Shown piece after piece: positions 1-64,000 of a stretch of DNA of 64,000 nucleotides. Source of the stretch: Anaeropeptidivorans aminofermentans (GTDB lineage: Bacteria > Bacillota > Clostridia > Lachnospirales > UBA5962); the NCBI RefSeq assembly GCF_940670685.1, contig NZ_OW711693.1:1612001-1676000 (forward strand), given 5' to 3'. Every line of letters starts with the position of its first letter. Within the stretch, counting starts at the first letter, position 1. Both the position numbers and the translations under genes were made by a program. The notes below the pieces were generated by a model. It was given only the letters and a program-made list of their open reading frames with translations, was not told the DNA's origin and did no database searches.

Positions 1-46
1 AATCTTACTGTGTTGGAGAATCTAAAAAGAAGGAATTTTATTAAAA

Positions 47-76
47 AACCTGCTGAATTCACAGCTTCAGCAGGTT
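47..76 (-). terminator. Rho-independent terminator, minus strand
   Basis: A 10-bp perfect stem (47-56 with 67-76) has a 10-nt loop and, read on the minus strand, is followed by a run of six T. It would end transcription from the RpiR-type regulator gene, whose stop lies about 140 bases upstream. Confidence 0.7.
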
Positions 77-218
77 AATTACAATTTTTATTATAGGCAG
101 ACTTCATTGCTTATGTTTTATGTCCTAAATGAACGATTGTCACCAAATGAGCTGTTTTCTAAATCCTATAAAAATATAGGTCTGATACGCGTCCTTAAAA
201 AGATTCATCTTACGATAT

Positions 219-1079
219 TTACACCCCTAAATAAAATCCGTCGGATAAAACACGCTCTATTTCTGAGACAATTTCCATAGCCTTATCCCTGTCGCTTTGA
301 ATTACTTCCTCTACAATATAGTTAATAAGGCTCATGGGGGCCACAAAGGAATCTTTGAATGTTACGCTGTTTATCTGGCATTTAAGTATAATGTCTGCAT
401 AAATTTCTATCTGTTTAAAGGAAGGGGAGGTTATAAGTATGTTTTTAACGCCTTTTTCCTTCATGCTGGAGAGCAAGGAAATAGTGGTGCGGGGATACCG
501 GGGAAATAAAAAAGCGATGCATACGTCATCTTTTTCTGCACTTATGATTTCTTCCGGATATAGTGAACCAATAGCTTGAACCAGATGAACATTTTTACGT
601 ATTTGGGAAAGCCTTGACATTAAATAATGGGAAATAGAGAAAGACCCTCGAAGCCCCAAAATATACACATTTTTTGCTTTACTGATCATAGAAACACATT
701 TTTTTAAATCCTCCTCTGAAAGCATAGAGAGGGTTTCCATGATGTTATTCATATCTGTTTCAAAAGTAGATTTGAGCAGGCCGCTTCCTGCTTTATTTTT
801 ATGGGAACGAGAGAGCCTTTCAGGAAGTCCTACCTTTTTTGTAAGATTATTTTGAATATTTTGCTGGAATTCAGAGTAACTGGAAAAGCCCAAAATTTTA
901 GCAACCCGAATAATAGAAGTAGTGCTTACGCCTATTTCAAGAGCCAGGCTATCCAGTGTCTGAAAGGCAATTCTATTTAAATTTGCCAGCAGAAAATCCG
1001 CTACCTTCCTTTGGGTATTTGAAAGGGAAGCATATATTGAATTGATTTTAGCTAGAACATCAACTTCTTTATTTTCCAT
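219..1079 (-). CDS. MurR/RpiR family transcriptional regulator (HTH + SIS domain)
   Basis: The product is about 286 aa. Residues 1-77 form the RpiR-type helix-turn-helix (the AKILGFSSYSEFQ recognition region is clear). Residues about 115-245 form a SIS sugar-isomerase domain that normally binds a phosphorylated sugar or sugar acid. RpiR regulators usually control the neighbouring catabolic operon. Here the gene is divergent from the antiporter/kinase/enolase-like cluster, so it is the likely local regulator, with a phosphorylated acid as a plausible effector (inference). The ATG at 1079 is chosen. A GTG at 1094 is also in frame but sits directly on the AAGGAG ribosome site, so the start is uncertain by five codons. 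Confidence 0.85.
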   Translation of the reverse strand: MENKEVDVLAKINSIYASLSNTQRKVADFLLANLNRIAFQTLDSLALEIGVSTTSIIRVAKILGFSSYSEFQQNIQNNLTKKVGLPERLSRSHKNKAGSGLLKSTFETDMNNIMETLSMLSEEDLKKCVSMISKAKNVYILGLRGSFSISHYLMSRLSQIRKNVHLVQAIGSLYPEEIISAEKDDVCIAFLFPRYPRTTISLLSSMKEKGVKNILITSPSFKQIEIYADIILKCQINSVTFKDSFVAPMSLINYIVEEVIQSDRDKAMEIVSEIERVLSDGFYLGV

Positions 1080-1094
1080 TTTTAATGAGAACAC

Positions 1095-1729
1095 TCCTTA
1101 AAGAAACATTTACTGTAAAGCAGCGAACAAAATACAAGTTTTTTACTAATACTACTATAACATAGTCTTTTAAAAAAAATATAGAAAACTATAAATATTT
1201 GTGTTTTTTAATAAAAATAACAGCGTATGGATATCATTACTCTATGATAAATTTATGCTAAACTCACAAAACCATGTAAATCCAAAATAATTCATTGACA
1301 CAATATAAAAAGTAAAATATACTTTATGTATTATTTAATTTTTTATAAAAGCTTCTGTTTCAATCATAAATCAATAAACATGCCTGAGAAAGTCTACCTA
1401 ATACAGCTATAGTAAATTTCAAATTAAACAGTAATAAAAATCGTATGCTTTGAATGGCTTAAACATAGGGGTTTTATATGTTTAAGCCGTTTATGAAAAA
1501 TAGATTTTTATTACATCCTTCTGTGAAATTTACTATATTATGCAGGGCTTTCCTGTATAAAAATACAGTTGCAAAGGGTTATAGGTTACCTTTATAAACC
1601 TAAATATACAATATGAAGGAGGCAAAAACATTTTACGGTTTTCATTTGCAAATGAGCTTGCAGGATACAAAGCTTATGCAAAACTCTTTTTAATTTTACC
1701 GCAATACTTATAAATTAGGAGGTTTATAA
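1095..1729. other. Divergent intergenic region, regulator / antiporter
   Basis: These 635 bases hold one complete MITE-like repeat (1408-1537, listed separately) and must contain the promoters of both divergent transcripts. A very strong ribosome-site-like GAAGGAGG lies at 1615-1622, more than 100 bases before the real antiporter start. It is followed only by short open stretches, such as one from an ATT at 1630 to a TAA at 1711, with no recognisable product. No other gene or RNA was seen. Confidence 0.6.
1408..1537. repeat. MITE-like repeat family 1, copy A (130 bp)
   Basis: The element has 14-bp perfect terminal inverted repeats (TATAGTAAATTTCA at the left, its complement at 1524-1537) and a 12-bp internal hairpin built on GGCTTAAACATA. 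It is nearly identical in length and sequence to 20773-20902, with diverged copies at 51244 and 38954. The size, terminal repeats and TA-rich ends fit a non-autonomous IS630/mariner-type element. No transposase gene is in the window. Confidence 0.85.
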
Positions 1730-2886
1730 ATGGCAGACAACAATCAAGCAACAAAATTAAAGAAAAGACCGTCATGGATGTTTTCCTTTATTATTCTTGT
1801 ATTGGTAGCATTATACCTTTTTTATACGCCTTCATCACAGAAACCAGCTGGGGCTCTATGGGTACGGTAGGCATTGCCATGATGGCAGTTGGCGCAGGCC
1901 TTGGGGCAAATCCTGCAATGACGGCAGGCGCAATCGTAAGCGGTGCATTTTTAGGAGACGGCTGGACCCCCATATCAGATACTCTTCTTGTTAATACCGC
2001 AGTTACAGAAGTAAAGCCAATGGATTTCTTTAAAAAGTTATCTAAAATTGCTTTGCCTGCATTTGTGCTTACTTGTATTTTCTACATAGCGCTCGGTTTT
2101 ATAGCATCCGGGGCCAAAGGAACAGGGGATTATTCCCAGGTAAATTTAGTAATGGATTCCATGCAGGCGCATTTTAAAATATCTATTATTCCGTTTCTTC
2201 CCTGTATTTTAGTAATCATCATGCTTGCAAAAGGTAAGCCTTCTGTTATAACTCTTCTTCTTGGCAGCTTAACTGCCGGCATCGTAGCTGTTCTTTATCA
2301 AAGAGCATCGGTTCCAGATGTATTAAATGCCTTCTGGGGCGGATATAAATTAACTTCCGGCGTTGCTTTGATAGATTCTCTTTTAAGCCGCGGAGGAATT
2401 ACAAGCATGTTCTCCACTACAGGATTATACATGATTAGTTTCGCCTTAATAGGAATGATGAACCGGGTAGGGATTATCGAAGAAGTTGTGCGCCCTATCC
2501 TTGGAAAAATCAAGGGCCGTATGGGCCTTGCCTTATCTACGATTTCCATGGCATTTATCGGAAACGCCGTAGGCTGCTCCGGAAACTTTTCCTATCTTTT
2601 TACAGGAACGATTATGCTTCCTTCCTACAAGAAGTTTGGATTGAAAAATATGGAGTGCGCAAGAGCCATGGGCTGCTCCGTAACGCCTATGGGTCCGTTA
2701 ATCCCGTGGAATATGAATGCCGTTATAGCCCTTCAGTATTTTGGTGTAAGCTCTCTGCAGTACGGTCCGTTTTTCTTCATAGCATTTATCATGCCAATAC
2801 TTTATATACTGGCTGTAATATTTAAATTTGACATTTCCGAATACTCCCAAGAGGAGCTTAGGGCTATGGAAACCGCAGGAGCATAA
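1730..2886 (+). pseudogene. NhaC-family Na+/H+ antiporter, internally deleted and frameshifted
   Basis: A good AGGAGG site precedes the ATG at 1730. This frame starts like an NhaC protein (MADNNQATKLKKRPSWMFSF, then a membrane helix) but reaches a stop at 1868-1870. The rest is open in another frame from about 1815 to 2886 and contains the typical NhaC region TSWGSMGTVGIA, then GDGWTPISDT and many membrane helices. Joining the two leaves about 385-390 residues against a usual 450-480. About 80-90 residues between helix 1 and TSWG therefore appear lost together with the reading frame. The family exchanges Na+ and H+, and some members move organic acids or amino acids. The position before the kinase and enolase-like genes suggests a transporter for that pathway's substrate. 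As read, it would not make a full protein. Confidence 0.75.
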
Positions 2887-2914
2887 GAAAAATCAGTAGA
2901 AGGGGCGAAATCCA

Positions 2915-4321
2915 TTGAAAATAAAAAACAGACAGGAGATTCTCTCCTGTGGGGATATAAAATCCAAAGAAATACTTTTGGATATTACAGAACAGACATT
3001 AGAGAAATTAGACGGCTATAAAAGAATAAAAATGATTATGCGCTTAGAAGGCGATATCCTCCACGTAGGCAACTGCTCATGGGATTTATCCAAAAAGAAA
3101 AATGTTTATTTAGTCGGCGCAGGTAAGGCCTGTAATGCAATGGCTATGGCGGTAGATGAAATTCTCGGAGATAAATTAACCGCAGGATACGCCATTGTAA
3201 AGATAAAGGAAGATAACGATGTATTCAGAAAAACTAAAATTTTTGTCGGCGGTCATCCCCTTCCTAACGAAGAAGGCTTAAAAGCCTGCAAAGAAATCTT
3301 ATCGATTGTGGATAATGCATCGGCTGATGATTTATTTATAGGCGTTATTTCCGGCGGAAGCTCTGCTTTAATGGGTTGCCCTGTAGAAGGCATTACGCTT
3401 GAAGATGAAATTGCCACTACCGACGTAATTTTAAAATCCGGTGCAGGCATATTAGAACTGAATGCTGTTCGCAGGCATATCTCTCAAATGAACGGCGGAA
3501 TGCTTGCAAAAAGGATTCAGGCGCGAGGAGCCGAGCTGATAGGCATTGCCATTAATGACGCCATAGGCTTTGCACAGACAAAAGATATTTCCATTCCCTT
3601 TGAAAATTATTCGGGAACCCCTATCGGCCCTGATTTTACAACATTAGAAGAGGCCAGAAGGGTTATCAAAGACTATGATTTGGCTCATCGCCTTCCCCGC
3701 AGCGTAGTAGATTATTTAATGAACTGTTCAGAAGAAGGGGAAACACCGAAAAGCTTTCCTGAAAATAAATATTTTGTGCTTAACACTCTGCCAGATTCCT
3801 GTGTTTACGCAAAGGAATTTGCCGAAGAAATGGGCCTTAACGCGATGATTTTAACTTCATATCTTGAGGGAGAAAGCAAGGAAGCAGGTACGTTTTTTGC
3901 TTCTCTTGCCCGTGAAATTCAAGCATACCACAGACCCATAAAACCACCCTGTGTTGTTATATGCTCCGGTGAGACAACAACTCAAATTTTAGATAACAGT
4001 AAGATAAAGGGCCACGGCGGGCCTTCCCAGGAGCTTGTTTCAAGCTTTGCAATTACTGCTGCAAAGGCCAAGGGCATTGCCATGCTCTCTATTGACAGCG
4101 AAGGAACAGACGGTTCCACATCGGCGGCAGGGGGCATTACGGATTCTCAGACTTATCCTTCTTCTGTTGAAAAGAATATAAGCCTTTATGAAGCATTGAG
4201 AGGCCATGCTACAAATGAGGCTTTGGAACAATTAAAAGGCCTTGTTATAACAGGAAATACAGGGACTAATCTTTGCGATTTTAACATTATGTATGTGCCT
4301 GAATTGGATAACAATAATTAA
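2915..4321 (+). CDS. Glycerate 2-kinase, MOFRL family
   Basis: The product has 468 aa and starts with TTG behind AGAAGGGG. It shows the glycerate-2-kinase type II fold: GAGKA at 68-72, ISGGSSAL at about 145-152, NAVRRHIS at 183-190, and a C-terminal MOFRL domain with GTDGSTSAAGG. Family members phosphorylate D-glycerate, or related hydroxy acids, with ATP to 2-phosphoglycerate in the cytoplasm. The gene lies 28 bases after the antiporter stop and before two enolase-like genes. This is suggestive because 2-phosphoglycerate is the enolase substrate, although those proteins are not canonical enolases. The true substrate could be another sugar acid. Confidence 0.85.
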   Translation: MKIKNRQEILSCGDIKSKEILLDITEQTLEKLDGYKRIKMIMRLEGDILHVGNCSWDLSKKKNVYLVGAGKACNAMAMAVDEILGDKLTAGYAIVKIKEDNDVFRKTKIFVGGHPLPNEEGLKACKEILSIVDNASADDLFIGVISGGSSALMGCPVEGITLEDEIATTDVILKSGAGILELNAVRRHISQMNGGMLAKRIQARGAELIGIAINDAIGFAQTKDISIPFENYSGTPIGPDFTTLEEARRVIKDYDLAHRLPRSVVDYLMNCSEEGETPKSFPENKYFVLNTLPDSCVYAKEFAEEMGLNAMILTSYLEGESKEAGTFFASLAREIQAYHRPIKPPCVVICSGETTTQILDNSKIKGHGGPSQELVSSFAITAAKAKGIAMLSIDSEGTDGSTSAAGGITDSQTYPSSVEKNISLYEALRGHATNEALEQLKGLVITGNTGTNLCDFNIMYVPELDNNN

Positions 4322-4421
4322 TGTGTACGCAGTAAACCGAAAAAGATGTAAGTGATGCTTGCAAATCTTTTTTAAGCGAGGATTTAACTAAAGCACGAGT
4401 TCTCTTTTAAAAAGATAATTT

Positions 4422-4456
4422 ATGAAGCCCGGCAGAATGGACTTCCGGGGCTTCAT
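4422..4456 (+). terminator. Hairpin between kinase and enolase-like genes
   Basis: An 11-12 bp stem (ATGAAGCCCGG with CCGGGGCTTCAT, one bulge) ends 31 bases before the first enolase-like ATG. Only ATTTTAA follows, so it may be a weak or partial terminator, or an RNA-processing hairpin inside the operon. Confidence 0.45.
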
Positions 4457-4487
4457 ATTTTAATAATAATAAATCGGAGGCGTATTT

Positions 4488-5777
4488 ATGCTTAGTACGG
4501 AAATCAGAGACGTTCATGCCCGTCAAATTCTTGACTGCAAAGCCCGCCCTGTATTGGAGATTGTCATAACAACGGAAGGCGGAAAAAAGGGGATAGGCTG
4601 TGCACCGACGGGCACTTCTGTAGGGATGCATGAAGCTTACGTTTTACGCGATGGAAATCCCCAAAAATACGATGGATTAAGCGTTGAGGCTGTGGCGGAA
4701 AATATAAACACAAATATTGCCGCTTTACTTCGGGGCATGAATGTTTTAAACCAGAATACCATAGATGAATATATTATTAAGCTGGACGGAACCCCAAACA
4801 AATCTAAACTCGGGGGAAATGTGATTTACAGTATTTCCATCGGAGCGGCAAAAGCAGCGGCAGCAACTTTAGGCATGGACCTTTGCGAATATCTTTCCCC
4901 TAAGGAGCTTAAGACCTTGCCTGTACCTACATATAATTTAATTAACGGCGGGGCATATCCTGAATTTTCTTTGGCCTTTCAGGAATTTTCCCTTGTTCCC
5001 TATGGGGCCTGCGGTATGGCGGAAGCTGTTGAAATAGGGGTTAAAACCTTTAACTGCCTTGGAAAAGTGATTTCAAAATATAAAAAGGGTGCGCCTGCTT
5101 CCATGGGGAATTATTTCGGCTGGGCACCTGTAAATGATGACCCAAGAACCGCAATGGAGCTTATTGCGGAAGCAGTAGCTTTATGCGGGTATGAAAATAA
5201 AGTGGCCTATGCCCTTGACTGTGCATCAAGCGAAATGTACGACGCCGAAACAAAAACCTATCTGCTGAAAAATAAAAGGGTAGAAAAAGAAGCCGTCATT
5301 GAAGAGGTACGCTTGCTGTGCGAACAGTACAATATCCTCTATGTAGAAGATATATTGGAAGAAAACGATTGGGATGGATTTAAAGAAGCTGTCCGTATTC
5401 TTGATAAAACAGTAATCATCGGAGACGATTTTACCGTAACCAATACAGAGCGAATTGAAAAGGCATATAAAAATAATTGCGCCGGCGGTTTTGTATTTAA
5501 GCCCAATCAAATAGGCACCATAAGTGAAAGCATAAAGGCCTATTCATTTGCAAAGGAGCGTAATATGCTGATTGTTCCTTCCGGCAGAGCAGGGGGAATC
5601 ATTGATGATGTTGTAATGGATATGGCTGTAGCATTGGAAGCCCCGGCCGTAAAAAACGGTGCTCCTCGTTCCGGCGAGCGGATTAATCAAATAAATTATC
5701 TTCTCAGAGCAGCAGACAATAACCCTGATGCAAAGCTTTACGACCTTTCTCATTTGGCTGCAAAAGGAAAGAATTAA
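4488..5777 (+). CDS. Enolase-like protein 1, lacking canonical catalytic residues
   Basis: The product has 429 aa and spans the whole enolase fold. By alignment to yeast enolase from memory, these are kept: the mobile loop (GTSVGMHEA), Glu168 (E166, QEF), the metal ligands (D244 in ALDCASSE, E287 in VEDILEEND, D313 in GDDFTVTN), Lys345 (K338 in KPNQIGT), Lys396 (K389) and Arg374 (R367). Lost are His159 (Y157), the acid Glu211 of GDEGG (here G-N-Y-F-G, Y209), His373 (G366) and Ser375 (A368). It should bind Mg and may form an enolate intermediate, but the leaving-group chemistry and phosphate site must differ. It is probably not the glycolytic enolase. A GGAGG site precedes the ATG. A paralog follows 230 bases downstream. 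Confidence 0.8.
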   Translation: MLSTEIRDVHARQILDCKARPVLEIVITTEGGKKGIGCAPTGTSVGMHEAYVLRDGNPQKYDGLSVEAVAENINTNIAALLRGMNVLNQNTIDEYIIKLDGTPNKSKLGGNVIYSISIGAAKAAAATLGMDLCEYLSPKELKTLPVPTYNLINGGAYPEFSLAFQEFSLVPYGACGMAEAVEIGVKTFNCLGKVISKYKKGAPASMGNYFGWAPVNDDPRTAMELIAEAVALCGYENKVAYALDCASSEMYDAETKTYLLKNKRVEKEAVIEEVRLLCEQYNILYVEDILEENDWDGFKEAVRILDKTVIIGDDFTVTNTERIEKAYKNNCAGGFVFKPNQIGTISESIKAYSFAKERNMLIVPSGRAGGIIDDVVMDMAVALEAPAVKNGAPRSGERINQINYLLRAADNNPDAKLYDLSHLAAKGKN

Positions 5778-6007
5778 ACCCTCTATAGGAGGTTTTTAAG
5801 GCAATACCTGATGAAATTAAATTGGGCTGAAGAGCGCCTCCTCTTCAGGGAGAAGTTTTTCCTTTAAGGTAAGCCTTAATCTAAATCACAATAGAATATT
5901 TAGGCTCATTAACAATTATACAGACTTAAATTTCAAAAGAAAGAAGTATTACTTAAAATGCTTTATACAATATAGCAGATGAATCGACATTAAGGAGATA
6001 TGTAATA

Positions 6008-7288
6008 ATGAAAAGCACTTCAATACGCACGGTATACGCGCGACAAATTATGGACTGTAACTGCCGCCCTATGGTGGAAGTTGATATTGTTACGGAAGGC
6101 GGCGTTATGGGAAGGGCCTCAGCATCTACAGGCTCATCTGTCGGCTCATATGAGTCCTATGTTTTAAGAGACAATGACTTTGAAAGATTTGCAGGCTTAA
6201 GCGTTTTTAAGGCTGTAGAAAATGTAAATAAGATTATTGCACCTGCGCTTAAAGGGGTAGATATACTGAATCAAAAAGAAATTGACGCAATTATGATTGA
6301 ACTTGACGGTACCCCGCAGAAAAATAAATTGGGAGGCAACACCATCGGAAGCGTGTCCTTTGCCGCTTTAAGAACAGCCGCCAAAACTATGAATACAGAA
6401 GTATATCACTACCTTTCCGAAGGGAAGCTTAAATCCCTCCCAATTCCTACCTTTAATAGCATTAACGGGGGCAAATATCATGGCTTTAGAATGGCCTTTC
6501 AAGAATTTACATTTATCCCTTATAAGGCTGAGAATATGGAAGAAGCCGTTGAAATTGCTTTTTCTGTTTTTAAGCATATCGAAACAGTCATAGAACGCTT
6601 CCAAAAGGGTGAACCGGCTAAAGTAGGCCATTATTATGGTTGGATGCCGCCTAATGACAATCCTGAAACTGCAATGGAAGTTTTACATACCGCAGTTGTT
6701 GAATGCGGGTACGAAAACAAGGTCGCTTACGCTTTAGACTGCGCTGCCAGTGAAATATACGACAAAAATACAAAACTCTATGAACTTAAGGGGAAAATGG
6801 TGGATGCAGATGAAATAATAGCGCTGGTAAAAAGGCTCAGCGAAAAATATAACTTATTATATGTAGAAGATATTTTGGACGAAAATGACTGGGACGGATA
6901 TAAAAGAGCGGTAAAAGCCCTCAATCGTACCATAGTTATCGGTGATGATTTTACAGTGACAAATGCAGAAAGACTTAAAAAAGCCTATCAGGAAAAGGCC
7001 GCCGAAGGCTTTATATTAAAGCCGAATCAGGCCGGAACCATCACTGAAAGCTTAGAAGCGGTAAAATACGCAAATGAAAAGGGCTTATTGGTTGTTCCTT
7101 CCCAGAGGGCAGGGGGAGCCGTTGATGATATTGTTCCGGATTTAGCTATAGCGATTAATGCCCCTGCAATAAAAAACAGTGCCCCTAGAACAGGCGAGAG
7201 AATTTACGCTTTAAATTGCCTCTATAGAGCCGCTGAAATGGAACCAAATTTGGACCTTTATGATTTTACACCATTTATAAGGTTTTAG
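6008..7288 (+). CDS. Enolase-like protein 2, lacking canonical catalytic residues
   Basis: The product has 426 aa and aligns with the preceding enolase-like protein without gaps through residue 400. It shows the same replacements: Y157 for His159, H208-Y209-Y210 in place of the DEG of GDEGG, and Q366 for His373. It keeps the same core: E166, D244, E287, D313, K338, R367 and K389. Both paralogs share a GW-A/M-P-x-ND segment after the altered loop, so this is a defined subgroup and not random decay. Enolases are dimers or octamers, so the two could form a heteromer (inference). An AAGGAG site precedes the ATG. The stop codon is the first base pair of a 27-bp terminator stem. Confidence 0.8.
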   Translation: MKSTSIRTVYARQIMDCNCRPMVEVDIVTEGGVMGRASASTGSSVGSYESYVLRDNDFERFAGLSVFKAVENVNKIIAPALKGVDILNQKEIDAIMIELDGTPQKNKLGGNTIGSVSFAALRTAAKTMNTEVYHYLSEGKLKSLPIPTFNSINGGKYHGFRMAFQEFTFIPYKAENMEEAVEIAFSVFKHIETVIERFQKGEPAKVGHYYGWMPPNDNPETAMEVLHTAVVECGYENKVAYALDCAASEIYDKNTKLYELKGKMVDADEIIALVKRLSEKYNLLYVEDILDENDWDGYKRAVKALNRTIVIGDDFTVTNAERLKKAYQEKAAEGFILKPNQAGTITESLEAVKYANEKGLLVVPSQRAGGAVDDIVPDLAIAINAPAIKNSAPRTGERIYALNCLYRAAEMEPNLDLYDFTPFIRF

Positions 7289-7345
7289 GATTAAAAGCAA
7301 TAAAAAACTACCTGTTTACAGGTAGTTTTTTATTGCTTTTAATCC
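7288..7345. terminator. Bidirectional terminator with 27-bp perfect stem
   Basis: The left arm 7288-7314 and right arm 7319-7345 are perfectly complementary around a TTTA loop. Each arm contains an A or T run, so the hairpin works on both strands. The outermost pair is the last base of the TAG stop of the plus-strand enolase-like gene and of the TAG stop of the minus-strand arginase-family gene. Confidence 0.95.
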
Positions 7346-8215
7346 TAATCATTGAAAATAGAAATACCTGAAAGCACATTTCTTAAATTTATAGCGTCCC
7401 AAGGCATATGTTCCGCAATCCCCAGCCCTACAATTTCAGTTTTTTCCGATATATCATTTAAAATTCTTCCAATTTCATTTAATGTCATTCTGCCAACAGC
7501 GGCAGGAAAACAACCTAAATCCATATAAGGCATTGCGGTTAAAATTGCTCTGAAATCAGTGGGAGATAATACGTCTAAATCCCAATGGACCGCTAAATAT
7601 TCAATGCTGTTTTCTTCTATCCAATTGAGTATGGGTTGGCTGCTTTCTGCAAGCTCTTCCGGCGATGCAATTTTTAAATTCAGTTTCTTGCAAGTTTTAT
7701 CCATTTTCCTTAAATCTTCTTCAATTAATCCTGCAAACATTACTTCATTGGGCTTAAATGGATGTTTTACTTTTGTGATATTGGAACAGGGATTTTGCCC
7801 AAGCAAATTGGCCAGTACCATTTCATGAAGATGGGAAGAATCTTTTGGGCCCGCAACATCGGGGTGAGCGTCAAGCCATAATATACCCAGTTTGTCTGTA
7901 TACTTGGATTTAAGATAATCAAAGGGAACCTGAGTTATAGAGCAGTCTCCCCCAAATATGATTACCTTATCCGGCTGCCTGTCATTTAAAATTCTCTCTG
8001 CTTCTGCCATTTGCACAATTAAACTATCTCCGGCGTCAATACCGTCAGTTGATGATAAATCCGCATTAAAATTTCTATCAACCTTAATTTCAACGGTTTC
8101 ATCTTTTGTGCTGGGGGTGCGATATAAGCCAGAAGCTCTGAGCCGAATACATAATTAGGATTGATACCGCCCTGCCATTGGGGAAATACCATTCTAAGTG
8201 TTTTTTCTTTTCCAT
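7345..8215 (-). pseudogene. Arginase/agmatinase-family gene with two 5' frameshifts
   Basis: The long open part covers 7345 to about 8110 and shows arginase-family metal motifs: GGDCS (His of GGDHS replaced by Cys), DAHPD and WDLDVLSP. A good AAGGAG site and ATG lie at 8215, but reading the whole gene needs two one-base corrections. The first is near the T6 run at 8201-8206, to read K-T-L-R-M-V-F-P-Q-W-Q-G-G. The second is at the G5 run 8113-8117, to join YIAPP to STKDETVEIKV. Corrected length is about 290 aa, normal for ureohydrolases that split arginine, agmatine or similar guanidino compounds. The Cys for His change occurs in some uncharacterised members, so the substrate is unclear. Shifts at homopolymers could be decay, phase variation or sequencing error. 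Confidence 0.75.
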
Positions 8216-8288
8216 ATGAAATCTCCTTTCAGATTGGAATTGATTAACCTATAGCAATTTTCTTAAATAAAGCAAATATCAAGTAATT

Positions 8289-8380
8289 GGCTATTTCTGC
8301 GGTTTTCTCTTCGGAAATTTTGCTTCGCAAAATTCCGCCTTCGCCTGTTCGGACCTCTTTCCGATTCTACTTGAATTCAC
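8289..8380 (-). repeat. Palindromic repeat family 4, copy 1
   Basis: Read on the minus strand, this 92-bp segment begins GTGAATTCAAGTAGAATCGG and contains a hairpin around GGAATTTTGCGAAGCAAAATT. It closely matches 40640-40737 on the plus strand. It is non-coding and lies in the gap between the arginase-family gene and the acetyltransferase. The rest of the gap (8381-8800) shows nothing recognisable. Confidence 0.75.
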
Positions 8381-8802
8381 ATTTCCAGCTAAAACATTTA
8401 TTAGTTTTTTGGTTTTTGGATATTGATTAGAATCTGGATAATTTCACATTTCCTGCTATTAAAAATTATACTATATTTTTTGCGATGCTTCTATGTCCGT
8501 ATTATAGGCTTTATACAAGGAGAAGCATGGAGAATAGGTTTTTTAGAACACTTGAAAATAATCCTGTGCTGTTCTCTAATATCTTAAGCTAATGGCTTTT
8601 TATATATTTTCATAACAAAATACATTATAATATTATTAAAATAATGTATAGAAACAGAAGTTTTATAATTTATAAGATTGATAAAAACATATTACAGAAG
8701 TACTGCTTTTTTGACATATGAAATAGCTATAAATCAAATAAAAAATGAAAAAGTAAATAGGGGTATTATTCAAAGAAGATACCCATTGCTTCTGGGTTTT
8801 GA

Positions 8803-8925
8803 AAAAGTCCGCCGCTTTTAATTGAAACATATGATTTTGAAACACCTACGGCTGTTTATCGCTTTGCAGGAGGCGAGAGTTTTATATCTTCATTGGTTAA
8901 GACAATTTATAGCCGTGAATTATAG
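8803..8925 (+). pseudogene. Possible C-terminal gene remnant
   Basis: An open stretch of 40 codons follows a TGA at 8800 and ends with TAG at 8925, just before the ribosome site of the acetyltransferase gene. It reads like protein (FETPTAVYRFAGGESFISS) but has no start or ribosome site. I do not recognise the family. It may be the tail of a gene erased by deletion. Confidence 0.35.
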
Positions 8926-8941
8926 AAAAAGGAGTGAGAGT

Positions 8942-9406
8942 ATGAATTATGTAATAGTAAGCATTCGTGAACACCCGCAATATTTAGATGGTGCCGTTAG
9001 CTACTTTTCTTCCAAATGGGGTATTGACCGTAATATATATAAAGACTGCATTGCCAATAGCCTGACTACCGAAAGCCCGCTTCCCCGATGGTATTTAATG
9101 ATGAAAGCGGATGAAATTATAGGCAGCTATGGATTGATTGCTAATGACCTTATCAGCCGGCAGGACTTATGGCCTTGGCTGTGTGCTTTATATGTAGAGG
9201 AAAAGGAGAGAGGGCAGGCACTTGGTGAAAAACTTCTTGCCCACGGACGGATGGAAGCAAAAAAGCTTGGGTTTCCAAATGTATATCTTTGCACTAATCA
9301 TACAGATTATTATGAAAAGTACGGCTGGGAGCATATAGGGCAAGGCTTTGGCATTGGATATAGTGCGAAAATTTATCAAATTGAGAGTGGGAGCCGGGGG
9401 GAGTGA
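8942..9406 (+). CDS. GNAT family N-acetyltransferase
   Basis: The product has 154 aa. The GNAT acetyl-CoA site is visible as ALYVEEKERGQALGEKLL (A-motif, Q/RxxGxG/A form) at about residues 78-95, followed by the NVYLCTNHTDYYEKYGW strand-helix typical of the C-terminal half. It should transfer an acetyl group from acetyl-CoA to an amine on a small molecule or peptide; the substrate cannot be read from the sequence. The ATG at 8942 has an AAGGAG site. It overlaps the following phosphotransferase gene by four bases (GTGA), so the two are translationally coupled and probably act on related substrates, perhaps antibiotic-like or nucleotide-like amines. Confidence 0.85.
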   Translation: MNYVIVSIREHPQYLDGAVSYFSSKWGIDRNIYKDCIANSLTTESPLPRWYLMMKADEIIGSYGLIANDLISRQDLWPWLCALYVEEKERGQALGEKLLAHGRMEAKKLGFPNVYLCTNHTDYYEKYGWEHIGQGFGIGYSAKIYQIESGSRGE

Positions 9407-10296
9407 ACCAATTGATAGAATCTGTTTTATTTCATTATGATATAAGTAAGAACCATGATTTAAAGCAGATTCATAAAAATGCTTGGTCTGTTAATAATCA
9501 ATATATTTTAAAGAAGAACAATGATTTGAACAAGCTTAAAAAATCAATTTTTGTAAATCGCTCTTTAATCTCAGAAAAGGTTCCCGTGGCGGAATATGTG
9601 GAATCTTACTCCGGAAGTTTATTTGTTGAGCATAATGGAGAATTTTATTCTTTAATGCATAAGCTTTGCGGAAGCCACCTAGATAAAAATATTAGTGACT
9701 GTATGGCCTTCTATATCGGTACTCAAGTGGCAGAGCTTCATAAGGCATTCAATAAACTGAAAGATTCCGCAGAACTTACAAATAGCGACTTAATAGAAGA
9801 TTTACATACTTGGATTTTACTGGAAATTAATAAAAAAAGCATATGGGTATCAGAGCAAATCATCAAGGAATGTCTTGCGTTTAAATGTACATACGATTTG
9901 CTGCCAAGGCAGCAAATTCACCGTGACCTTCATTTGGGGAATATGTTGTTTGACAATGGAAAATTATCAGGCTTTCTTGACTTTGATATTAGCCATATAA
10001 ATGCAAGGTTATTTGATATTGCATATTTCGGTTTATCCATCCTTTCAGATAGCTATAAGGATGAAGAGGGTGTTGCAAAATGGACTGACTTTTTCAATAA
10101 TTTTCTGCAGGGCTATCACTCTGAAAATAATCTTACAGAAATCGAAATACAGTCAATACATATGATGTGTGTAATCATTGAGCTTCTTTTTACCGCTTAT
10201 TTTTCATCTATAGAACAAGAAGAGCTGGTTCCCAATTGCGTCGATATGCTTCATTGGATTTATAATAACAGGCCTATCTTTTGTTTTAGTTTATAG
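9403..10296 (+). CDS. Aminoglycoside/choline phosphotransferase-family kinase
   Basis: The product has 297 aa and starts with GTG inside the stop of the acetyltransferase gene. The kinase catalytic loop IHRDLHLGNMLF (HxDxxxxN) and metal-binding LSGFLDFD (D-F-D in place of DFG) are clear near residues 172-195. The N-lobe has weak conservation. APH-family kinases phosphorylate hydroxyl groups on aminoglycosides, choline, homoserine, fructosamine and similar small molecules. Coupling to a GNAT gene recalls resistance cassettes, but nothing here proves a drug substrate; a metabolic kinase is equally likely. Confidence 0.8.
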   Translation: MNQLIESVLFHYDISKNHDLKQIHKNAWSVNNQYILKKNNDLNKLKKSIFVNRSLISEKVPVAEYVESYSGSLFVEHNGEFYSLMHKLCGSHLDKNISDCMAFYIGTQVAELHKAFNKLKDSAELTNSDLIEDLHTWILLEINKKSIWVSEQIIKECLAFKCTYDLLPRQQIHRDLHLGNMLFDNGKLSGFLDFDISHINARLFDIAYFGLSILSDSYKDEEGVAKWTDFFNNFLQGYHSENNLTEIEIQSIHMMCVIIELLFTAYFSSIEQEELVPNCVDMLHWIYNNRPIFCFSL

Positions 10297-10446
10297 GTGT
10301 GCCATTTATACTTATTAAACTTGGTCTTTTTTTAAGTTTATCTGACTATATCTTTAGAAAAAGTAAATTTAATTTGAATAAGCTTTATAAAGGCGCAGAA
10401 AGTTTCTACAGATTAAGGAGCAAAACCAGTTTTTCAGACAAATATC

Positions 10447-10490
10447 AAAAAAGCGTTTTGCCGATTAAATAAATCAGAAAAACGCTTTTT
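10447..10490. terminator. Bidirectional terminator
   Basis: The stem pairs AAAAAGCGTTTT with GAAAAACGCTTTTT, separated by a 7-base loop plus inner pairing, with A and T runs outside. It lies between the convergent kinase gene and the M81 peptidase gene and can serve both. Confidence 0.85.
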
Positions 10491-10505
10491 ATTTTTAATA
10501 TTTAT

Positions 10506-11930
10506 TTACTTGTGAAAATCCATTTCCATGTCCTCATCTAAAGGATAAATAGGGCGTGGGGTTCTTACATAGGGCAAATCTTTCAGAACCAATGCAGTTG
10601 CGCCGGGAGAAAGGGCAAGGATTGCTCTCTTGGCGATTTTTAAGTATTCGGGGTGTAAATATCCATTTTTTATTACCACAGTCTGATAATTCATCACGTC
10701 CATGCCAAGGCTTTCTAGAAGCTCAGGATTATGTGGAGCGCAGCGTTTATCTGATACGATTAAGGTAATGTCTTGAATTTTAAGGATTGCAAATTTTGTA
10801 CCGTCGACTTCGATAATATCTTTAAATATAAATTTTTGAGGAATTTTTTCGCCGTCTCTAACCCAGATAAGTTCAAATTCCTCATTTTTGGCTTTTCCTA
10901 AGCACTGGTCAAAGGCAAATTTATCTGCAACTGTTGAGAAAACAGCGTTTTTCTGATTGTTCTTTATCATTTCAAAAAGCATGTGAAGACTGTTTTGGGT
11001 TGCCCCTGCTGTTGGATTATCGCCGCCGTCGGATACAAAGACAGGCCCTTCAGGAAATTCGTTGGCGATTTTTAAAGCTTCCGCCGGTACTTTTGCTTCC
11101 ATGGAAAACTGAAATTCTTTTCTTATAGACCAGAATCTTTCTGCCATATCTTTGGCTGTTTCGTATAAAAATTCTAAATCTTCCTCACAACCGCATACTA
11201 AGGAGCCTGCACCGCCAAAAGGAGAGTCTGCCCAGGGAAAGCCCATTACATAAGAAGAAGCGACAACTTTATCCTTTTTGTCGATTTCAATCAAAGATTC
11301 AAAAAGGCTCTTTGCCGGGTCAACTCTTGTTTCGCTCTGCTCGCCGCAGACAAGAAGCGGAATCTTAACTAAAGCAGTTTTTAAATTTTTCTTTTCCTTA
11401 AGGGACTGAATGAGAATCTCTGCCGCCCTTACGCCTGTATCGTATGCATCTGTATGGGGTGCCTTTCTGTATGCGTAAAAGCCGTTGCAGTTGCGAATCA
11501 TTTTATCGGTTAAAGTAGCATGCATATCAAGGGAGCTTACGATTGGAATATCAGGCCATATTTTTCTTATATCTTCTAAAAGAGCTCCTTCGGGGTCATC
11601 TTCACCGTCAACGGCCATAGAGCCGTGAAGGGCAAGGCAGATACCGTCAAGATATGGTATTTCAGAAAGCCCTTTTACTATATTGTTTTTAAAGGTTAAA
11701 AATGTTTCTAATGTAAGCATACCCGAGGGGATTCCTCTGGCAAAAAATGTGGGGAAAATCTCAGCGCCTTCTTTTTGAAGGGTTTTATATATTCCGCCGA
11801 CTACGGATTCGCCCCAGCCCTTAGTCCTATAAACATCTTCACCGAAAACCGTCGTAAAATCTTCACAAACAGAACGTATTTCCGTAAACGAATTGCTCTC
11901 ATGCATCATAGAAGCAATTGCGATTTTCAT
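10506..11930 (-). CDS. M81 family metallopeptidase (MlrC/microcystinase-like)
   Basis: The product has 474 aa and starts with ATG behind AGAGGAGG. The N-terminal M81 domain shows MMHESNSF near residue 13 and SLDMHATLTDKM at about 135-145. The C-terminal MlrC domain begins after about residue 295 (SDGGDNPTAGA). These carry the Zn-binding acid and His residues expected for the family. MlrC cleaves linearised microcystin, but most clostridial homologs occur without any microcystin pathway and probably act on small modified peptides or amides. No signal peptide, so cytoplasmic. It is transcribed alone and ends at a strong terminator. Confidence 0.85.
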   Translation of the reverse strand: MKIAIASMMHESNSFTEIRSVCEDFTTVFGEDVYRTKGWGESVVGGIYKTLQKEGAEIFPTFFARGIPSGMLTLETFLTFKNNIVKGLSEIPYLDGICLALHGSMAVDGEDDPEGALLEDIRKIWPDIPIVSSLDMHATLTDKMIRNCNGFYAYRKAPHTDAYDTGVRAAEILIQSLKEKKNLKTALVKIPLLVCGEQSETRVDPAKSLFESLIEIDKKDKVVASSYVMGFPWADSPFGGAGSLVCGCEEDLEFLYETAKDMAERFWSIRKEFQFSMEAKVPAEALKIANEFPEGPVFVSDGGDNPTAGATQNSLHMLFEMIKNNQKNAVFSTVADKFAFDQCLGKAKNEEFELIWVRDGEKIPQKFIFKDIIEVDGTKFAILKIQDITLIVSDKRCAPHNPELLESLGMDVMNYQTVVIKNGYLHPEYLKIAKRAILALSPGATALVLKDLPYVRTPRPIYPLDEDMEMDFHK

Positions 11931-12462
11931 TTGTATCCTCCTCTAAGTAAAATTATAATTGTTAAATGACTATATTTAAAATTATCATAACAATTTCATT
12001 ATACAAAACAATAAAAGCCTGTTAAAAATAAGCAAGAATATGATTTGTGAGGGACAGTGAGGGTATATTTCTTATTTTAAAGGCTTTTATAAAGGTTATC
12101 TATTTACTTTATTATAATTAAAAATACAAGTGATTTATTTTTAAACAGCAAAGGACTACGGCTATAATTATATAAGTTTTTATATGATATTACAATATAG
12201 AGATCGAATTTGTGAAAAATATTAAGTCTTTTATTGGATAGAAATAATTAGGATTTTCCTGAGAAAACAGCGCTTTTTGGAATTATAAAGAGCAGATATG
12301 ATATGAATAGAGTTCCTTGGAAATGATAGGAGTAAAACCTACGCTTATAAATATTAATTATTATTCAGGTAATATTCATTTGATTTCAAAGCCCTTTACG
12401 ATAGGAATTTATATGGTATCTGTATATGACAGAAGCAAGAAAGAAACATTGAGCAGATAAAT

Positions 12463-12497
12463 AAAAAAGTATACGGCAGATGCCTGTATACTTTTTT
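12463..12497 (+). terminator. Orphan terminator-like hairpin
   Basis: AAAAAAGTATAC pairs with GTATACTTTTTT, with an inner GGCA/TGCC pairing and one bulge, giving a typical A-tract/stem/T-tract terminator. No plus-strand gene ends upstream within 500 bases. Confidence 0.65.
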
Positions 12498-12499
12498 AC

Positions 12500-12581
12500 T
12501 AATACAAAAAGATATGAACTTAAAGAATAGACGTGTGGCTCAAATATGTCCTGTGAACTTAGAGGGTGCCGGTTAGGATTT
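12500..12581 (+). repeat. Dispersed repeat family 3, copy 1
   Basis: This roughly 80-bp segment contains the shared core ATGTCCTGTGAACTTAGAGG, then GGTTAGGATTT. It matches 39070-39154 over its full length and 60781-60850 in the core. The other copies carry an ACAGGG/CCCTGT hairpin that is degraded here. It is non-coding. Confidence 0.65.
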
Positions 12582-12612
12582 CGGCAACAATCTAAATTTT
12601 ATTCCTAGGCTT

Positions 12613-14568
12613 TTATAATTCATTTACAGGGGGCAGACAGTGATGATGCTGGCAGATGTAAAAGGTTGTTTTGCTGTTTTTAAGAGGATACTCTTTCGTT
12701 TCGCAATCAAGAATTTTCACAATGGCGTCTTCTGGCATCTGATTCACAACAAAATTAAAATCGCTTTTGTCTTTTAAGACGCATACAATTTCCTTTGGAG
12801 GATTCATATACAGCATAAGAGCTGTCATAAAAAAGCTATGGCTTGACGGATAGGAGAAAGATTCTTTCATCATAAACTCAAATTGCATTTCAGTATATTT
12901 TTCTAATTTTTCTGTTTTATTTAGTTTCGATAGGATTAGCATATTATAGGCCATTACAGAATTACCGGAAGGAATTGCGCCGTCATAAGTTTCTTTGGGC
13001 CTTGTTAAAAGCTGTTCTCCCGATTTACCGTAAAGGTAAAATCCACCGTTATTAATATCATAAAATTCTTCAATGGCTTTTTCTGTTAGATTATAGGCTT
13101 TTTCTGCATATTGATTGTTAAATGTTACCTTATATAGCTCCAATAGTCCAAAAATATAAAAGGCATAATCATCTATAAAGCTTGTTTTGCTTATTTTGCC
13201 GTCTCTGTAAGAGGTAAAGACAGTATTATTTTCTGTCATATGGTCTTTGATGAAGGCAGCGGCTCTTTCGGCGGCATTTAGATATAAAGGATTTTTAAAC
13301 GCGGCATATGCGCTTGATAAGGTTCCTATCATAAGGCCGTTCCATGCAGATAATATCTTATCGTCTAAATGAAGAGCGTACCTTTTCTTTCTATATTCAT
13401 AGAGCTTTGGAAGATGAACCTCTATATTTTGATTTTTTATCCCTGTGAAAATAAGATTTGGAATACTTTTCCCTTCAAAATTTCCTTTTTCGGTAATATT
13501 AAATGTTTCATTGAAATGCTTCCCGTCGGTTTCTCCTAATATTTTTATAACTTCTTCAGGCTCAAAAAGATAATATTTGCCTTCAACACCTTCGCTGTCG
13601 GCATCTTGAGCACAATAGAAGCCGCCTTCCGGGCTTGTTAATTCCTTTAAGATATATTGAATTGTTTTTTCTGCAATATTTTGATAGTCCTTTATACCGG
13701 TAATTTTATAAGCCTCTGCATAGGCTAAAATCAATAATGCATTGTCATAGAGCATTTTTTCAAAATGGGGGGCAAGCCATTGATCATCTGTAGAATATCT
13801 TGAAAATCCAAAGCCGATATGGTCAAAAATACCGCCTTTATACATTTGCAATAAGGTTTTTTCAGACATTTCCAATGCTCTGTTTACATTTTCTGCCCTG
13901 TAATACTTCATTAAAAACAATAATCCATGAGCCATTGGAAATTTAGGGGCATTGCCAAAACCGCCATACTCTTCATCAAAACTATTTGACATGGATTCAA
14001 ATGCCTGCCGAAGTATTTTCTCAGGGGAGGCTTCGAAGCTTTTTACTGTCTGAGGCTTTTTAATAAAACTTGTTATTTCATGGGCAAGCTTTTCCATGTC
14101 ATCTTTTTCCAGTTTCCATCTTCTGTTGATTTCAGATAATAGTTCCATTAAGCCTGGCATTCCACGGCTTGAACGCTTTGGAAAATAAGTTCCTGCATAA
14201 AAGGGCTTTTTATCCGGGGTCATTAAAATTGTTAAGGGCCAGCCGCCGCTTCCTGTCATAGCCTGGCAAACATTCATATAAATGCTGTCAATATCGGGCC
14301 TTTCTTCCTTATCTACCTTTATGGCGATAAAATTAGCATTTAATATTTCAGCGACTTCCTCATCTTCAAAGCTTTCCTTCTCCATTACATGGCACCAGTG
14401 ACAGGTAGAATAGCCTATACTTAAAAAAACCGGCTTATCTTCTGCCTTTGCCTTTTCAAAGGCTTCTTTGCACCAAGGAAACCATGCTACAGGATTATAG
14501 GCATGTTGCAATAGGTAGGGGGATTTCTCAGAAATCAATCTATTGGGTACGTTTGAATTTTTAGTCAT
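12613..14568 (-). CDS. YyaL/DUF255 family thioredoxin-domain protein
   Basis: The product has 651 aa. The N-terminal thioredoxin-like domain has the hallmark [16 protein letters not shown] near residues 54-69, and the rest is an (alpha/alpha)6-barrel related to N-acylglucosamine epimerases ([14 protein letters not shown], then [12 protein letters not shown]). This is the usual full length of the family found in bacteria, archaea and human SPATA20. The biochemical role is not settled; a redox or sugar-related function has been proposed from the domains. It starts with ATG behind TAGGAGGTG. There is no signal peptide. It is a single-gene unit. Confidence 0.88.
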
Positions 14569-14703
14569 AAGGGCATCACCTCCTATTATATTTAATACCT
14601 TTAGTATTAAGTAATATGTTAAAAATATACTTTTATAATATAGATTATAAAGCTATTATATCAATCTTTTTATCTAATTAAAATTTATGTTTTATTGAGA
14701 AAA

Positions 14704-14737
14704 ACAGGGATTAACTAAATTAATAGTTAATCCCTGT
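14704..14737 (-). terminator. Hairpin downstream of decayed hydrolase
   Basis: A 14-bp perfect stem (ACAGGGATTAACTA with its complement) has a 6-nt loop. On the minus strand a TTTT run follows. It lies just after the stop of the SleB-like remnant and probably was its terminator. Confidence 0.7.
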
Positions 14738-14741
14738 AATG

Positions 14742-15251
14742 TTATTTATAAAATCTATGACCTCCATAATCATATAATTTTATCAAAGTCTTCTTATGCC
14801 AGCAAGTAGGGGTAATGCCTTTAATGGCTCTAAAATATAAAGCTCCTTGTGAATAATTGGTATTATTCAATGCTTCGATAACTGAGGTTATTATCTTGTT
14901 TGAAGGTATGGCTTTAGCATAAGCGCCAATTCTTGTCAGTTCAAGCTGATTTGGCTGAAAAAATACAGCATAAAGAGAATTAGGAAATATTTATTCTTAA
15001 TCCTGTTCATAATAACATTAATAACTAATATTTGCCTTTTTTTATCTTTCCTATATGATTCGCTTTTTAGTACAATCTTACATTTTATTAGCCATATTCA
15101 TAATCAATAAGTCTAACTATCTGGCAGACTTAATTTTTCAATCCAATAATCAGGGCTACTAGCTACATTTTTGTTAGCTAAAATATACATTGCAGCTTTA
15201 AAATCACTAATTTTATTAATTGCTTCAATTTTTAATGTAGACTTGAAAGAG
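14742..15251 (-). pseudogene. Decayed SleB-type cell-wall hydrolase
   Basis: Three separate minus-strand frames together read as a clostridial spore or cell-wall hydrolase. The first, about 15249-15113, contains NKNVASSPDYW, as in the domain that precedes such hydrolases. The second, near 15010-14991, contains VINVIMNRIKNKYF. The third, 14990-14742, contains NSLYAVFFQPNQLE, AYAKAIPSNK, NYSQGALYFRA, TPTCWH and LYDYGGHRFYK, then TAA. A missing T between the second and third parts and an early TAG break the gene, and the first half of the catalytic domain is missing. SleB-family enzymes are lytic transglycosylases of spore-cortex or wall peptidoglycan. This copy is non-functional as read. Confidence 0.75.
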
Positions 15252-15257
15252 TCTTAC

Positions 15258-16358
15258 CTAAGCCAGTATTTTTATTGTGTCTTCAGCAACTGCATTTTCA
15301 TTGCTATCAAAGAAATGGACTTGATGCTTATTGCCATATAGGACTATAGCGGAACCGATTCTATAATCATGACTGTAATCGGTTCTTACCTTTATGGTAG
15401 TTGCGTTCCTTTTTACATGCAGTATGGTTTCTGAACCATAAACTTCCATATGCTCAATTAAACCATCCATTAAACGGAAACGGCCTTCACCGCCTTGTGT
15501 ATATAAATGCTCAGGCCTAAGCCCCAAAGTTACGGGTTCACCGGGAAAGTCTGCGGTTAATTCCACCGGCAGCCTGCACAGCCCCTCAATGTTTATATAA
15601 TTATTGCCATCACATTCCACGAATCCCTTTAAAAAGTTCATTGGATATGTACCTATAAAACCAGCGACAAAGACATTATCTGGGTGGCTGTATAAATTCA
15701 TTGGCGTATCTGCCTGCATTATTATTCCGTCTTTCATCACTACGATTTTTTCGCCTAAAGTCATGGCTTCCATCTGGTCATGTGTAACGTATATAAATGT
15801 TGTGTTAAGCCTTCTGTGTAAATCAGCAATTTCTTCACGCATTTGTATGCGGAGCTTGGCGTCGAGGTTTGAAAGCGGTTCGTCCATCAAAAATATTTTG
15901 GGTGCTCTGACGATAGCCCTGCCCATTGCAACCCGCTGTCTTTCTCCGCCTGAAAGTGCACCGGGCCTGCGTTCAAGCATCTTTTCAAGACCAAGGCTTT
16001 TTGCGGCTTCGCTAACCTGCCTGTTAATCTCAATTTTTGGAACCTTCCGTATCTTCAGTCCAAAAGCCATATTATCAAATACACTCATATGGGGATATAG
16101 GGCATAATTTTGAAAAACCATAGCCAGGTCCCTGTCTTTTGACGGTATATCGTTTACCGGTTTGCCATCAATTTCTATCGTGCCGCCTGTTACTGTTTCA
16201 AGCCCGGCAATCATACGCAGCGTCGTTGATTTACCGCAGCCGGAAGGGCCTACAAACACAACAAATTCTGTGTCTTTAATACTAAGGCTGATTCCTTTAA
16301 CAGCTTCCGTATCCTGTGTATATTTCTTGCTGACATTGATTAGCTCCAGTGATGCCAC
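15258..16358 (-). CDS. ABC transporter ATPase, MalK/UgpC/MsmX-like
   Basis: The product has 366 aa and starts with GTG behind AAGGAAG. Walker [10 protein letters not shown] lies at 37-45, signature LSGGERQR at 135-142, Walker [17 protein letters not shown] just after, and the H-loop in [13 protein letters not shown]. Residues about 235-366 are the regulatory TOBE/OB region (LGLRPEHLY). These ATPases energise sugar importers. It is the only ATPase gene in the operon, so it must serve the MalF/G-like permeases and perhaps also the MacB-like permease. It overlaps the upstream permease frame by 62 bases, an unusually long overlap. Confidence 0.9.
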
Positions 16359-17418
16359 GCTTATCTTCCTTTCTGTTTATTATTCCGTAGAAATAGGCTG
16401 CTGCTGGAATTAATACAATCAGCAGAAAATCGCTCAGTATATTAAAATCCCTTATATCAGGCTGAATTTTGTCAGTAATATGGACTTTATAAGCCCAACT
16501 GCCAATAGCATGCAGAGCACGGATATCCAAATAGCAGTAAGTTATCATAACAAACATATATAGCATACATGCCCCAGCAGCTAAAATCGCTATACAAAGT
16601 GTAAATACTTTTAAAAGTATAATTTTATGATTTTTAACAATGTCGCTTATATACTCAACTTGCATAGATGAATGTATATTGGCAACAGATTTTTTAAAAT
16701 TGCTGATGATTGTGCCCAATAATATAACCAGAAGACCCATTGCGATTGCCAATGCCCCGACTTTTAGTTTCTGGTAAAACAATTTGTGAATATCCGCAGT
16801 AGGAATGATGTTATATTCATTTTCTGATATACCGTTTATTTTAAGTGAATTTATTAGTTCGGCTGAGGCAGACGCTTTGTTTATATCGGCTTTGCCTATA
16901 AGATTTTGAGGGAATTCTCCTTCATCCATTGGAACATACACATTACTGGTTTTTAGCTCTCCGTCAGATATGATACCTCTTACGGTATATATAACCCCTT
17001 CAATTTCAAATGCATTGCCTGAAATATCTGTAGTGCCAAAGATTTCAAATGCTGCGAATTCGTTTAAAACAGCCACCGCTTCGGTATTTTTTTGATCTGT
17101 TTTGGTAAAGAAACCGCCCGTACCAAGAGGATAACCTGTAACGTAGGGGTATTTATAATTTGTACGAATCAAATTGCAATCGAAATTTGCGTTGTTGGAA
17201 ACCAATGCCGCCGGCTTTTTTGACGTGTATGTCAGCATTAAACCGTCATCATTCATATCTTCTATTTTCGCTCCGGAAAGCCCTATGGTATCATTTGATT
17301 TTGGTGTTGCAAAGACCAGGCTGTCCGGGGTTTTGGATACATAAAAACTGCATAAAACAATCAAAGCAAAAGTCAAAAGCAGCAGCAATAAGCTAAGTTT
17401 ATTTTTCAAAAAAATCAC
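16297..17418 (-). CDS. MacB/FtsX-like ABC permease without its own ATPase
   Basis: The product has 373 aa. Predicted membrane helices lie at 8-27, 219-239, 267-295 and 328-346, with a large extracytoplasmic domain between helices 1 and 2. That domain resembles the MacB periplasmic core ([36 protein letters not shown]). MacB proteins work with a MacA adaptor, here encoded just upstream, to drive extracellular work such as peptide or toxin extrusion. MacB normally carries a fused ATPase or has a small partner ATPase. Neither is present, only a MalK-like one. A GTG start at 17418 overlaps the adaptor stop by 20 bases. The last residues run out of frame over the next gene and look non-conserved. 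Confidence 0.7.
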
Positions 17419-18778
17419 TCGCGTTCTTTACTTTAATAGGGTCATTCTCCTCAAAGCTCTTATTGGATGCGGAAACAATCGGTTCAAAAAAGTCAATTCC
17501 TTTTGTGATTTGGGTATGGGTATTATCTGAATCGCCAATATCAACCCTGTTTTTAAAAGCATAGTACTCTTTTCCAACGATTCCTTCCCGCCTAGCAATT
17601 CGGTAGACAAAGTACCCATCCTTATCCATATTCAATGTTTCGTTTGGTACAAGGGTATAGGATTTATCGCTCTCCTTTTGGAATTCCATATTGAAGGTTT
17701 CACCGGGATTGATTTCATCCGATTCAAATGAAAGAAGCACGGTTTTGCCGTTTTCATCTGGCGTAATTTTGGTCACTATGGCCTCGGTACTGTGGTCGGC
17801 ATTTGATATTTTTAAACTATCTCCCACAGTAACAAAATTGTTGTCTTTTGGTATACTGCATTCAATTTCCCTGCCGCTGCCGCTGCCTATGGTTGCCATA
17901 TGATGGTTTTCTGGAATATACTGGCCTTCCTTAACGTTCAAATTGGTAACTACTCCGTCATCAGGTGCTGTAATTTCCAGATTATCTTCCATTTTTGCCA
18001 ATTGCTTGCGATACTCTGCCTCAGTTTGGGCCATGGTTTCAATATCCAGGCTTTTGCTTTTCAGCTGCTGTTTTGAATCTATAATTTCCTGACGATAAGT
18101 ATCAAGTTGTTTTTGTCTTTCTTTTTCTTTTTCATTTAGCTTTTCCTGAGCCAGCTTTTGTTTATCTGCAAGCTGCTCTTCAAGAGCGGCTAATTGTTTT
18201 TTTAAACTCTCAAGGTCATAAAGAGCTTTGTCAACGTCAGCTTTTGGCAATGCGCCGGCTTCATAAAGCTTATTGGTGTTCTGATAATCTCCTTCGGCCT
18301 TGCCAATTTGTCTGATTAAATCCTCTATATCATATCGGGATATGCTTTCTTCCTCGAACTGTTCATTTTCCAAATCCTGAATAAGCTTTTGTGTTCTTTG
18401 AATTTTCATGTTTATATTCTCGATTTCCAAGGATATTTTTTTTCTGTTGGTGTCACTTTCTGAAAGCTTTCTCTCAATCTCATCTCTGTCATAGGACATA
18501 CGCATTATCACCTGTCCCTTTGAAAGAATATCTCCGTCTTTGACTAAAACTTCGGAAACTATTCCCGGCAGCTTTGAATATATGTCAGTTTGATGAGCCC
18601 AGCGGACCGTGCCGGTGGCTTTAACACTTTTTTTAAGCTTGCCGGATTTCGGCAATACGCCTACAACCTTCGGCTGATTGTATGAATATATCGTGTTTGA
18701 AAAAAACACCAGTATTATCATAAGGCCCATGAGGCAAATCCCCGATTTTTGTATGCTCCATTTTTTTCTGTTTTCCAT
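17399..18778 (-). CDS. MacA/HlyD-like periplasmic adaptor protein
   Basis: The product has 459 aa. One N-terminal membrane helix lies at about 12-30. Next come a lipoyl/barrel half (KATGTVRWAHQTDIYSKLPG) and a coiled-coil hairpin from about 95 to 270, rich in Lys, Glu and Gln. Then comes the second lipoyl half (APDDGVVTNLNVKEGQYI) and beta-barrel domains. This is the membrane-fusion-protein architecture. In Gram-positive bacteria such adaptors couple ABC permeases to export or to sensing of peptides outside the membrane. It sits between the sugar-type permease genes and the MacB-like gene in one operon, with a 17-base gap upstream. Confidence 0.85.
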   Translation of the reverse strand: MENRKKWSIQKSGICLMGLMIILVFFSNTIYSYNQPKVVGVLPKSGKLKKSVKATGTVRWAHQTDIYSKLPGIVSEVLVKDGDILSKGQVIMRMSYDRDEIERKLSESDTNRKKISLEIENINMKIQRTQKLIQDLENEQFEEESISRYDIEDLIRQIGKAEGDYQNTNKLYEAGALPKADVDKALYDLESLKKQLAALEEQLADKQKLAQEKLNEKEKERQKQLDTYRQEIIDSKQQLKSKSLDIETMAQTEAEYRKQLAKMEDNLEITAPDDGVVTNLNVKEGQYIPENHHMATIGSGSGREIECSIPKDNNFVTVGDSLKISNADHSTEAIVTKITPDENGKTVLLSFESDEINPGETFNMEFQKESDKSYTLVPNETLNMDKDGYFVYRIARREGIVGKEYYAFKNRVDIGDSDNTHTQITKGIDFFEPIVSASNKSFEENDPIKVKNASDFFEK

Positions 18779-18795
18779 ACCTAGACTCCTGTAAT

Positions 18796-19674
18796 TTATT
18801 TTACTCCCGACAATTCTATGCCCTTTTCAAGATCTTTCTGCCCCATTATAAGTGCCCACAGAGGTATTGCCATATATACGCAGGAAGCCGCAAATATAAT
18901 GGATATGCGTCCTTCGGCGATGCGGGAAAGATATACTGACAGTGGCTCCTTTGTATAATCCTTGATAAAGATAATAGCTTGTTCAACAATATTCCAATAT
19001 TCAATAAATGTCAGCATGCCAAGGGCTGCAATACCGGATTTCATCTGGGGAAGTATAATGGATAGAAAAATTCGAACTTCTCCGGCGCCATCCATTCTGG
19101 CCGATTCATAATAAGACTTAGGGATGGTTTTCATGCTCTGCCGCAGAAGAAAAGTACCAAAAGGGGAAAATATACCAGGCAGAATAATTGCCAGATAATT
19201 ATCCGCTATCCCAAGCTTATTTGCTATGATAAAATTCGGCACTAATATAGCCTGCAAGGGCATTAGCATTACAATTATATACATATAAAATAATATTTCT
19301 TTATATCGATGCTGCCAGACTGTGAACCCATATGCCGCCAGTATAGATACCATAATATTTCCTGCGACAACAGGGAAGGCGATTTTTGCGGAATTACCCA
19401 TTAAAATCAAAAATGAAGGATTTTCCGCCAGAATGGCTTTATATTGGGAAAAGGTCACGGTTTCCGGCACAATCCGTAATTCAATGAATTTTTCATATAT
19501 ATTGTCAGCAACGTCAAAAACAGACCGGCGGCCTGAAAAATTCAGAGCTACCTCACCTTCGGCCATAAAGGAGTTGGTAAATGTTATAACTAACGGCGAT
19601 AGAAATATAACTGCCGAAAGGATTAATACTGCCAGTTTTACTTTATTGGCCAGCCAGCCTTGTTGTTTATTCAT
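18796..19674 (-). CDS. ABC sugar permease, MalG/UgpE-like
   Basis: The product has 292 aa with six predicted membrane helices. The EAA loop that contacts the ATPase is visible (YESARMDGAGEVRIFLSIIL near residues 198-217). It pairs with the UgpA-like permease encoded upstream, whose gene overlaps it by eight bases. Family members import oligosaccharides, glycerol phosphate or related solutes. Cargo here is unknown; the company of a MacA/MacB pair is unusual. Confidence 0.88.
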   Translation of the reverse strand: MNKQQGWLANKVKLAVLILSAVIFLSPLVITFTNSFMAEGEVALNFSGRRSVFDVADNIYEKFIELRIVPETVTFSQYKAILAENPSFLILMGNSAKIAFPVVAGNIMVSILAAYGFTVWQHRYKEILFYMYIIVMLMPLQAILVPNFIIANKLGIADNYLAIILPGIFSPFGTFLLRQSMKTIPKSYYESARMDGAGEVRIFLSIILPQMKSGIAALGMLTFIEYWNIVEQAIIFIKDYTKEPLSVYLSRIAEGRISIIFAASCVYMAIPLWALIMGQKDLEKGIELSGVK

Positions 19675-20554
19675 AACCAGCCGCCTTTCTTTCCGTTTTT
19701 AAAAATAGCACTGATAAAATTCCAATTGCAAACACCAGGAAAACTGATGCTGCCCCCAATTTAGGATAGTTAAGATTGTTAAATAAATTATTCATGAAAT
19801 GCTGAAGCATATAAATGTTTTCGTTGGGATGGCTGCCGGTCAGCAAATAGATTTCTTTGAAAACCTTGAATGAATTTATAACAGACATAATCAACACTAT
19901 GACAAATGTAGGCGCCATACAGGGTACAGTGATATGTATCAGCGTATTAAAATAACCTGCGCCGTCCATTTTTGAAGCTTCATAATATTCCACCGGTACG
20001 CTGGAAAGCCCCGATAAAAACAGAATCATATTATACCCTAGGTTTTTCCAGATAAATATCAAAACGATGACGCCCATTGAGCTTGCCGATTCAAGCCAGT
20101 CAACTGCCTCGAAGCCCATCACTGTAATAAGGCCATTCAGGTAGCCGTTGCTGGCGAACAGGCTGTTCCAGAAAAAGGAGATGGAGCCGGAGGGAATTAC
20201 CATGGGAATTAAAAAAATCAGAGTAAACAACGTTTTATATTTGTTTTTTTGAAGCGCAAGAGCCACGGAAAAAGAGCACAGCATGCTAAGAGGAATACAT
20301 AGGCCTAAAAACCTAAGGGTATTGAATAAACCCTTCAAATATGCCGGATTTGATATAAGTTCGGCGTAATTTGTGAGACCTGCAAAGCTCCCGCCCATCG
20401 CCCTGTCAAATAATGAGTATTTTATTGACGATAAAAACGGCCATATAAAGAATATTATAAACCCTGCAGCAGATGGCAGCAGAAACAGCGGCCCGGCACC
20501 CGAGATTTTTAGAAATTGATTTTTAGACTTTTTTCCGTTTGTTATATGCTCCAT
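19667..20554 (-). CDS. ABC sugar permease, MalF/UgpA-like
   Basis: The product has 295 aa from the ATG at 20554 (MEHITNGKKSKNQF), which has a GGGG ribosome site. An upstream in-frame start would add 40 residues that come from a palindromic element and are unlikely to be protein. There are six membrane helices and an EAA loop EYYEASKMDGAGYFNTLIHI at about 205. It forms the transmembrane pore with the MalG-like partner. It lies 353 bases after the binding-protein gene, a gap filled by two palindromic elements that may lower expression relative to the binding protein. Confidence 0.88.
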   Translation of the reverse strand: MEHITNGKKSKNQFLKISGAGPLFLLPSAAGFIIFFIWPFLSSIKYSLFDRAMGGSFAGLTNYAELISNPAYLKGLFNTLRFLGLCIPLSMLCSFSVALALQKNKYKTLFTLIFLIPMVIPSGSISFFWNSLFASNGYLNGLITVMGFEAVDWLESASSMGVIVLIFIWKNLGYNMILFLSGLSSVPVEYYEASKMDGAGYFNTLIHITVPCMAPTFVIVLIMSVINSFKVFKEIYLLTGSHPNENIYMLQHFMNNLFNNLNYPKLGAASVFLVFAIGILSVLFLKTERKAAGYE

Positions 20555-20581
20555 AGTGTTCCCCTTTATTAATAATATGAC

Positions 20582-20727
20582 GTGAGTTCGATGGCGTCGA
20601 ACCCCCTTGCAAAGCAAGGGAAATCCGCAGGATTTTTCACGTAATGAGTATAAACTTGTATTGTTTTCTTGCAAATTTGTACGAATATGGTTTAAAGTTT
20701 GCGGAATTTTAATTCCGTCGAACTCAC
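20582..20727. repeat. 146-bp composite palindromic element inside the transport operon
   Basis: Outer 10-bp arms GTGAGTTCGA (20582-20591) and TCGAACTCAC (20718-20727) enclose small hairpins: CCCTTGCAAAGCAAGGG, ATCCGCAGGAT-like pairing and CGGAATTTTAATTCCG. It is REP-like, transcribed between the binding-protein and permease genes, and resembles family 4 in style without a clear alignment. Confidence 0.6.
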
Positions 20728-20772
20728 TTTAATATAAATATTGTGCTGCCTGACATCAAAATTCAGGCGGTA

Positions 20773-20902
20773 TATAGTAAATTTCAAATTAAACAGTAAT
20801 AAAAATCGTATATATTGAATGGCTTAAACATAGGGATTTTATAGGTTTAAGCCGTTTATGAAAAATAGATTTTTATTACACCCTTGTGTGAAATTTACTA
20901 TA
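20773..20902. repeat. MITE-like repeat family 1, copy B (130 bp)
   Basis: The length and the 14-bp perfect terminal inverted repeats are the same as at 1408-1537, with only a few internal differences. It ends six bases before the stop codon of the binding-protein gene (transcribed toward it), so it is carried on the operon mRNA as a long hairpin. Confidence 0.88.
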
Positions 20903-20907
20903 GTACT

Positions 20908-22437
20908 CTATTCATTCATATACAGATTCACGCGGCCCTGAATGGCTTCTGCAACCTGCTCCGCAGTTTTATTTCCTTTAAAATATGGTTCGCATTCGTC
21001 CTGAACAATCTGCCAGATTTTTGTATCTATAGGTGTATAGGCGTTAATCATGTCGGAATAAGCTTCAAGTAATGAGAGGTATTCGTCATATACTGCCTTT
21101 TGCTCCTCTGTCATCTCCTGGTTGGTGCGTTGTTCCGGCGAATAATGCAATTCTCCTAATACCTCAAGCCGTGCCTTTTCCGCTCTTGCTCCGTTGTGTA
21201 CCGGAGTTGAGAAGAGGTTATTGGAATTTTGCATCTCTTCACTCAGTAAAAATTTGATAAATGCCCATGCTGTTTGTTTATTTTTAGAGTTGGCGTTCAT
21301 CCCGAGAAGATGAAAATATGTGCCTTCAACATTCTGGTCCTCATTGGTTTTAATGCCTAACAATTCACTGTTTTCTGATGTGCTGCTTATTGAGTTGTAG
21401 AAAATCTCAGGTTTGTTGTCGGCTATAAACCGCAGTAAGCTATAACTGCCGTCAAAACTAAAAAGGTAGAGTTTTGACATCATTGTCTGTATTTGCTCAA
21501 AGGTAATATCCTGATGCGCATTGCCGCTGAAATAATCTTCATTGATATAGCCGCTGTCCGATATTTCTTGAACAGATTGTAATAAATTTATAAAAGACTG
21601 AGAATTAAAATCTGCAGTATTATTTTCGTGATTAACGAACCTTTTATAGGAATCCTCAAACAAAGTACGAAATAGCTGCGTTTTTTCAAAGTTTAAAATC
21701 TTTACTTCATCTTCTGCCGCATAGGAACCATTGTCCAGTTCCTGCTTTCCTGTATTAATAATATCGCTTAGGGAAAACAGGTCTTTATTTGGAAATAGTG
21801 CTTCCTTACCCTCCGGTATAATATCTTTATTATATGTAAACAGGTTAAAGGAGTAATCCAACGGCATTATCAGCTGTTTGCCGTTATACTTGACTGCATC
21901 TATTACATTTTGCTTATATTCAGAGAAGTTGAACTCAGGGTCATCTTCCATATAGGGCGCCAAATCTTCTAAATAGCCTCCCTTAGCATACTTGAGGTAG
22001 GGAAGGATATCCATGGCATAAATATCAGCACCGGCGCCGCTCATAATATCATTGCTGACTTTAAATATATAATCGCTCTCCGCCTGGGGATCCTCCTCAA
22101 TTGTAGCTACTGCAAGTGACACACCGTCTTTTTCCATAGTTTTTATTTCCGGCATTTTCTGGAGTGAGTCTATATTGACTTTGGTACCCGGGTACTTCTT
22201 TTCAAACTTTTCGGCAGCTTCTTTCAGAAAGCTCTCATATGACATGCTTTGGTAGCTTGAAACTGTAATTTCTCCATTTATTTCCTCATTAAGTTCGCTA
22301 AGGTTGGTTTGTGCTGACTCTGATTCTATTTGCCCGGGTGAACTTGCCGCAGGTTTGCTGCCTGATGCAGCCTGTGAACAGCCTGTCAATTGAATTGCAA
22401 TCATTGCAGCTAAAAAAGCAGATGTTATTTTTTTCAT
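20908..22437 (-). CDS. ABC extracellular solute-binding lipoprotein, sugar type
   Basis: The product has 509 aa with a lipoprotein signal and lipobox QLTGC (Cys20), then a Ser-rich linker. The body resembles family-1 solute-binding proteins (TSYQSMSYESFLKEAAEKFE-like start, NKQTAWAFIKFLLSEEMQ near 390). It should capture the cargo outside the membrane for the UgpA/E-like permeases. It is the first gene of the transport operon. Its promoter region holds the 18-bp site also found before the response-regulator gene, so it is probably controlled by that two-component system. The ligand is unknown. Confidence 0.87.
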   Translation of the reverse strand: MKKITSAFLAAMIAIQLTGCSQAASGSKPAASSPGQIESESAQTNLSELNEEINGEITVSSYQSMSYESFLKEAAEKFEKKYPGTKVNIDSLQKMPEIKTMEKDGVSLAVATIEEDPQAESDYIFKVSNDIMSGAGADIYAMDILPYLKYAKGGYLEDLAPYMEDDPEFNFSEYKQNVIDAVKYNGKQLIMPLDYSFNLFTYNKDIIPEGKEALFPNKDLFSLSDIINTGKQELDNGSYAAEDEVKILNFEKTQLFRTLFEDSYKRFVNHENNTADFNSQSFINLLQSVQEISDSGYINEDYFSGNAHQDITFEQIQTMMSKLYLFSFDGSYSLLRFIADNKPEIFYNSISSTSENSELLGIKTNEDQNVEGTYFHLLGMNANSKNKQTAWAFIKFLLSEEMQNSNNLFSTPVHNGARAEKARLEVLGELHYSPEQRTNQEMTEEQKAVYDEYLSLLEAYSDMINAYTPIDTKIWQIVQDECEPYFKGNKTAEQVAEAIQGRVNLYMNE

Positions 22438-22483
22438 TTATTTTCCTCCTGTTTATTTTACTGACATAAGGATAGCCTCCCCA

Positions 22484-22501
22484 TATGAAGTCCATATGAA
22501 G
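22484..22501 (-). promoter_or_regulatory. Direct-repeat operator, transport operon promoter
   Basis: On the coding strand it reads CTTCATATGGACTTCATA: two CTTCATA half-sites with starts 11 bases apart, the spacing typical of OmpR/PhoB-family regulators. It matches 16 of 18 bases of the site at 25337-25354 and lies 47-64 bases upstream of the binding-protein start. Confidence 0.7.
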
Positions 22502-22531
22502 AGGCTATATATTTGACATGAATTTGCGGAG

Positions 22532-22640
22532 TATACTCGAATAAAAGTAAAACAGTAGCTTTGTAAATTTGCTTTTTCCTGATTTTATGCCTTCTTAGAG
22601 CCCGTTATTTACTGCGGAAGAAAAGCAAATTTACTATATG
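22532..22640 (-). repeat. MITE-like repeat family 2, copy 1 (109 bp)
   Basis: Read on the minus strand it begins CATATAGTAAATTTGC and ends CGAGTATA. It matches 56696-56804 (plus strand) over the full 109 bases with few differences. Inner arms GTAAATTTGC and GCAAATTTAC make a hairpin. The outer TATAGTAAATTT resembles the ends of family 1. It lies between the histidine kinase gene and the binding-protein promoter. Confidence 0.85.
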
Positions 22641-22827
22641 CAATCATAAAGTATTATTTCCCGTTTTCTAAAGAGAGCAACTTTATATTTTAATTACCAT
22701 CGTTTAAAGGTATTTGAAAAATATTATTATTTATTATTGTAATTTCCAGCAGAAATTCAATGAAGCTCAAGTTGATTTCTGCTGGAAACTATTTTAAATA
22801 TAAAAAATATTAAATCAGTTTTTGAAC

Positions 22828-24480
22828 TCAACTTTGTATATCGAAGTAAAGTGCCAAACCAAAGCCATTGCCTGTAATGGAATTATTATTTTGCTGTATA
22901 TTATTTATAGCATAGGCTTCGTAATCTATTTCCAGCATTTCCAGATTCCGTTTTACAATGTATAAGCCTAACCCTGTGCCGCTTTTTGATTTATTACGGC
23001 TATATTCAGGCGTGTAGAATGCCTCAAACCACTGCTCGGTTTCATCATTCGTTATAAATCTGTCTGTATCATTTTCAATGGCCAGCCGGCAGCGCCCTTT
23101 AACTTTATCGTAGCGAATGTAAATGCTGCCGTTCTCTGGCGTATATTTTACTGCATTTGACAGAATATTGGATATAGAGTAATACAAAAGCTCTCTGGAG
23201 GTCTTTACTTGAAAGCTATTCCCCTCAAAATTAATATGAAGCCTTTTATTTCTGGCAGGCACCAGATACTGGCCCATTGCCTGAGAAACTAAGGTATCCA
23301 AATCAAAAAACTCATATTCTGAATCTGAAATAGCCGTATCCGCTCTGGATGCATTAAGAATTTCCGAGACCATAGATGACAGTGTGTTAATGAGCATTTT
23401 GCATTCTGCCAAGTATTTTTCCCTGTTCTTATAAACACCGATATTATCCATCATGCCTTCTACAATGCCTGAAAGTGCCGCAATCGGCGTCTTAAGCTCA
23501 TGGCCTGCCGAACGCATGAAATCTGCCTTGGACCGTTCCATTTGCGCCACTTTATTCATCTCATACCTTAAGCTATTAATGTTTTCACAAAGGCTTCTAT
23601 ACATATTATCTAGATTTTGCGAAAGCAAACCCAGCTCATCATCTGTACAGACATTGGAATAAGCATTGTCCTCCATGCGGCTCATTTTATCGGCAGCATT
23701 TGCAATCTTGACAATTGGCTTTGTAAGCCTTGATGAAAAGAAGTAGGAAGCCAGAAGTGAAATAAACACGCTGATAATGAGTACATATGGCATCAAAGAG
23801 AATATTACACCGGTTGCCTCGCCAATCGGCTGAAAAGTAGTGCTGACAGAAACAGATGCAACCAAGCTGCTGTTGATTGTATAGGTTTTATAAAACATGG
23901 TAGGCGCCGGAGCCATGCTCTGTATTGGAGATGCAATAGAAATAAATTTGCTGTCACTTGGATATATCTCCTGGGGGTTCGCAACATAATCATCTTTAAT
24001 AGCAATGGAAAGGTTTTCAGAATCTTCGTTGCTATTCTCGACAGCAGAATGGATGTCTTGAATTTGTACTTTAAAGAGGGCACTTTCGTCAGAAGATGGA
24101 TTCTCCGAAAGTTTGGCCTCATAGCTCTCATCCCACTGAATAATTTTGACATTTAGGGGCATGCCCTCCTGGTCAAATGTAATAAATGGAGTGGAAAGGT
24201 CCATGAGTATTTCACCCTTTGAGTCGTACGTGAAAACGTCAGTGTTATTAACCATTATAAAATCTTGTAATACAGGCCTTACGCTATCTTCAGACTGGGT
24301 ATTTGCCAAACTTTTAGCCAGGATAACCGCATTTTTCTCAAGGGTATCAAACTTTGTTTTTAAATAATATTTTGGCAGCAATATATATAAAAAAGCAAAA
24401 GAAATCACTACAACGAATATGGTGAGGGAGAGAGAAAATAAAAATGTCTTTAGGGCAATGCCGCCTCTTTTAAGCCTCAT
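22828..24480 (-). CDS. Sensor histidine kinase
   Basis: The product has 550 aa. Membrane helices lie at about 11-34 and 229-248, enclosing a roughly 195-residue extracytoplasmic sensor. A HAMP linker follows (KPIVKIANAADKM). The phospho-acceptor His327 is in GHELKTPIAALSG. The ATPase domain shows NAVKYTPENG (about 442-451) and GTGLGLYIVKRN (about 501-512). The large sensor region and the adjacent binding-protein operon suggest it senses the transported ligand or cell-envelope stress. The start ATG overlaps the response-regulator stop (ATGA). Confidence 0.92.
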   Translation of the reverse strand: MRLKRGGIALKTFLFSLSLTIFVVVISFAFLYILLPKYYLKTKFDTLEKNAVILAKSLANTQSEDSVRPVLQDFIMVNNTDVFTYDSKGEILMDLSTPFITFDQEGMPLNVKIIQWDESYEAKLSENPSSDESALFKVQIQDIHSAVENSNEDSENLSIAIKDDYVANPQEIYPSDSKFISIASPIQSMAPAPTMFYKTYTINSSLVASVSVSTTFQPIGEATGVIFSLMPYVLIISVFISLLASYFFSSRLTKPIVKIANAADKMSRMEDNAYSNVCTDDELGLLSQNLDNMYRSLCENINSLRYEMNKVAQMERSKADFMRSAGHELKTPIAALSGIVEGMMDNIGVYKNREKYLAECKMLINTLSSMVSEILNASRADTAISDSEYEFFDLDTLVSQAMGQYLVPARNKRLHINFEGNSFQVKTSRELLYYSISNILSNAVKYTPENGSIYIRYDKVKGRCRLAIENDTDRFITNDETEQWFEAFYTPEYSRNKSKSGTGLGLYIVKRNLEMLEIDYEAYAINNIQQNNNSITGNGFGLALYFDIQS

Positions 24481-25190
24481 ATTACACCGCCTCTTTGTTT
24501 GCAGCAGGCATTGGATAAGACGGATAGTTCCAGTTTATAACCTATGCCCTTGACTGTTGCAATGATATCAGAATCCAGCTTCTTTCGCAGGTTTTTAATA
24601 TGGACATCCACAATACGTTCGTCTCCGTAATAGTCATAGCCCCATACCTGATTCAGTATTTGCTGCCGGCTCAAAGCCTTCTTGGGATTGGAGGTAAAAA
24701 ACAATAACAGCTCAAACTCACGTAAGGTTAGGTTCAGCTTTTTGTCTTTTTCATAGGCTTCAAAAGCATCCGTATCCAGCATAATATCACCCAGCTCGAT
24801 TCGCCCTGAGGTCTTTACGCTGCGCCGCAATAGAGCCTGTACTCTTTTTATTAACACCTTTGGCGAAAAGGGCTTTGTCACATAATCGTCAGCCAAATGG
24901 TTAAAGCTTTCCAGCTGAGTATATTCATCAGCAATTGCCGTTAATATCATGACAGGCTTTTCTTTATGCCGCAAGTCATTTTTAACGGTTTTTAATAATT
25001 CAAGCCCTGTAATATTGGGCAGCATAATATCTAAAATAAATAAATCAATTGATTCATTGTTCTCAATTATATCCAGCGCAGCTTTTCCGTCATAGGCAGG
25101 AGTTGGAATGAAATAGCTGTCCTTCAGGTATTCACAGATGACTTGATTGATGTTCAGGTCATCTTCCACCACCAATATTTTATAATCCAT
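24477..25190 (-). CDS. OmpR/PhoB-family response regulator
   Basis: The product has 237 aa from the second of two adjacent ATGs (MDYKILVVEDD), which has the best distance from the GGAGG site. A TTG twelve bases upstream is also in frame but overlaps that site. The receiver domain has the acidic pair ED, the phospho-Asp in LFILDIMLP, and conserved Thr (LTA) and Lys (TKPF). The winged-helix output domain carries RIVDVHIKNLRKKL. It is co-transcribed with the kinase and likely regulates both its own promoter and the transport operon, as matching direct-repeat sites lie before each. Confidence 0.92.
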   Translation of the reverse strand: MDYKILVVEDDLNINQVICEYLKDSYFIPTPAYDGKAALDIIENNESIDLFILDIMLPNITGLELLKTVKNDLRHKEKPVMILTAIADEYTQLESFNHLADDYVTKPFSPKVLIKRVQALLRRSVKTSGRIELGDIMLDTDAFEAYEKDKKLNLTLREFELLLFFTSNPKKALSRQQILNQVWGYDYYGDERIVDVHIKNLRKKLDSDIIATVKGIGYKLELSVLSNACCKQRGGVI

Positions 25191-25202
25191 CATGGCCTCC
25201 AA

Positions 25203-25811
25203 TGCAATAAATATACTTGTTCAATTTTAAAAACAACAGACAGTTTTTAAGTTGAATAAGTTTTTCAGTTTATTTACTATAGTTCCTGATTCTTAATTTG
25301 CTTTATTTTATATTACTCAAATTTTTTTGAAAAGTCTATGAAGCCCGTATGAAGTTTGGAGTATGATATCGCAAAAATCAGAAACTGAAAAAAGCTGCTC
25401 TTTTATAGCGGCAGTGCTTACTTGATTTTTCAGTTTGGCAAAGTTTGAATATTCTTTACTTATCACTCTTACCGTAAGAAGGGCTAAATTCCATCCTCTA
25501 TACTCAAAAAAGCTGCTGGTTGAAGTATTATTCTTATACGCTTCAAACCTTTAATATTCATAAAGCACAACCTCGTGATATCCTTTAAGGCACTGATGTA
25601 AGTTATTTTGTCTGGATTACAGATTCGAAGCGAAAGCAATTTTTATTACGCTTATTAACAAAGTTAAAACTTAGCGGTTTTAGTGAATTTCTCATAATAT
25701 AGCTATCCTTTTAAATATATAGGGATATTTATGCATCAAACTTATAAAGTGGGGTGTTTAAATTTACTGTATTTAACAGTACCCAAAATTTAACTTATAA
25801 AAACCCTGAAT
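25203..25811. other. Intergenic region with TCS promoter and inverted repeat
   Basis: The region contains the response-regulator promoter: the direct repeat 25337-25354, then on the minus strand a TAATATAAAAT -10-like sequence about 30 bases on. An inverted repeat (AAACTGAAAAA 25382-25392 with its complement 25426-25436) lies just upstream. The part nearest the tRNA synthetase stop shows only a weak palindrome (TACTGT/ACAGTA near 25770). No gene was seen. Confidence 0.5.
25337..25354 (-). promoter_or_regulatory. Direct-repeat operator, response-regulator promoter
   Basis: On the coding strand it reads CTTCATACGGGCTTCATA, two identical CTTCATA half-sites with an 11-base period. It lies upstream of a plausible -10 and about 150 bases before the response-regulator start. 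It suggests positive autoregulation. Confidence 0.7.
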
Positions 25812-27044
25812 TTAGTTTAATATCTTTATTTCTTCTGATTGACCGTAAACAAAGAAACCGTAGAATCCCATTTCCAAAAGTGAATTTAGAAATTTACTAA
25901 GCTTTTTAGGCTTTTCAAATAAGGTAACGTCATAATCATTGCGTAATTTATCGGCTTTTTTATTTGCTTCAAGAAAATTATTTTCAAAGAAGACGGCGAT
26001 TTTCTTTCTGGCATTTGGAATATAAAAACGATTATCCTTTAGAATATGGAAAATTCTCTCAAAGCCAATGGAAAAGCCTACGGCGGGGATTTTTTCATTT
26101 AGAAATTTTCCAATGAGGTTATCGTATCTTCCGCCGCCGGCGATTGAACTGTTAAAGTCGCTGCTTTCAATTTCAAAAACTGTTCCGGTATAGTATCCCT
26201 GCCCTCTAACTAAAGACAAATCGAATTCTATGGTATATTTATTTTCAGATAAAAGCGTTATTTTATTTATAATCTCTTGGAGATTATTTATGCTGTCTTT
26301 TTGTGAAGATATTGATTTAATATAATCAAGGGATAGGGGAAGCTTTCTTAATATGGAACTTAGGGCGTTAATGCTTTCTTCGCTGGCTCCTTTTTCAGAT
26401 AGCTCGGCTTTTATGCCGTTAATGCCGATTTTATCCAGCTTATCAAAAGTAATGCATACACTTTCCAACTCATCTTGTTTAAAGCCGATAGAAAGCAGAA
26501 TGTTTCTTAATATATTTCTGTCATTTATTCGTACTTTAAAGTTTTTTAAGCCTATCGCAAGCAATGCTTTTGCGGTAACGTTTATCAGCTCTATTTCACA
26601 ATAAACAGAATCGGAACCGATAATATCAATATCGCATTGCACAAGCTCTCGCATACGGCCTTTTTGAGGTCTTTCTGCCCTATAAACTTTGTCAATCTGA
26701 ATGCATTTAAAAGGTAATGTCAAGTTTTGCCTATTATTTGCAAAATACCTGCTTAAAGGTAACGTAAGGTCATATCTTAACCCCATATCAGAAAGTTCAT
26801 TGAATTGGGCGTTTTCGATTGCGCTGTTTAATTTTTCGCCCCGTTTCAGTATTTTAAATATCAGATTAAGATTATCTCCGCCGTCGCTTTTATCCAGATT
26901 CTCAATGTCTTCAATTGCAGGGGTCATAATTCTTTCAAAACCGTTTATTTTGTAAGTCTCTAAAATACTATTTTGTATAAATTCTCTTAAAATAACCTCA
27001 TTGGGTAAATAATCACTTGTGCCTTTTACTGTTCCGATTTTCAT
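25812..27044 (-). CDS. hisS: Histidine--tRNA ligase (HisRS), variant type
   Basis: The product has 410 aa. Class II motif 2 is ERPQKGRMRELVQCDID, the histidine-binding signature is LVRGQGYYTGTVFE (canonical LVRGLDYYTGT), and motif 3 is GGGRYDNLIGKF with GFSIGFERI. The N-terminal part (LRYDLTLPLSRYFA) follows the eukaryote/archaea-like HisRS version and not the standard bacterial one. The C-terminal anticodon domain is short. Retained histidine-site motifs argue against HisZ, which lacks them. It may be a second HisRS of the cell. The gene has its own leader with a His-codon peptide and a terminator, so expression should respond to histidyl-tRNA supply. Confidence 0.85.
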   Translation of the reverse strand: MKIGTVKGTSDYLPNEVILREFIQNSILETYKINGFERIMTPAIEDIENLDKSDGGDNLNLIFKILKRGEKLNSAIENAQFNELSDMGLRYDLTLPLSRYFANNRQNLTLPFKCIQIDKVYRAERPQKGRMRELVQCDIDIIGSDSVYCEIELINVTAKALLAIGLKNFKVRINDRNILRNILLSIGFKQDELESVCITFDKLDKIGINGIKAELSEKGASEESINALSSILRKLPLSLDYIKSISSQKDSINNLQEIINKITLLSENKYTIEFDLSLVRGQGYYTGTVFEIESSDFNSSIAGGGRYDNLIGKFLNEKIPAVGFSIGFERIFHILKDNRFYIPNARKKIAVFFENNFLEANKKADKLRNDYDVTLFEKPKKLSKFLNSLLEMGFYGFFVYGQSEEIKILN

Positions 27045-27072
27045 AATAACACCCTTTCATTTTAAAATAAAA

Positions 27073-27107
27073 TAGCCATTCAGGATAATGGTATACCCGA
27101 ATGGCTA
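27073..27107 (-). terminator. Attenuator terminator of the hisS leader
   Basis: TAGCCATTC (27073-27081) pairs with GAATGGCTA (27099-27107), with extra inner pairing. On the minus strand TTTTATTTT follows directly. It ends 29 bases before the hisS start, so read-through is needed for expression. Confidence 0.85.
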
Positions 27108-27149
27108 AATATATTTAAAATATATTCATGCATCACAGGCATAACCAAA

Positions 27150-27193
27150 AGCGATTATACCTATGATGAAAATAATCATAGATTACAATCGCT
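27150..27193 (-). promoter_or_regulatory. Leader hairpin overlapping the end of the His leader peptide
   Basis: AGCGATT and CTATGAT arms pair with their complements across 27150-27193, covering the last codons of the leader peptide. The His-codon segment (ATGCATCA) can instead pair with TGATGCAT near 27127-27134. These mutually exclusive pairings are what attenuation requires. Confidence 0.65.
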
Positions 27194-27226
27194 AAAAGTA
27201 TGGTGATGATGCATAGTAAATAACAT
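27176..27226 (-). CDS. His-rich leader peptide of hisS (16 aa)
   Basis: The peptide reads MLFTMHHHHTFSDCNL, then TGA. A GGAGG site lies eight bases before the ATG. Four consecutive His codons occur in the first nine residues, followed by overlapping hairpins and a terminator before hisS. By analogy with enteric his leaders, ribosome stalling at the His codons when charged tRNA-His is scarce would prevent terminator formation. Peptide-based attenuation of this kind is well known in proteobacteria; Firmicutes mostly use T-box RNAs, and I see no T-box core here. Confidence 0.85.
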   Translation of the reverse strand: MLFTMHHHHTFSDCNL

Positions 27227-27472
27227 TTACAATACCTCCATAGAAGTTTTATGGGAAGCAAGCTTAAAAATCATATAAGCCCAAACTTATGAATCATTTT
27301 CAAGCAAGGGTACTTTTGCTGCCAAAGGCCCTTTTTTAGCTCGTTAGCGATAGTTTACTGTTCCTATAATGAAATGTCAATATATTATGAAAAATAATTG
27401 CTTTTAAAACACTAAAGATACTGATTTTTGGTAGGTTTTTTATAATATTTAATTTAAGTTTAAGCCAAATAA

Positions 27473-27510
27473 AATAGAACCCTCAAGTAAAAATATCTGA
27501 GGGTTCTATT
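27473..27510. terminator. Bidirectional terminator after the M20 peptidase
   Basis: A 13-bp perfect stem (AATAGAACCCTCA with TGAGGGTTCTATT) has a 12-nt loop and T-rich sequence on either side. It lies 29 bases past the stop of the minus-strand M20 peptidase gene. Confidence 0.9.
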
Positions 27511-27538
27511 TTTATTTACTATGAAGCTAAAAAGCCTT

Positions 27539-28645
27539 CTAAAGTTTCATTAAATTGCTGCATACCTGAGCAGCCTTATAGCAATCTTCAACATTCAGGT
27601 ATTCATTTACTGTGTGAACATCGTACATCCCTAAGCTGATAATGGCGCTGCGGTAGCCTTGCTTTGCCAGAATATTTGCATCGCTTCCTCCGCCGATGAC
27701 TACAGGTTCGGGCTTAACCCCAGCATCTTCATGAGCTTTTACTGTCATAGCAAAGAGAGGGCTATTCATATCTAACTCGAAAGAAGGATAAGACTCTTCA
27801 CTATGAAAATCACAGGAAACACCGTACTGAGCCGCGGCGTCAAGACAGCATTTTTCCATATAGGAAAGCTCCTCTTTAAGGCGGGCAGAGTCATGGGCTC
27901 TGATTTCTGCAGTAAAATATACTTCATCTGTAACGATGTTGGTTGCGTCTCCGCCTTCAATGCGGCCGATATTTGACGTAGTAGTAGAATCGATACGGCC
28001 GATACGCATTTTACTGATGGCATTAGATGCAACAACGATGGCATTGATGCCTTTTTCCGGCTCAATGCCTGCGTGGGCCTTTACGCCGTGGAAAGTGGCC
28101 TTGATTTTCATTTGAGCAGGCGCTTTGTAAGCGATGGTTCCGGTTGCTCCGCCTGCATCAAGAACAATAATATCCTTGCAGGGAAGCCTGTTGGCGTCAA
28201 AATGCTTAACCCCATGCATACCGATTTCCTCGGAAACGGTAAAGAGAAGGTAAATGTCTCTATGTTCGGCATTTTCCTCTAAAACGTCCTCAAGGGCCTC
28301 TAATATAGCTGCAATGCCGCCTTTATCGTCGGCACCTAAGGTGGTTGTTCCGTCGCTTCTTACAATGTCTCCGTCTATTTGGGGTTTAACGCCTTTACAG
28401 GGAGAAATTTGGTCCATGTGGGCAGCAAAGCATAAAGGCATTTCTCCAGGCTTACCGGGGATATAAGCAACAATATTTCCAGAGTTTCCGCCGTATTTAG
28501 AACCGGCATCATCAATAGTAGCTTCAATGCCTTTGTTTTTCAGATAATTCATAAGCCAATCCGCCATGGGTTTTTCTTCACGGCTGGGACTGTCTACCTG
28601 TACCATCTCCACAAATCTGTCAAGTAGCCGTTGTTTTGAAATCAT
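27539..28645 (-). CDS. M20 family peptidase, PepT-like
   Basis: The product has 368 aa. The two-zinc site is visible as CFAAHMDQ (His near 74), TLGADDKGG (bridging Asp), VSEEIGMHG (catalytic Glu plus ligand), LDAGG and the C-terminal HTVNEYL. The dimerisation domain lies between about 178 and 290. Members of this PepT/PepT-2 group release N-terminal residues from small peptides in the cytoplasm. The gene is alone between a terminator and a decayed permease gene. It fits the peptide-using character of the window. Confidence 0.87.
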   Translation of the reverse strand: MISKQRLLDRFVEMVQVDSPSREEKPMADWLMNYLKNKGIEATIDDAGSKYGGNSGNIVAYIPGKPGEMPLCFAAHMDQISPCKGVKPQIDGDIVRSDGTTTLGADDKGGIAAILEALEDVLEENAEHRDIYLLFTVSEEIGMHGVKHFDANRLPCKDIIVLDAGGATGTIAYKAPAQMKIKATFHGVKAHAGIEPEKGINAIVVASNAISKMRIGRIDSTTTSNIGRIEGGDATNIVTDEVYFTAEIRAHDSARLKEELSYMEKCCLDAAAQYGVSCDFHSEESYPSFELDMNSPLFAMTVKAHEDAGVKPEPVVIGGGSDANILAKQGYRSAIISLGMYDVHTVNEYLNVEDCYKAAQVCSNLMKL

Positions 28646-28749
28646 ACAAGATACATCCTTTCTGCTTTTGTTTTATAATTATTTACGAAGATATATCATT
28701 ACAAAGTATAGCACAGAAGCAGAACGAAACAAAGAGTTTTCCGAAGGAA

Positions 28750-29192
28750 ATAAAGAGGTCAGATGCAGTTACAGAAGAAATCGTAAAGGTGCTTATCTTT
28801 ACATGGAAAAGTGCTGCCATGATATGATTCTTTATTTAGGCGGGCTTAATTTCACACCCCAGTCATTTTATGAATTTGCCAAAGCTGAAGGCTCCGAAGA
28901 AAAGATATATTGCTTAAGATAACCATTCCTTCTTTGATGCCTGCGGTGCTTCTTATTTTTGTTATGTCCATTATAAATTCCTTTTGGTTGTTTAAAAATA
29001 TACCTTTTATTAGGGGATTATCTCTACAACTCAATTTATATGATACAGCATTTTATGAACAATCAGTTTCAGGCCATAGTTTATCAGAAGCTTGCTTCCG
29101 TGTCTTATATATTGCCGATGCTTTTTGTGCTTATGGCATTTCTTTTATTAAGGCATCAAAATAAGAATATAAGTCAATTTAAATTGTACTAA
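28750..29192 (+). pseudogene. Shattered MalF/UgpA-like sugar permease, C-terminal half
   Basis: Four successive pieces in changing frames reconstruct the end of a sugar permease. They are KVLIFTWKSA (before 28827), then MILYLGGLNFTPQSFYEFAK (to 28922), then ITIPSLMPAVLLIFVMSIIN (to about 29017), then YNSIYMIQHFMNNQF and FVLMAFLLLRHQNKN (to the TAA at 29192). The order and spacing match the UgpA-like permease at 19667-20554. At least three frameshifts and the loss of the N-terminal half make it dead. It suggests a former sugar transport operon here. Confidence 0.8.
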
Positions 29193-29395
29193 GTAACCTT
29201 GAAAATGATACAAGCAAAAGCTTATAGATAAGATTCTAAGCCGCCGATTGTTTTTATTTACCATTGGCGGATTTTTATAATAATAGAAATCAAAAAAATT
29301 AAGAATAATTGCTATAAACCGGCGACTGAAAGCATAGAATTTTTTAGAGCATATAATATATTGCTTTAGAATAAACATGTTAAGGAGAATGGTTA

Positions 29396-29845
29396 ATGGA
29401 AGAGCGTCGGAGATATTTTAAAAAGATAAATGACAGTTTGGCCGAGATGAATAGTACCATAAATTATCTTTACAAGGCCACCAATACTTATGCTAAAAAC
29501 AGGCTTCTAAGTAAACTTCAAAATAATATATCTGATTTATTAGTATTAACCCAAAGCATGGAGATAAGCGAAAATACAGGCGAAAATGCAGGTGAAAACG
29601 CTGATGGAGCCGGTAGGTTTTTTACGCTTGCGGAACTTATGCAATATAACGGAAGAGACGGAAGTCCGCCTTATGTAGCGATAAACGGAGTCGTATATGA
29701 TGTTTCTGATGCCAGATCATGGGTAAGAGGAATGCATCACGGTATGATGGCAGGAAGGGATATAACAAAGGCATTTGAATCCTGTCATATGGATGAGAGT
29801 GTGTTGAGCAAATTAAAGATAGTTGGGAAGATAAGGAATGACTAA
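29396..29845 (+). CDS. Cytochrome b5-like heme-binding domain protein
   Basis: The product has 149 aa, first gene of the hydrogenase operon, with an AAGGAG site. Residues 1-70 are a helical and Gly/Glu/Asn-rich segment. Residues about 75-149 form a cytochrome b5-like (MAPR-type) heme domain: YVAINGVVYDVSDARSW, then H114/H115 and H131 as candidate axial heme ligands and AGRDITKAF. No signal peptide or membrane anchor is seen. It overlaps the hydrogenase small-subunit gene by eight bases, so a role as electron partner of the hydrogenase is a fair inference. Such stand-alone b5 domains in clostridia lack a proven function. Confidence 0.8.
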   Translation: MEERRRYFKKINDSLAEMNSTINYLYKATNTYAKNRLLSKLQNNISDLLVLTQSMEISENTGENAGENADGAGRFFTLAELMQYNGRDGSPPYVAINGVVYDVSDARSWVRGMHHGMMAGRDITKAFESCHMDESVLSKLKIVGKIRND

Positions 29846-30719
29846 AAATAATTTCTGTTTGAATTATTCAATGAGGCAAAGGACAGCCCTTACTCTTGTC
29901 AATATGGCGGCGAAAGCTGCAGGCGATAATACGATTAAGAAAAGAAATTTAATATGGATGGAGCTTACAGGCTGCGCCGGAAATATAATATCTCTTCTTG
30001 ATGGTGCCAATCCTGATTTTAAGGACATGATAACGAGAGTGTCAAATTTAGTGTTTGAAAACAGCCTTATGGCTTCTCAGGGAGAGGCGGCCATGGAAAA
30101 GCTCTACAGCATGAAAGGAAAGGATTATATCCTTGCCGTGGAAGGCGCTGTTTCTACAAAAAATAATGGTTTTTACAATACAATCGGAAGATATAAAGGC
30201 AGGTCTGTAACGGCATATGAAGCAATAAAGGAATTTGGAGAGGATGCGGCTTATGTTATTGCCGTAGGAACCTGTGCTTCTGACGGGGGAATTTCTGCCG
30301 CAAGGCCCAATCCCGGAGAATGCGTAGGAATACAAAATCTGCTTAAAAGAAAGGTGATTAAGCTTTTGGGATGCCCCTGCAACCCAGACTGGTTTATGGG
30401 AACGCTTTCATATATTACGCTTTTCGGGGAGCCGGAGCTTGACGAGTTTAACAGGCCCCTTATGTTCTACGGTACTTTAATACATGATATATGCCCAAGA
30501 AGACCCTATTTTGAACAGGGAATATTTGCAGAAAAGTTTGGAGAAAAAACATGTATGTTCAGGCTTGGGTGCAGAGGCCCCGTAACAAGTACAGACTGCC
30601 CTACAAGAAGATGGAATGAAAGGGTAAACTGGCCTATAGGTGACGATTCGAATTGCATAGGCTGCGCAATGTTCGGATTTCCCGATAAGATGGAGCCTTT
30701 TGTTAAATATGACAGTTAA
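29838..30719 (+). CDS. [NiFe]-hydrogenase small subunit
   Basis: The product has 293 aa and carries the iron-sulfur clusters that pass electrons to and from the large subunit. Cluster ligands visible are C46, C146 (VGTCASDGG), C179 (LLGCPCNP), H216/C219 (HDICPRR), C239, C245 (GCRGP), C254, C273 and C276 (CIGCAMFGFPD). The first motif is ELTGCAGN where C-T-G-C is usual, so one proximal-cluster Cys is replaced, probably by N49; similar Asn/Asp changes occur in some uptake hydrogenases. There is no twin-arginine signal, so the enzyme should be cytoplasmic. The gene overlaps the b5-domain gene and is followed after 56 bases by the large-subunit gene. Confidence 0.9.
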   Translation: MTKNNFCLNYSMRQRTALTLVNMAAKAAGDNTIKKRNLIWMELTGCAGNIISLLDGANPDFKDMITRVSNLVFENSLMASQGEAAMEKLYSMKGKDYILAVEGAVSTKNNGFYNTIGRYKGRSVTAYEAIKEFGEDAAYVIAVGTCASDGGISAARPNPGECVGIQNLLKRKVIKLLGCPCNPDWFMGTLSYITLFGEPELDEFNRPLMFYGTLIHDICPRRPYFEQGIFAEKFGEKTCMFRLGCRGPVTSTDCPTRRWNERVNWPIGDDSNCIGCAMFGFPDKMEPFVKYDS

Positions 30720-30775
30720 TATTTAATTATAAAATAAAGATACAGGCGCTGTGTAAAAGGCAGCTCCTAAAGGCG

Positions 30776-32197
30776 GTGAAAGAAACGAAGCGAGTTATAA
30801 TCAATCCTGTTACACGCATAAACGGCTTTATGGGAATAGATGCTACGATTGATAACAGAAATATTGTTTCTGACGCAAAAACCGAAGGGCTTCTTTTCAG
30901 AGGCTTTGAGAAAATGCTTGAAGGCAGAAGCCCTTTTGATGCGGTTTATTTTACCCAGAGGATATGCGGCATTTGTTCAACTGCCCATTCCATGGCGTCA
31001 ACCCTTGCGCTGGAAAGTGCGCTGGGCATTACGGCGTCTCAGCAGGGGAGATATTTAAGAGACTTTATACATGGCTGTGAATTTCTTCAAAATCATCTAA
31101 GGCATTTTTATCAGTATACCATTCCTGGGTTTATAAGGCTTCCGCCGGAGAATACGCTTTTTGAGGCGGACCACAATGATTTCAGGCTCCCTCAAAACAA
31201 AAATGATGTCATAGTAAAGCATTATTTTGAATCTATGGAAATGAGCAGAAGCGCCCATACAATGCTCGCCATTTTAGGAGGAAAGGCTCCCCATAACCAT
31301 GGGGTTTTCATAGGGGGCATTACTACCCAGGCAACGCCTGAAAAAATAGTCCATATGCGTTCAATTCTTGAAAGTATAAATAAGTTCATTAAAGAAATCA
31401 TGATTCCGGACACCTATACAATAGCCGAATATTATAAGGATTATTTTAAAAATGGCGGCGGCTATGGAAACTTGTTAAGCTTTGGCTGCTTCGACAGATA
31501 TGAGGAGCTTGGGACCCTTTATTTAGAACCGCTTGAGTATAGTGACGGAAGGACAAGACCCCTTAACCCCAAAGAAATTACAGAAAACATATACTCTTCA
31601 TGGTATAAAGCAAAAAGTGAAAGTTATACGCCGTTTGAAACCATAACAGATGAAGATATACATAAAAAAGAAGCTTATTCATGGGTAAAGGCGCCGAGAT
31701 ATAGCGGCCTTCCTTATGAAACAGGGCCATTGGCAAGAATGTGGCTATCGGGAGAGTATCGAAACGGCATCTCTACCATGGACCGCACCATAGCAAGGAC
31801 TCTTGAGGCTAAAAAGATAACGGAGATTATGCTTATTCTTTTAGATAATCTTATCCCCGACACATTTGTTCAGGATGTATATCAGGTGCCTGAATCGGCC
31901 TATGGAGAAGGGCTTATAGATACCACAAGAGGAGCTTTAGGCCATTGGATAAAAATAGAAGGAGGCCTAATTTCCTTTTATCAGATTATTACTCCTTCTG
32001 CATGGAATCTTTCTACCAGATGCCATAATAATCTGCCGGGGCCCGGAGAAAAGGCCATGATAGGAACAAAAATACGCCTGTTTGACGCGCCTGTAGAGCT
32101 TGGAAGAATAATACGCTCCTTTGACCCTTGCATATCCTGTGCAACCCATGTTTATTCAAAAGGAAATTTAATAAAAACCATAAGGGTGGTACCATGA
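30776..32197 (+). CDS. [NiFe]-hydrogenase large subunit
   Basis: The product has 473 aa and binds the NiFe(CN)2CO centre that splits or forms H2. The two Cys pairs are RICGICS (C64, C67) and DPCISCATH (C452, C455). Fifteen residues follow the final His458 and are expected to be cut off after nickel insertion by the protease encoded next. It starts with GTG; the ribosome site (AAAGG) is close and weak. The stop overlaps the protease start by four bases (ATGA). The hydrogenase group cannot be fixed by eye; the missing Tat signal and b5 partner make it atypical. Confidence 0.92.
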   Translation: MKETKRVIINPVTRINGFMGIDATIDNRNIVSDAKTEGLLFRGFEKMLEGRSPFDAVYFTQRICGICSTAHSMASTLALESALGITASQQGRYLRDFIHGCEFLQNHLRHFYQYTIPGFIRLPPENTLFEADHNDFRLPQNKNDVIVKHYFESMEMSRSAHTMLAILGGKAPHNHGVFIGGITTQATPEKIVHMRSILESINKFIKEIMIPDTYTIAEYYKDYFKNGGGYGNLLSFGCFDRYEELGTLYLEPLEYSDGRTRPLNPKEITENIYSSWYKAKSESYTPFETITDEDIHKKEAYSWVKAPRYSGLPYETGPLARMWLSGEYRNGISTMDRTIARTLEAKKITEIMLILLDNLIPDTFVQDVYQVPESAYGEGLIDTTRGALGHWIKIEGGLISFYQIITPSAWNLSTRCHNNLPGPGEKAMIGTKIRLFDAPVELGRIIRSFDPCISCATHVYSKGNLIKTIRVVP

Positions 32198-32649
32198 GAA
32201 AATTATTAGTAATAGGAATAGGAAGCATGATTATGAAAGACGACGGCATAGGCTCCAGGGTAGTAGAAGCAATTAAGGACCGTCTTAAAGAATATGACAT
32301 TGAAGCGGTAGTAGGGGAGACAGATTTTAATTACTGCTTTGGAAGGATTTCCTTGGAGGATTTTGTTATTATCATAGACGCCTCCTATCACGAGATAAAG
32401 CCGGGGACCTTAAGCATCATGACCTTAGAAGAAGCCCTTCAATACCGGAGTAAGCTGAGAACTCAGCATGAATTTAGCTTGCTTGACATGATAGATCAGA
32501 ACCTGCCGGAAGTTAAAGGCTATTTTATAGGCATAGAAGTGGCGGAAATCGGTTTTGGCTTTGAGCTTAGCAAAACACTGAATGAGAATTTCCGCAATAT
32601 ATGTGATTCTGTACTTGAAGAGATTATAAAAATTAAGGAGGAAAATTAA
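32194..32649 (+). CDS. Hydrogenase maturation protease (HycI/HyaD family)
   Basis: The product has 151 aa and removes the C-terminal tail of the large subunit once Ni is in place. The N-terminal GIGSMIMKDDGIG matches the family motif GN-x-x-x-x-DDG; the Asp in KDDG and a downstream acidic residue would bind Ni. IIIDASY and the central region fit the family. The ATG at 32194 overlaps the large-subunit stop; an upstream in-frame ATG would put 22 extra residues inside the previous gene and is not used. Confidence 0.88.
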   Translation: MRKLLVIGIGSMIMKDDGIGSRVVEAIKDRLKEYDIEAVVGETDFNYCFGRISLEDFVIIIDASYHEIKPGTLSIMTLEEALQYRSKLRTQHEFSLLDMIDQNLPEVKGYFIGIEVAEIGFGFELSKTLNENFRNICDSVLEEIIKIKEEN

Positions 32650-32650
32650 T

Positions 32651-32908
32651 ATGCATGATACACACCTTATTGAAAAAATATACCAGTCCATAACAGCGCT
32701 TTGCAGAGAAAACAATATACATAAAGTAAATGAAATAAATATAGAAGTTGACGAAGGAAGCCATATAGAAGGCCCTCATCTTCTTTCCCATTTACAGGAA
32801 AGGGACCCTGTCTTATTCAGTGACGGTGCGGTAGTAAATGTGGAAATGAAGCCTTATGAAAAGCTTACTGCCGTTATAAAAAGTATCGACGGTGAAAGCC
32901 GTGAATGA
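32651..32908 (+). CDS. Short HypA-like nickel chaperone without zinc site
   Basis: The product has 85 aa. The N-terminal Met-His (MHDTHLIEKIYQSI) and the following alpha/beta pattern resemble HypA, where His2 binds Ni. Normal HypA has about 113 residues with two CxxC motifs for zinc; this protein has none. It lies in the hyp operon just before hypF, supporting a maturation role. It could alternatively be a different small hydrogenase accessory protein. The stop overlaps the hypF start region. Confidence 0.6.
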   Translation: MHDTHLIEKIYQSITALCRENNIHKVNEINIEVDEGSHIEGPHLLSHLQERDPVLFSDGAVVNVEMKPYEKLTAVIKSIDGESRE

Positions 32909-35177
32909 CAGTGAGCGGTGTATTATTACTTTAACAGGAATTGTACAAGGGGTCGGTATGAGACCCTTTGTTTTTCGTAAGGCCAAAGAATTAAAAATAA
33001 ACGGATGGGTCGAAAACCAAGGCTCAAGGGTCTTAATCGACGCAGAAGGAAAGAAAGAAAATATTCAAAAGCTTATAAAAACATTAAACCATTGCCCTGA
33101 AAACGCCAAAATTTCAGAAATCAGCATTTCTTATGAGGAACTTAAGGGATACTCGAACTTTTATATAAAAAACAGTACAGATGAGCATAATACGGCTAAA
33201 TTTATTCCGCCTGATATTGCAGTATGCCCCAAATGTATAGAGGAGTTTAATGATATAAACAATAAAAGATATCAATACCCTTTTATAAGCTGTACGGACT
33301 GCGGGCCGAGATATTCCATAATAAACAGCCTGCCTTATGACAGAAAAAGCATTACCATGAATGCATTTGAACTGTGTGCAGAATGTACCTATGAATATAG
33401 GGAGCCTCTGGATAGAAGATTTCACGCCCAAACCAATTGCTGCCCAAACTGCGGTCCCGTTTTAAAGCTTTTAGATGCTTCAGGGAAAGAAATTCATACT
33501 GAATCCCCCGGGATACAGGCGCAAAAGCTTATAGGAGAAGGAAAGCTGCTTGCTGTAAAGGGTATAGGCGGCTACCATTTATGCTGTAATGCGAAGTCTT
33601 CGGAAGCGGTAGGCCGCCTTAGAAATCTAAAAAAGAGGCCCCATAAGCCCTTGGCAATTATGGCAAAAGATATTGAAGCCGTATACGAAATATGCCATAT
33701 ATCCAATAAAGAAAAGGAAATACTAACAGGAGAGAAAAAGCCTATCCTGCTGCTTCGTAAAAAATATCCTGAAATATTACCGGAAGCAATCGCACCGAAT
33801 CAGAAATCCCTTGGGGTAATGCTTCCCTATGCGCCTATTCATTTCTTTTTGTTTTCAGAGGATATAAAATATCTGATTATGACAAGCGGAAATGTAAGCG
33901 GCTCCCCCATAAGCTATAAGGACGAAGATGCACTACAGGCTCTTAAAGGCATTGCAGACTATTTTTTAGTTCATAATAGAGAAGTTAATATGCCTGTTGA
34001 TGATTCTGTCATCAAAGTCATAAGGGAAGAAGAAGTCCTCATGAGATGCGGAAGGGGCTACGCTCCTGTTACCCTTCCTTTAGATTCCGACTATAATATT
34101 ATGGCTTTGGGGTCAGAACAGAAAAGCTCCATTTGTGTCGCCGGCAAGGGGTTTTCCGCCATAAGCCAGTATTTGGGAGATTTAAAAGAATATAAGGCCT
34201 ATCAGGTCTTCGAAAACCAAATTGCGTATTTTAAGCAGTTTTTTAATTATACTCCGGAGATTTATGTCCATGATATGAATGCTGATTATATCTCCTCATG
34301 TTATGGAAAGAAAAACAAAGAAAAAAGAATTGCCGTACAGCATCATCATGCCCATATGGCAGGGTGCATGGCTGAAAATAAATTATTCTGTGATGCTATA
34401 GGAATTATTTACGATGGAACCGGCCTTGGAACAGATGAAGCCCTGTGGGGCGGTGAATTTTTTACCGGCTCATTATCGGGTTTTAAAAGGGTAGGGCATT
34501 TGAAATATACGAAGCTTCAAGGGGGAGACAGCGTAGTTCAAGAGCCTTGGCGGTGTGCCGCTAATTATCTTTTTTCCATGGGTATTGACCCTTCTGAATA
34601 TTTAAAAGAGATTAAAAAGGAAAATTTAGATTTTATATATAAGGCAATGGAAAATAATATAAAATGCTTTCAGTCCTCCAGTATGGGAAGGTTTTTTGAC
34701 TGTGTTTCGGCCCTTTGCGGCTTTCAAAGTAAAATTACTTATGATGCCCAGGCGGCTATAGAGCTTGAAGGGATAGCAGATGAAGGCATTAAAGAATTTT
34801 ACGGATATGCCATAGCTTTCGAAAAGGAAGGCATTATGCTTGAATATGAAGATATACTCAAAGAAATATTAGCAGATATTAAAAAAGATACTCCTAGTTC
34901 TATTATAGCTTCAAAATTTCATAATACCATCATAGAAGCTACATCAGACTGTGCCTGTAAAATAAGGGGAAAAAGCGGACTTCAAGACATTGTTTTAAGC
35001 GGCGGTGTTTTTGAAAACACCTATATTTTAGAAGGGTTAATTTATAAATTGGAAAGCTTGGGATTTCATGTTTATCATCATCATTTAACCCCTGCAAATG
35101 ACGGAGGATTAGCCTTCGGACAAGCTGCCGCAGCATCTTTCATGATGAAAGAGGATAAAAAAGAAAGGGCGGTTTAA
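32892..35177 (+). CDS. hypF: Carbamoyltransferase HypF
   Basis: The product has 761 aa and makes the cyanide ligands from carbamoyl phosphate and transfers them with HypE. Domains in order are acylphosphatase (GIVQGVGMRPFVFRKAKEL, about 12-95), a zinc-finger region with CPKC, CTDCGPR, CAEC and CPNCGP, a YrdC-like domain (about 205-390), and a Kae1-like C-terminal domain with HHHAHM and DGTGLGTDEALWGGEF. Length is normal. Two GTG starts (32892 and 32901) are possible; both overlap the preceding gene. Confidence 0.95.
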   Translation: MKAVNDSERCIITLTGIVQGVGMRPFVFRKAKELKINGWVENQGSRVLIDAEGKKENIQKLIKTLNHCPENAKISEISISYEELKGYSNFYIKNSTDEHNTAKFIPPDIAVCPKCIEEFNDINNKRYQYPFISCTDCGPRYSIINSLPYDRKSITMNAFELCAECTYEYREPLDRRFHAQTNCCPNCGPVLKLLDASGKEIHTESPGIQAQKLIGEGKLLAVKGIGGYHLCCNAKSSEAVGRLRNLKKRPHKPLAIMAKDIEAVYEICHISNKEKEILTGEKKPILLLRKKYPEILPEAIAPNQKSLGVMLPYAPIHFFLFSEDIKYLIMTSGNVSGSPISYKDEDALQALKGIADYFLVHNREVNMPVDDSVIKVIREEEVLMRCGRGYAPVTLPLDSDYNIMALGSEQKSSICVAGKGFSAISQYLGDLKEYKAYQVFENQIAYFKQFFNYTPEIYVHDMNADYISSCYGKKNKEKRIAVQHHHAHMAGCMAENKLFCDAIGIIYDGTGLGTDEALWGGEFFTGSLSGFKRVGHLKYTKLQGGDSVVQEPWRCAANYLFSMGIDPSEYLKEIKKENLDFIYKAMENNIKCFQSSSMGRFFDCVSALCGFQSKITYDAQAAIELEGIADEGIKEFYGYAIAFEKEGIMLEYEDILKEILADIKKDTPSSIIASKFHNTIIEATSDCACKIRGKSGLQDIVLSGGVFENTYILEGLIYKLESLGFHVYHHHLTPANDGGLAFGQAAAASFMMKEDKKERAV

Positions 35178-35178
35178 T

Positions 35179-35400
35179 ATGTGCCTTGCCATACCTGCAA
35201 AAATAATGAAAATACACAATGCCCATGCAGAAGCAGATATTATGGGCGTTAGAAAAAAAATAAATATACTCCTTGTTGACGATTTGCACATCGGCGATAA
35301 GGTGATGGTTCATGCCGGATATGCCATTAATAAAATAGATGAAGCATATTTTGATTTCCTTGAAAACACCCTTAGGAAAATGACGGAGGATATGCCATGA
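35179..35400 (+). CDS. hypC: Hydrogenase assembly chaperone HypC
   Basis: The product has 73 aa and starts MCLAIPAKI, the invariant Cys2 motif that carries the Fe(CN)2CO unit with HypD. It lies one base after hypF and overlaps hypD by four bases. Confidence 0.94.
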   Translation: MCLAIPAKIMKIHNAHAEADIMGVRKKINILLVDDLHIGDKVMVHAGYAINKIDEAYFDFLENTLRKMTEDMP

Positions 35401-36473
35401 CAAAAGAGGAAAAGAACTTGATTAAAAAACTAATAGAAAACATCAATCATTTTGTAACGAGAGAAGTCCGTATTATGGAAATATGCGGAACCCATACCCA
35501 TGAAATAGGAAAATTAGGGCTCAGAAGCCTTTTAAACCCTCATATAAAGCTTATTTCAGGCCCCGGATGCCCTGTTTGCGTTACCGGGGCAGAATATATC
35601 GATGCGCTGATTTATCTTTTAAAAGAAAAAAATGTTACGGTTATCACTTTTGGGGATTTGCTGAGGGTTAAAGGAAGCACAGAAAGCCTTGAAGACCAGA
35701 AGGGGTCGGGAAGAAAAATCATAACGGTCTATTCTCCGGAAGAGGCCCTTTATATTGCAAAAAATAATCCGGAAGAAAATATGGTATTTGCCGCCGTGGG
35801 CTTTGAAACCACAGCGCCTATTTACGGCGCATTAATTAAAGAAGCCAGAAATGAAGGAATTAAAAATCTGTTTTTTCTTACGTCCCTTAAACGAATGGAG
35901 CCTGCAATAAGGCATATTTTAAATGACAAAGATGCAAATATTGACGGCATGCTTTGCCCTGGGCATGTTGCGGCAATAACGGGAATAAGCCAGTTTCTTC
36001 CTATAACTGCGGAATATAGAATCCCTGCCGCCATATGCGGCTTTGAGGCTATGGATATTATAGGCTCCATGAACATACTTTTAAATCAGATTATGGATAA
36101 AGAGCCTGTTCAATTTATAAATACATATAAAAGATGCGTAAATGACGAAGGGAATTTAGCAGCTATTCGTATAATAAACGAAGTTTTTGAAATATCTCAT
36201 GCCAATTGGAGAGGCATAGGGCCTATAGAAAATTCGGCATTTTGTTTAAAAGAAGAATTTTCAGATTTTGACGCACTGAAAAGATTTAATTTGAATCTGA
36301 AGAAAAGCGCCGGCTCTTTTCCAAAAGGGTGCGAATGCGGGAATGTTCTCACAGGCAAGAAAAGCCCTGATATGTGTGCTAATTTTGGAAAATACTGTAC
36401 TCCTGACCGGCCCTTAGGTCCTTGCATGATTTCTTCCGAAGGAGCTTGCGCGGCGTATCATAGATATAATTAA
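35397..36473 (+). CDS. hypD: Hydrogenase formation protein HypD
   Basis: The product has 358 aa. HypD is the scaffold on which the Fe(CN)2CO centre is built. Visible are MEICGTHTHEIGK, GPGCPVCVT, GFETTAPIYG and the C-terminal cluster region CGNVLTGKKSPDMC with GPCMISSEGACAAYHRY, carrying the 4Fe-4S Cys ligands. Length is normal. It overlaps hypC (ATGA). Confidence 0.95.
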   Translation: MTKEEKNLIKKLIENINHFVTREVRIMEICGTHTHEIGKLGLRSLLNPHIKLISGPGCPVCVTGAEYIDALIYLLKEKNVTVITFGDLLRVKGSTESLEDQKGSGRKIITVYSPEEALYIAKNNPEENMVFAAVGFETTAPIYGALIKEARNEGIKNLFFLTSLKRMEPAIRHILNDKDANIDGMLCPGHVAAITGISQFLPITAEYRIPAAICGFEAMDIIGSMNILLNQIMDKEPVQFINTYKRCVNDEGNLAAIRIINEVFEISHANWRGIGPIENSAFCLKEEFSDFDALKRFNLNLKKSAGSFPKGCECGNVLTGKKSPDMCANFGKYCTPDRPLGPCMISSEGACAAYHRYN

Positions 36474-36501
36474 TTAATGAACAGTATAGGAGAGAGATGC
36501 T

Positions 36502-37500
36502 ATGAACCAGAAAATTACCCTGCGCCACGGCGACGGAGGCCGGCATACCGGAAGGCTCATTCATGATATATTTTATAAGCATTTTCATAATGACATATTA
36601 AACGGTTATCAGGATTCCGCTATTTTTAACATAGGAAGACAAAGATATGCCTTTACTACGGATAGCTTCGTAGTAAACCCTATATTTTTTAAGGGAGGAG
36701 ATATTGGAAAGCTTGCCGTCTGCGGCACGGTAAACGATTTGGCCGCGGCAGGGGCATTACCCCTTTATTTAAGCGCCGGATTTATAATTGAAGAAGGTTT
36801 TGAAATAGATAAGCTGGATATGATTTCCCAATCCATGGAAAATATATGCAAGGACATAGGAATCAATATTGTTGCGGGGGATACGAAGGTTCTGGAAAAG
36901 GGTCATGTTGACGGCGTGTATATAAACACCTCAGGGATCGGCAAAGTGCACGAAGAATTCATACCGAGAGAAATAACCGAAGGCGATGAAATAATTCTTA
37001 CAGGAACCATAGCGGAGCATGGCACTTCCATTTTAATTGACAGGCTTAATCTTGATTTGGCGGGAGATTTAAAAAGCGATTGCGCACCTCTTACGGAAAT
37101 TATAAAGGCCCTCGACAGCAATTTGAGCCGTGTAAAGCTTATGAGAGACCCTACCAGGGGAGGAATTGCCACCGTTTTATGTGAAATTTCAGAAAGCCAT
37201 CATATCGGTGCTGTTATAGAAGAGGATAAGATTCCTATACGGCCTTCTGTAGCGGCGGTTCACGAGCTTTTGGGGACGGATCCCCTATATTTTGCAAGCG
37301 AAGGCCGGATGATTATAATCGCTGAAAAAGGCTATGGAAAAAGCATACTTGAAATATTGAAAAATACTGAAAGCTGCAAAGATGCTCAAATCATAGGTAC
37401 TTTTAATGAAAAATACAGCAAAATATGCCTTAGGACCTATATCGGAGGGGAACGTATAGTAAGCATGCTTGAAAATCAAATGATTTCAAGGATTTGCTGA
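36502..37500 (+). CDS. hypE: Hydrogenase expression/formation protein HypE
   Basis: The product has 332 aa. It dehydrates the C-terminal thiocarboxamide, made with HypF, to thiocyanate. The N-terminal HGDGGRHTGRLI and DPTRGGIA follow the PurM-like family, and the protein ends in RIC, keeping the essential C-terminal Cys. It is the last gene of the hydrogenase operon. No hypB gene follows; the convergent MATE gene starts its stop 26 bases on. Confidence 0.95.
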   Translation: MNQKITLRHGDGGRHTGRLIHDIFYKHFHNDILNGYQDSAIFNIGRQRYAFTTDSFVVNPIFFKGGDIGKLAVCGTVNDLAAAGALPLYLSAGFIIEEGFEIDKLDMISQSMENICKDIGINIVAGDTKVLEKGHVDGVYINTSGIGKVHEEFIPREITEGDEIILTGTIAEHGTSILIDRLNLDLAGDLKSDCAPLTEIIKALDSNLSRVKLMRDPTRGGIATVLCEISESHHIGAVIEEDKIPIRPSVAAVHELLGTDPLYFASEGRMIIIAEKGYGKSILEILKNTESCKDAQIIGTFNEKYSKICLRTYIGGERIVSMLENQMISRIC

Positions 37501-37526
37501 TAATTGAATTGATAAAAGCAATGGGG

Positions 37527-38858
37527 TTAACGCTTTATGACCTTTTTTAATTTAATATAAAAAAGCACGAAAACCAGCAAAGAATTAAGGAAGCTGCTAA
37601 GGAAAACCCCATATAAGCCTAAATGAAAGATATACACAAATATAAATACAATCGCCACTGTAAAAATATTTATAATGGTGGTTTGATATAAAACAAATTT
37701 AGCTTCTTTCATGGCAATTAATGCATTTTTATACATCGTCATAACAGGATTAAAAATATGAGTGATGATTATAAAAATCATTAAATCAGAGGCCCCTTCT
37801 ATTACATTTTTATCATCGGATATAATATTAGGAAGGTATTTTCTAGAAACAATATAAAACACACTCATAACAATATAAAAAGACATAGATAAAAGAGCGC
37901 CTGTCATAGGGAGCTTCTTTAACTCATCGTAATTTTTGCTTCCGAAAGCTTTGCTTGACATTGTGAGCGTAGCCGAACCATACATGTGCATAGGAACAAA
38001 TAAAAAATTAATAAGCTGATTTAATATTAAATAAATGGAAAGCTCTAATATCCCTATTCTTGTGACGATGGAATTCATTATGACGGCAAAAAAGCTGCCT
38101 TCCAGTATTTCCTGCCCGAATAAAGGAATGCTTTCTAAAATCTGCTGTTTGATTATTTTAAAATAGTCCTTTAGCTTACGGATATTAAAATCAATCTTAA
38201 AATCACTTTTAACTATTAATATAAGTAAATTAACAAAAAGACCTAATATAGTTGAAAAGGCCGCAGCCTTAACTCCAAGTTTTGGAAAGCCCAATCCGCC
38301 GAAAACAAAAAGATAATCCAATACTAAATTAATAATTGAGGCAATCAAAGAGCCATAAAGGAGCCATTTTGTATTGTCCTTTACTTTAAAATATTGATTA
38401 AACACGAAAATCAGCATTTGCAAAAGAAGATAGGGGCTCATATATGTAAAGAAATCTGCGCCTGCTTTCAACGCTTCTCCTTCAAAGCCATATAAAAATA
38501 TTAAAATGGGAGATTTAAAAATATGAATGAATATAAAAAACACAATTCCAATAAAAGCAGAAAGAATAAAAGAAGATTTAAATTCATAGTTAAACTCCTC
38601 GTCTCTGCCCAAACCTATTTCATTTCCGGCTCTGATATTAAGGACTACGGCAAGGCTTCCGAAAATACCGCCTATCATGTATAAAAAGGAATTAACTACA
38701 CCTACAGCACCGAAGGCTTCTGTAGAAATTCTTCCGATAAAGGCCTGATCAATTAAGCCTATTATATAATTTAGCGTAAATTGAATAATTAAAGGAAAGG
38801 CAAATATATTCATTTTCTTTATATTTTCTTTGAAACTGGATTTGGCTTGAAAAAGCAT
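37527..38858 (-). CDS. MATE family efflux transporter
   Basis: The product has 443 aa from the ATG at 38858, preceded by AGGGTGAG; a GTG three codons upstream is possible. There are about twelve hydrophobic helices and the MATE pattern: GLIDQAFIGRISTEAFGAVG near the start and the repeated half after about residue 225. Such pumps export cationic compounds using Na+ or H+. It is a single gene, convergent with hypE, with no sign of a link to the hydrogenase. Confidence 0.9.
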   Translation of the reverse strand: MLFQAKSSFKENIKKMNIFAFPLIIQFTLNYIIGLIDQAFIGRISTEAFGAVGVVNSFLYMIGGIFGSLAVVLNIRAGNEIGLGRDEEFNYEFKSSFILSAFIGIVFFIFIHIFKSPILIFLYGFEGEALKAGADFFTYMSPYLLLQMLIFVFNQYFKVKDNTKWLLYGSLIASIINLVLDYLFVFGGLGFPKLGVKAAAFSTILGLFVNLLILIVKSDFKIDFNIRKLKDYFKIIKQQILESIPLFGQEILEGSFFAVIMNSIVTRIGILELSIYLILNQLINFLFVPMHMYGSATLTMSSKAFGSKNYDELKKLPMTGALLSMSFYIVMSVFYIVSRKYLPNIISDDKNVIEGASDLMIFIIITHIFNPVMTMYKNALIAMKEAKFVLYQTTIINIFTVAIVFIFVYIFHLGLYGVFLSSFLNSLLVFVLFYIKLKKVIKR

Positions 38859-38953
38859 GATACTCACCCTGATTCATTATTTTGTATACGGAGCATTTAT
38901 TTTGGAACTAAATTTGCTGTATAGTCAACCGAGATGAAGTCTTGTTTGTTATT

Positions 38954-39044
38954 TATAGTAAGTTTAAAGTGAAACAGGAAAACAACGTATATTCACATAG
39001 AGTTAAAAATAAGTTTTTCTTGGTATATAGGCAATTTCACTATA
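38954..39044. repeat. Diverged family-1 MITE-like element, internally deleted
   Basis: The ends TATAGTAAGTTTAAA and CAATTTCACTATA correspond to the family-1 terminal repeats, with GTTTTTCTTGG standing for the GATTTTTATTA segment. The length is about 91 bases instead of 130, and the central hairpin is missing. Confidence 0.55.
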
Positions 39045-39069
39045 TTCTCGCAGAAATCCATGTTTTGAA

Positions 39070-39154
39070 TAATACAAAAGGTATAAACTTAGAGAACAGG
39101 GCAGATGCGGTCCAAATATGCCCTGTGAACCTAGGAAGTAACGGGTTAGGATTT
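39070..39154 (+). repeat. Dispersed repeat family 3, copy 2
   Basis: It contains ACAGGG and CCCTGT arms of a hairpin with the shared core ATGCCCTGTGAAC and GGGTTAGGATTT. It aligns with 12500-12581 end to end. Confidence 0.65.
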
Positions 39155-39362
39155 ATGTCATTGTTTTGTAGTGAATCAGTTTTGTTTTTATTTATGAGAA
39201 TTTATAATAAAAAAGACTTATAAATTTGCGTTTGTATCATTTTTCATCTTCGTTTAGTATAAATTAATATACCTTATATATGGTAACAAATTATATGAAT
39301 AAGAACAATTATTTTATTTTTCAGTCAGGTTTTCATAGGGGGATTAAAGGCTGTAGTATAAA

Positions 39363-40496
39363 CTACCCGATAACTTTTATATCATGAGATATTTTACTCA
39401 TGATGATACCGCCGTCAGGGCTTACGATTACCTGGTCTTCCAGTCTGATAAAGCAGCTTTTCGGTATGTAAATACTTGGTTCAACAGCAAAAATCATATT
39501 ATTTTCGAGATTTTTATTTTCTCCTTTTGCAAGAAACGGTCTTTCGTGAACGTCCATGCCTATGGAATGACCCAGCTTATGGATAAAGGATTTACCGTAG
39601 CCAGCGTTTTCTATAGCATCTCTTGCGGCACAGTCTATTTCCTCTCCGTTGTGGTAATGATCCATGAGGGATATGGAAAGGTGATGGGCCGCCTTTACTG
39701 TATTATAAATTTTAATATGTTCCTGGCTTGGCTCACCGATAAATACGGTTCTTCCAAAATCAGTGCAATAGCCTTTATACATGAGCCCAAAATCAAGGCC
39801 GAGGACATAGCCCTTTTCTATAGTATCGTGAGAAAATCCAACAAAATGCCCTGCCTTTGGGCCGTGGACATTAAGTTCGCCTTCAAAAGAAGATTGGCTT
39901 CCCCCAAATCTTTCGATAAGGATATCGATATAATGCTCAAGTTCACGAACAGAAGCGCCGGGAATAATCGCATCTATCAAAGCATTATAAACATTGTCGG
40001 TTATTTCCACGGCTTCTTTCATTATTTTTATTTCATCAGGGTCTTTAATGCTTCGCATGTCATAAATGGCTTGGTTAAGATTTATAACATTCATATTCAG
40101 GCGGTTTTGCAGTAAAAGAATGAAGGCCGCCGGTACGTCATTGGTAACGCCTGCGGTTTTTCCTTTAAGACCCATTGCTGAAAGCTCGTTTATAAGGGCT
40201 TCACCTTCTGTGTCCCCATCGGGGAAAGGAACAAAATCTACGTTGGTTTTTGTATTTCCAAGCTTTGCTTTTGCAATTAATGTTTTCAAATGAGGCATAA
40301 ATGCTTTTAGGGAATTTTCAGTAACAGTAAGGCAGGAGTATTCTATGCTGTGCTGGCGCTCTCTGGTATGGCCGCTTCCATAGCGGGGGATTCCCGTTAA
40401 ATATTCCGTATTGGCATCGGGCGTAGTTATGAATAGGTCGGCACCCGTTGTATCCATATATTTTCTTATAGTATTTATTCTATTTTGGTAATCCAT
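39363..40496 (-). CDS. M24 family peptidase (Xaa-Pro aminopeptidase/prolidase-like), copy 1
   Basis: The product has 377 aa from the ATG at 40496 (MDYQNRINTIRKYMD), which has an AGGAGG site; an upstream in-frame start adds 17 unlikely residues. The pita-bread metal site is complete: DFGLMYKGYCTDFGRT (two Asp), KLGHSIGMDVHERP (His), FAVEPSIY (Glu) and RLEDQVIV (Glu). The N-terminal creatinase-like domain covers about 1-135. Substrates are likely Xaa-Pro peptides in the cytoplasm. It is separated by about 440 bases of repeat DNA from the next gene. Confidence 0.88.
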   Translation of the reverse strand: MDYQNRINTIRKYMDTTGADLFITTPDANTEYLTGIPRYGSGHTRERQHSIEYSCLTVTENSLKAFMPHLKTLIAKAKLGNTKTNVDFVPFPDGDTEGEALINELSAMGLKGKTAGVTNDVPAAFILLLQNRLNMNVINLNQAIYDMRSIKDPDEIKIMKEAVEITDNVYNALIDAIIPGASVRELEHYIDILIERFGGSQSSFEGELNVHGPKAGHFVGFSHDTIEKGYVLGLDFGLMYKGYCTDFGRTVFIGEPSQEHIKIYNTVKAAHHLSISLMDHYHNGEEIDCAARDAIENAGYGKSFIHKLGHSIGMDVHERPFLAKGENKNLENNMIFAVEPSIYIPKSCFIRLEDQVIVSPDGGIIMSKISHDIKVIG

Positions 40497-40934
40497 TTCT
40501 TCCTCCTTTTTATACTGGGCATTGTTTGTAAATAGAAAAACCGACAAGAATACAAAATAAACTAAAGTTTATTTTATGTTTTACATAAGAAGTACATTTA
40601 TAAGCTTTAAAGCTTTTAATGTGTTATTTGCAAGAAAACGTGAATTCGAGTAGAATCGGAAAGAAGTTCGAACGTTAAGCGTAATGCTTGGAATTTTGTG
40701 AAGCAAAATTTCTGAGGAAAAAAACGCAGAAATAGCGGACCTGTTCCGATTATTTTGAACAGTCAAAAATCCAGAAGTTCGAAGATAGAATCGAAAAGAT
40801 ATCTGAATGCACAAAGTGCGGTTTTCACAAAGCGAAAATCTGAGCCGTTTTTGTGCAGCAGAAAATTCTTTTTTGATGATAAAGTCATATTTTTATGGCA
40901 AAACAGATTAAATTTGAGACTTTTCGGACACTGC
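40497..40934. other. Gene-free region carrying repeat DNA
   Basis: It contains family-4 repeat 40640-40737 and, directly after it (about 40780-40870), a weaker related unit built on the same plan: a TTTTCACAAAGCGAAAA hairpin in place of TTTTGTGAAGCAAAA, ending in GCAGCAGAAA. No gene, and no clear terminator for the minus-strand M24 gene upstream, was seen. Confidence 0.55.
40640..40737 (+). repeat. Palindromic repeat family 4, copy 2
   Basis: It begins GTGAATTCGAGTAGAATCGG, includes the GGAATTTTGTGAAGCAAAATT hairpin region and ends CGCAGAAATAGCG. It matches the reverse complement of 8289-8380. Confidence 0.75.
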
Positions 40935-42017
40935 CTAACCATATAAAACTAAAAGTTCCGAAGGAAAGCTTGTCAGATTTTCATAACCCTTTTCAGTAAC
41001 ACAAATCAAATCTTCTATTCTTACTCCGAATTCTCCGGGAAGGTATATTCCAGGTTCAACGGTAACTGCATTTCCTTTTTCCAATATGCGGCTTGATGCG
41101 GGGGAGAGCTTTGGCTCTTCATGAATCTTAAGTCCAAGGCCGTGACCAAGATTATGGCCGAAATACTTTCCGTAGCCTGCTTGGGTTATAATTTCCCTTG
41201 CTTTTTTATCAATATCTTTACATGCAGCGCCTGGTTTTATTTCTTTTACAGCGCTTTTATTTGCCTTTAGAACTATTTCATATATCATTCTCATTTTATC
41301 CGCAGGTTCTCCTATGACAACGGTTCTTGTGATGTCACTGTAGTAGCCTTCATAGATTGCTCCAAAATCAATGAGAATGAAATCGCCTTTTTGAATCCTT
41401 CTTTCGCCGGGTACAGCATGGGGAATAGCAGAATTTTCGCCGGAGGCAAATATTATGCCAAATTCACCATTTTCAGAGCCGTTTTTTAAAAGCTCATAAG
41501 TAAGGTAGGCGGCCCCTTCTTTTTCCGTAATCCCGGGCTTTAAAATATCCAAGGTATTTTTTAGAGATTTTTCCGCTATTAACTGAGATTCCTTAATAAG
41601 CGCTATTTCTTCCGGCGTTTTTATATATCTTATTTCATCGATTATCCCTTCATAGCTAAAAAGCTCCGCCTTAAGTTCGCGGCTGAGCTTTTTGAAAAGG
41701 GCATAAGAAATAAAGTTATCCTCTATAAAAAGCCTTTTAATTCCAAGGCTTTCTATAAGGGCATTTATTTTATCGTATAAGCTTATACTGTCTGCTTCAA
41801 TAAAATGAAAGCCTTTTTTCTCAGATAGGGATTTAGCCGAAAGGGCATAGCGAAAATCTGTAAAAAACCATATTTCGTTATTGCCTGCAGCTAAAACGGC
41901 ACCGAAAGACGTTTTCATTCCCGTGAGGTATCTTCTGTTTTCAGGGGATAAAATAAGAAGAGCAGAATTTTCATTTTCTCTAAGGGTATCAGGCATCAAT
42001 GTTGTGGGCTTGTCCAT
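40935..42017 (-). CDS. M24 family peptidase (Xaa-Pro dipeptidase-like), copy 2
   Basis: The product has 360 aa. All five metal ligands are visible in [41 protein letters not shown] and VRIEDLICV. Length and order match PepQ/YqhT-type prolidases that split Xaa-Pro dipeptides. It starts at 42017 behind AAGGAG and overlaps the regulator gene by 29 bases, so the regulator and this peptidase are translationally linked. Confidence 0.9.
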
Positions 42018-42678
42018 TTCTGTAGCTGCTCCTTATCTCCTTTAAATAATTATAAACTGTAAATACGGATACGCCCATATAATGGGAAACGATATCTGCT
42101 GCACCCTTAACATCAAAGACACCCTTTGATTCCAGAAGGGTAACAAGCTGTATTTTGTCTGCTCTATTCATATGAGGGACCGGCCTATCATAGCGGCTTA
42201 TTTCATATTTGATGATGTCTTCTACAACATCTGAAATTTCCTGAGCAAAAACCTCTGTTTTTGATTTCTTCTCATTTTCTGAAGGGTCATTTATGGCACA
42301 GAAATTTTTAAGGAAATTTTCCATGATATTAAATTCTGTAAGGTCGATATTACAACAGTAGCAGCCTACGATTTTGCCGTTTTCGTCTCTTATAAAAATT
42401 GTGTAGGATTTTAAGCGTCTTCCATCCTTGGATACAGAAAGATAGCCAAGCATATCCTCTGCCTGATCTCCGTATTTTTCCAGGGCCTCCATAACTAAGT
42501 TTGTCGTAGGGGCACCGATTTGTCTGCCTGTTATATTGCCCACTACTAAAGTTACGGAGTTTTGGAGCTCGCTTAAATCATGAAGTATAAATTCGGAACT
42601 GTCGCCTATCAGCGACTGCATCGCTATCATAACAGGTTTAAATAAATCATAATATTTTTTAAAACTATCTTTTACCAT
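41989..42678 (-). CDS. YheO/DauR-like PAS + HTH transcriptional regulator
   Basis: The product has 229 aa. The N-terminal YheO-type PAS domain (SEFILHDLSELQNSV, then RDENGKIVGCYCCNID) covers about 5-120. The C-terminal helix-turn-helix (HTH_22 type) contains MGVSVFTVYNYLKEI at about 200-215. DauR controls D-arginine use in Pseudomonas, and the family is generally linked to amino-acid or peptide metabolism. Here it sits among four M24 peptidases and is probably their regulator. An AAGGAG site precedes the ATG. Confidence 0.87.
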   Translation of the reverse strand: MVKDSFKKYYDLFKPVMIAMQSLIGDSSEFILHDLSELQNSVTLVVGNITGRQIGAPTTNLVMEALEKYGDQAEDMLGYLSVSKDGRRLKSYTIFIRDENGKIVGCYCCNIDLTEFNIMENFLKNFCAINDPSENEKKSKTEVFAQEISDVVEDIIKYEISRYDRPVPHMNRADKIQLVTLLESKGVFDVKGAADIVSHYMGVSVFTVYNYLKEIRSSYRNGQAHNIDA

Positions 42679-43005
42679 ATTTAATGATTATCTCCTTTAT
42701 AATTTCTTTTTTAGGCATGGGGTAGGTCTTTCCCGAAGGGCCTTACTTATTGCTATCCATATGTATCGGTACTTTTTTATATCTAGGAAAGGTATCCAAC
42801 TCGTTGTATACCCCATAGGCCTACAGATTATGTTAATAGTTTGCTGTAAAAAAGTAAAGATAATAATTATTATAGTAATGAAACTTAGGGGTGTTCAAAA
42901 ATATAATTTCTTAAAAATTTTATTTAACACTTGCTTATGCCGGTTTTAAACCGGCATAGGTGAATACACCATAGTCATTAACCTTAAATATAAAAAAACT
43001 TATAT
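42679..43005. other. Intergenic region with a 23-nt palindrome
   Basis: It contains the regulator promoter and a perfect palindrome TATGCCGGTTT (42936-42946) with AAACCGGCATA (42948-42958). The palindrome may be the weak end signal of the upstream M24 gene or an operator. Segments ATGGGGTAGG (near 42717) and a partial complement near 42810-42825 could pair over a longer distance. No gene was seen. Confidence 0.45.
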
Positions 43006-44184
43006 TTATTTCTTTCCAATCAGGATAAGTTCGTTCTGTCTTTTACTTAAAAACTCCGCACCGTTTTCAGTAACTAAAATATCTTCCTCGCAAAGAACGC
43101 TGTAATCGCCTTCATCATTTAAAATCGTAGGTTCGAGGGTAAAGACCATGCCTTTTTCCACGATGCCGTAAGGGGACGAGCCGTAGCGTTCCCAGCGGGG
43201 CGCAAATAATGTGCCGCCGTCATGTTCAAACTGGCCGATTTGATGACCTGTTGCATGGGTTATTTCAGGCATACCTTTCGATAAAAGATAATTTCTTGCA
43301 GATACATCAACTTCATAGCCCTTTATACCTGGTTTAACCGTATTAAAAGCTTCCGTAATGGCTCCATGGGCGGCGGCAAAAATCTCCTTAAATCTTTCGG
43401 GGGCATCTGCTTCTCCTTCTTTAAGGAAATATACAGTTCTGGAAATATCAGAGCAATAGCCTTGATAGTCTATGCCAAAATCCATAATCAGAAAATCACC
43501 TTCTTGTAAAACCGCGTTTCCAGGCGCTCTGTGGGCGATTCTTTCCTTCATTACGATAGGCATGGAAAGGTCTTTTGTGGAAGCGAGAGTAACCCCTCTT
43601 TTACTCATTCCGTCTATAAACATTTCTCCTACCTGATACTCTGTAATGCCGGGCCTTAACTGGGAAAAGACCTCTTCAAATATTTCTTGGGTTATTTCAA
43701 TGGCTTTTTTGATTGTTTCTATTTCAGCATTGCTTTTTATGCTTCTTACTCTTTGAAGCATAGGTTCAGATGAAACAAGTCTTTTAGAATATTTTTCTCC
43801 CAGGATATTTAAAAGATAGCGATATCTTCCCAAAGTAAGCCCATCGCAAAGATTATCGTCAATAGAGTAATTGATTGCTATTTTTTCAGGGGAAAGCCTG
43901 TCTATAAGCTCATAAAGACATTTGGAAGGGTCTCCCTGATATTTTATAACTTCATGGAAAAGGCCGCTGTCTTCGCTTTCTTGAGCATCTATAATAGTGC
44001 AAACCGCGTATTTTTTTCCTTCTCTTGTAAGAATGAAAAATGTTCTGCCTACTGTTTTAAGCCCTGTCAAAAGACTTACGGCAGGGTCGTTTCCTTCGCT
44101 TGAAAAAATCAGCCACATGTCGATGCCGTATTCATCAAGATATTGAGTGGCCTGATTAAGCTTTTCTTTTGCAACATCATTCAT
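43006..44184 (-). CDS. M24 family peptidase, copy 3
   Basis: The product has 392 aa. Metal ligands are visible in IMDFGIDYQGYCSDISRT, HATGHQIGQFEHDGG, FTLEPTI and CEEDILV. The protein is longer than prolidases of the PepQ type and is closest in layout to the copy at 45536-46735 (LIFSSEGNDPAVSLL against LIFSREGSDPILPFL). An AAGGAGGAG site precedes the ATG. It ends the operon that begins with the dipeptide transporter. Confidence 0.87.
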   Translation of the reverse strand: MNDVAKEKLNQATQYLDEYGIDMWLIFSSEGNDPAVSLLTGLKTVGRTFFILTREGKKYAVCTIIDAQESEDSGLFHEVIKYQGDPSKCLYELIDRLSPEKIAINYSIDDNLCDGLTLGRYRYLLNILGEKYSKRLVSSEPMLQRVRSIKSNAEIETIKKAIEITQEIFEEVFSQLRPGITEYQVGEMFIDGMSKRGVTLASTKDLSMPIVMKERIAHRAPGNAVLQEGDFLIMDFGIDYQGYCSDISRTVYFLKEGEADAPERFKEIFAAAHGAITEAFNTVKPGIKGYEVDVSARNYLLSKGMPEITHATGHQIGQFEHDGGTLFAPRWERYGSSPYGIVEKGMVFTLEPTILNDEGDYSVLCEEDILVTENGAEFLSKRQNELILIGKK

Positions 44185-44241
44185 TTTTATGCTCCTCCTT
44201 TAGATTTTTTTATTACTGTTAAAAAGATTTTCCCGAATACC

Positions 44242-45483
44242 TTATACAAGGCGGCAAAGGGTGTCGTATAGAACCTCTGCCCCGTAGTACAGCGATTTTT
44301 CACTGATGCATTCATCAATTTGATGCACCTTTTTCAAAACCTCTGAAAAAGGAATGTCGTCAAGCATAGGGGAATAACCGTATACGTTTTTCCGTATAAA
44401 CCTTCCGTCGGTACGGCCAAGGGCTATCATAGGCAATAGCTTTGTGCCCGGGTCATATTGATTGCTTATATCTTCAAGCGCTTCAATAAAAGGATTCTCC
44501 ATGCTGTTTTCATAGCCTTCCGAAATGCCGTTTATGGTACATTCTCCCTTGGCTTCTGAAAGCAGATGCTCCATTATTTCTTTTATATCCTGCTCTGTTG
44601 TTCCGTGGATAAAATTATAGGTGAGGGGAAGGCTTCCTTTTTCCTCTTCCTCCTCCTTAGAAGCGATATATTCAAAGCCGTTAATCGTAAGACAGCTTTT
44701 TGTTGAATACTGCCATAGGTCTTTTAATGTCTTATCTTCTATTACGCCTTCGGTTGCTTCAAGAAAAAGCCTTGTAGGCGGGGTGATTTCTTCCTCCGGT
44801 TCATAGGCGCTTAATGCCTTAAGGCATTGAAGGAGCTTTCCGGCTTTGGTTTCAGAGGCAGAAAAAACAGAGACATTATCGTCTTTTTTCCAAAAGAGGC
44901 TCATGGCGCAGGCCCCCTTTTCTCCGCAGGTAATGGTTCTGAATTTTTTATTATTTTGAGTAATTACAAAGCCGCCGCCTTCGCTTATGACGTATTCCGC
45001 CGCCATGAGTTCGGGATACTCCTTTGCAATAAATTCCATGCCGTAGGCGCTTCCGTTTTCTTCATCGGCAGTCGCCAGAAACTTAATCTTTCTGTTAAGT
45101 GTTATACCGGACCTTTTAAGAAGCAACATGGCCATTATTTCCATAGCCGTAAGATGCTTGGTATCTAAAGTACCCCTTCCGTAAATGATGCCGTTATGGT
45201 TATAGGCGGAAAAGGGCGGAAATTTCCATTCCCCCGTACCCGGAACAACATCTATATGAGATAAAAGAAGGATAGGCGGCTTTTCGCCGTCGCCTATTTC
45301 GGCATAGACGTTGCTTCTGCCGGGTTCTTTTTCAATGATTTCAGTTTTTATACCGTCTTTTTGAAAGATATCTCTTATGAATTCCGCCGCCTGTTTTTCA
45401 TTTCCCGGGGGGTTTTCCGATGGAATAGCAATAAGCTCCGTAAACAGAGCAAGCAATTCCTTTTTTGCTTCGTCACTGTACAT
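44242..45483 (-). CDS. M20 family peptidase/deacylase
   Basis: The product has 413 aa. The zinc site shows LLLSHIDVVPG (His), GRGTLDTKH (bridging Asp), ATADEENGSAYG (catalytic Glu-Glu) and ISEGGG, with a dimerisation insert about 180-330. Members hydrolyse dipeptides, N-acyl amino acids or succinyl-diaminopimelate; the neighbours favour peptides. It lies between two M24 genes with 50-57 base gaps, so one transcript is likely. Confidence 0.87.
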   Translation of the reverse strand: MYSDEAKKELLALFTELIAIPSENPPGNEKQAAEFIRDIFQKDGIKTEIIEKEPGRSNVYAEIGDGEKPPILLLSHIDVVPGTGEWKFPPFSAYNHNGIIYGRGTLDTKHLTAMEIMAMLLLKRSGITLNRKIKFLATADEENGSAYGMEFIAKEYPELMAAEYVISEGGGFVITQNNKKFRTITCGEKGACAMSLFWKKDDNVSVFSASETKAGKLLQCLKALSAYEPEEEITPPTRLFLEATEGVIEDKTLKDLWQYSTKSCLTINGFEYIASKEEEEEKGSLPLTYNFIHGTTEQDIKEIMEHLLSEAKGECTINGISEGYENSMENPFIEALEDISNQYDPGTKLLPMIALGRTDGRFIRKNVYGYSPMLDDIPFSEVLKKVHQIDECISEKSLYYGAEVLYDTLCRLV

Positions 45484-45535
45484 ATGAATTCTCCTTATAT
45501 GAATAAAGGCAAAAAACCAAAAGCTTTAAGCTCTT

Positions 45536-46735
45536 TTATTCACAGGTTATCAGATAAAGCTTTTCCTGCCTTCTGCTTAAAATTTCTGCGCCATATTCTC
45601 TGATGACTACGTTTTCTTCAACAAGCATGCAGGGAAGGCCGCCGTCCTGAATAACCGTAGGCTCTATGGCATAGGTTTCCATAAGCTGTATTTTTCTTTC
45701 AGCAGCTCTGTTGTCTTGATTTTCTTTCAAAGGCCTTAAGGCTGTTCCGCTGTCGTGGCACTGTCTTCCGATGGGGTGGCCTACGGAATGGCGGACTGTA
45801 GGAAAGCCGCCGTCTTCAATAACCTTTCTTCCCACCGCATCTACTTCATAGCCGCGTTTGCCTGGGCCTATTTCATTGATGGCGGCGGTTATGGCCTTAT
45901 AGGCCGTATGAAAAGCATGCTGGATATCCGTGGGGGGCTCTGTTTCGCCGGGCTTTAGAAAATAAGCTGTACGGGCAATATCTGAAACATAGCCCTCGCT
46001 TCTTACGCTGAAATCCATAATTACAATGTCTCCCGGAATGGTTTTTGTGTCCCCGGGGCTTCTGTGGGCAAGGCCTGCCCGAACAATACAGACGATAGGA
46101 TAGTCGTAAGGCTTTCCAAGGCCGTTTATAACGTCTCTTTTCTTCATGCCCTCAACAAAGAGGTCACCGATTTCTTTTTCGCTCATGCCGCATTTTACTT
46201 TGGTGAAAACCTCATCATAAATATCGTTTGTTATTTGGATACAGCGTCTTAGGCAATCAACTTCTGTTTGGGTTTTTACGGAGCAAAGCTCTCTGATAAT
46301 TTCTTCGCCGCTTACTTCGATTTTTTGAAGCCTGTCTTTTGTAATCAGCTCTTCAAGCATCATATAAAGCCCTACGCTGAGACCGTCCCCGATGGCATCT
46401 TCAAGAGAAAAGTTAAGAGCAAGTTTACCGGGATTTATTTCGTTTAGCTCTTTTAAAAATACTTCTGCCATGCTTGTGTTATAGGTTTTTACTTTAGAAA
46501 AAATCCCGGATTCGTAATACTTTTTCTCATCGGATTTTGATGTAAGCATGATATGCCGGCCGTTTTTATTGAAAAGAGCAGCACCCAGGTGAATGGTATC
46601 CTCGCCGATTAAAAAAGGCAGAATAGGGTCGGAGCCTTCTCTTGAAAATATAAGAAGTGTATCAATATCCCGCTCATTTAAAAGAGATTCCAGCTGCTTT
46701 ATTTTTTCACGGGGAATTACATATTTATCTGTCAT
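45536..46735 (-). CDS. M24 family peptidase, copy 4
   Basis: The product has 399 aa, related to the copy at 43006. Ligands are VIMDFSVRSEGYVSDIART, RHSVGHPIGRQCHDSG, YAIEPTV and VEENVVI. One difference from the other copies is Ser where Gly usually follows DF, and the last acidic motif reads VEEN. It probably has a different peptide preference. An AAGGAAGG site precedes the ATG. Confidence 0.85.
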   Translation of the reverse strand: MTDKYVIPREKIKQLESLLNERDIDTLLIFSREGSDPILPFLIGEDTIHLGAALFNKNGRHIMLTSKSDEKKYYESGIFSKVKTYNTSMAEVFLKELNEINPGKLALNFSLEDAIGDGLSVGLYMMLEELITKDRLQKIEVSGEEIIRELCSVKTQTEVDCLRRCIQITNDIYDEVFTKVKCGMSEKEIGDLFVEGMKKRDVINGLGKPYDYPIVCIVRAGLAHRSPGDTKTIPGDIVIMDFSVRSEGYVSDIARTAYFLKPGETEPPTDIQHAFHTAYKAITAAINEIGPGKRGYEVDAVGRKVIEDGGFPTVRHSVGHPIGRQCHDSGTALRPLKENQDNRAAERKIQLMETYAIEPTVIQDGGLPCMLVEENVVIREYGAEILSRRQEKLYLITCE

Positions 46736-46782
46736 TTTATCCTTCCTTTCTATGTTGAGATGTGAATAAAGAAAATAAACCT

Positions 46783-47265
46783 TTAAAGTTCAATAAATCT
46801 AACATTAAAATCTGATGATACCTTTAGAAGTTTCTTCATAAAGTCTTCTTTGGATCTGCCGGAAAGAAGCAAAACAGAAATATCGATTTCCGTATCGTTT
46901 ATAATACTGCTTCTATGTCCGCCTGCAATCCGCATTATAGTATAAATATCATGGGAAATAAAAAAGGAAAAATCCCTATACAGGGTGTCGTCCTTTCCAC
47001 ATTGAGAAAGGCTCAGGATTTCGGCTTCCTCTTTTGAAGGCAATTTTTCTTCGCTGGAATTTATTATTTCCCATGCTGCCGAGAGGCAGCGATGCATAAT
47101 ACTGCTGGAAAAATAATAAGGGTTTGCGTCAGCAGCTTTTTCCTTATATATTCTAAAGCTTATTTTCTGCCTCGTGGTTTTAAATGCATTTTCCCATTGG
47201 TTAGGAGGAAGCTCTTTTCCGCCTAAATAGGCATAAACAGCTTCTTTAAAAAAACTTTTATCCAT
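46783..47265 (-). CDS. Conserved-looking hypothetical protein (160 aa)
   Basis: I do not recognise this protein. It has 160 aa, is soluble, mixed alpha/beta, with no signal or membrane helix. It starts with ATG behind GGGAG and sits in the operon between dppF (123 bases) and the M24/M20 peptidase genes (47 bases). Central residues FSFFISHDIYTIMRIAGGH and the end (KVSSDFNVRFIEL) look ordered. The context suggests a role in peptide uptake or processing, which is only inference. Confidence 0.7.
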   Translation of the reverse strand: MDKSFFKEAVYAYLGGKELPPNQWENAFKTTRQKISFRIYKEKAADANPYYFSSSIMHRCLSAAWEIINSSEEKLPSKEEAEILSLSQCGKDDTLYRDFSFFISHDIYTIMRIAGGHRSSIINDTEIDISVLLLSGRSKEDFMKKLLKVSSDFNVRFIEL

Positions 47266-47287
47266 AATATGAACTCCCTGTTAAAAT

Positions 47288-47364
47288 ATTGGTGCCCTGT
47301 CCTTTAATAATGCTTTATATCTTTCCCCCAGATATAAAGATATGAAATGAGACAGAGCGCCAAT
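47288..47364 (-). other. Long imperfect hairpin between dppF and the hypothetical gene
   Basis: ATTGGTGCCCTGTC (47288-47301) pairs with GACAGAGCGCCAAT (47351-47364) at 12 of 14 positions, with a second AT-rich hairpin (ATATCTTT/AAAGATAT) inside. There is no T run, so an RNA stabiliser or partial attenuator is more likely than a terminator. Confidence 0.45.
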
Positions 47365-47388
47365 TCCAATATAAGGAGAAAAGGCTTT

Positions 47389-48351
47389 TTACAGCCCGTT
47401 AATCTCCTTTGTAAAGTGGCAGGCAACCTTATGTCCTTCCATAACTTCTGAAAGCTTGGGCTGCTCTTTAAAGCAGATGTCCTTTGCATATAAACAGCGG
47501 GGGGCAAAGCGGCAGCCGGGCTTCGGATTGATAGGGCTTGTAAGCTCACCCTTTAATATGATTCTTTCTTTTTTAGCATTCAGCTTTGCCTTGGGTATGG
47601 CAGATAAAAGAGCTTTCGTATAAGGGTGCAGCTGATTTTTAAAAAGTTCCTTGGAGCCGCAAAGCTCCACCACATTTCCAAGATACATAACGCAGATATC
47701 ATCTGAAATATGCTTTACTACAGAAAGATTATGGGTGATGAAAATATAAGTCAAATCTCTTTCCTTCTGTAAGTCCTGCATCAGATTAAGTATCTGGGCC
47801 TGAATGGAAACATCAAGGGCGGAAACGGGCTCATCGCACACAATAAATCTCGGATTTAAGGCAAGAGAACGGGCGATGCCGATACGCTGGCGTCTTCCGC
47901 CGTCAAGCTCGTGGGGGTAAGAGTCTGCAACCCGTTCGGCAAGGCCTACGGTATCCATCAGCTGGCGGACCATCTGGTCTCTTTCGTCTTTAGAAGAGCA
48001 GGATTTATAGATGTCCATAGGTTCCCCTATAATCTCCGAAACCTTCATACGAGGATTGATGGAAGAGTAGGGGTCTTGAAAAATCATCTGCATATCCTTG
48101 CGCATTTCTTTAAGACCTGCTTTATGAAGGCTTGTAATATCTTTACCGTCAAAAAATATCTGGCCGCCTGTAGGTTCCAGTAAATGGAGTATTACACGGC
48201 CCAGTGTGGATTTTCCGCAGCCGGATTCTCCAACAACGCCAAGGGTTTTTCCTTTTTCCAAAGAAAAGCTTACGCCGTCTACAGCGTGGAGGTTTCCATT
48301 AGGGGTTTTAAAATACTTTTTTAAATCCTTTACTTCAAGTAATGGGGCCAT
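47389..48351 (-). CDS. dppF: Oligopeptide/dipeptide ABC transporter ATPase DppF
   Basis: The product has 320 aa. Walker [10 protein letters not shown], signature in the variant form [17 protein letters not shown], Walker [13 protein letters not shown], and the C-terminal Cys-rich region [14 protein letters not shown] typical of Opp/Dpp ATPases. The ATG directly follows the dppD stop with no gap. Confidence 0.92.
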
Positions 48352-49335
48352 CTATTTTCCCCCTTTCTGCAAGTCTTGAAATAATCTGCATCGAACAATA
48401 TGGGTATCAGATAAATGGGTGTTTTTAAGGCCGGATTTTTCACAGATATCCATTTTATTCGGGCATCTGGGCGCAAAGCTGCACCCTTCGGGAAGGTTTG
48501 AGGGATCCGGCATAAGGCCCATAATAGGTGAAAGTCTTTCTTTATCCTCGTCAAGGTCCGGTATGGAGCCAAAAAGCCCTTTGGTATAGGGGTGGCTTGC
48601 ATTTTCAAATATATCCTCGGCAGTTCCGTATTCAACGACTTCACCGGCATACATGATGGCAACGTTTTCGCATATTTCAGCTACAACTCCAAGGTCATGG
48701 GTGATTAAAAGCATCGATGTATTAAGGTCTGATTTAAGCTTATTCATAAGGTCAAGTACCTGAGCCTGAATTGTAACGTCAAGGGCCGTCGTCGGCTCGT
48801 CTGCTATCAAAAGTTTGGGGCTGCAGGCAAGGGCGATGGCGATTACAACTCTCTGCTTCATTCCGCCAGAAAACTGATGAGGGTATTCTTTATATCTTTC
48901 CCCGGGAATACCTACCAGCTCAAGCATTTCCTTTGCTTTGGCGGCTGCCTCATGAACCGTTATTTTTTCATGGAGCCGTATGACCTCTGCGATTTGTTCC
49001 CCTACGGTAAGTATTGGGTTTAGAGATGTCATAGGGTCTTGAAATATCATGGATATTTTTTTTCCCCTTATTTTTCTCATTTCACTCTGGGATTTTTTAA
49101 GCAGGTCTTCGCCTTCAAAGAAAATTTCTCCTTCGGATATTTCTCCGGGAGGGGTTGCGATAAGCCGCAGAATTCCAAGGGCTGTAGTTGTTTTTCCGGC
49201 GCCTGTTTCTCCGACGAGGCCAAGGGTTTTGCCCTTATATATGGTCAAATCAATTCCGTTAACCGCTTTTACCGTTGCGGAACGTGTTTTATACTGTATT
49301 CTAAGATTTTTTATTTCAAGTATTTTATCGCTCAT
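48352..49335 (-). CDS. dppD: Oligopeptide/dipeptide ABC transporter ATPase DppD
   Basis: The product has 327 aa. Walker [10 protein letters not shown], signature [15 protein letters not shown], Walker [13 protein letters not shown], and the C-terminal [14 protein letters not shown] cluster region. It forms the ATPase dimer with DppF and drives DppBC. It lies 12 bases after dppC. Confidence 0.93.
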
Positions 49336-49347
49336 ATCACTGTCCCC

Positions 49348-50211
49348 CTAGTCTTTAAGCCTTGGGTCGATGGCATCACGGATACCGTCGCCTACAACAT
49401 TAAGGGCATAAACTGTCATCATAATAAAAATCCCCGGGAAGGTAGCCATATAGGGATGAGTTCTTAAAAAGTCCCTGGCTCCCGAAAGCATAGAACCCCA
49501 TTCAGGTATTGGCGGCTGTATTCCAAGGCCTAAGAAGGAAAGCATAGCACAGGCAAGGATACTGCTGGCAACGCCTAAGGTAGCCTGAACTATAATAGGG
49601 GCCATGGCATTTGGCAAAATGTGCTTTGTTATAATTCTGAAATTGCTTGCGCCTATAGATGTGGCGGCTTCTACGAACTCACTTTCTTTTACCGTAAGCA
49701 TGGAGGCCCTTACAATTCGTGCATATCCGGGAACATTGCCTATGCCTATGGCAATCATCATATTTCTTAATCCCGGCCCCAGTGAGGCAGCAATGGCTAT
49801 AGCCAGAAGCATTCCGGGAACAGCCATGAGAATATCCATAAACCGCATGATAACGCTGTCTATCCGTCCGCCGTAGAATGCCGCAAGGGCACCGAGGGTT
49901 CCGCCGGCAAAAAGCGCAACAGCAACGGCGATCAGGCCCACCTGCAAGGAAATCCGGCTTCCGAATATGACACGACTGAAAATATCTCTGCCGAATTTAT
50001 CTGTGCCAAATAAATGGTCTGGGCTTGGGGACTGCAGTTTTATGGAAATATCTTGCTCATCTATTCCGTAAGGAGCTATAATCGGAGCAAATATAGCGCA
50101 GAGTATCAGAAGGAGAATGACAATCATACCGAAAACAGCCATTTTGTTCCTCAAAAATCTTGAGAAAACCTCAGCCCAAGGGCCTTGGCGTTTAGGAAGC
50201 TTTTTATTCAT
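49348..50211 (-). CDS. dppC: Dipeptide ABC transporter permease DppC
   Basis: The product has 287 aa with a cytoplasmic N-terminus, the OppC-type lead domain (LFGTDKFGRDIFSRVIFGSR), six helices and the EAA loop EAATSIGASNFRII. It overlaps dppB by eight bases and has an AAGGAGG site inside it. Confidence 0.93.
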   Translation of the reverse strand: MNKKLPKRQGPWAEVFSRFLRNKMAVFGMIVILLLILCAIFAPIIAPYGIDEQDISIKLQSPSPDHLFGTDKFGRDIFSRVIFGSRISLQVGLIAVAVALFAGGTLGALAAFYGGRIDSVIMRFMDILMAVPGMLLAIAIAASLGPGLRNMMIAIGIGNVPGYARIVRASMLTVKESEFVEAATSIGASNFRIITKHILPNAMAPIIVQATLGVASSILACAMLSFLGLGIQPPIPEWGSMLSGARDFLRTHPYMATFPGIFIMMTVYALNVVGDGIRDAIDPRLKD

Positions 50212-51172
50212 TGGGCTCGTCCTCCTTCTTGTCGTTCTTATGAGATTTATACTGGGTCTGGAGCCTTGGGTCTATATAGGTATATAAAATATCCACAAGA
50301 AGGTTTACAAAGCTGAACACGATAGCCATAAAAAGTACACTTCCCATAACAACAGGAAAATCTCTTTGCTTGATGGCATCTATGGAATATTTTCCAAGGC
50401 CGGGTATAGCGAATACGGACTCTATCAGTACGGAACCGCCTAAAAGATTGCCAAACTGTATACCGATTATGGTAATAACGGGAATAAGGGCATTTTTAAG
50501 GGCATGCTTTAATATAATGATTCTTTCGGACTGGCCTTTGGCTCTTGCAGTCCTTATGTAGTCCTGTCTTACGACTTCAAGCATGCTGGAACGGGTCATA
50601 CGCATGATGCTGGCAGCGCCGCCTGTGCCTAAGGTGATGGCGGGAAGCACCCAGTATTGCCAGCCATAAGAACCGGAAGCGGGAAGCACCTTCAGATTTA
50701 TAACAAATAGAAGAATGAGCATCAGCCCAAGCCAGAAAGAGGGCATGGAAACGCCGATTAAGGAAAGGGCTGTCGCAAGATTATCAAATATGGAATATTG
50801 CCTTGTTGCCGCTATGATGCCGCAGACCACACCTATGATGATGGAAATCGTAACCCCCAGCACCGCAAGCCTTGCAGTATTTGGGAAGCGTTCCAAGATT
50901 TCACTTACAACGGTTTTTCTCGTAACATAAGAGTTTCCGAAATCAAACCTTGTAACAATACCCCCTACATAATCAAAAAACCTTTCAAAGAAAGGCTTGT
51001 TAAGCCCAAGTTCTTCTTTGAGCTTTAATACGTCTTCAGGCTTGGCATTTTCTCCAAGAATCTGCTGAACAGGGTCCCCGGGAGTAAAATACATGAGCGT
51101 AAAGACGATAAGTGTTATGCCAAGAAGAACGGGTATCATCTGAAGCAGTCTTTTTATAATGTATCTTAACAT
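50204..51172 (-). CDS. dppB: Dipeptide ABC transporter permease DppB
   Basis: The product has 322 aa. MLRYIIKRLLQMIPVLLGIT and FTPGDPVQQILG are the typical DppB/OppB start; the EAA loop is YIRTARAKGQSERIIILKHA. Six helices. The C-terminal tail is highly charged (KSHKNDKKEDEPNE). It lies 453 bases after the binding-protein gene. Confidence 0.93.
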   Translation of the reverse strand: MLRYIIKRLLQMIPVLLGITLIVFTLMYFTPGDPVQQILGENAKPEDVLKLKEELGLNKPFFERFFDYVGGIVTRFDFGNSYVTRKTVVSEILERFPNTARLAVLGVTISIIIGVVCGIIAATRQYSIFDNLATALSLIGVSMPSFWLGLMLILLFVINLKVLPASGSYGWQYWVLPAITLGTGGAASIMRMTRSSMLEVVRQDYIRTARAKGQSERIIILKHALKNALIPVITIIGIQFGNLLGGSVLIESVFAIPGLGKYSIDAIKQRDFPVVMGSVLFMAIVFSFVNLLVDILYTYIDPRLQTQYKSHKNDKKEDEPNE

Positions 51173-51625
51173 GTTTTTTTCTCACCTCTGATTTATAGTT
51201 GATTTGCCGCAAGAACTAAAACAATAGCGGTAAATAAACAAGGTATAGCAAATTTTAAATTAAACAGTAACAAAACGGTAATTCACGCAGAATCAAAAAT
51301 GTACAGTTTCCGAAGAAAATCTGTGTTTTTAAGCCCGTTAGCAAATAAGTTTTTATTACTTCTTTGTAGGAAGTTTACTGGTATGGTATTAAAATGAAAA
51401 ATTACAGATAAAAATAAAATGATTTTAATTGGGCGAGGGATTTTTAAAACTCCCTCGCCGCTATGTTTGGGTTTACTCCTGATTTTGATATCTGATTTTT
51501 GCCTGCTTATATGAATCAGGCATTTATAAAACTTCAAAACATGCCTGAAAGTTTACGAGGTGAAGCAGAACAAATTTTAATGCAGTTCTTTAAATAATCA
51601 AAATGAAAGCAAACTTAAAGGAATA
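51173..51625. other. Gap between dppA and dppB with a repeat and a stable hairpin
   Basis: The gap carries a diverged family-1 element (51244-51383) and a hairpin GGCGAGGGA (51432-51440) with TCCCTCGCC (51451-51459). Without a T run the hairpin probably protects the 3' end of the binding-protein message, giving more binding protein than permease. No gene was seen. Confidence 0.55.
51244..51383. repeat. Diverged family-1 MITE-like element, copy C
   Basis: It starts TATAGCAAATTTTAAATTAA and ends near GTAGGAAGTTTACTGGTA. The outer 25-30 bases and the GTTTTTATTAC segment align with copies A and B; the middle differs and the terminal repeats have mismatches. About 140 bases. Confidence 0.6.
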
Positions 51626-53203
51626 TTAATCATTAAAAGTAATGGTATTAAATTCATATCTTCCTGAAGGAGGAGATACAAGGCCGTCTATATTGCTTCT
51701 TACGGCTGCCACTTCTTCAGAGTTATAAAGGAATATCCAAGGAGCTTCCTCTACGATGATTTCCTGAGCTTTGTTATAGGCTTCCTGACGTGCCGCCTGA
51801 TCAGGGTTTTTCCTTCCGATTTCAAGAAGTTCGTCAACTTCTGTATTTTCATATCTTGCCGTATTAGACCATGAGGGCATTCCCGTGTGGAAGGTTTCAT
51901 ATAAACCATAGTCGGCGTCACCTGTATTGGTGGTCCAGCCGAGAACATACATCTGTATCTCGCCGTTTATAATTCTGTCAAGGTAAGTTGCGTTTTCAAG
52001 GGTTATTACTTCAACTTCTATGCCAGCTTTACTTAACTGGTTCTGAAGCATTTCAGCAATATCTACATGAACAGCCTTATCGCTTGTGGTAAGGGTTACT
52101 TTTATTCCGTCGGGATATCCGGCTTCTGCAAGAAGAGCTTTTGCTTTTTCACTGTCTTGTTCATATTGCTTAAGGTTTGGGTTATATCCCCAGATAGCAG
52201 GTGATATAGGACCGTCTGCAACAGAACCCATGCCGCTGTAAACGGCTTCAACGATAGAGTATTTATCAACAGCATAGCTAAAAGCCTGACGAACCTTAAC
52301 ATTATTGAAAGGCTCTGCTGCACAATTAAATCCGATAAAGTTATTGCCGAAACCTGCTGTACGAAGGAGTTTAACATCGTCATTATCTTCAAGAAGGGAA
52401 ATATCACTTGCGGCTACCTGAAGAGAAACATCAACGCCGCCGGATTCTATTTCTATTGTACGGCTTGAGGATTCGGAAATAATACGCATGGTGAGATTAT
52501 CAAAGGAAGGTACAGTGCCCCAGTAATCTTTATAGGTGGTATATTCAACACGGTCGCCTCTGTACCATTCTTTGAACATGAAGGGGCCTGTTCCTACAGG
52601 ATTTTCCGCAAATGCATCAGCTCCCATTTCTTCTACGGTTTCTTTGTCCACTACATAAAGGAATGCAAGCTGTGTAAGCTGAGCGCCACAGGGCTCTGTA
52701 AGCTTCAGCTCTATATTGTACACATCGACAGCCTTTGAATTTTCAAAATCGATGGCCCAAACCATCCAGTTGCCAAATTCGCTGTCAAAGGCCCGTTTTA
52801 AAGTATACATAACGTCATCGGCATTGAAATCATTTCCATTATGGAATTTTACGCCTTCTCTAAGTTTTAGATTAATGCTTGTTTCGTCAACGATTTCCCA
52901 TGACTCAACAAGGCCCGGAATAACCGCTTGGTTTTCATCCTGCCTTAAAAGGGTGTCATAAATAAGATGTTTAAATCTTGTGGAGTCTCCGTCGTTAGCA
53001 CCGTGAGCATCAAGGCTTTTGGGCTCTGCTCCTGTTGCGATAACAAGAGTATCCTTTCCGGCGGTACTTTCATTGTTTTCGCTTCCGGAAGCTTCTTTTC
53101 CGGAAGGTGCATTGTTATTTGAAGCATTCGGTGAACACGCTCCAAACACCAATGATGTAACAAGGAGCGCACCAAGAATTTTGGTTAACTTTTTCTTCAT
53201 CAT
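51626..53203 (-). CDS. dppA: Peptide ABC transporter substrate-binding lipoprotein DppA-like
   Basis: The product has about 525 aa from the ATG at 53203 (MMKKKLTKILGALL), which follows GGAGG; an upstream in-frame ATG lacks a site. The lipobox is VFGAC, then a Ser/Asn/Glu-rich linker. The SBP family-5 body shows EPKSLDAHGANDGDS, the GTGPFMFKEW motif and the C-terminal VEEAPWIFLYN. It binds di- or oligopeptides outside the membrane for DppBCDF. Confidence 0.93.
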   Translation of the reverse strand: MMKKKLTKILGALLVTSLVFGACSPNASNNNAPSGKEASGSENNESTAGKDTLVIATGAEPKSLDAHGANDGDSTRFKHLIYDTLLRQDENQAVIPGLVESWEIVDETSINLKLREGVKFHNGNDFNADDVMYTLKRAFDSEFGNWMVWAIDFENSKAVDVYNIELKLTEPCGAQLTQLAFLYVVDKETVEEMGADAFAENPVGTGPFMFKEWYRGDRVEYTTYKDYWGTVPSFDNLTMRIISESSSRTIEIESGGVDVSLQVAASDISLLEDNDDVKLLRTAGFGNNFIGFNCAAEPFNNVKVRQAFSYAVDKYSIVEAVYSGMGSVADGPISPAIWGYNPNLKQYEQDSEKAKALLAEAGYPDGIKVTLTTSDKAVHVDIAEMLQNQLSKAGIEVEVITLENATYLDRIINGEIQMYVLGWTTNTGDADYGLYETFHTGMPSWSNTARYENTEVDELLEIGRKNPDQAARQEAYNKAQEIIVEEAPWIFLYNSEEVAAVRSNIDGLVSPPSGRYEFNTITFND

Positions 53204-53366
53204 TTTTCCTCCGTTTCTTATATTCATATATTGAATTTAAAGAATGCCTGCTTTTAACATATAGTTAATAAAGATGAAAAGATGTTTGTAACTATAGAGA
53301 GACGCTCCCTTAAAAAACTATTTATAAGCTTGCGTTTCTGTTATTTTTTAACTTCGCTTAGAACAA

Positions 53367-54551
53367 TTAAATTTTATTAATCAGAGAAAGTCCTTTCTCA
53401 AGCCTGTTAAGTCCTTCTTCAAGTATTTTTCGGCTTGTGGCAAAGCAGATTCTGATATGACCTTCTGCTCCCGGGCCAAAGAATTTCGCAGTGCCTGGAA
53501 CTACGGCAAGACCGGCGTTTTCCGTCATAAAATCTGCAAATTCTTGACTTTTAAGGCCTGTCTTTGTTATATCGGGAAAAATAAGATAAGTTGCCTGGGG
53601 TTTTGTACAGCTTATGCCTTTCATATTATTGAGTCTCTCATAAGCGTAGTCACGGTTTTTCGTGAGGTGGGCTATAAATTCCTCTACATAGGGATAGCCT
53701 TCTCTTAAACAGGCAATGCCTGCTATCTGGCTTATGGAAGCGATTCCGCCGGCAGTAGTCATAACATGAGATACTTCAACTATTTTGTCGAAAACCTGTT
53801 GGTCATGACAATAAATACAGCCTATTCTTAAACCCGCTACACCAAAGCTTTTAGAAAAACCGAATACAGAAATGATTTTTTTATTTCTTTCAGGGGATAA
53901 GGATAAAATGCTTTTGAAGGGTTTTTCGCTGTAAACGATATCAGACCATATTTCATCATTCATAATCCATATATTGTGTTTTTCAGCGATTTTGAGAATA
54001 TGGTCAAGGTCCTCTTCCGTATAAACCGTTCCCCATGGATTATGAGGATTGCAAAGACCAATCATTTTTGTTTTCGGTGTTATGTAGTCTTCAAGCGTTG
54101 ATAAATCAATTTTATTATCTTTTATGACTGCTGGGAAAAGTACAGTTTCAGCCCCGGCAGCTAAGGCCGCCTGTCCGAATAAATAATCGACGGGATCGAA
54201 TATAAGCATTTCATCTCCAGGCTCTAAAACTGCCTGAGCGGCAATATACATTCCTCTAGCGGCGGAATCAATAGGAAGAACCCATTCAGGATTTACATGC
54301 TCATTTTTTCTGGTGTTTAAAGATTTGGCAATTTCTTCACGAAATTCCGGAAGCCCCAGCTTAGGCGTATAGGATAAATACCCTCCGTCAAGGTAATCCT
54401 TCATAGCCTTTATTATCTGCGGAGCCACAGGAAAGTCGGGGTCTGCCGCAGTAAGAGGAATAACTCCTTCTTGAACTTCTGCCCAGCGGTAATTAAATGC
54501 GCGTTTTTTTAAAATATCAAGATTTACGGCGCTGTCTTCAAAATGCCCCAT
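53367..54551 (-). CDS. PatB/MalY-type PLP aminotransferase/C-S lyase
   Basis: The product has 394 aa. The PLP lysine is in FGFSKSFGVAGLRIG, and other fold-type I signs are LCNPHNPWGTVYTEEDL and MNDEIWSDIVY. The MalY/PatB group cleaves cystathionine and other S-cysteine conjugates; some act as aminotransferases. It sits between ridA and the peptide transporter operon. RidA removes enamine/imine products such as those PLP lyases release, so the two genes fit together. An AAGGAGG site precedes the ATG. Confidence 0.9.
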   Translation of the reverse strand: MGHFEDSAVNLDILKKRAFNYRWAEVQEGVIPLTAADPDFPVAPQIIKAMKDYLDGGYLSYTPKLGLPEFREEIAKSLNTRKNEHVNPEWVLPIDSAARGMYIAAQAVLEPGDEMLIFDPVDYLFGQAALAAGAETVLFPAVIKDNKIDLSTLEDYITPKTKMIGLCNPHNPWGTVYTEEDLDHILKIAEKHNIWIMNDEIWSDIVYSEKPFKSILSLSPERNKKIISVFGFSKSFGVAGLRIGCIYCHDQQVFDKIVEVSHVMTTAGGIASISQIAGIACLREGYPYVEEFIAHLTKNRDYAYERLNNMKGISCTKPQATYLIFPDITKTGLKSQEFADFMTENAGLAVVPGTAKFFGPGAEGHIRICFATSRKILEEGLNRLEKGLSLINKI

Positions 54552-54682
54552 TTTTTTCCTCCTTGTTCGTATAGCGAAAGACTTGAATCTTCCGCTCGTT
54601 TATTTCAGCATATATTAAAAAGCCTTAAATAATAAACAAGGCCTAATAAAATTTTAAAATAGGTATCTAAATAATTATGAAA

Positions 54683-55057
54683 TTAAACGGCTGCGATTAC
54701 TTCTATTTCTATTTGGGCATTTTTAGGAAGAGCGGCTACCTGAAAACATGCTCTTGCAGGAGGCTCATTTGTAAAAAATTCTCCATAAGCTTCGTTTACT
54801 TCCCCAAAAACGCCGAGGTCTGTTAAAAGGATTGTCGTTTTAACAATTTTATCAAGACCGCTGCCTGCTGCTTTTAATATTTCGCTTACATTGTTCATCA
54901 CTATTTTTGTCTGCTCTGTTATTGTTCCTGTAGATAAATTTCCGCTTTCATCTATAGGCAATTGGCCGGAAACAAAAATAAGTCCGCCTGTTTTTATAGC
55001 CTGTGAATAAGGTCCTATGGCGGCAGGTGCTTTTGATGTAGAAATTACTTCTTTCAT
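54683..55057 (-). CDS. ridA: RidA family reactive-intermediate deaminase
   Basis: The product has 124 aa, the full length of the YjgF/YER057c/UK114 family. The start ISTSKAPAAIGPYSQAIK and the end PPARACFQVAALPKNAQIEI contain the conserved Arg that binds the imine carboxylate. It hydrolyses 2-aminoacrylate-type enamines. It is transcribed with the PatB-like gene 131 bases downstream. Confidence 0.94.
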   Translation of the reverse strand: MKEVISTSKAPAAIGPYSQAIKTGGLIFVSGQLPIDESGNLSTGTITEQTKIVMNNVSEILKAAGSGLDKIVKTTILLTDLGVFGEVNEAYGEFFTNEPPARACFQVAALPKNAQIEIEVIAAV

Positions 55058-55093
55058 GAAACAATCATCCCTTCGATATAAAATTAAAAAAAT

Positions 55094-55129
55094 TTGGGTC
55101 GACTTAAAATAAATAGACCAATTTAAGTC
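55094..55129. promoter_or_regulatory. Operator-like inverted repeats before ridA
   Basis: Two overlapping inverted repeats, GACTTAAA (55101-55108) with TTTAAGTC (55122-55129) and TTGGGTC with GACCAA, lie about 40-70 bases upstream of the ridA start. They could bind the GntR/FCD regulator encoded next to it (inference). Confidence 0.45.
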
Positions 55130-55260
55130 AAATATATCAGATGATTAATTCATTGTCAACATAATTATAATGATAAAATAGGAAACGCTGTTTCTATAGA
55201 GGAATGTTTAAAGAGGTGAGGGAAGGATATAAAACAAGTGAATCGTTAAATCAATAAAAA

Positions 55261-55301
55261 AGCCCGGATTATAGAATACTCTATAATTTGGGCCTTTTTT
55301 T
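55261..55301. terminator. Bidirectional terminator
   Basis: The stem GCCCGGATTATAG pairs with CTATAATTTGGGC (two G-U type pairs depending on strand), with an A6 tract before and T7 after. It follows the GntR-family gene on the minus strand. Confidence 0.85.
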
Positions 55302-55305
55302 GGTT

Positions 55306-55953
55306 TTATATTGTGTAAAAAAAGTCTAAAGCTGCTTTGCAGCAATGGCTTACATGGTTTCGCATCTGTATTGCGGCCTTATCGTAATCCTGGCTAATAA
55401 GAGAATTTAATATCTCTATATGTTCGCTGTGGGCTTCTTTAATATGTGAGTGATTTTGGTTGCTGGATATGATTATTCTGGTGTTTTTGTCAAATACCTT
55501 TTTCATCATTTCAATAATATAGGTGTTGTTGCAGCGTTCAATAATAAACATATGCATATCCGTATCAAGAATAAATCCGTTTTCTATGTCAACGGGGTTT
55601 TCTATAAATTTTTGTCTCCATTTAAGAAGCTCATCTGTGGGCAGATTGTTAGAAGCAAGCTTTATTGCCAAAGGTTCTACTTCCATACGAACTTGAAAGA
55701 TTTGGAGTACATCACTAAGAAGAATATCCGTAACGAGAACTCCTTTTTTAGGCACAACACGCACATAGCCTTCAGTTTCCAGAACGCTTATGGCCTCCCT
55801 TATAGGAGTACGGCTAAAACCAAGCTCGGAAGCAAGCTGGGCTTCATTAAGCATCGTACCGGGAGGAATTTCGCAGTAAACCAGCTTATGTTTTAAAATA
55901 TTGTAGGCTTGTTTTTTTAAATTCAATTTACTAGGCTGTTTCGTTTGTACCAA
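55306..55953 (-). CDS. GntR family regulator, FadR/FCD type
   Basis: The product has 215 aa from the TTG at 55953, which has a GAGAGG site eight bases away; the ATG at 55986 has none. The winged helix has LASELGFSRTPIREAISVLE and EGYVRVVPKKGVLV. The all-helical FCD ligand domain has candidate metal ligands DTDMH and HSEH. FCD regulators respond to carboxylic acids or amino acids. It may control ridA/patB and the peptide transporter, or the lyase/Liv cluster on the other side. Confidence 0.87.
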   Translation of the reverse strand: MVQTKQPSKLNLKKQAYNILKHKLVYCEIPPGTMLNEAQLASELGFSRTPIREAISVLETEGYVRVVPKKGVLVTDILLSDVLQIFQVRMEVEPLAIKLASNNLPTDELLKWRQKFIENPVDIENGFILDTDMHMFIIERCNNTYIIEMMKKVFDKNTRIIISSNQNHSHIKEAHSEHIEILNSLISQDYDKAAIQMRNHVSHCCKAALDFFYTI

Positions 55954-56987
55954 TATATATACCTCTCTTCTTAAGGGTAATCCCATGAAATATCTTTTAT
56001 ATTAAGCTTATTTTATACATATTCAAGCTTAAACGCAACGACTAAAACATTTTCTTTTATATCTGCAGTAATTTGATTATAACAAGATGAGGAAATCAGT
56101 AAAATTTATATAATCTAAAATATCTGAAAATTAATGAAATAAATAGTATAAATCTAAGATATAAATAATTATGATGTATACAACAGGTTTATTATAAGAT
56201 ATAAATTTGAAAAAGACAAGAGTATTTCCATGTAAAGAATGAATGAAAAAGCTTAAATCTTATTTGTCTTTTATGCGATTATACTATATTATTGGGTTTA
56301 AACTTGTATATATTGAACATTGTAACGCAAAAAATAATATAGTATACTTCAATTGTTTTAATATAACTATTGTATACTACAAGCATATAACACTTACATA
56401 TCAATTATATATCACTTATATAAGCCAGTGAACATAACTTTTACCCATAAGCCTATGGATCGCTTATAAGTACAGATATGAAGGTGTATATAGCAAAAAG
56501 GTCCATAGTATTAAAACGGTTTAAGGGTTGTATTGCTATTTTATTTATAGTAAATCAATGTTCAAAAGATAAATTCAATATATTGAGCTTAAATTGATTT
56601 ATTGTACTTTTATTCTTTGTTTTATTCATTATATGCAGATGGGATAAAAGCAAATTGAATACTGCTTAAGGCGTGTTTTGAAGCTTTTGAAAAGACATAT
56701 AGTAAATTTGCTCTTCTTCCATAGTAAGGAACAGGCTCCAAGAAGGCATAAAATCAAGGAAAAGCAAATTTACAACGCTACTGCTTTACTTTTATTCGAG
56801 TATAGGTAGTAAAAACGTATGATTTTCCGGTTTCAAAACATACTATAGGCATCAAACCTTAAAAGAAGTATTTGCTAATTAACTTTTACCTGATTTTAAA
56901 TAAGTCTGAATACTTTTTAAGGATGTAAAGGTCAATCAGCCAATCAGTCGCTTATAAATTTTTTATAAAGAAAGTGAGGAAATTTTC
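55954..56987. other. 1-kb divergent intergenic region, GntR gene / lyase gene
   Basis: No gene is seen. Contents are an operator-like inverted repeat TAGTATAC (56340-56347) with GTATACTA (56372-56379), a small palindromic unit at 56546-56604 (TATAGTAAATCAAT with ATTGATTTATTGTA), and a family-2 repeat (56696-56804). It must hold promoters for both directions. Confidence 0.5.
56696..56804 (+). repeat. MITE-like repeat family 2, copy 2 (109 bp)
   Basis: It matches the reverse complement of 22532-22640 along its full length, including the shared segment AGAAGGCATAAAATCA and the GTAAATTTGC/GCAAATTTAC arms. Confidence 0.85.
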
Positions 56988-57950
56988 ATGTCAAGTCCCA
57001 AAACACTGAAACAGATTTTAGATGAAAAAAAGGGAGAATGCTTTTTAGTTCCTTGTGTGTATGATTGCTGCTCTAACCATACGGTAGAAATGTGCGGTTT
57101 CCCTGTAAGCCTTTTAAGCGGGGGAGAAGTTTCAATAGCTATGAACGGCTGCATCGATTACGGCTTTACTAACCTTACGGATTTAGAATGGATGGTATCT
57201 CGCGTTGCCCAGACATCTTCAATCCCTCTTATTTGTGATATAGAAGACGGATTCGGCGGGCCTCTTGCCGTTTACAGATCCGCAAAGCGTCTTGCCCAGG
57301 CAGGTGCTGCTGCGATTCAGCTTGAAGATGCAGGAGATATGGAAGACTCTACAATTATTCTTCCAAGAGATAAGTTTATGGCTAAAATCCGTGCTGCTGT
57401 TGAAGCTTTAAAGGGTACAGACTGTATGCTTATTGCCCGTACAAATGCCGATCCTGATGATCCTGAACAGATGAAGGAAGGCTGCGAAAGACTTAATGAA
57501 GCCATGGAGCTTGGTGCAGAGCTTGCTATGATGGTTAAGGTTTCTACTTATGAGCAGGCAGTTGAAATGAGCAAAATAGTAAAAGGACCTAAAATATTTG
57601 CAGACGTGCGTGCGGACAAAGAAACAGGAGCGCCTTACTGCACTATGGAACAGCTTACGCCCTTAGGATTTGTAATGTGCTCTACCCATTATACAATGAA
57701 GGCAGCTGTTGAAGGAATGCTTGAACATGGCCGTGAAATATTCAAAAGCCAGAGTGTAGGATATACATTTACTCATGCACCTGCTACAGGGGTTAAGAGC
57801 TTTTCCGCAACACCTCTTTTCGACCCTCATGCATATATGGCTTTAGAAAACAGCTTTACTAATAACAACAAAGAATATACTATCGTTGGAAATGCTGTTG
57901 AAGGCTTCCCGGAAGGCTGGGTTCGCCCGGATATTAAACACAGGCTTTAA
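56988..57950 (+). CDS. Isocitrate lyase/PEP mutase family protein 1
   Basis: The product has 320 aa. The phosphoenolpyruvate-mutase barrel is clear: SGGEVSIAM, CDIEDGFGG (canonical DxDxG; second Asp is Glu here), QLEDAG (Glu of HIEDQ kept) and LIARTNADP. The lyase loop KKCGH is missing and replaced by a short GDMEDST segment. Relatives include methylisocitrate lyase, 2,3-dimethylmalate lyase, oxaloacetate decarboxylase and phosphonopyruvate hydrolase, all acting on 2-oxo or 2-hydroxy di/tricarboxylates. The function cannot be named. A diverged paralog follows after 54 bases, then a Liv-type transporter. Confidence 0.85.
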   Translation: MSSPKTLKQILDEKKGECFLVPCVYDCCSNHTVEMCGFPVSLLSGGEVSIAMNGCIDYGFTNLTDLEWMVSRVAQTSSIPLICDIEDGFGGPLAVYRSAKRLAQAGAAAIQLEDAGDMEDSTIILPRDKFMAKIRAAVEALKGTDCMLIARTNADPDDPEQMKEGCERLNEAMELGAELAMMVKVSTYEQAVEMSKIVKGPKIFADVRADKETGAPYCTMEQLTPLGFVMCSTHYTMKAAVEGMLEHGREIFKSQSVGYTFTHAPATGVKSFSATPLFDPHAYMALENSFTNNNKEYTIVGNAVEGFPEGWVRPDIKHRL

Positions 57951-58004
57951 TATTTTACTATAACTGATAAATATAAATAAGTCATATACAAAATGGAGGA
58001 GAAT

Positions 58005-58982
58005 ATGAACAATTCTGCTAAGCGTTTACGTGAGCTGATTAAAGATGACAAAGTGCGCATAGTTCCTGAACTTCATGACTGCGCTTCAGCTAAAGCAGCT
58101 GAAATGAACGGCTTTGAGGTTATTATGGTAAGCAGCGGAGATTTGGCCTGTGCCCTTACAGGCATTCCTGATTTACAGCTTCTCTCAATTGATGATTTTT
58201 GTCAGGTTACAGACAGAATAACCAATATGACGGATATGCCGCTTATCATAGATGCGGACGACGGCTTTGGCTTTGGACGCGGCCTGAATACATATTATGG
58301 CTGTAAAAGGATTATGAAAGCCGGTGCAGCGGGAGTCCTTGTAACGGATACAAGTGAGCTTGGAAGAGATGGTCAGCTTCCTATAGAAGACGCCGTTCTT
58401 AGATTTAAGGCAGCTCGTGACGGACTTGATGCAGGCGGCCAGAATGGATTCCTTATAGCACGCTGCGACACAAATCCTGAAGAGGATTTCGATGATTTAA
58501 TAAAGAGAATGAAGGCTTATATGGAAGCCGGAGCCGATATGATATGCATTTTATGGATGCATAAAGTTAAAGGCAATAAATTTGAGCTTTGCAAGAAAAT
58601 AAACGAAGCCTACACATGCCCTATGTGGTATCCCGACATTTGCGGAAAGGCTCATGACCCTAATGAGATTACCATGGACGAGCTTAAAGCCCTTGGAAAC
58701 TACAAGCTTGTAGGCATACATTACTCAATGCATGCGGCGATGCTTGCCATGCTTGATGTAGGCCGCCATGTAATGATGGAGCAGAATAACGATTATGTGG
58801 ATTACTGCTTCGACCACACAGGATATAAAACTTTTACCACTATGAGTATGTTCGGCCTTACAGACGGCTACTGGGTGGATTTGGAAAACAAATATGTACG
58901 TAACAGGCAGGACTCCGTTGCTCAGAGAAATGCCGACTACTTTGTAAGAGAAGACGACGTACATGACCCGGATAAGAAGTAA
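58005..58982 (+). CDS. Isocitrate lyase/PEP mutase family protein 2
   Basis: The product has 325 aa from the ATG at 58005, which follows GGAGG by five bases; an upstream ATG overlaps the site. It has SSGDLACALTG, DADDGFGFG (DxDxG intact), but LVTDTS where HIEDQ is expected, so the metal-binding Glu is lost. IARCDTN is kept. It is therefore complementary to the preceding paralog, which keeps the Glu but changes the DxD. A C-terminal extension (about 285-325) is charged. The pair may form a mixed oligomer or catalyse different steps. Confidence 0.85.
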   Translation: MNNSAKRLRELIKDDKVRIVPELHDCASAKAAEMNGFEVIMVSSGDLACALTGIPDLQLLSIDDFCQVTDRITNMTDMPLIIDADDGFGFGRGLNTYYGCKRIMKAGAAGVLVTDTSELGRDGQLPIEDAVLRFKAARDGLDAGGQNGFLIARCDTNPEEDFDDLIKRMKAYMEAGADMICILWMHKVKGNKFELCKKINEAYTCPMWYPDICGKAHDPNEITMDELKALGNYKLVGIHYSMHAAMLAMLDVGRHVMMEQNNDYVDYCFDHTGYKTFTTMSMFGLTDGYWVDLENKYVRNRQDSVAQRNADYFVREDDVHDPDKK

Positions 58983-59089
58983 ATAAGAATAAAGAAGTAT
59001 TTAATATGAAGAAAGACTTATTTAATTAGAATTTGAGACATTTAAAACTTTTTAGCCTTAGCCAATAATTTGATTTACAGAAGCTGTTA

Positions 59090-59119
59090 AAGCAAATCAG
59101 GCTTCTGCCTGATTTGCTT
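59090..59119 (+). other. Stable hairpin between lyase gene and livK
   Basis: A 13-bp perfect stem (AAGCAAATCAGGC with GCCTGATTTGCTT) has a TTCT tetraloop and no T run. It lies 72 bases before livK and may act as a weak terminator or mRNA-end stabiliser. Confidence 0.5.
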
Positions 59120-59191
59120 CATAGTTTGATTGCTGTAAATATAATTAGTTAGAAATAAGATTTATATTTCCTTAAAAGGAGGATTTCTTAA

Positions 59192-60565
59192 ATGAAAAAA
59201 TTATTAAGTATGGTTTTAGTAGCAGCCATGTCTGTATCTTTACTTGCAGGGTGCGGCGGTTCAGAAAATGGAGCAGCTCCTTCACAGGCGCCCTCATCAG
59301 AAAGCAAACCTTCTGAAAGCAAGCCGGCAGAAAGCGAAGCACCGAAAGCAGCAACAGAATCTTCAGACGTAATCAAAATAGGCGTTCTTACAGATAGGTC
59401 TTCCGCAGCGGCAGCAACAGTTGCATGGGGCGAAGCAGGCGCTCAGCTTGCAGTAAAAGAAATCAACGATGCAGGCGGTATTAACGGCAAAGAAGTAGTT
59501 CTTGTATATCGTGACACAGCATCAGATTCAGCAAACGTTTCTCAGAAATCAACTGAGCTTGTAGGTGAGGGCGTAGTTGCTATTTTAGGGCCTAAATCCG
59601 ACGGAGAGGCTCCTACAGGCGCTCAGTGGGCAGAAACAAATAAGTTCCCTATGGTAACGCCTTGCACCATGAATACCCGCGTAACGATTGAAAATGCATC
59701 AAGATACATGTTTTCCGTAGGTTTCAATGCATGGGCCATAGCGAATATGAATGCTAAATATGCTGCAGAACAGGGCTATACTTCTGCATACTTTATAGGA
59801 AACGACGGCGGAGCATCAGGTGACAGCCGTGACTTCTTCTACAAAGCATTAGGGCAGGACTTCCAGAACTTAGGTTCAAGCCAGGTTGCTTCAAGTGCAA
59901 CAGAGTTTTCTACAATTATAAGCTCTGTAGTAGGTAAAGATCCTGATGTTATTATCGGTGCTGTTGCAGGCCCTAACTTCGTATCCTTAATCAATCAGGG
60001 TCAGCAGTTCGGTCTTTGGGATATAGCAGATTATTTAGGCTGGTATACTTGTGACTCTACAAACACGACAGCCCTTGCAGAAGCAGGAAACTATCCTTAC
60101 GGCAAGGTTCACGGCGTAGATTTATGGCCTTTCTGGATGAGCGAAATTGAAGGAAACGATGCCATGGTTAAAGAATACAGTGAAATCGGACAGGCTATGT
60201 ACAATCAGGATATTATGCCTTCAGACTTAGGATATACCTGGTACATAGGTATCATGGCTATTTGCGAAGCTTTAAAAATAGCAGACGATTACAGTCCTGA
60301 AAGCGTTACAACAGCTCTTGAAAACGTAAAATTCGACACTATTTACGGTGAAGATTTAGGCTTCCGTGAATTTGACCATGTTATGAACCATTCATATTAC
60401 TATGTAACTGCTGTTGAAGACCCAACAGGCACATGGTCAATTCCTATAGGAGACGTTCATGCTGTTTACAAAGCAGAAGAAGTGCTTCCGACAAAAGAGG
60501 AAATGCAGGCTTATGCGAAGGATATGGGCATCGAATTTAAGGATTTATCAGAATTAAGCAAATAA
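59192..60565 (+). CDS. livK: Branched-chain-amino-acid-type ABC substrate-binding lipoprotein
   Basis: The product has 457 aa with lipobox LLAGC (Cys20), then a Ser/Pro/Glu/Lys linker (to about 55). The type-I periplasmic-binding fold follows: IKIGVLTDRSSAAAATVAWG, INDAGGINGKEV and GPKSDGEAPT. LivK-family proteins bind Leu/Ile/Val but also amides, urea and aromatic or carboxylic acids. Linkage to two PEP-mutase-family enzymes suggests an organic acid as cargo (inference). A strong AAAGGAGG site precedes the ATG. Confidence 0.9.
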   Translation: MKKLLSMVLVAAMSVSLLAGCGGSENGAAPSQAPSSESKPSESKPAESEAPKAATESSDVIKIGVLTDRSSAAAATVAWGEAGAQLAVKEINDAGGINGKEVVLVYRDTASDSANVSQKSTELVGEGVVAILGPKSDGEAPTGAQWAETNKFPMVTPCTMNTRVTIENASRYMFSVGFNAWAIANMNAKYAAEQGYTSAYFIGNDGGASGDSRDFFYKALGQDFQNLGSSQVASSATEFSTIISSVVGKDPDVIIGAVAGPNFVSLINQGQQFGLWDIADYLGWYTCDSTNTTALAEAGNYPYGKVHGVDLWPFWMSEIEGNDAMVKEYSEIGQAMYNQDIMPSDLGYTWYIGIMAICEALKIADDYSPESVTTALENVKFDTIYGEDLGFREFDHVMNHSYYYVTAVEDPTGTWSIPIGDVHAVYKAEEVLPTKEEMQAYAKDMGIEFKDLSELSK

Positions 60566-60732
60566 CTCTAACAACTTAATGGCTTTAAATGTCTTGGATA
60601 TTATAATCTAATAAAATCAGATGTCAGGGCTCTTAAACTTCTGCCTTATTATCAATAAACCTGAAAAGAAGTTTGTTGACGATAAGGGAACTTCACTAAG
60701 TATTAAATACTTCATCTGGTATATACAAACAG

Positions 60733-60767
60733 GTATAAGCCGCATCGCAAGAGATTGCGGCTTATAC
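60733..60767 (+). terminator. Partial terminator after livK
   Basis: A 12-bp perfect stem (GTATAAGCCGCA with TGCGGCTTATAC) and 11-nt loop, followed only by TGTTCTT. It probably limits read-through into the permease genes. Confidence 0.6.
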
Positions 60768-60780
60768 TGTTCTTATGAAA

Positions 60781-60850
60781 AGTAAGGCTTTTAGACAACA
60801 GGGAAGACATGGATTAAATACCCTGTGAACTTAGCGGGTGATGGTTTAAA
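60781..60850 (+). repeat. Dispersed repeat family 3, copy 3
   Basis: An ACAGGG/CCCTGT hairpin and the core ACCCTGTGAACTTAGCGGGT, similar to 12500-12581 and 39070-39154. The left part is less conserved. Confidence 0.55.
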
Positions 60851-60971
60851 TTGAAAGCAATTTAAATTTCATTTCTGAAGAACTCAATTAAAGTCAAATA
60901 AATGCAAGGTTTCAGCAGCTTTTTAATACTGTCAGATTTGTTTATTTTAAAATATCTTTTTATATTGTGAA

Positions 60972-61051
60972 GCTCTGAAAATTACAAATATATTTATTTT
61001 TCCTTCTTAGAAATTTTATGAAAGATATTTAAATCTTTGAATTTTCAGAGC
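60972..61051. repeat. 80-bp inverted-repeat element
   Basis: 12-bp perfect arms GCTCTGAAAATT (60972-60983) and AATTTTCAGAGC (61040-61051) enclose AT-rich DNA. No other copy was recognised in the window. Confidence 0.5.
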
Positions 61052-61314
61052 AGTTAATTAAATTAAGCCTTTAATTTCTGTGAATTGGGAATAATATTTA
61101 AAGTATTTTGCTGGTATTTTTAAATATCTGCTGACGCCTGTTTCAATATTTATATAAAAGCTTGAAGAGCAGGATTTTATGTGAATTGGTCATGATAAAG
61201 CTGGTTTTTTAACTTAATAAATAGCTTTTTAAGGAGAAAAATTGGCATATTCGGTTTTAATACGTTAGCGGTAACATTATTTGTTTAATTAATAATGTAG
61301 ATTGGAGAATTACT

Positions 61315-62181
61315 ATGACAGTCTCTTACTTTTTTCAGACTTTAGTAACAGGCCTTTCAAGCGGGATGGTTTCATATATGATGGTTGCAGGCATGTCGCT
61401 TATTATAAGCGGCATGAACATGGTTAACTTTGGCCAGGGCGCATTCTTTGTTCTTGGAACATATTTGACATATACGATAGCGGCATCTATAGGTTTTTTT
61501 CCTGCGCTTATAATTGTACCTATTATTGTTGGTGTTTTAGGTATATTTGTTGAGAAGGCGGTTCGCCCTCTGTTTGGTAAAAACATGCTTTATATTATGC
61601 TTTTAACATTTGGCGTTGCTTATATAGTATGTGATGCCATGGTTATGTTTTGGGGATACTCCATAAGGCTTATGACTTTGCCTAAAGCCTTAAGCGGCTC
61701 TGTAGCCTTATTTGGAATCAGATTTCCCATGTATTATTTGTTTATGATAACTGTAGGTGCAACCATCGCCTTTTCATTCTGGTTTATGATAAATAAAACA
61801 AAATTAGGCATGATGATGCGTGCAATCATTAAGGACAGAGAAATGGCTTCATGCCTTGGTATTAATGTAAATAAGCTTTTTGCAATCATGTTTATGGTAG
61901 GAACAGGCATCGCAGGTTTAGGCGGAGTTATAAACGCGCCTATAACAGGTATGAGCCCTAAAGAAGGCCTTTCCATCTTCGGTAATATTATGCCTATTTT
62001 GATGATCGGCGGTATGCGTAATATGGACGGCTGTCTTCCGGCGGCCCTTTTGGTAGGCCTTGTAAATGCTTTTGGGGCAATCGTTCTTCCCCAGTATTAC
62101 AATTTGCTCCCTGCCGCATTGATGGTTATTTGTATGTTTATTAAACCAAACGGTATATTCACTAAGAAAGGGGCGGCATAA
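61315..62181 (+). CDS. livH: Liv-type ABC permease LivH
   Basis: The product has 288 aa, about eight membrane helices. Typical are SGMVSYMMVAGMSLIISGMN and NFGQGAFFVLGTY near the N-terminus and GLGGVINAPITGMSPKEGL near residue 200. It forms the channel with LivM. A TTGGAG site precedes the ATG; livM starts one base after its stop. Confidence 0.92.
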   Translation: MTVSYFFQTLVTGLSSGMVSYMMVAGMSLIISGMNMVNFGQGAFFVLGTYLTYTIAASIGFFPALIIVPIIVGVLGIFVEKAVRPLFGKNMLYIMLLTFGVAYIVCDAMVMFWGYSIRLMTLPKALSGSVALFGIRFPMYYLFMITVGATIAFSFWFMINKTKLGMMMRAIIKDREMASCLGINVNKLFAIMFMVGTGIAGLGGVINAPITGMSPKEGLSIFGNIMPILMIGGMRNMDGCLPAALLVGLVNAFGAIVLPQYYNLLPAALMVICMFIKPNGIFTKKGAA

Positions 62182-62182
62182 G

Positions 62183-63163
62183 GTGATCAGTCAATATAAA
62201 AACATGTCCCAGACGAAACGTGATACTTTATTCGGTATTATTACCGTTTTAGCAATATTCATTGCTTCGCTTATGGCTTCCGACTCCGTTATGGACTTTT
62301 TAAGCCGTATGGTAATTTTTATGCTTTTTGCATCCGCTGTAAACATAATACTGGGCTTTGGCGGCCTTAGACCTTTAGGCCAGGGTACTTATTTCGGCTT
62401 TACCGCCTATGCTTATCTTTTTATGGTAGTGCGTATGCATATGCCTTTATTTACTGCCTTGATACTTGCCATTGTGCTGAATCTGCTCCTTGCGGCATTT
62501 ATAGGAATACTTTGCTTAAGGTCAAATGATGACATGGCATTCGCATTTATGAATATGGGTATCAATACGCTCTTGTGGACTATGGTTCAAAAGCTTCAGA
62601 TTGTAGGAAGCGATACAGGGATCACAGGAGCGGTTCGCTTACCCTTTGCCACAAGTACAAGAGCAAATTTTTATCTTTGCTTTATAGTTTCTGCAATATG
62701 TATATTCCTAATTTATTTGTTTTTTAAATCTCCTTTTGCCAAGGTCTTAAAGGGAAGCCGCGAGAACCTTGAAAGGCTTACCTTCCTTGGCATAAACACA
62801 AGAAATGTACGTTTAATCGCTTATATTGTTTCCTCTTTCTTCTGCGGAATTGCCGGGCTTCTTTACGCCATGAGAAACATGGGGGCCTTCCCGACCATGA
62901 TTTCTTCAAATACCTCTCTTGACGGCCTTATTATGTGTCTGATAGGCGGTATGTACAGCTTCTTCGGCCCAATCGTAGGCGCGGCTATTATAACGATTAT
63001 CAATGTACAGCTTCCGATTATAACAAATTATTACCAGGCTATAGCCGGCGTAATTATTGTGCTTTGCGTGCTTTTCCTCCAAGGCGGCTTAATTAGAGAT
63101 AAATCCACTCTTGAACTGGAAAAAGGCAAGAAAGAAATCAAGAAAAAGGGAGGCGCAAAATAA
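62183..63163 (+). CDS. livM: Liv-type ABC permease LivM
   Basis: The product has 326 aa and starts with GTG. The family pattern NIILGFGGLRPLGQGTYFGF and SRENLERLTFLGINTRNVRL (EAA-like contact loop) is visible, with about eight to ten helices and a charged C-terminal tail (KGKKEIKKKGGAK). Its stop shares one base with the livG start. Confidence 0.92.
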   Translation: MISQYKNMSQTKRDTLFGIITVLAIFIASLMASDSVMDFLSRMVIFMLFASAVNIILGFGGLRPLGQGTYFGFTAYAYLFMVVRMHMPLFTALILAIVLNLLLAAFIGILCLRSNDDMAFAFMNMGINTLLWTMVQKLQIVGSDTGITGAVRLPFATSTRANFYLCFIVSAICIFLIYLFFKSPFAKVLKGSRENLERLTFLGINTRNVRLIAYIVSSFFCGIAGLLYAMRNMGAFPTMISSNTSLDGLIMCLIGGMYSFFGPIVGAAIITIINVQLPIITNYYQAIAGVIIVLCVLFLQGGLIRDKSTLELEKGKKEIKKKGGAK

Positions 63164-63918
63164 TGGCAAATCCTATTTTAAAAGTTGAAGGCCTGAACAG
63201 ATATTTCGGCGCCCTTCACGCAACAAAGGATGTTTCTTTTGAAGTGCCGGAAGGCCAGATACGCTCTATCATAGGCCCTAACGGAGCAGGCAAAAGCACT
63301 TTGATGGACCTGATATGCAACAGAACTGCCCCGTCAAGCGGAAAGGTAATATTCAAAGACGAAGATATTACGGGGCTTGCGCCCCATAAAATTGTAAAAA
63401 AGGGCATGTGCAAATGCTTTCAGATTACCCAGATATTTCATAATCTTACGGTTTATGAAAATGTTCAGGTCTCCCGTATTAATATGAATAAAAAGGCCTT
63501 TAATTTCTTAAGTGTAAGAGATAATTATCTTAAAGATGAAATAGAGCATTATCTTTCTATCGTAGGCATACAGGATAAAATCAATGAAGTTGCAGGCTTT
63601 ATGTCCTACGGTGACCAGAGAAGGCTTGATATTGCCATAGCCCTTGCTATGGAACCAACCCTTCTTATCCTTGATGAGCCTGCCGCCGGTGTTGCAAGAG
63701 AAGAAGCCTATAAGCTTATGGACTTGATTCACAAACTTGGAAAAGAGCAGAAGATGACCATTATGTTCATAGAGCATGATATGGATATCGTATTTAACTA
63801 TGCTGAAAGTATTTCCGTTATGAGTAATGGCTCTATGATCGCAACCGGCACCCCTGCTGAAATAAAACAAAATGCCTTTGTACAGGAGGCTTATTTGGGA
63901 GGTGTTTCCGGTGAGTAG
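63163..63918 (+). CDS. livG: Liv-type ABC ATPase LivG
   Basis: The product has 251 aa. Walker A GPNGAGKST, Walker B LLILDEPAAGV, H-loop IEHDMDIVF. The signature reads MSYGDQRRLDIAIAL, the usual LivG form of LSGGQ. It pairs with LivF, whose gene overlaps it by eight bases. Confidence 0.94.
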   Translation: MANPILKVEGLNRYFGALHATKDVSFEVPEGQIRSIIGPNGAGKSTLMDLICNRTAPSSGKVIFKDEDITGLAPHKIVKKGMCKCFQITQIFHNLTVYENVQVSRINMNKKAFNFLSVRDNYLKDEIEHYLSIVGIQDKINEVAGFMSYGDQRRLDIAIALAMEPTLLILDEPAAGVAREEAYKLMDLIHKLGKEQKMTIMFIEHDMDIVFNYAESISVMSNGSMIATGTPAEIKQNAFVQEAYLGGVSGE

Positions 63919-64000
63919 TGTTTTAAAGCTTGAAAAGGTAAATGCTTATTATGATAAAAGCCATATCCTCTTTGATTTAAGCCTTGAGGTAGAAGAGGGC
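63911..64000 (+). CDS. livF: Liv-type ABC ATPase LivF, 5' end only
   Basis: The frame starts with GTG at 63911 and reads MSSVLKLEKVNAYYDKSHIL, then FDLSLEVEEG to the window end. This is the start of the LivF-type second ATPase (xLxVENLNAYYG pattern); the Walker motifs lie beyond the window. It overlaps livG by eight bases. Confidence 0.85.
   Translation, partial: MSSVLKLEKVNAYYDKSHILFDLSLEVEEG

Follow-up and report, generated by a model that had tools for sequence, protein, structure and literature searches.

In canonical enolase (EC 4.2.1.11), Arg374 is a phosphate ligand; the remaining active-site residues are discussed here in the roles that we take them to have in that enzyme, with yeast enolase numbering assigned via conserved motifs. 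For the E211Q variant, a lysine base that still works in the absence of the acid is reported. Elsewhere in the superfamily, the 3-methylaspartate ammonia-lyase and MR/MLE branches provide a precedent for the elimination of ammonia, while the enolase subgroup is, to our knowledge, generally treated as having a single function. The MOFRL kinases, to which the class II glycerate 2-kinases belong, possess a GK motif containing the catalytic lysine. The enolase subgroup figure of a curation paper depicts a single enolase family (PMC5467563), and the characterised class II glycerate kinases, in the account of PMC2063504, produce 2-phosphoglycerate. A word search of the open-licence literature, with subscription papers outside its scope, returned no paper on a family of linked kinases and enolase-like proteins of the kind described below.

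The window, that is, the whole stretch of DNA that was analysed, comprises 64,000 nucleotides from Anaeropeptidivorans aminofermentans (contig NZ_OW711693.1, positions 1,612,001 to 1,676,000). It contains the following cluster:

219–1094, minus strand: RpiR-type regulator (HTH_6 and SIS domains by Pfam), divergent to the cluster
1774–2886, plus strand: NhaC/ArcD-type antiporter, N-terminal part missing or frameshifted (TIGR00931 match from profile position 111 only)
2915–4321, plus strand: MOFRL/DUF4147 (class II glycerate kinase) family kinase of an enolase-linked subfamily, TTG start (Pfam, motifs)
4488–5777, plus strand: e1, enolase-like, without H159, E211, H373 and S375 (open reading frame, alignment, model, structural superposition)
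6008–7288, plus strand: e2, enolase-like, with the same losses as e1 (open reading frame, alignment)

Checking of frames and coordinates gave 429 amino acid residues for e1 and 426 for e2; from the coordinates, 170 bp separate the kinase from e1 and 230 bp separate e1 from e2. The antiporter gene looks broken. An NhaC-like start from the ATG at 1730 lies in a different frame and ends after 46 codons, and the remainder (to 2886) resumes at about 1774 in another frame, leaving roughly 80–100 residues missing; this was presumably the former transporter of the locus. Beyond the cluster, the minus strand carries an arginase-family open reading frame of 223 residues (7345–8016), which is probably truncated, since its best Pfam stretch begins at profile position 84, and an M81/MlrC-type metallopeptidase (10506–11930; DUF1485 and MlrC_C by Pfam). 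An Rfam scan of the window returned no family at or above cut-off, and promoter- and terminator-like sites in the window were no more frequent than in shuffles.

The original prediction, made from the sequence of the window, described two enolase-fold proteins of full length in which the metal ligands, both lysines and Arg374 remain, and this is confirmed by alignment and by the model of e1. Aligned with 61 canonical enolases, both proteins retain S39, Q167, E168, D246, E295, D320, K345, R374 and K396. The structure of e1 was predicted with confidence as an enolase fold (mean pLDDT 93.0, pTM 0.91), which superposes on solved enolases over approximately 415 residues (Z about 50–52, rmsd about 1.7–2.1 Å), and the active-site losses are therefore not an artefact of the alignment. 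The possibility that the catalytic residues had simply shifted was also checked: the E211 loop aligns without a gap, and the residues are truly replaced. Both H159 and E211 have become Tyr in e1 and e2, in agreement with the predicted shared replacements, while the claim of identical replacements does not extend to H373, where e1 has Gly and e2 has Gln. A further change, of S375 to Ala in both, was absent from the original list. The common G-W-x-P-x-N-D segment is present as GWAPVND and GWMPPND.

The two proteins share 54% identity with each other, and e1 and e2 are 39% and 37% identical, respectively, to the canonical-type enolase of the same genome. The pair scores 374.8 and 381.7 bits with TIGR01060 (phosphopyruvate hydratase; cut-off 300). 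With MR_MLE_C, e1 reached 22.9 bits (below 29.4) and e2 33.7 bits, as against 218 and 212 bits with Enolase_C, and for neither was a match to MR_MLE_N listed by Pfam. The pair belongs to the same superfamily as the MR/MLE and 3-methylaspartate ammonia-lyase branches and would share their alpha-proton abstraction; its best Pfam and NCBIfam matches are to enolase proper. The resemblance to enolase covers the whole fold, the metal ligands, Lys345, Lys396, Arg374, Glu168 and the TIGR01060 score; the differences are the loss of Glu211, His373 and nearly always His159 in the family as a whole, the neighbouring kinase, and an identity of 36–39%.

A scan of 84,980 species genomes yielded at least 20 loci of the same kind (L012–L031) in Bacillota, Actinomycetota and Pseudomonadota, together with one Planctomycetota bin and one Deltaproteobacteria bin. 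With those added by genome searches around the window genome and other centres, 32 loci and 36 enolase-like sequences were analysed. The canonical set for comparison (n = 61), consisting of 60 enolases from the same pattern scan and the window genome's own gene, is not a random sample of enolases. E211 and H373 are absent from all 36 members and present in all 61 canonical sequences; H159 is absent from 35 of the 36, the exception being the second copy of locus L097 (L097b). Position 211 is occupied by Ser (28), Tyr (7) or Gly (1), position 373 by Gly (28) or Gln (8), and position 159 by Tyr (29), Asn (6) or His (1, L097b). By comparison, E168, D246, E295, D320, K345, R374 and K396 are invariant in both sets. 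Three further positions mark the family: an Arg in 36/36 where 60 of the 61 canonical enolases have Asn, a Pro in 36/36 replacing Val, and a Gly in 36/36 replacing Glu377, which is Glu in 61/61 canonical sequences. An Asp in the E211 loop is conserved in 33 of the 36 members. That the active-site changes are maintained, as the original prediction had argued, is borne out by their conservation across phyla in this alignment.

A tree of 47 rows separates the family from the canonical enolases and puts the Deltaproteobacteria sequence (L030) on the connecting branch. Counting the window genome, members occur in 2 of 57 near relatives, 4 of 392 genomes of its order and 3 of 398 of its phylum; among 296 and 218 genomes around two other centres, the centre genome alone carries one. 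The gene of locus L029 meets stops near its end. Judged by alignment and tree, this is a distinct, small and rare, but widespread bacterial family within the enolase subgroup.

The genome of the window has a separate canonical-type eno (G000:C1:538661-539524), for which the original prediction had advised looking. It retains H159, E211 and H373, and scores 453 bits with Enolase_C, as against the 219 and 213 reached by e1 and e2. This genome also encodes another MOFRL kinase, different from the linked one. Among the 20 genomes of L012–L031, 19 contain a second Enolase_C match of 409–447 bits, whereas family members reach at most 263 bits; these second enolases were called by Enolase_C score alone, and only the L022 bin is without one. 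We consider it probable that e1 and e2 are distinct from the glycolytic enolase.

The kinase at 2915–4321 matches DUF4147 (186.2 bits) and MOFRL (88.1 bits), both above cut-off, and like the class II glycerate 2-kinases it has both domains and the GK motif, which is kept in the linked kinases wherever that stretch is present. It reaches 170.9 bits with the NCBIfam glycerate 2-kinase equivalogs versus a cut-off of 550; these models are narrow, since the other MOFRL kinase of the genome also falls below (239.5 versus 550). The linked kinases differ from the described enzymes in motif: TGNTGTN and RRHIS occur in 28/28 and SGGSS in all 27 with that stretch, while the genome's other MOFRL kinase and two solved relatives have TGPTGTN and SGGGS. 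GGPxQE was dropped as a mark of the subfamily because a solved archaeal relative has GGPNQE. On these motifs, the linked kinase is a distinct, co-diverged MOFRL subfamily, the substrate of which presumably differs from D-glycerate.

Among the 32 loci, all found via the enolase-like gene, a kinase of this subfamily lies within 1.5 kb in 27, and within 300 bp in 26 of these. Three loci (L010, L015 and L114) encode kinase–enolase fusions, each as one uninterrupted frame of 895 residues; the L010 fusion scores 376 bits with TIGR01060 (cut-off 300). The three form one clade in the tree, and a single fusion event is therefore sufficient. In the family of genome G396, where 260 genomes were searched with both proteins, the seven that have a kinase of the subfamily are also the seven that have the enolase-like protein. 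The adjacency, the fusions and this co-occurrence all support a kinase and an enolase-like protein that act together. Genome G1328 has two copies of the cluster: the fused L114, and the decaying L113, whose kinase is reduced to its C-terminal half and whose OCD gene is split.

The coupling may not be obligatory. The loci without the kinase are L022 and the four mycobacterial L025–L028, and a search of the four mycobacterial genomes and the L022 bin, run without a positive control of its own, found the linked kinase in none of the five. The enolase-like gene of L026 and L027 is found near Rieske oxygenases, an amidohydrolase and a TauD-type dioxygenase. Given the missing kinase and the Rieske oxygenase and TauD-type genes nearby, the function of the mycobacterial members may be different from that of the rest of the family.

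Two enolase-like copies are found in only five of the 32 loci (the window, L021, L022, L097 and L117), so the family does not always occur in pairs and pairing was dropped as a general rule. Within the paired clade, an RpiR gene is near all five tandem loci and the kinase near four, with a TctA-type transporter in three and NhaC in the window, and no OCD gene near any of the five. The proteins of this clade, into which the window pair falls, keep Gln167 (9/9) and E168, and have Gln373 in 8/9. The order of the two copies was also examined in the tree. A topology that puts e1 among the second-position (b) copies of L021, L097 and L117 was rejected (AU p 0.020); e2 groups weakly with first-position copies (79/74), and a topology uniting e1 with e2 in a single clade could not be rejected (p 0.217). 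A heteromeric enzyme, as suggested in the original prediction, is not a general requirement, since pairs occur in just five loci, and is possible within the paired clade.

A second set of loci is characterized by a gene of the ornithine cyclodeaminase (OCD)/mu-crystallin family; 15 of the 32 loci have one no more than 3 kb from the cluster. The 15 enolase-like proteins beside it all have Asn167, Ser211 and Gly373. All four of the linked OCD proteins tested pass the PRK06199 cut-off, and the same four score below cut-off with the iminosuccinate reductase BhcD and other imine-handling enzymes. The PRK06199-type name "tyramine oxidase subunit B" is not trusted for the linked protein. The relatives of 40–43% identity that were read (two regions) lie alongside a Rid hydrolase and an FAD oxidase, while plasmid OCD genes 80% identical to the linked one adjoin the linked kinase and the enolase-like gene. 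On a Paraburkholderia sabiae plasmid (L120), an OCD gene 73% identical to that of L019 adjoins a D-serine ammonia-lyase gene and a threonine-synthase-like PLP gene, and has no annotated enolase or DUF4147 kinase within 12 kb.

Nine plasmid records from Rhizobium, Shinella and Agrobacterium contain an enolase-like gene, one of them partial. Three annotated plasmid regions begin with the kinase, followed by the enolase-like gene and then OCD, with a Glu/Leu/Phe/Val-dehydrogenase gene next in two of them; the R. jaguaris record leaves the enolase-like gene unannotated. Amino-acid ABC transporters are among the neighbours of the plasmid clusters. Genes of glutamate dehydrogenase type are also located near L112, L017 (by similarity only) and L031 (a large NAD-GDH). 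The amino-acid dehydrogenase-like neighbours and ABC transporters hint that the substrate of this main clade contains nitrogen.

Other neighbours are varied: LarA-type genes (2-hydroxy-acid racemase) near L112 and L097 and, by similarity, L015, L016 and L029; hydantoinase A/B adjoining L014 and L029 and annotated near L118 and L121; an XDH-type oxidase with RraA proteins at L013; and MR/MLE dehydratase-like genes near L021, L117 and L030. Since each is found in a minority of loci, no substrate was named from the hydantoinase, XDH/RraA and MR/MLE genes. At L030, the enolase-like gene is followed immediately by a trimethylamine methyltransferase (MTTB) frame (L030:11270-12109), which ends early and is possibly a pyrrolysine-type readthrough gene. 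A mimosine-type compound was considered on account of the legume hosts of some plasmid carriers (Leucaena, Calliandra, Gliricidia and Phaseolus, mimosoid or other), but others came from Rubus, cucumber and charcoal, and this is a hint at most. Sulfolactate, with release of sulfite, was likewise considered; the neighbours that were scanned, a minority of the total, included no recognisable sulfur gene.

Taken with the kinase adjacency, the fusions, the separate canonical enolase and the conserved active-site changes, a kinase-coupled reaction other than that of enolase, as originally proposed, is likely. The family of e1 and e2 would then consist of enolase-subgroup lyases which act directly after a dedicated MOFRL kinase on a 2-hydroxy acid other than glycerate, a reading that is the simplest and that we hold to be the probable one, the members probably serving to break down that acid. 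As judged from the kinase family, the kinase would phosphorylate the 2-hydroxyl of the acid. The residues retained in the enolase-like protein suggest that two metal ions and Arg374 would hold the carboxylate and the phosphate, that Lys345 would take the C2 proton, and that the group on C3 would leave by beta-elimination to give phosphoenolpyruvate or a substituted analogue. Removal of the alpha-proton is still expected because Lys345, Lys396, the metal ligands and Arg374 are in place, and a different or larger C3 group would fit because the surroundings of the C3 hydroxyl of 2-phosphoglycerate have changed, with smaller or neutral residues in place of Glu211 and His373 and, for the main clade, also of Gln167. 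In the OCD clade, ammonium might serve as the leaving group without the need for Glu211. An unphosphorylated substrate, the other option of the original prediction, is not favoured, since most members come with a kinase and all 36 retain Arg374; it may yet apply to the four mycobacterial loci, which lack the kinase.

A more detailed version of this scheme is tentative and, on present evidence, rather doubtful. It envisages an ATP-dependent lyase route for nitrogenous 2-hydroxy acids, in which the MOFRL kinase would phosphorylate an isoserine- or 3-hydroxyaspartate-like acid on its 2-hydroxyl, the Glu211-less enolase would expel ammonia or an amine from C3 to give phosphoenolpyruvate or an analogue, and the nitrogen would be dealt with by the OCD dehydrogenase and an enzyme of glutamate dehydrogenase type. 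Proteins of the tandem clade, which has TctA-type transporters and no OCD gene nearby, would act on a nitrogen-free carboxylate, possibly as a heteromer.

One alternative is that these are working enolases on a glycerate route, the kinase making 2-phosphoglycerate and the enolase-like protein converting it to phosphoenolpyruvate, with another residue replacing Glu211. The TIGR01060 scores of the pair lie well with this, as do the product of the characterised class II glycerate kinases (PMC2063504, cited above for the same point) and the Asp kept in the E211 loop of 33 of the 36 members; that Asp could replace Glu211, and with Q167 and E168 kept in the paired clade the family may yet perform an ordinary dehydration. 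The route is nevertheless unlikely: 19 of the 20 genomes and the window genome already have a canonical-type enolase, the window genome has a second MOFRL kinase, every member of the family has lost E211 and H373, and a glycerate kinase would gain nothing from a dedicated enolase.

It is also conceivable that the phosphate itself leaves. The kinase would then activate a hydroxyl in an acid of 3-hydroxyaspartate type, positioned alpha to one carboxylate and beta to a carbon that bears an amino group, the enolase-like protein would take the proton beside the amino group, and the resulting enamine or imine would be reduced by the OCD-family protein. Two negative charges are gone from the active site (Glu211 to Ser, Tyr or Gly, and Glu377 to Gly), an OCD-family protein is near 15 of the 32 loci, and the four tested pass PRK06199 and also score, below cut-off, with BhcD and other imine-handling enzymes. 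Yet 17 of the 32 loci, the window included, have no OCD gene within 3 kb, Arg374, the canonical phosphate ligand, is kept in 36/36, and PLP enzymes carry out such eliminations without ATP, all of which makes this scheme improbable. The loss of three canonical active-site residues might instead point to relatives of enolase with a binding or regulatory role and no catalysis; with both catalytic lysines and the three metal ligands in 36/36 members from several phyla, and with fusions to a kinase that are better suited to an enzyme, such a role is very improbable.

Plasmid records name members of the family enolase, and because the members tested clear the cut-off of the NCBI enolase model, these are probably misnamed; that they do so should be taken as a warning for annotation. 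The fusion proteins are single-polypeptide targets for direct substrate screening. The family is a test case for functional change in a highly conserved glycolytic enzyme and, if the proposed lyase reaction is correct, whether on a nitrogenous or a nitrogen-free substrate, the enolase subgroup would have more than one function.
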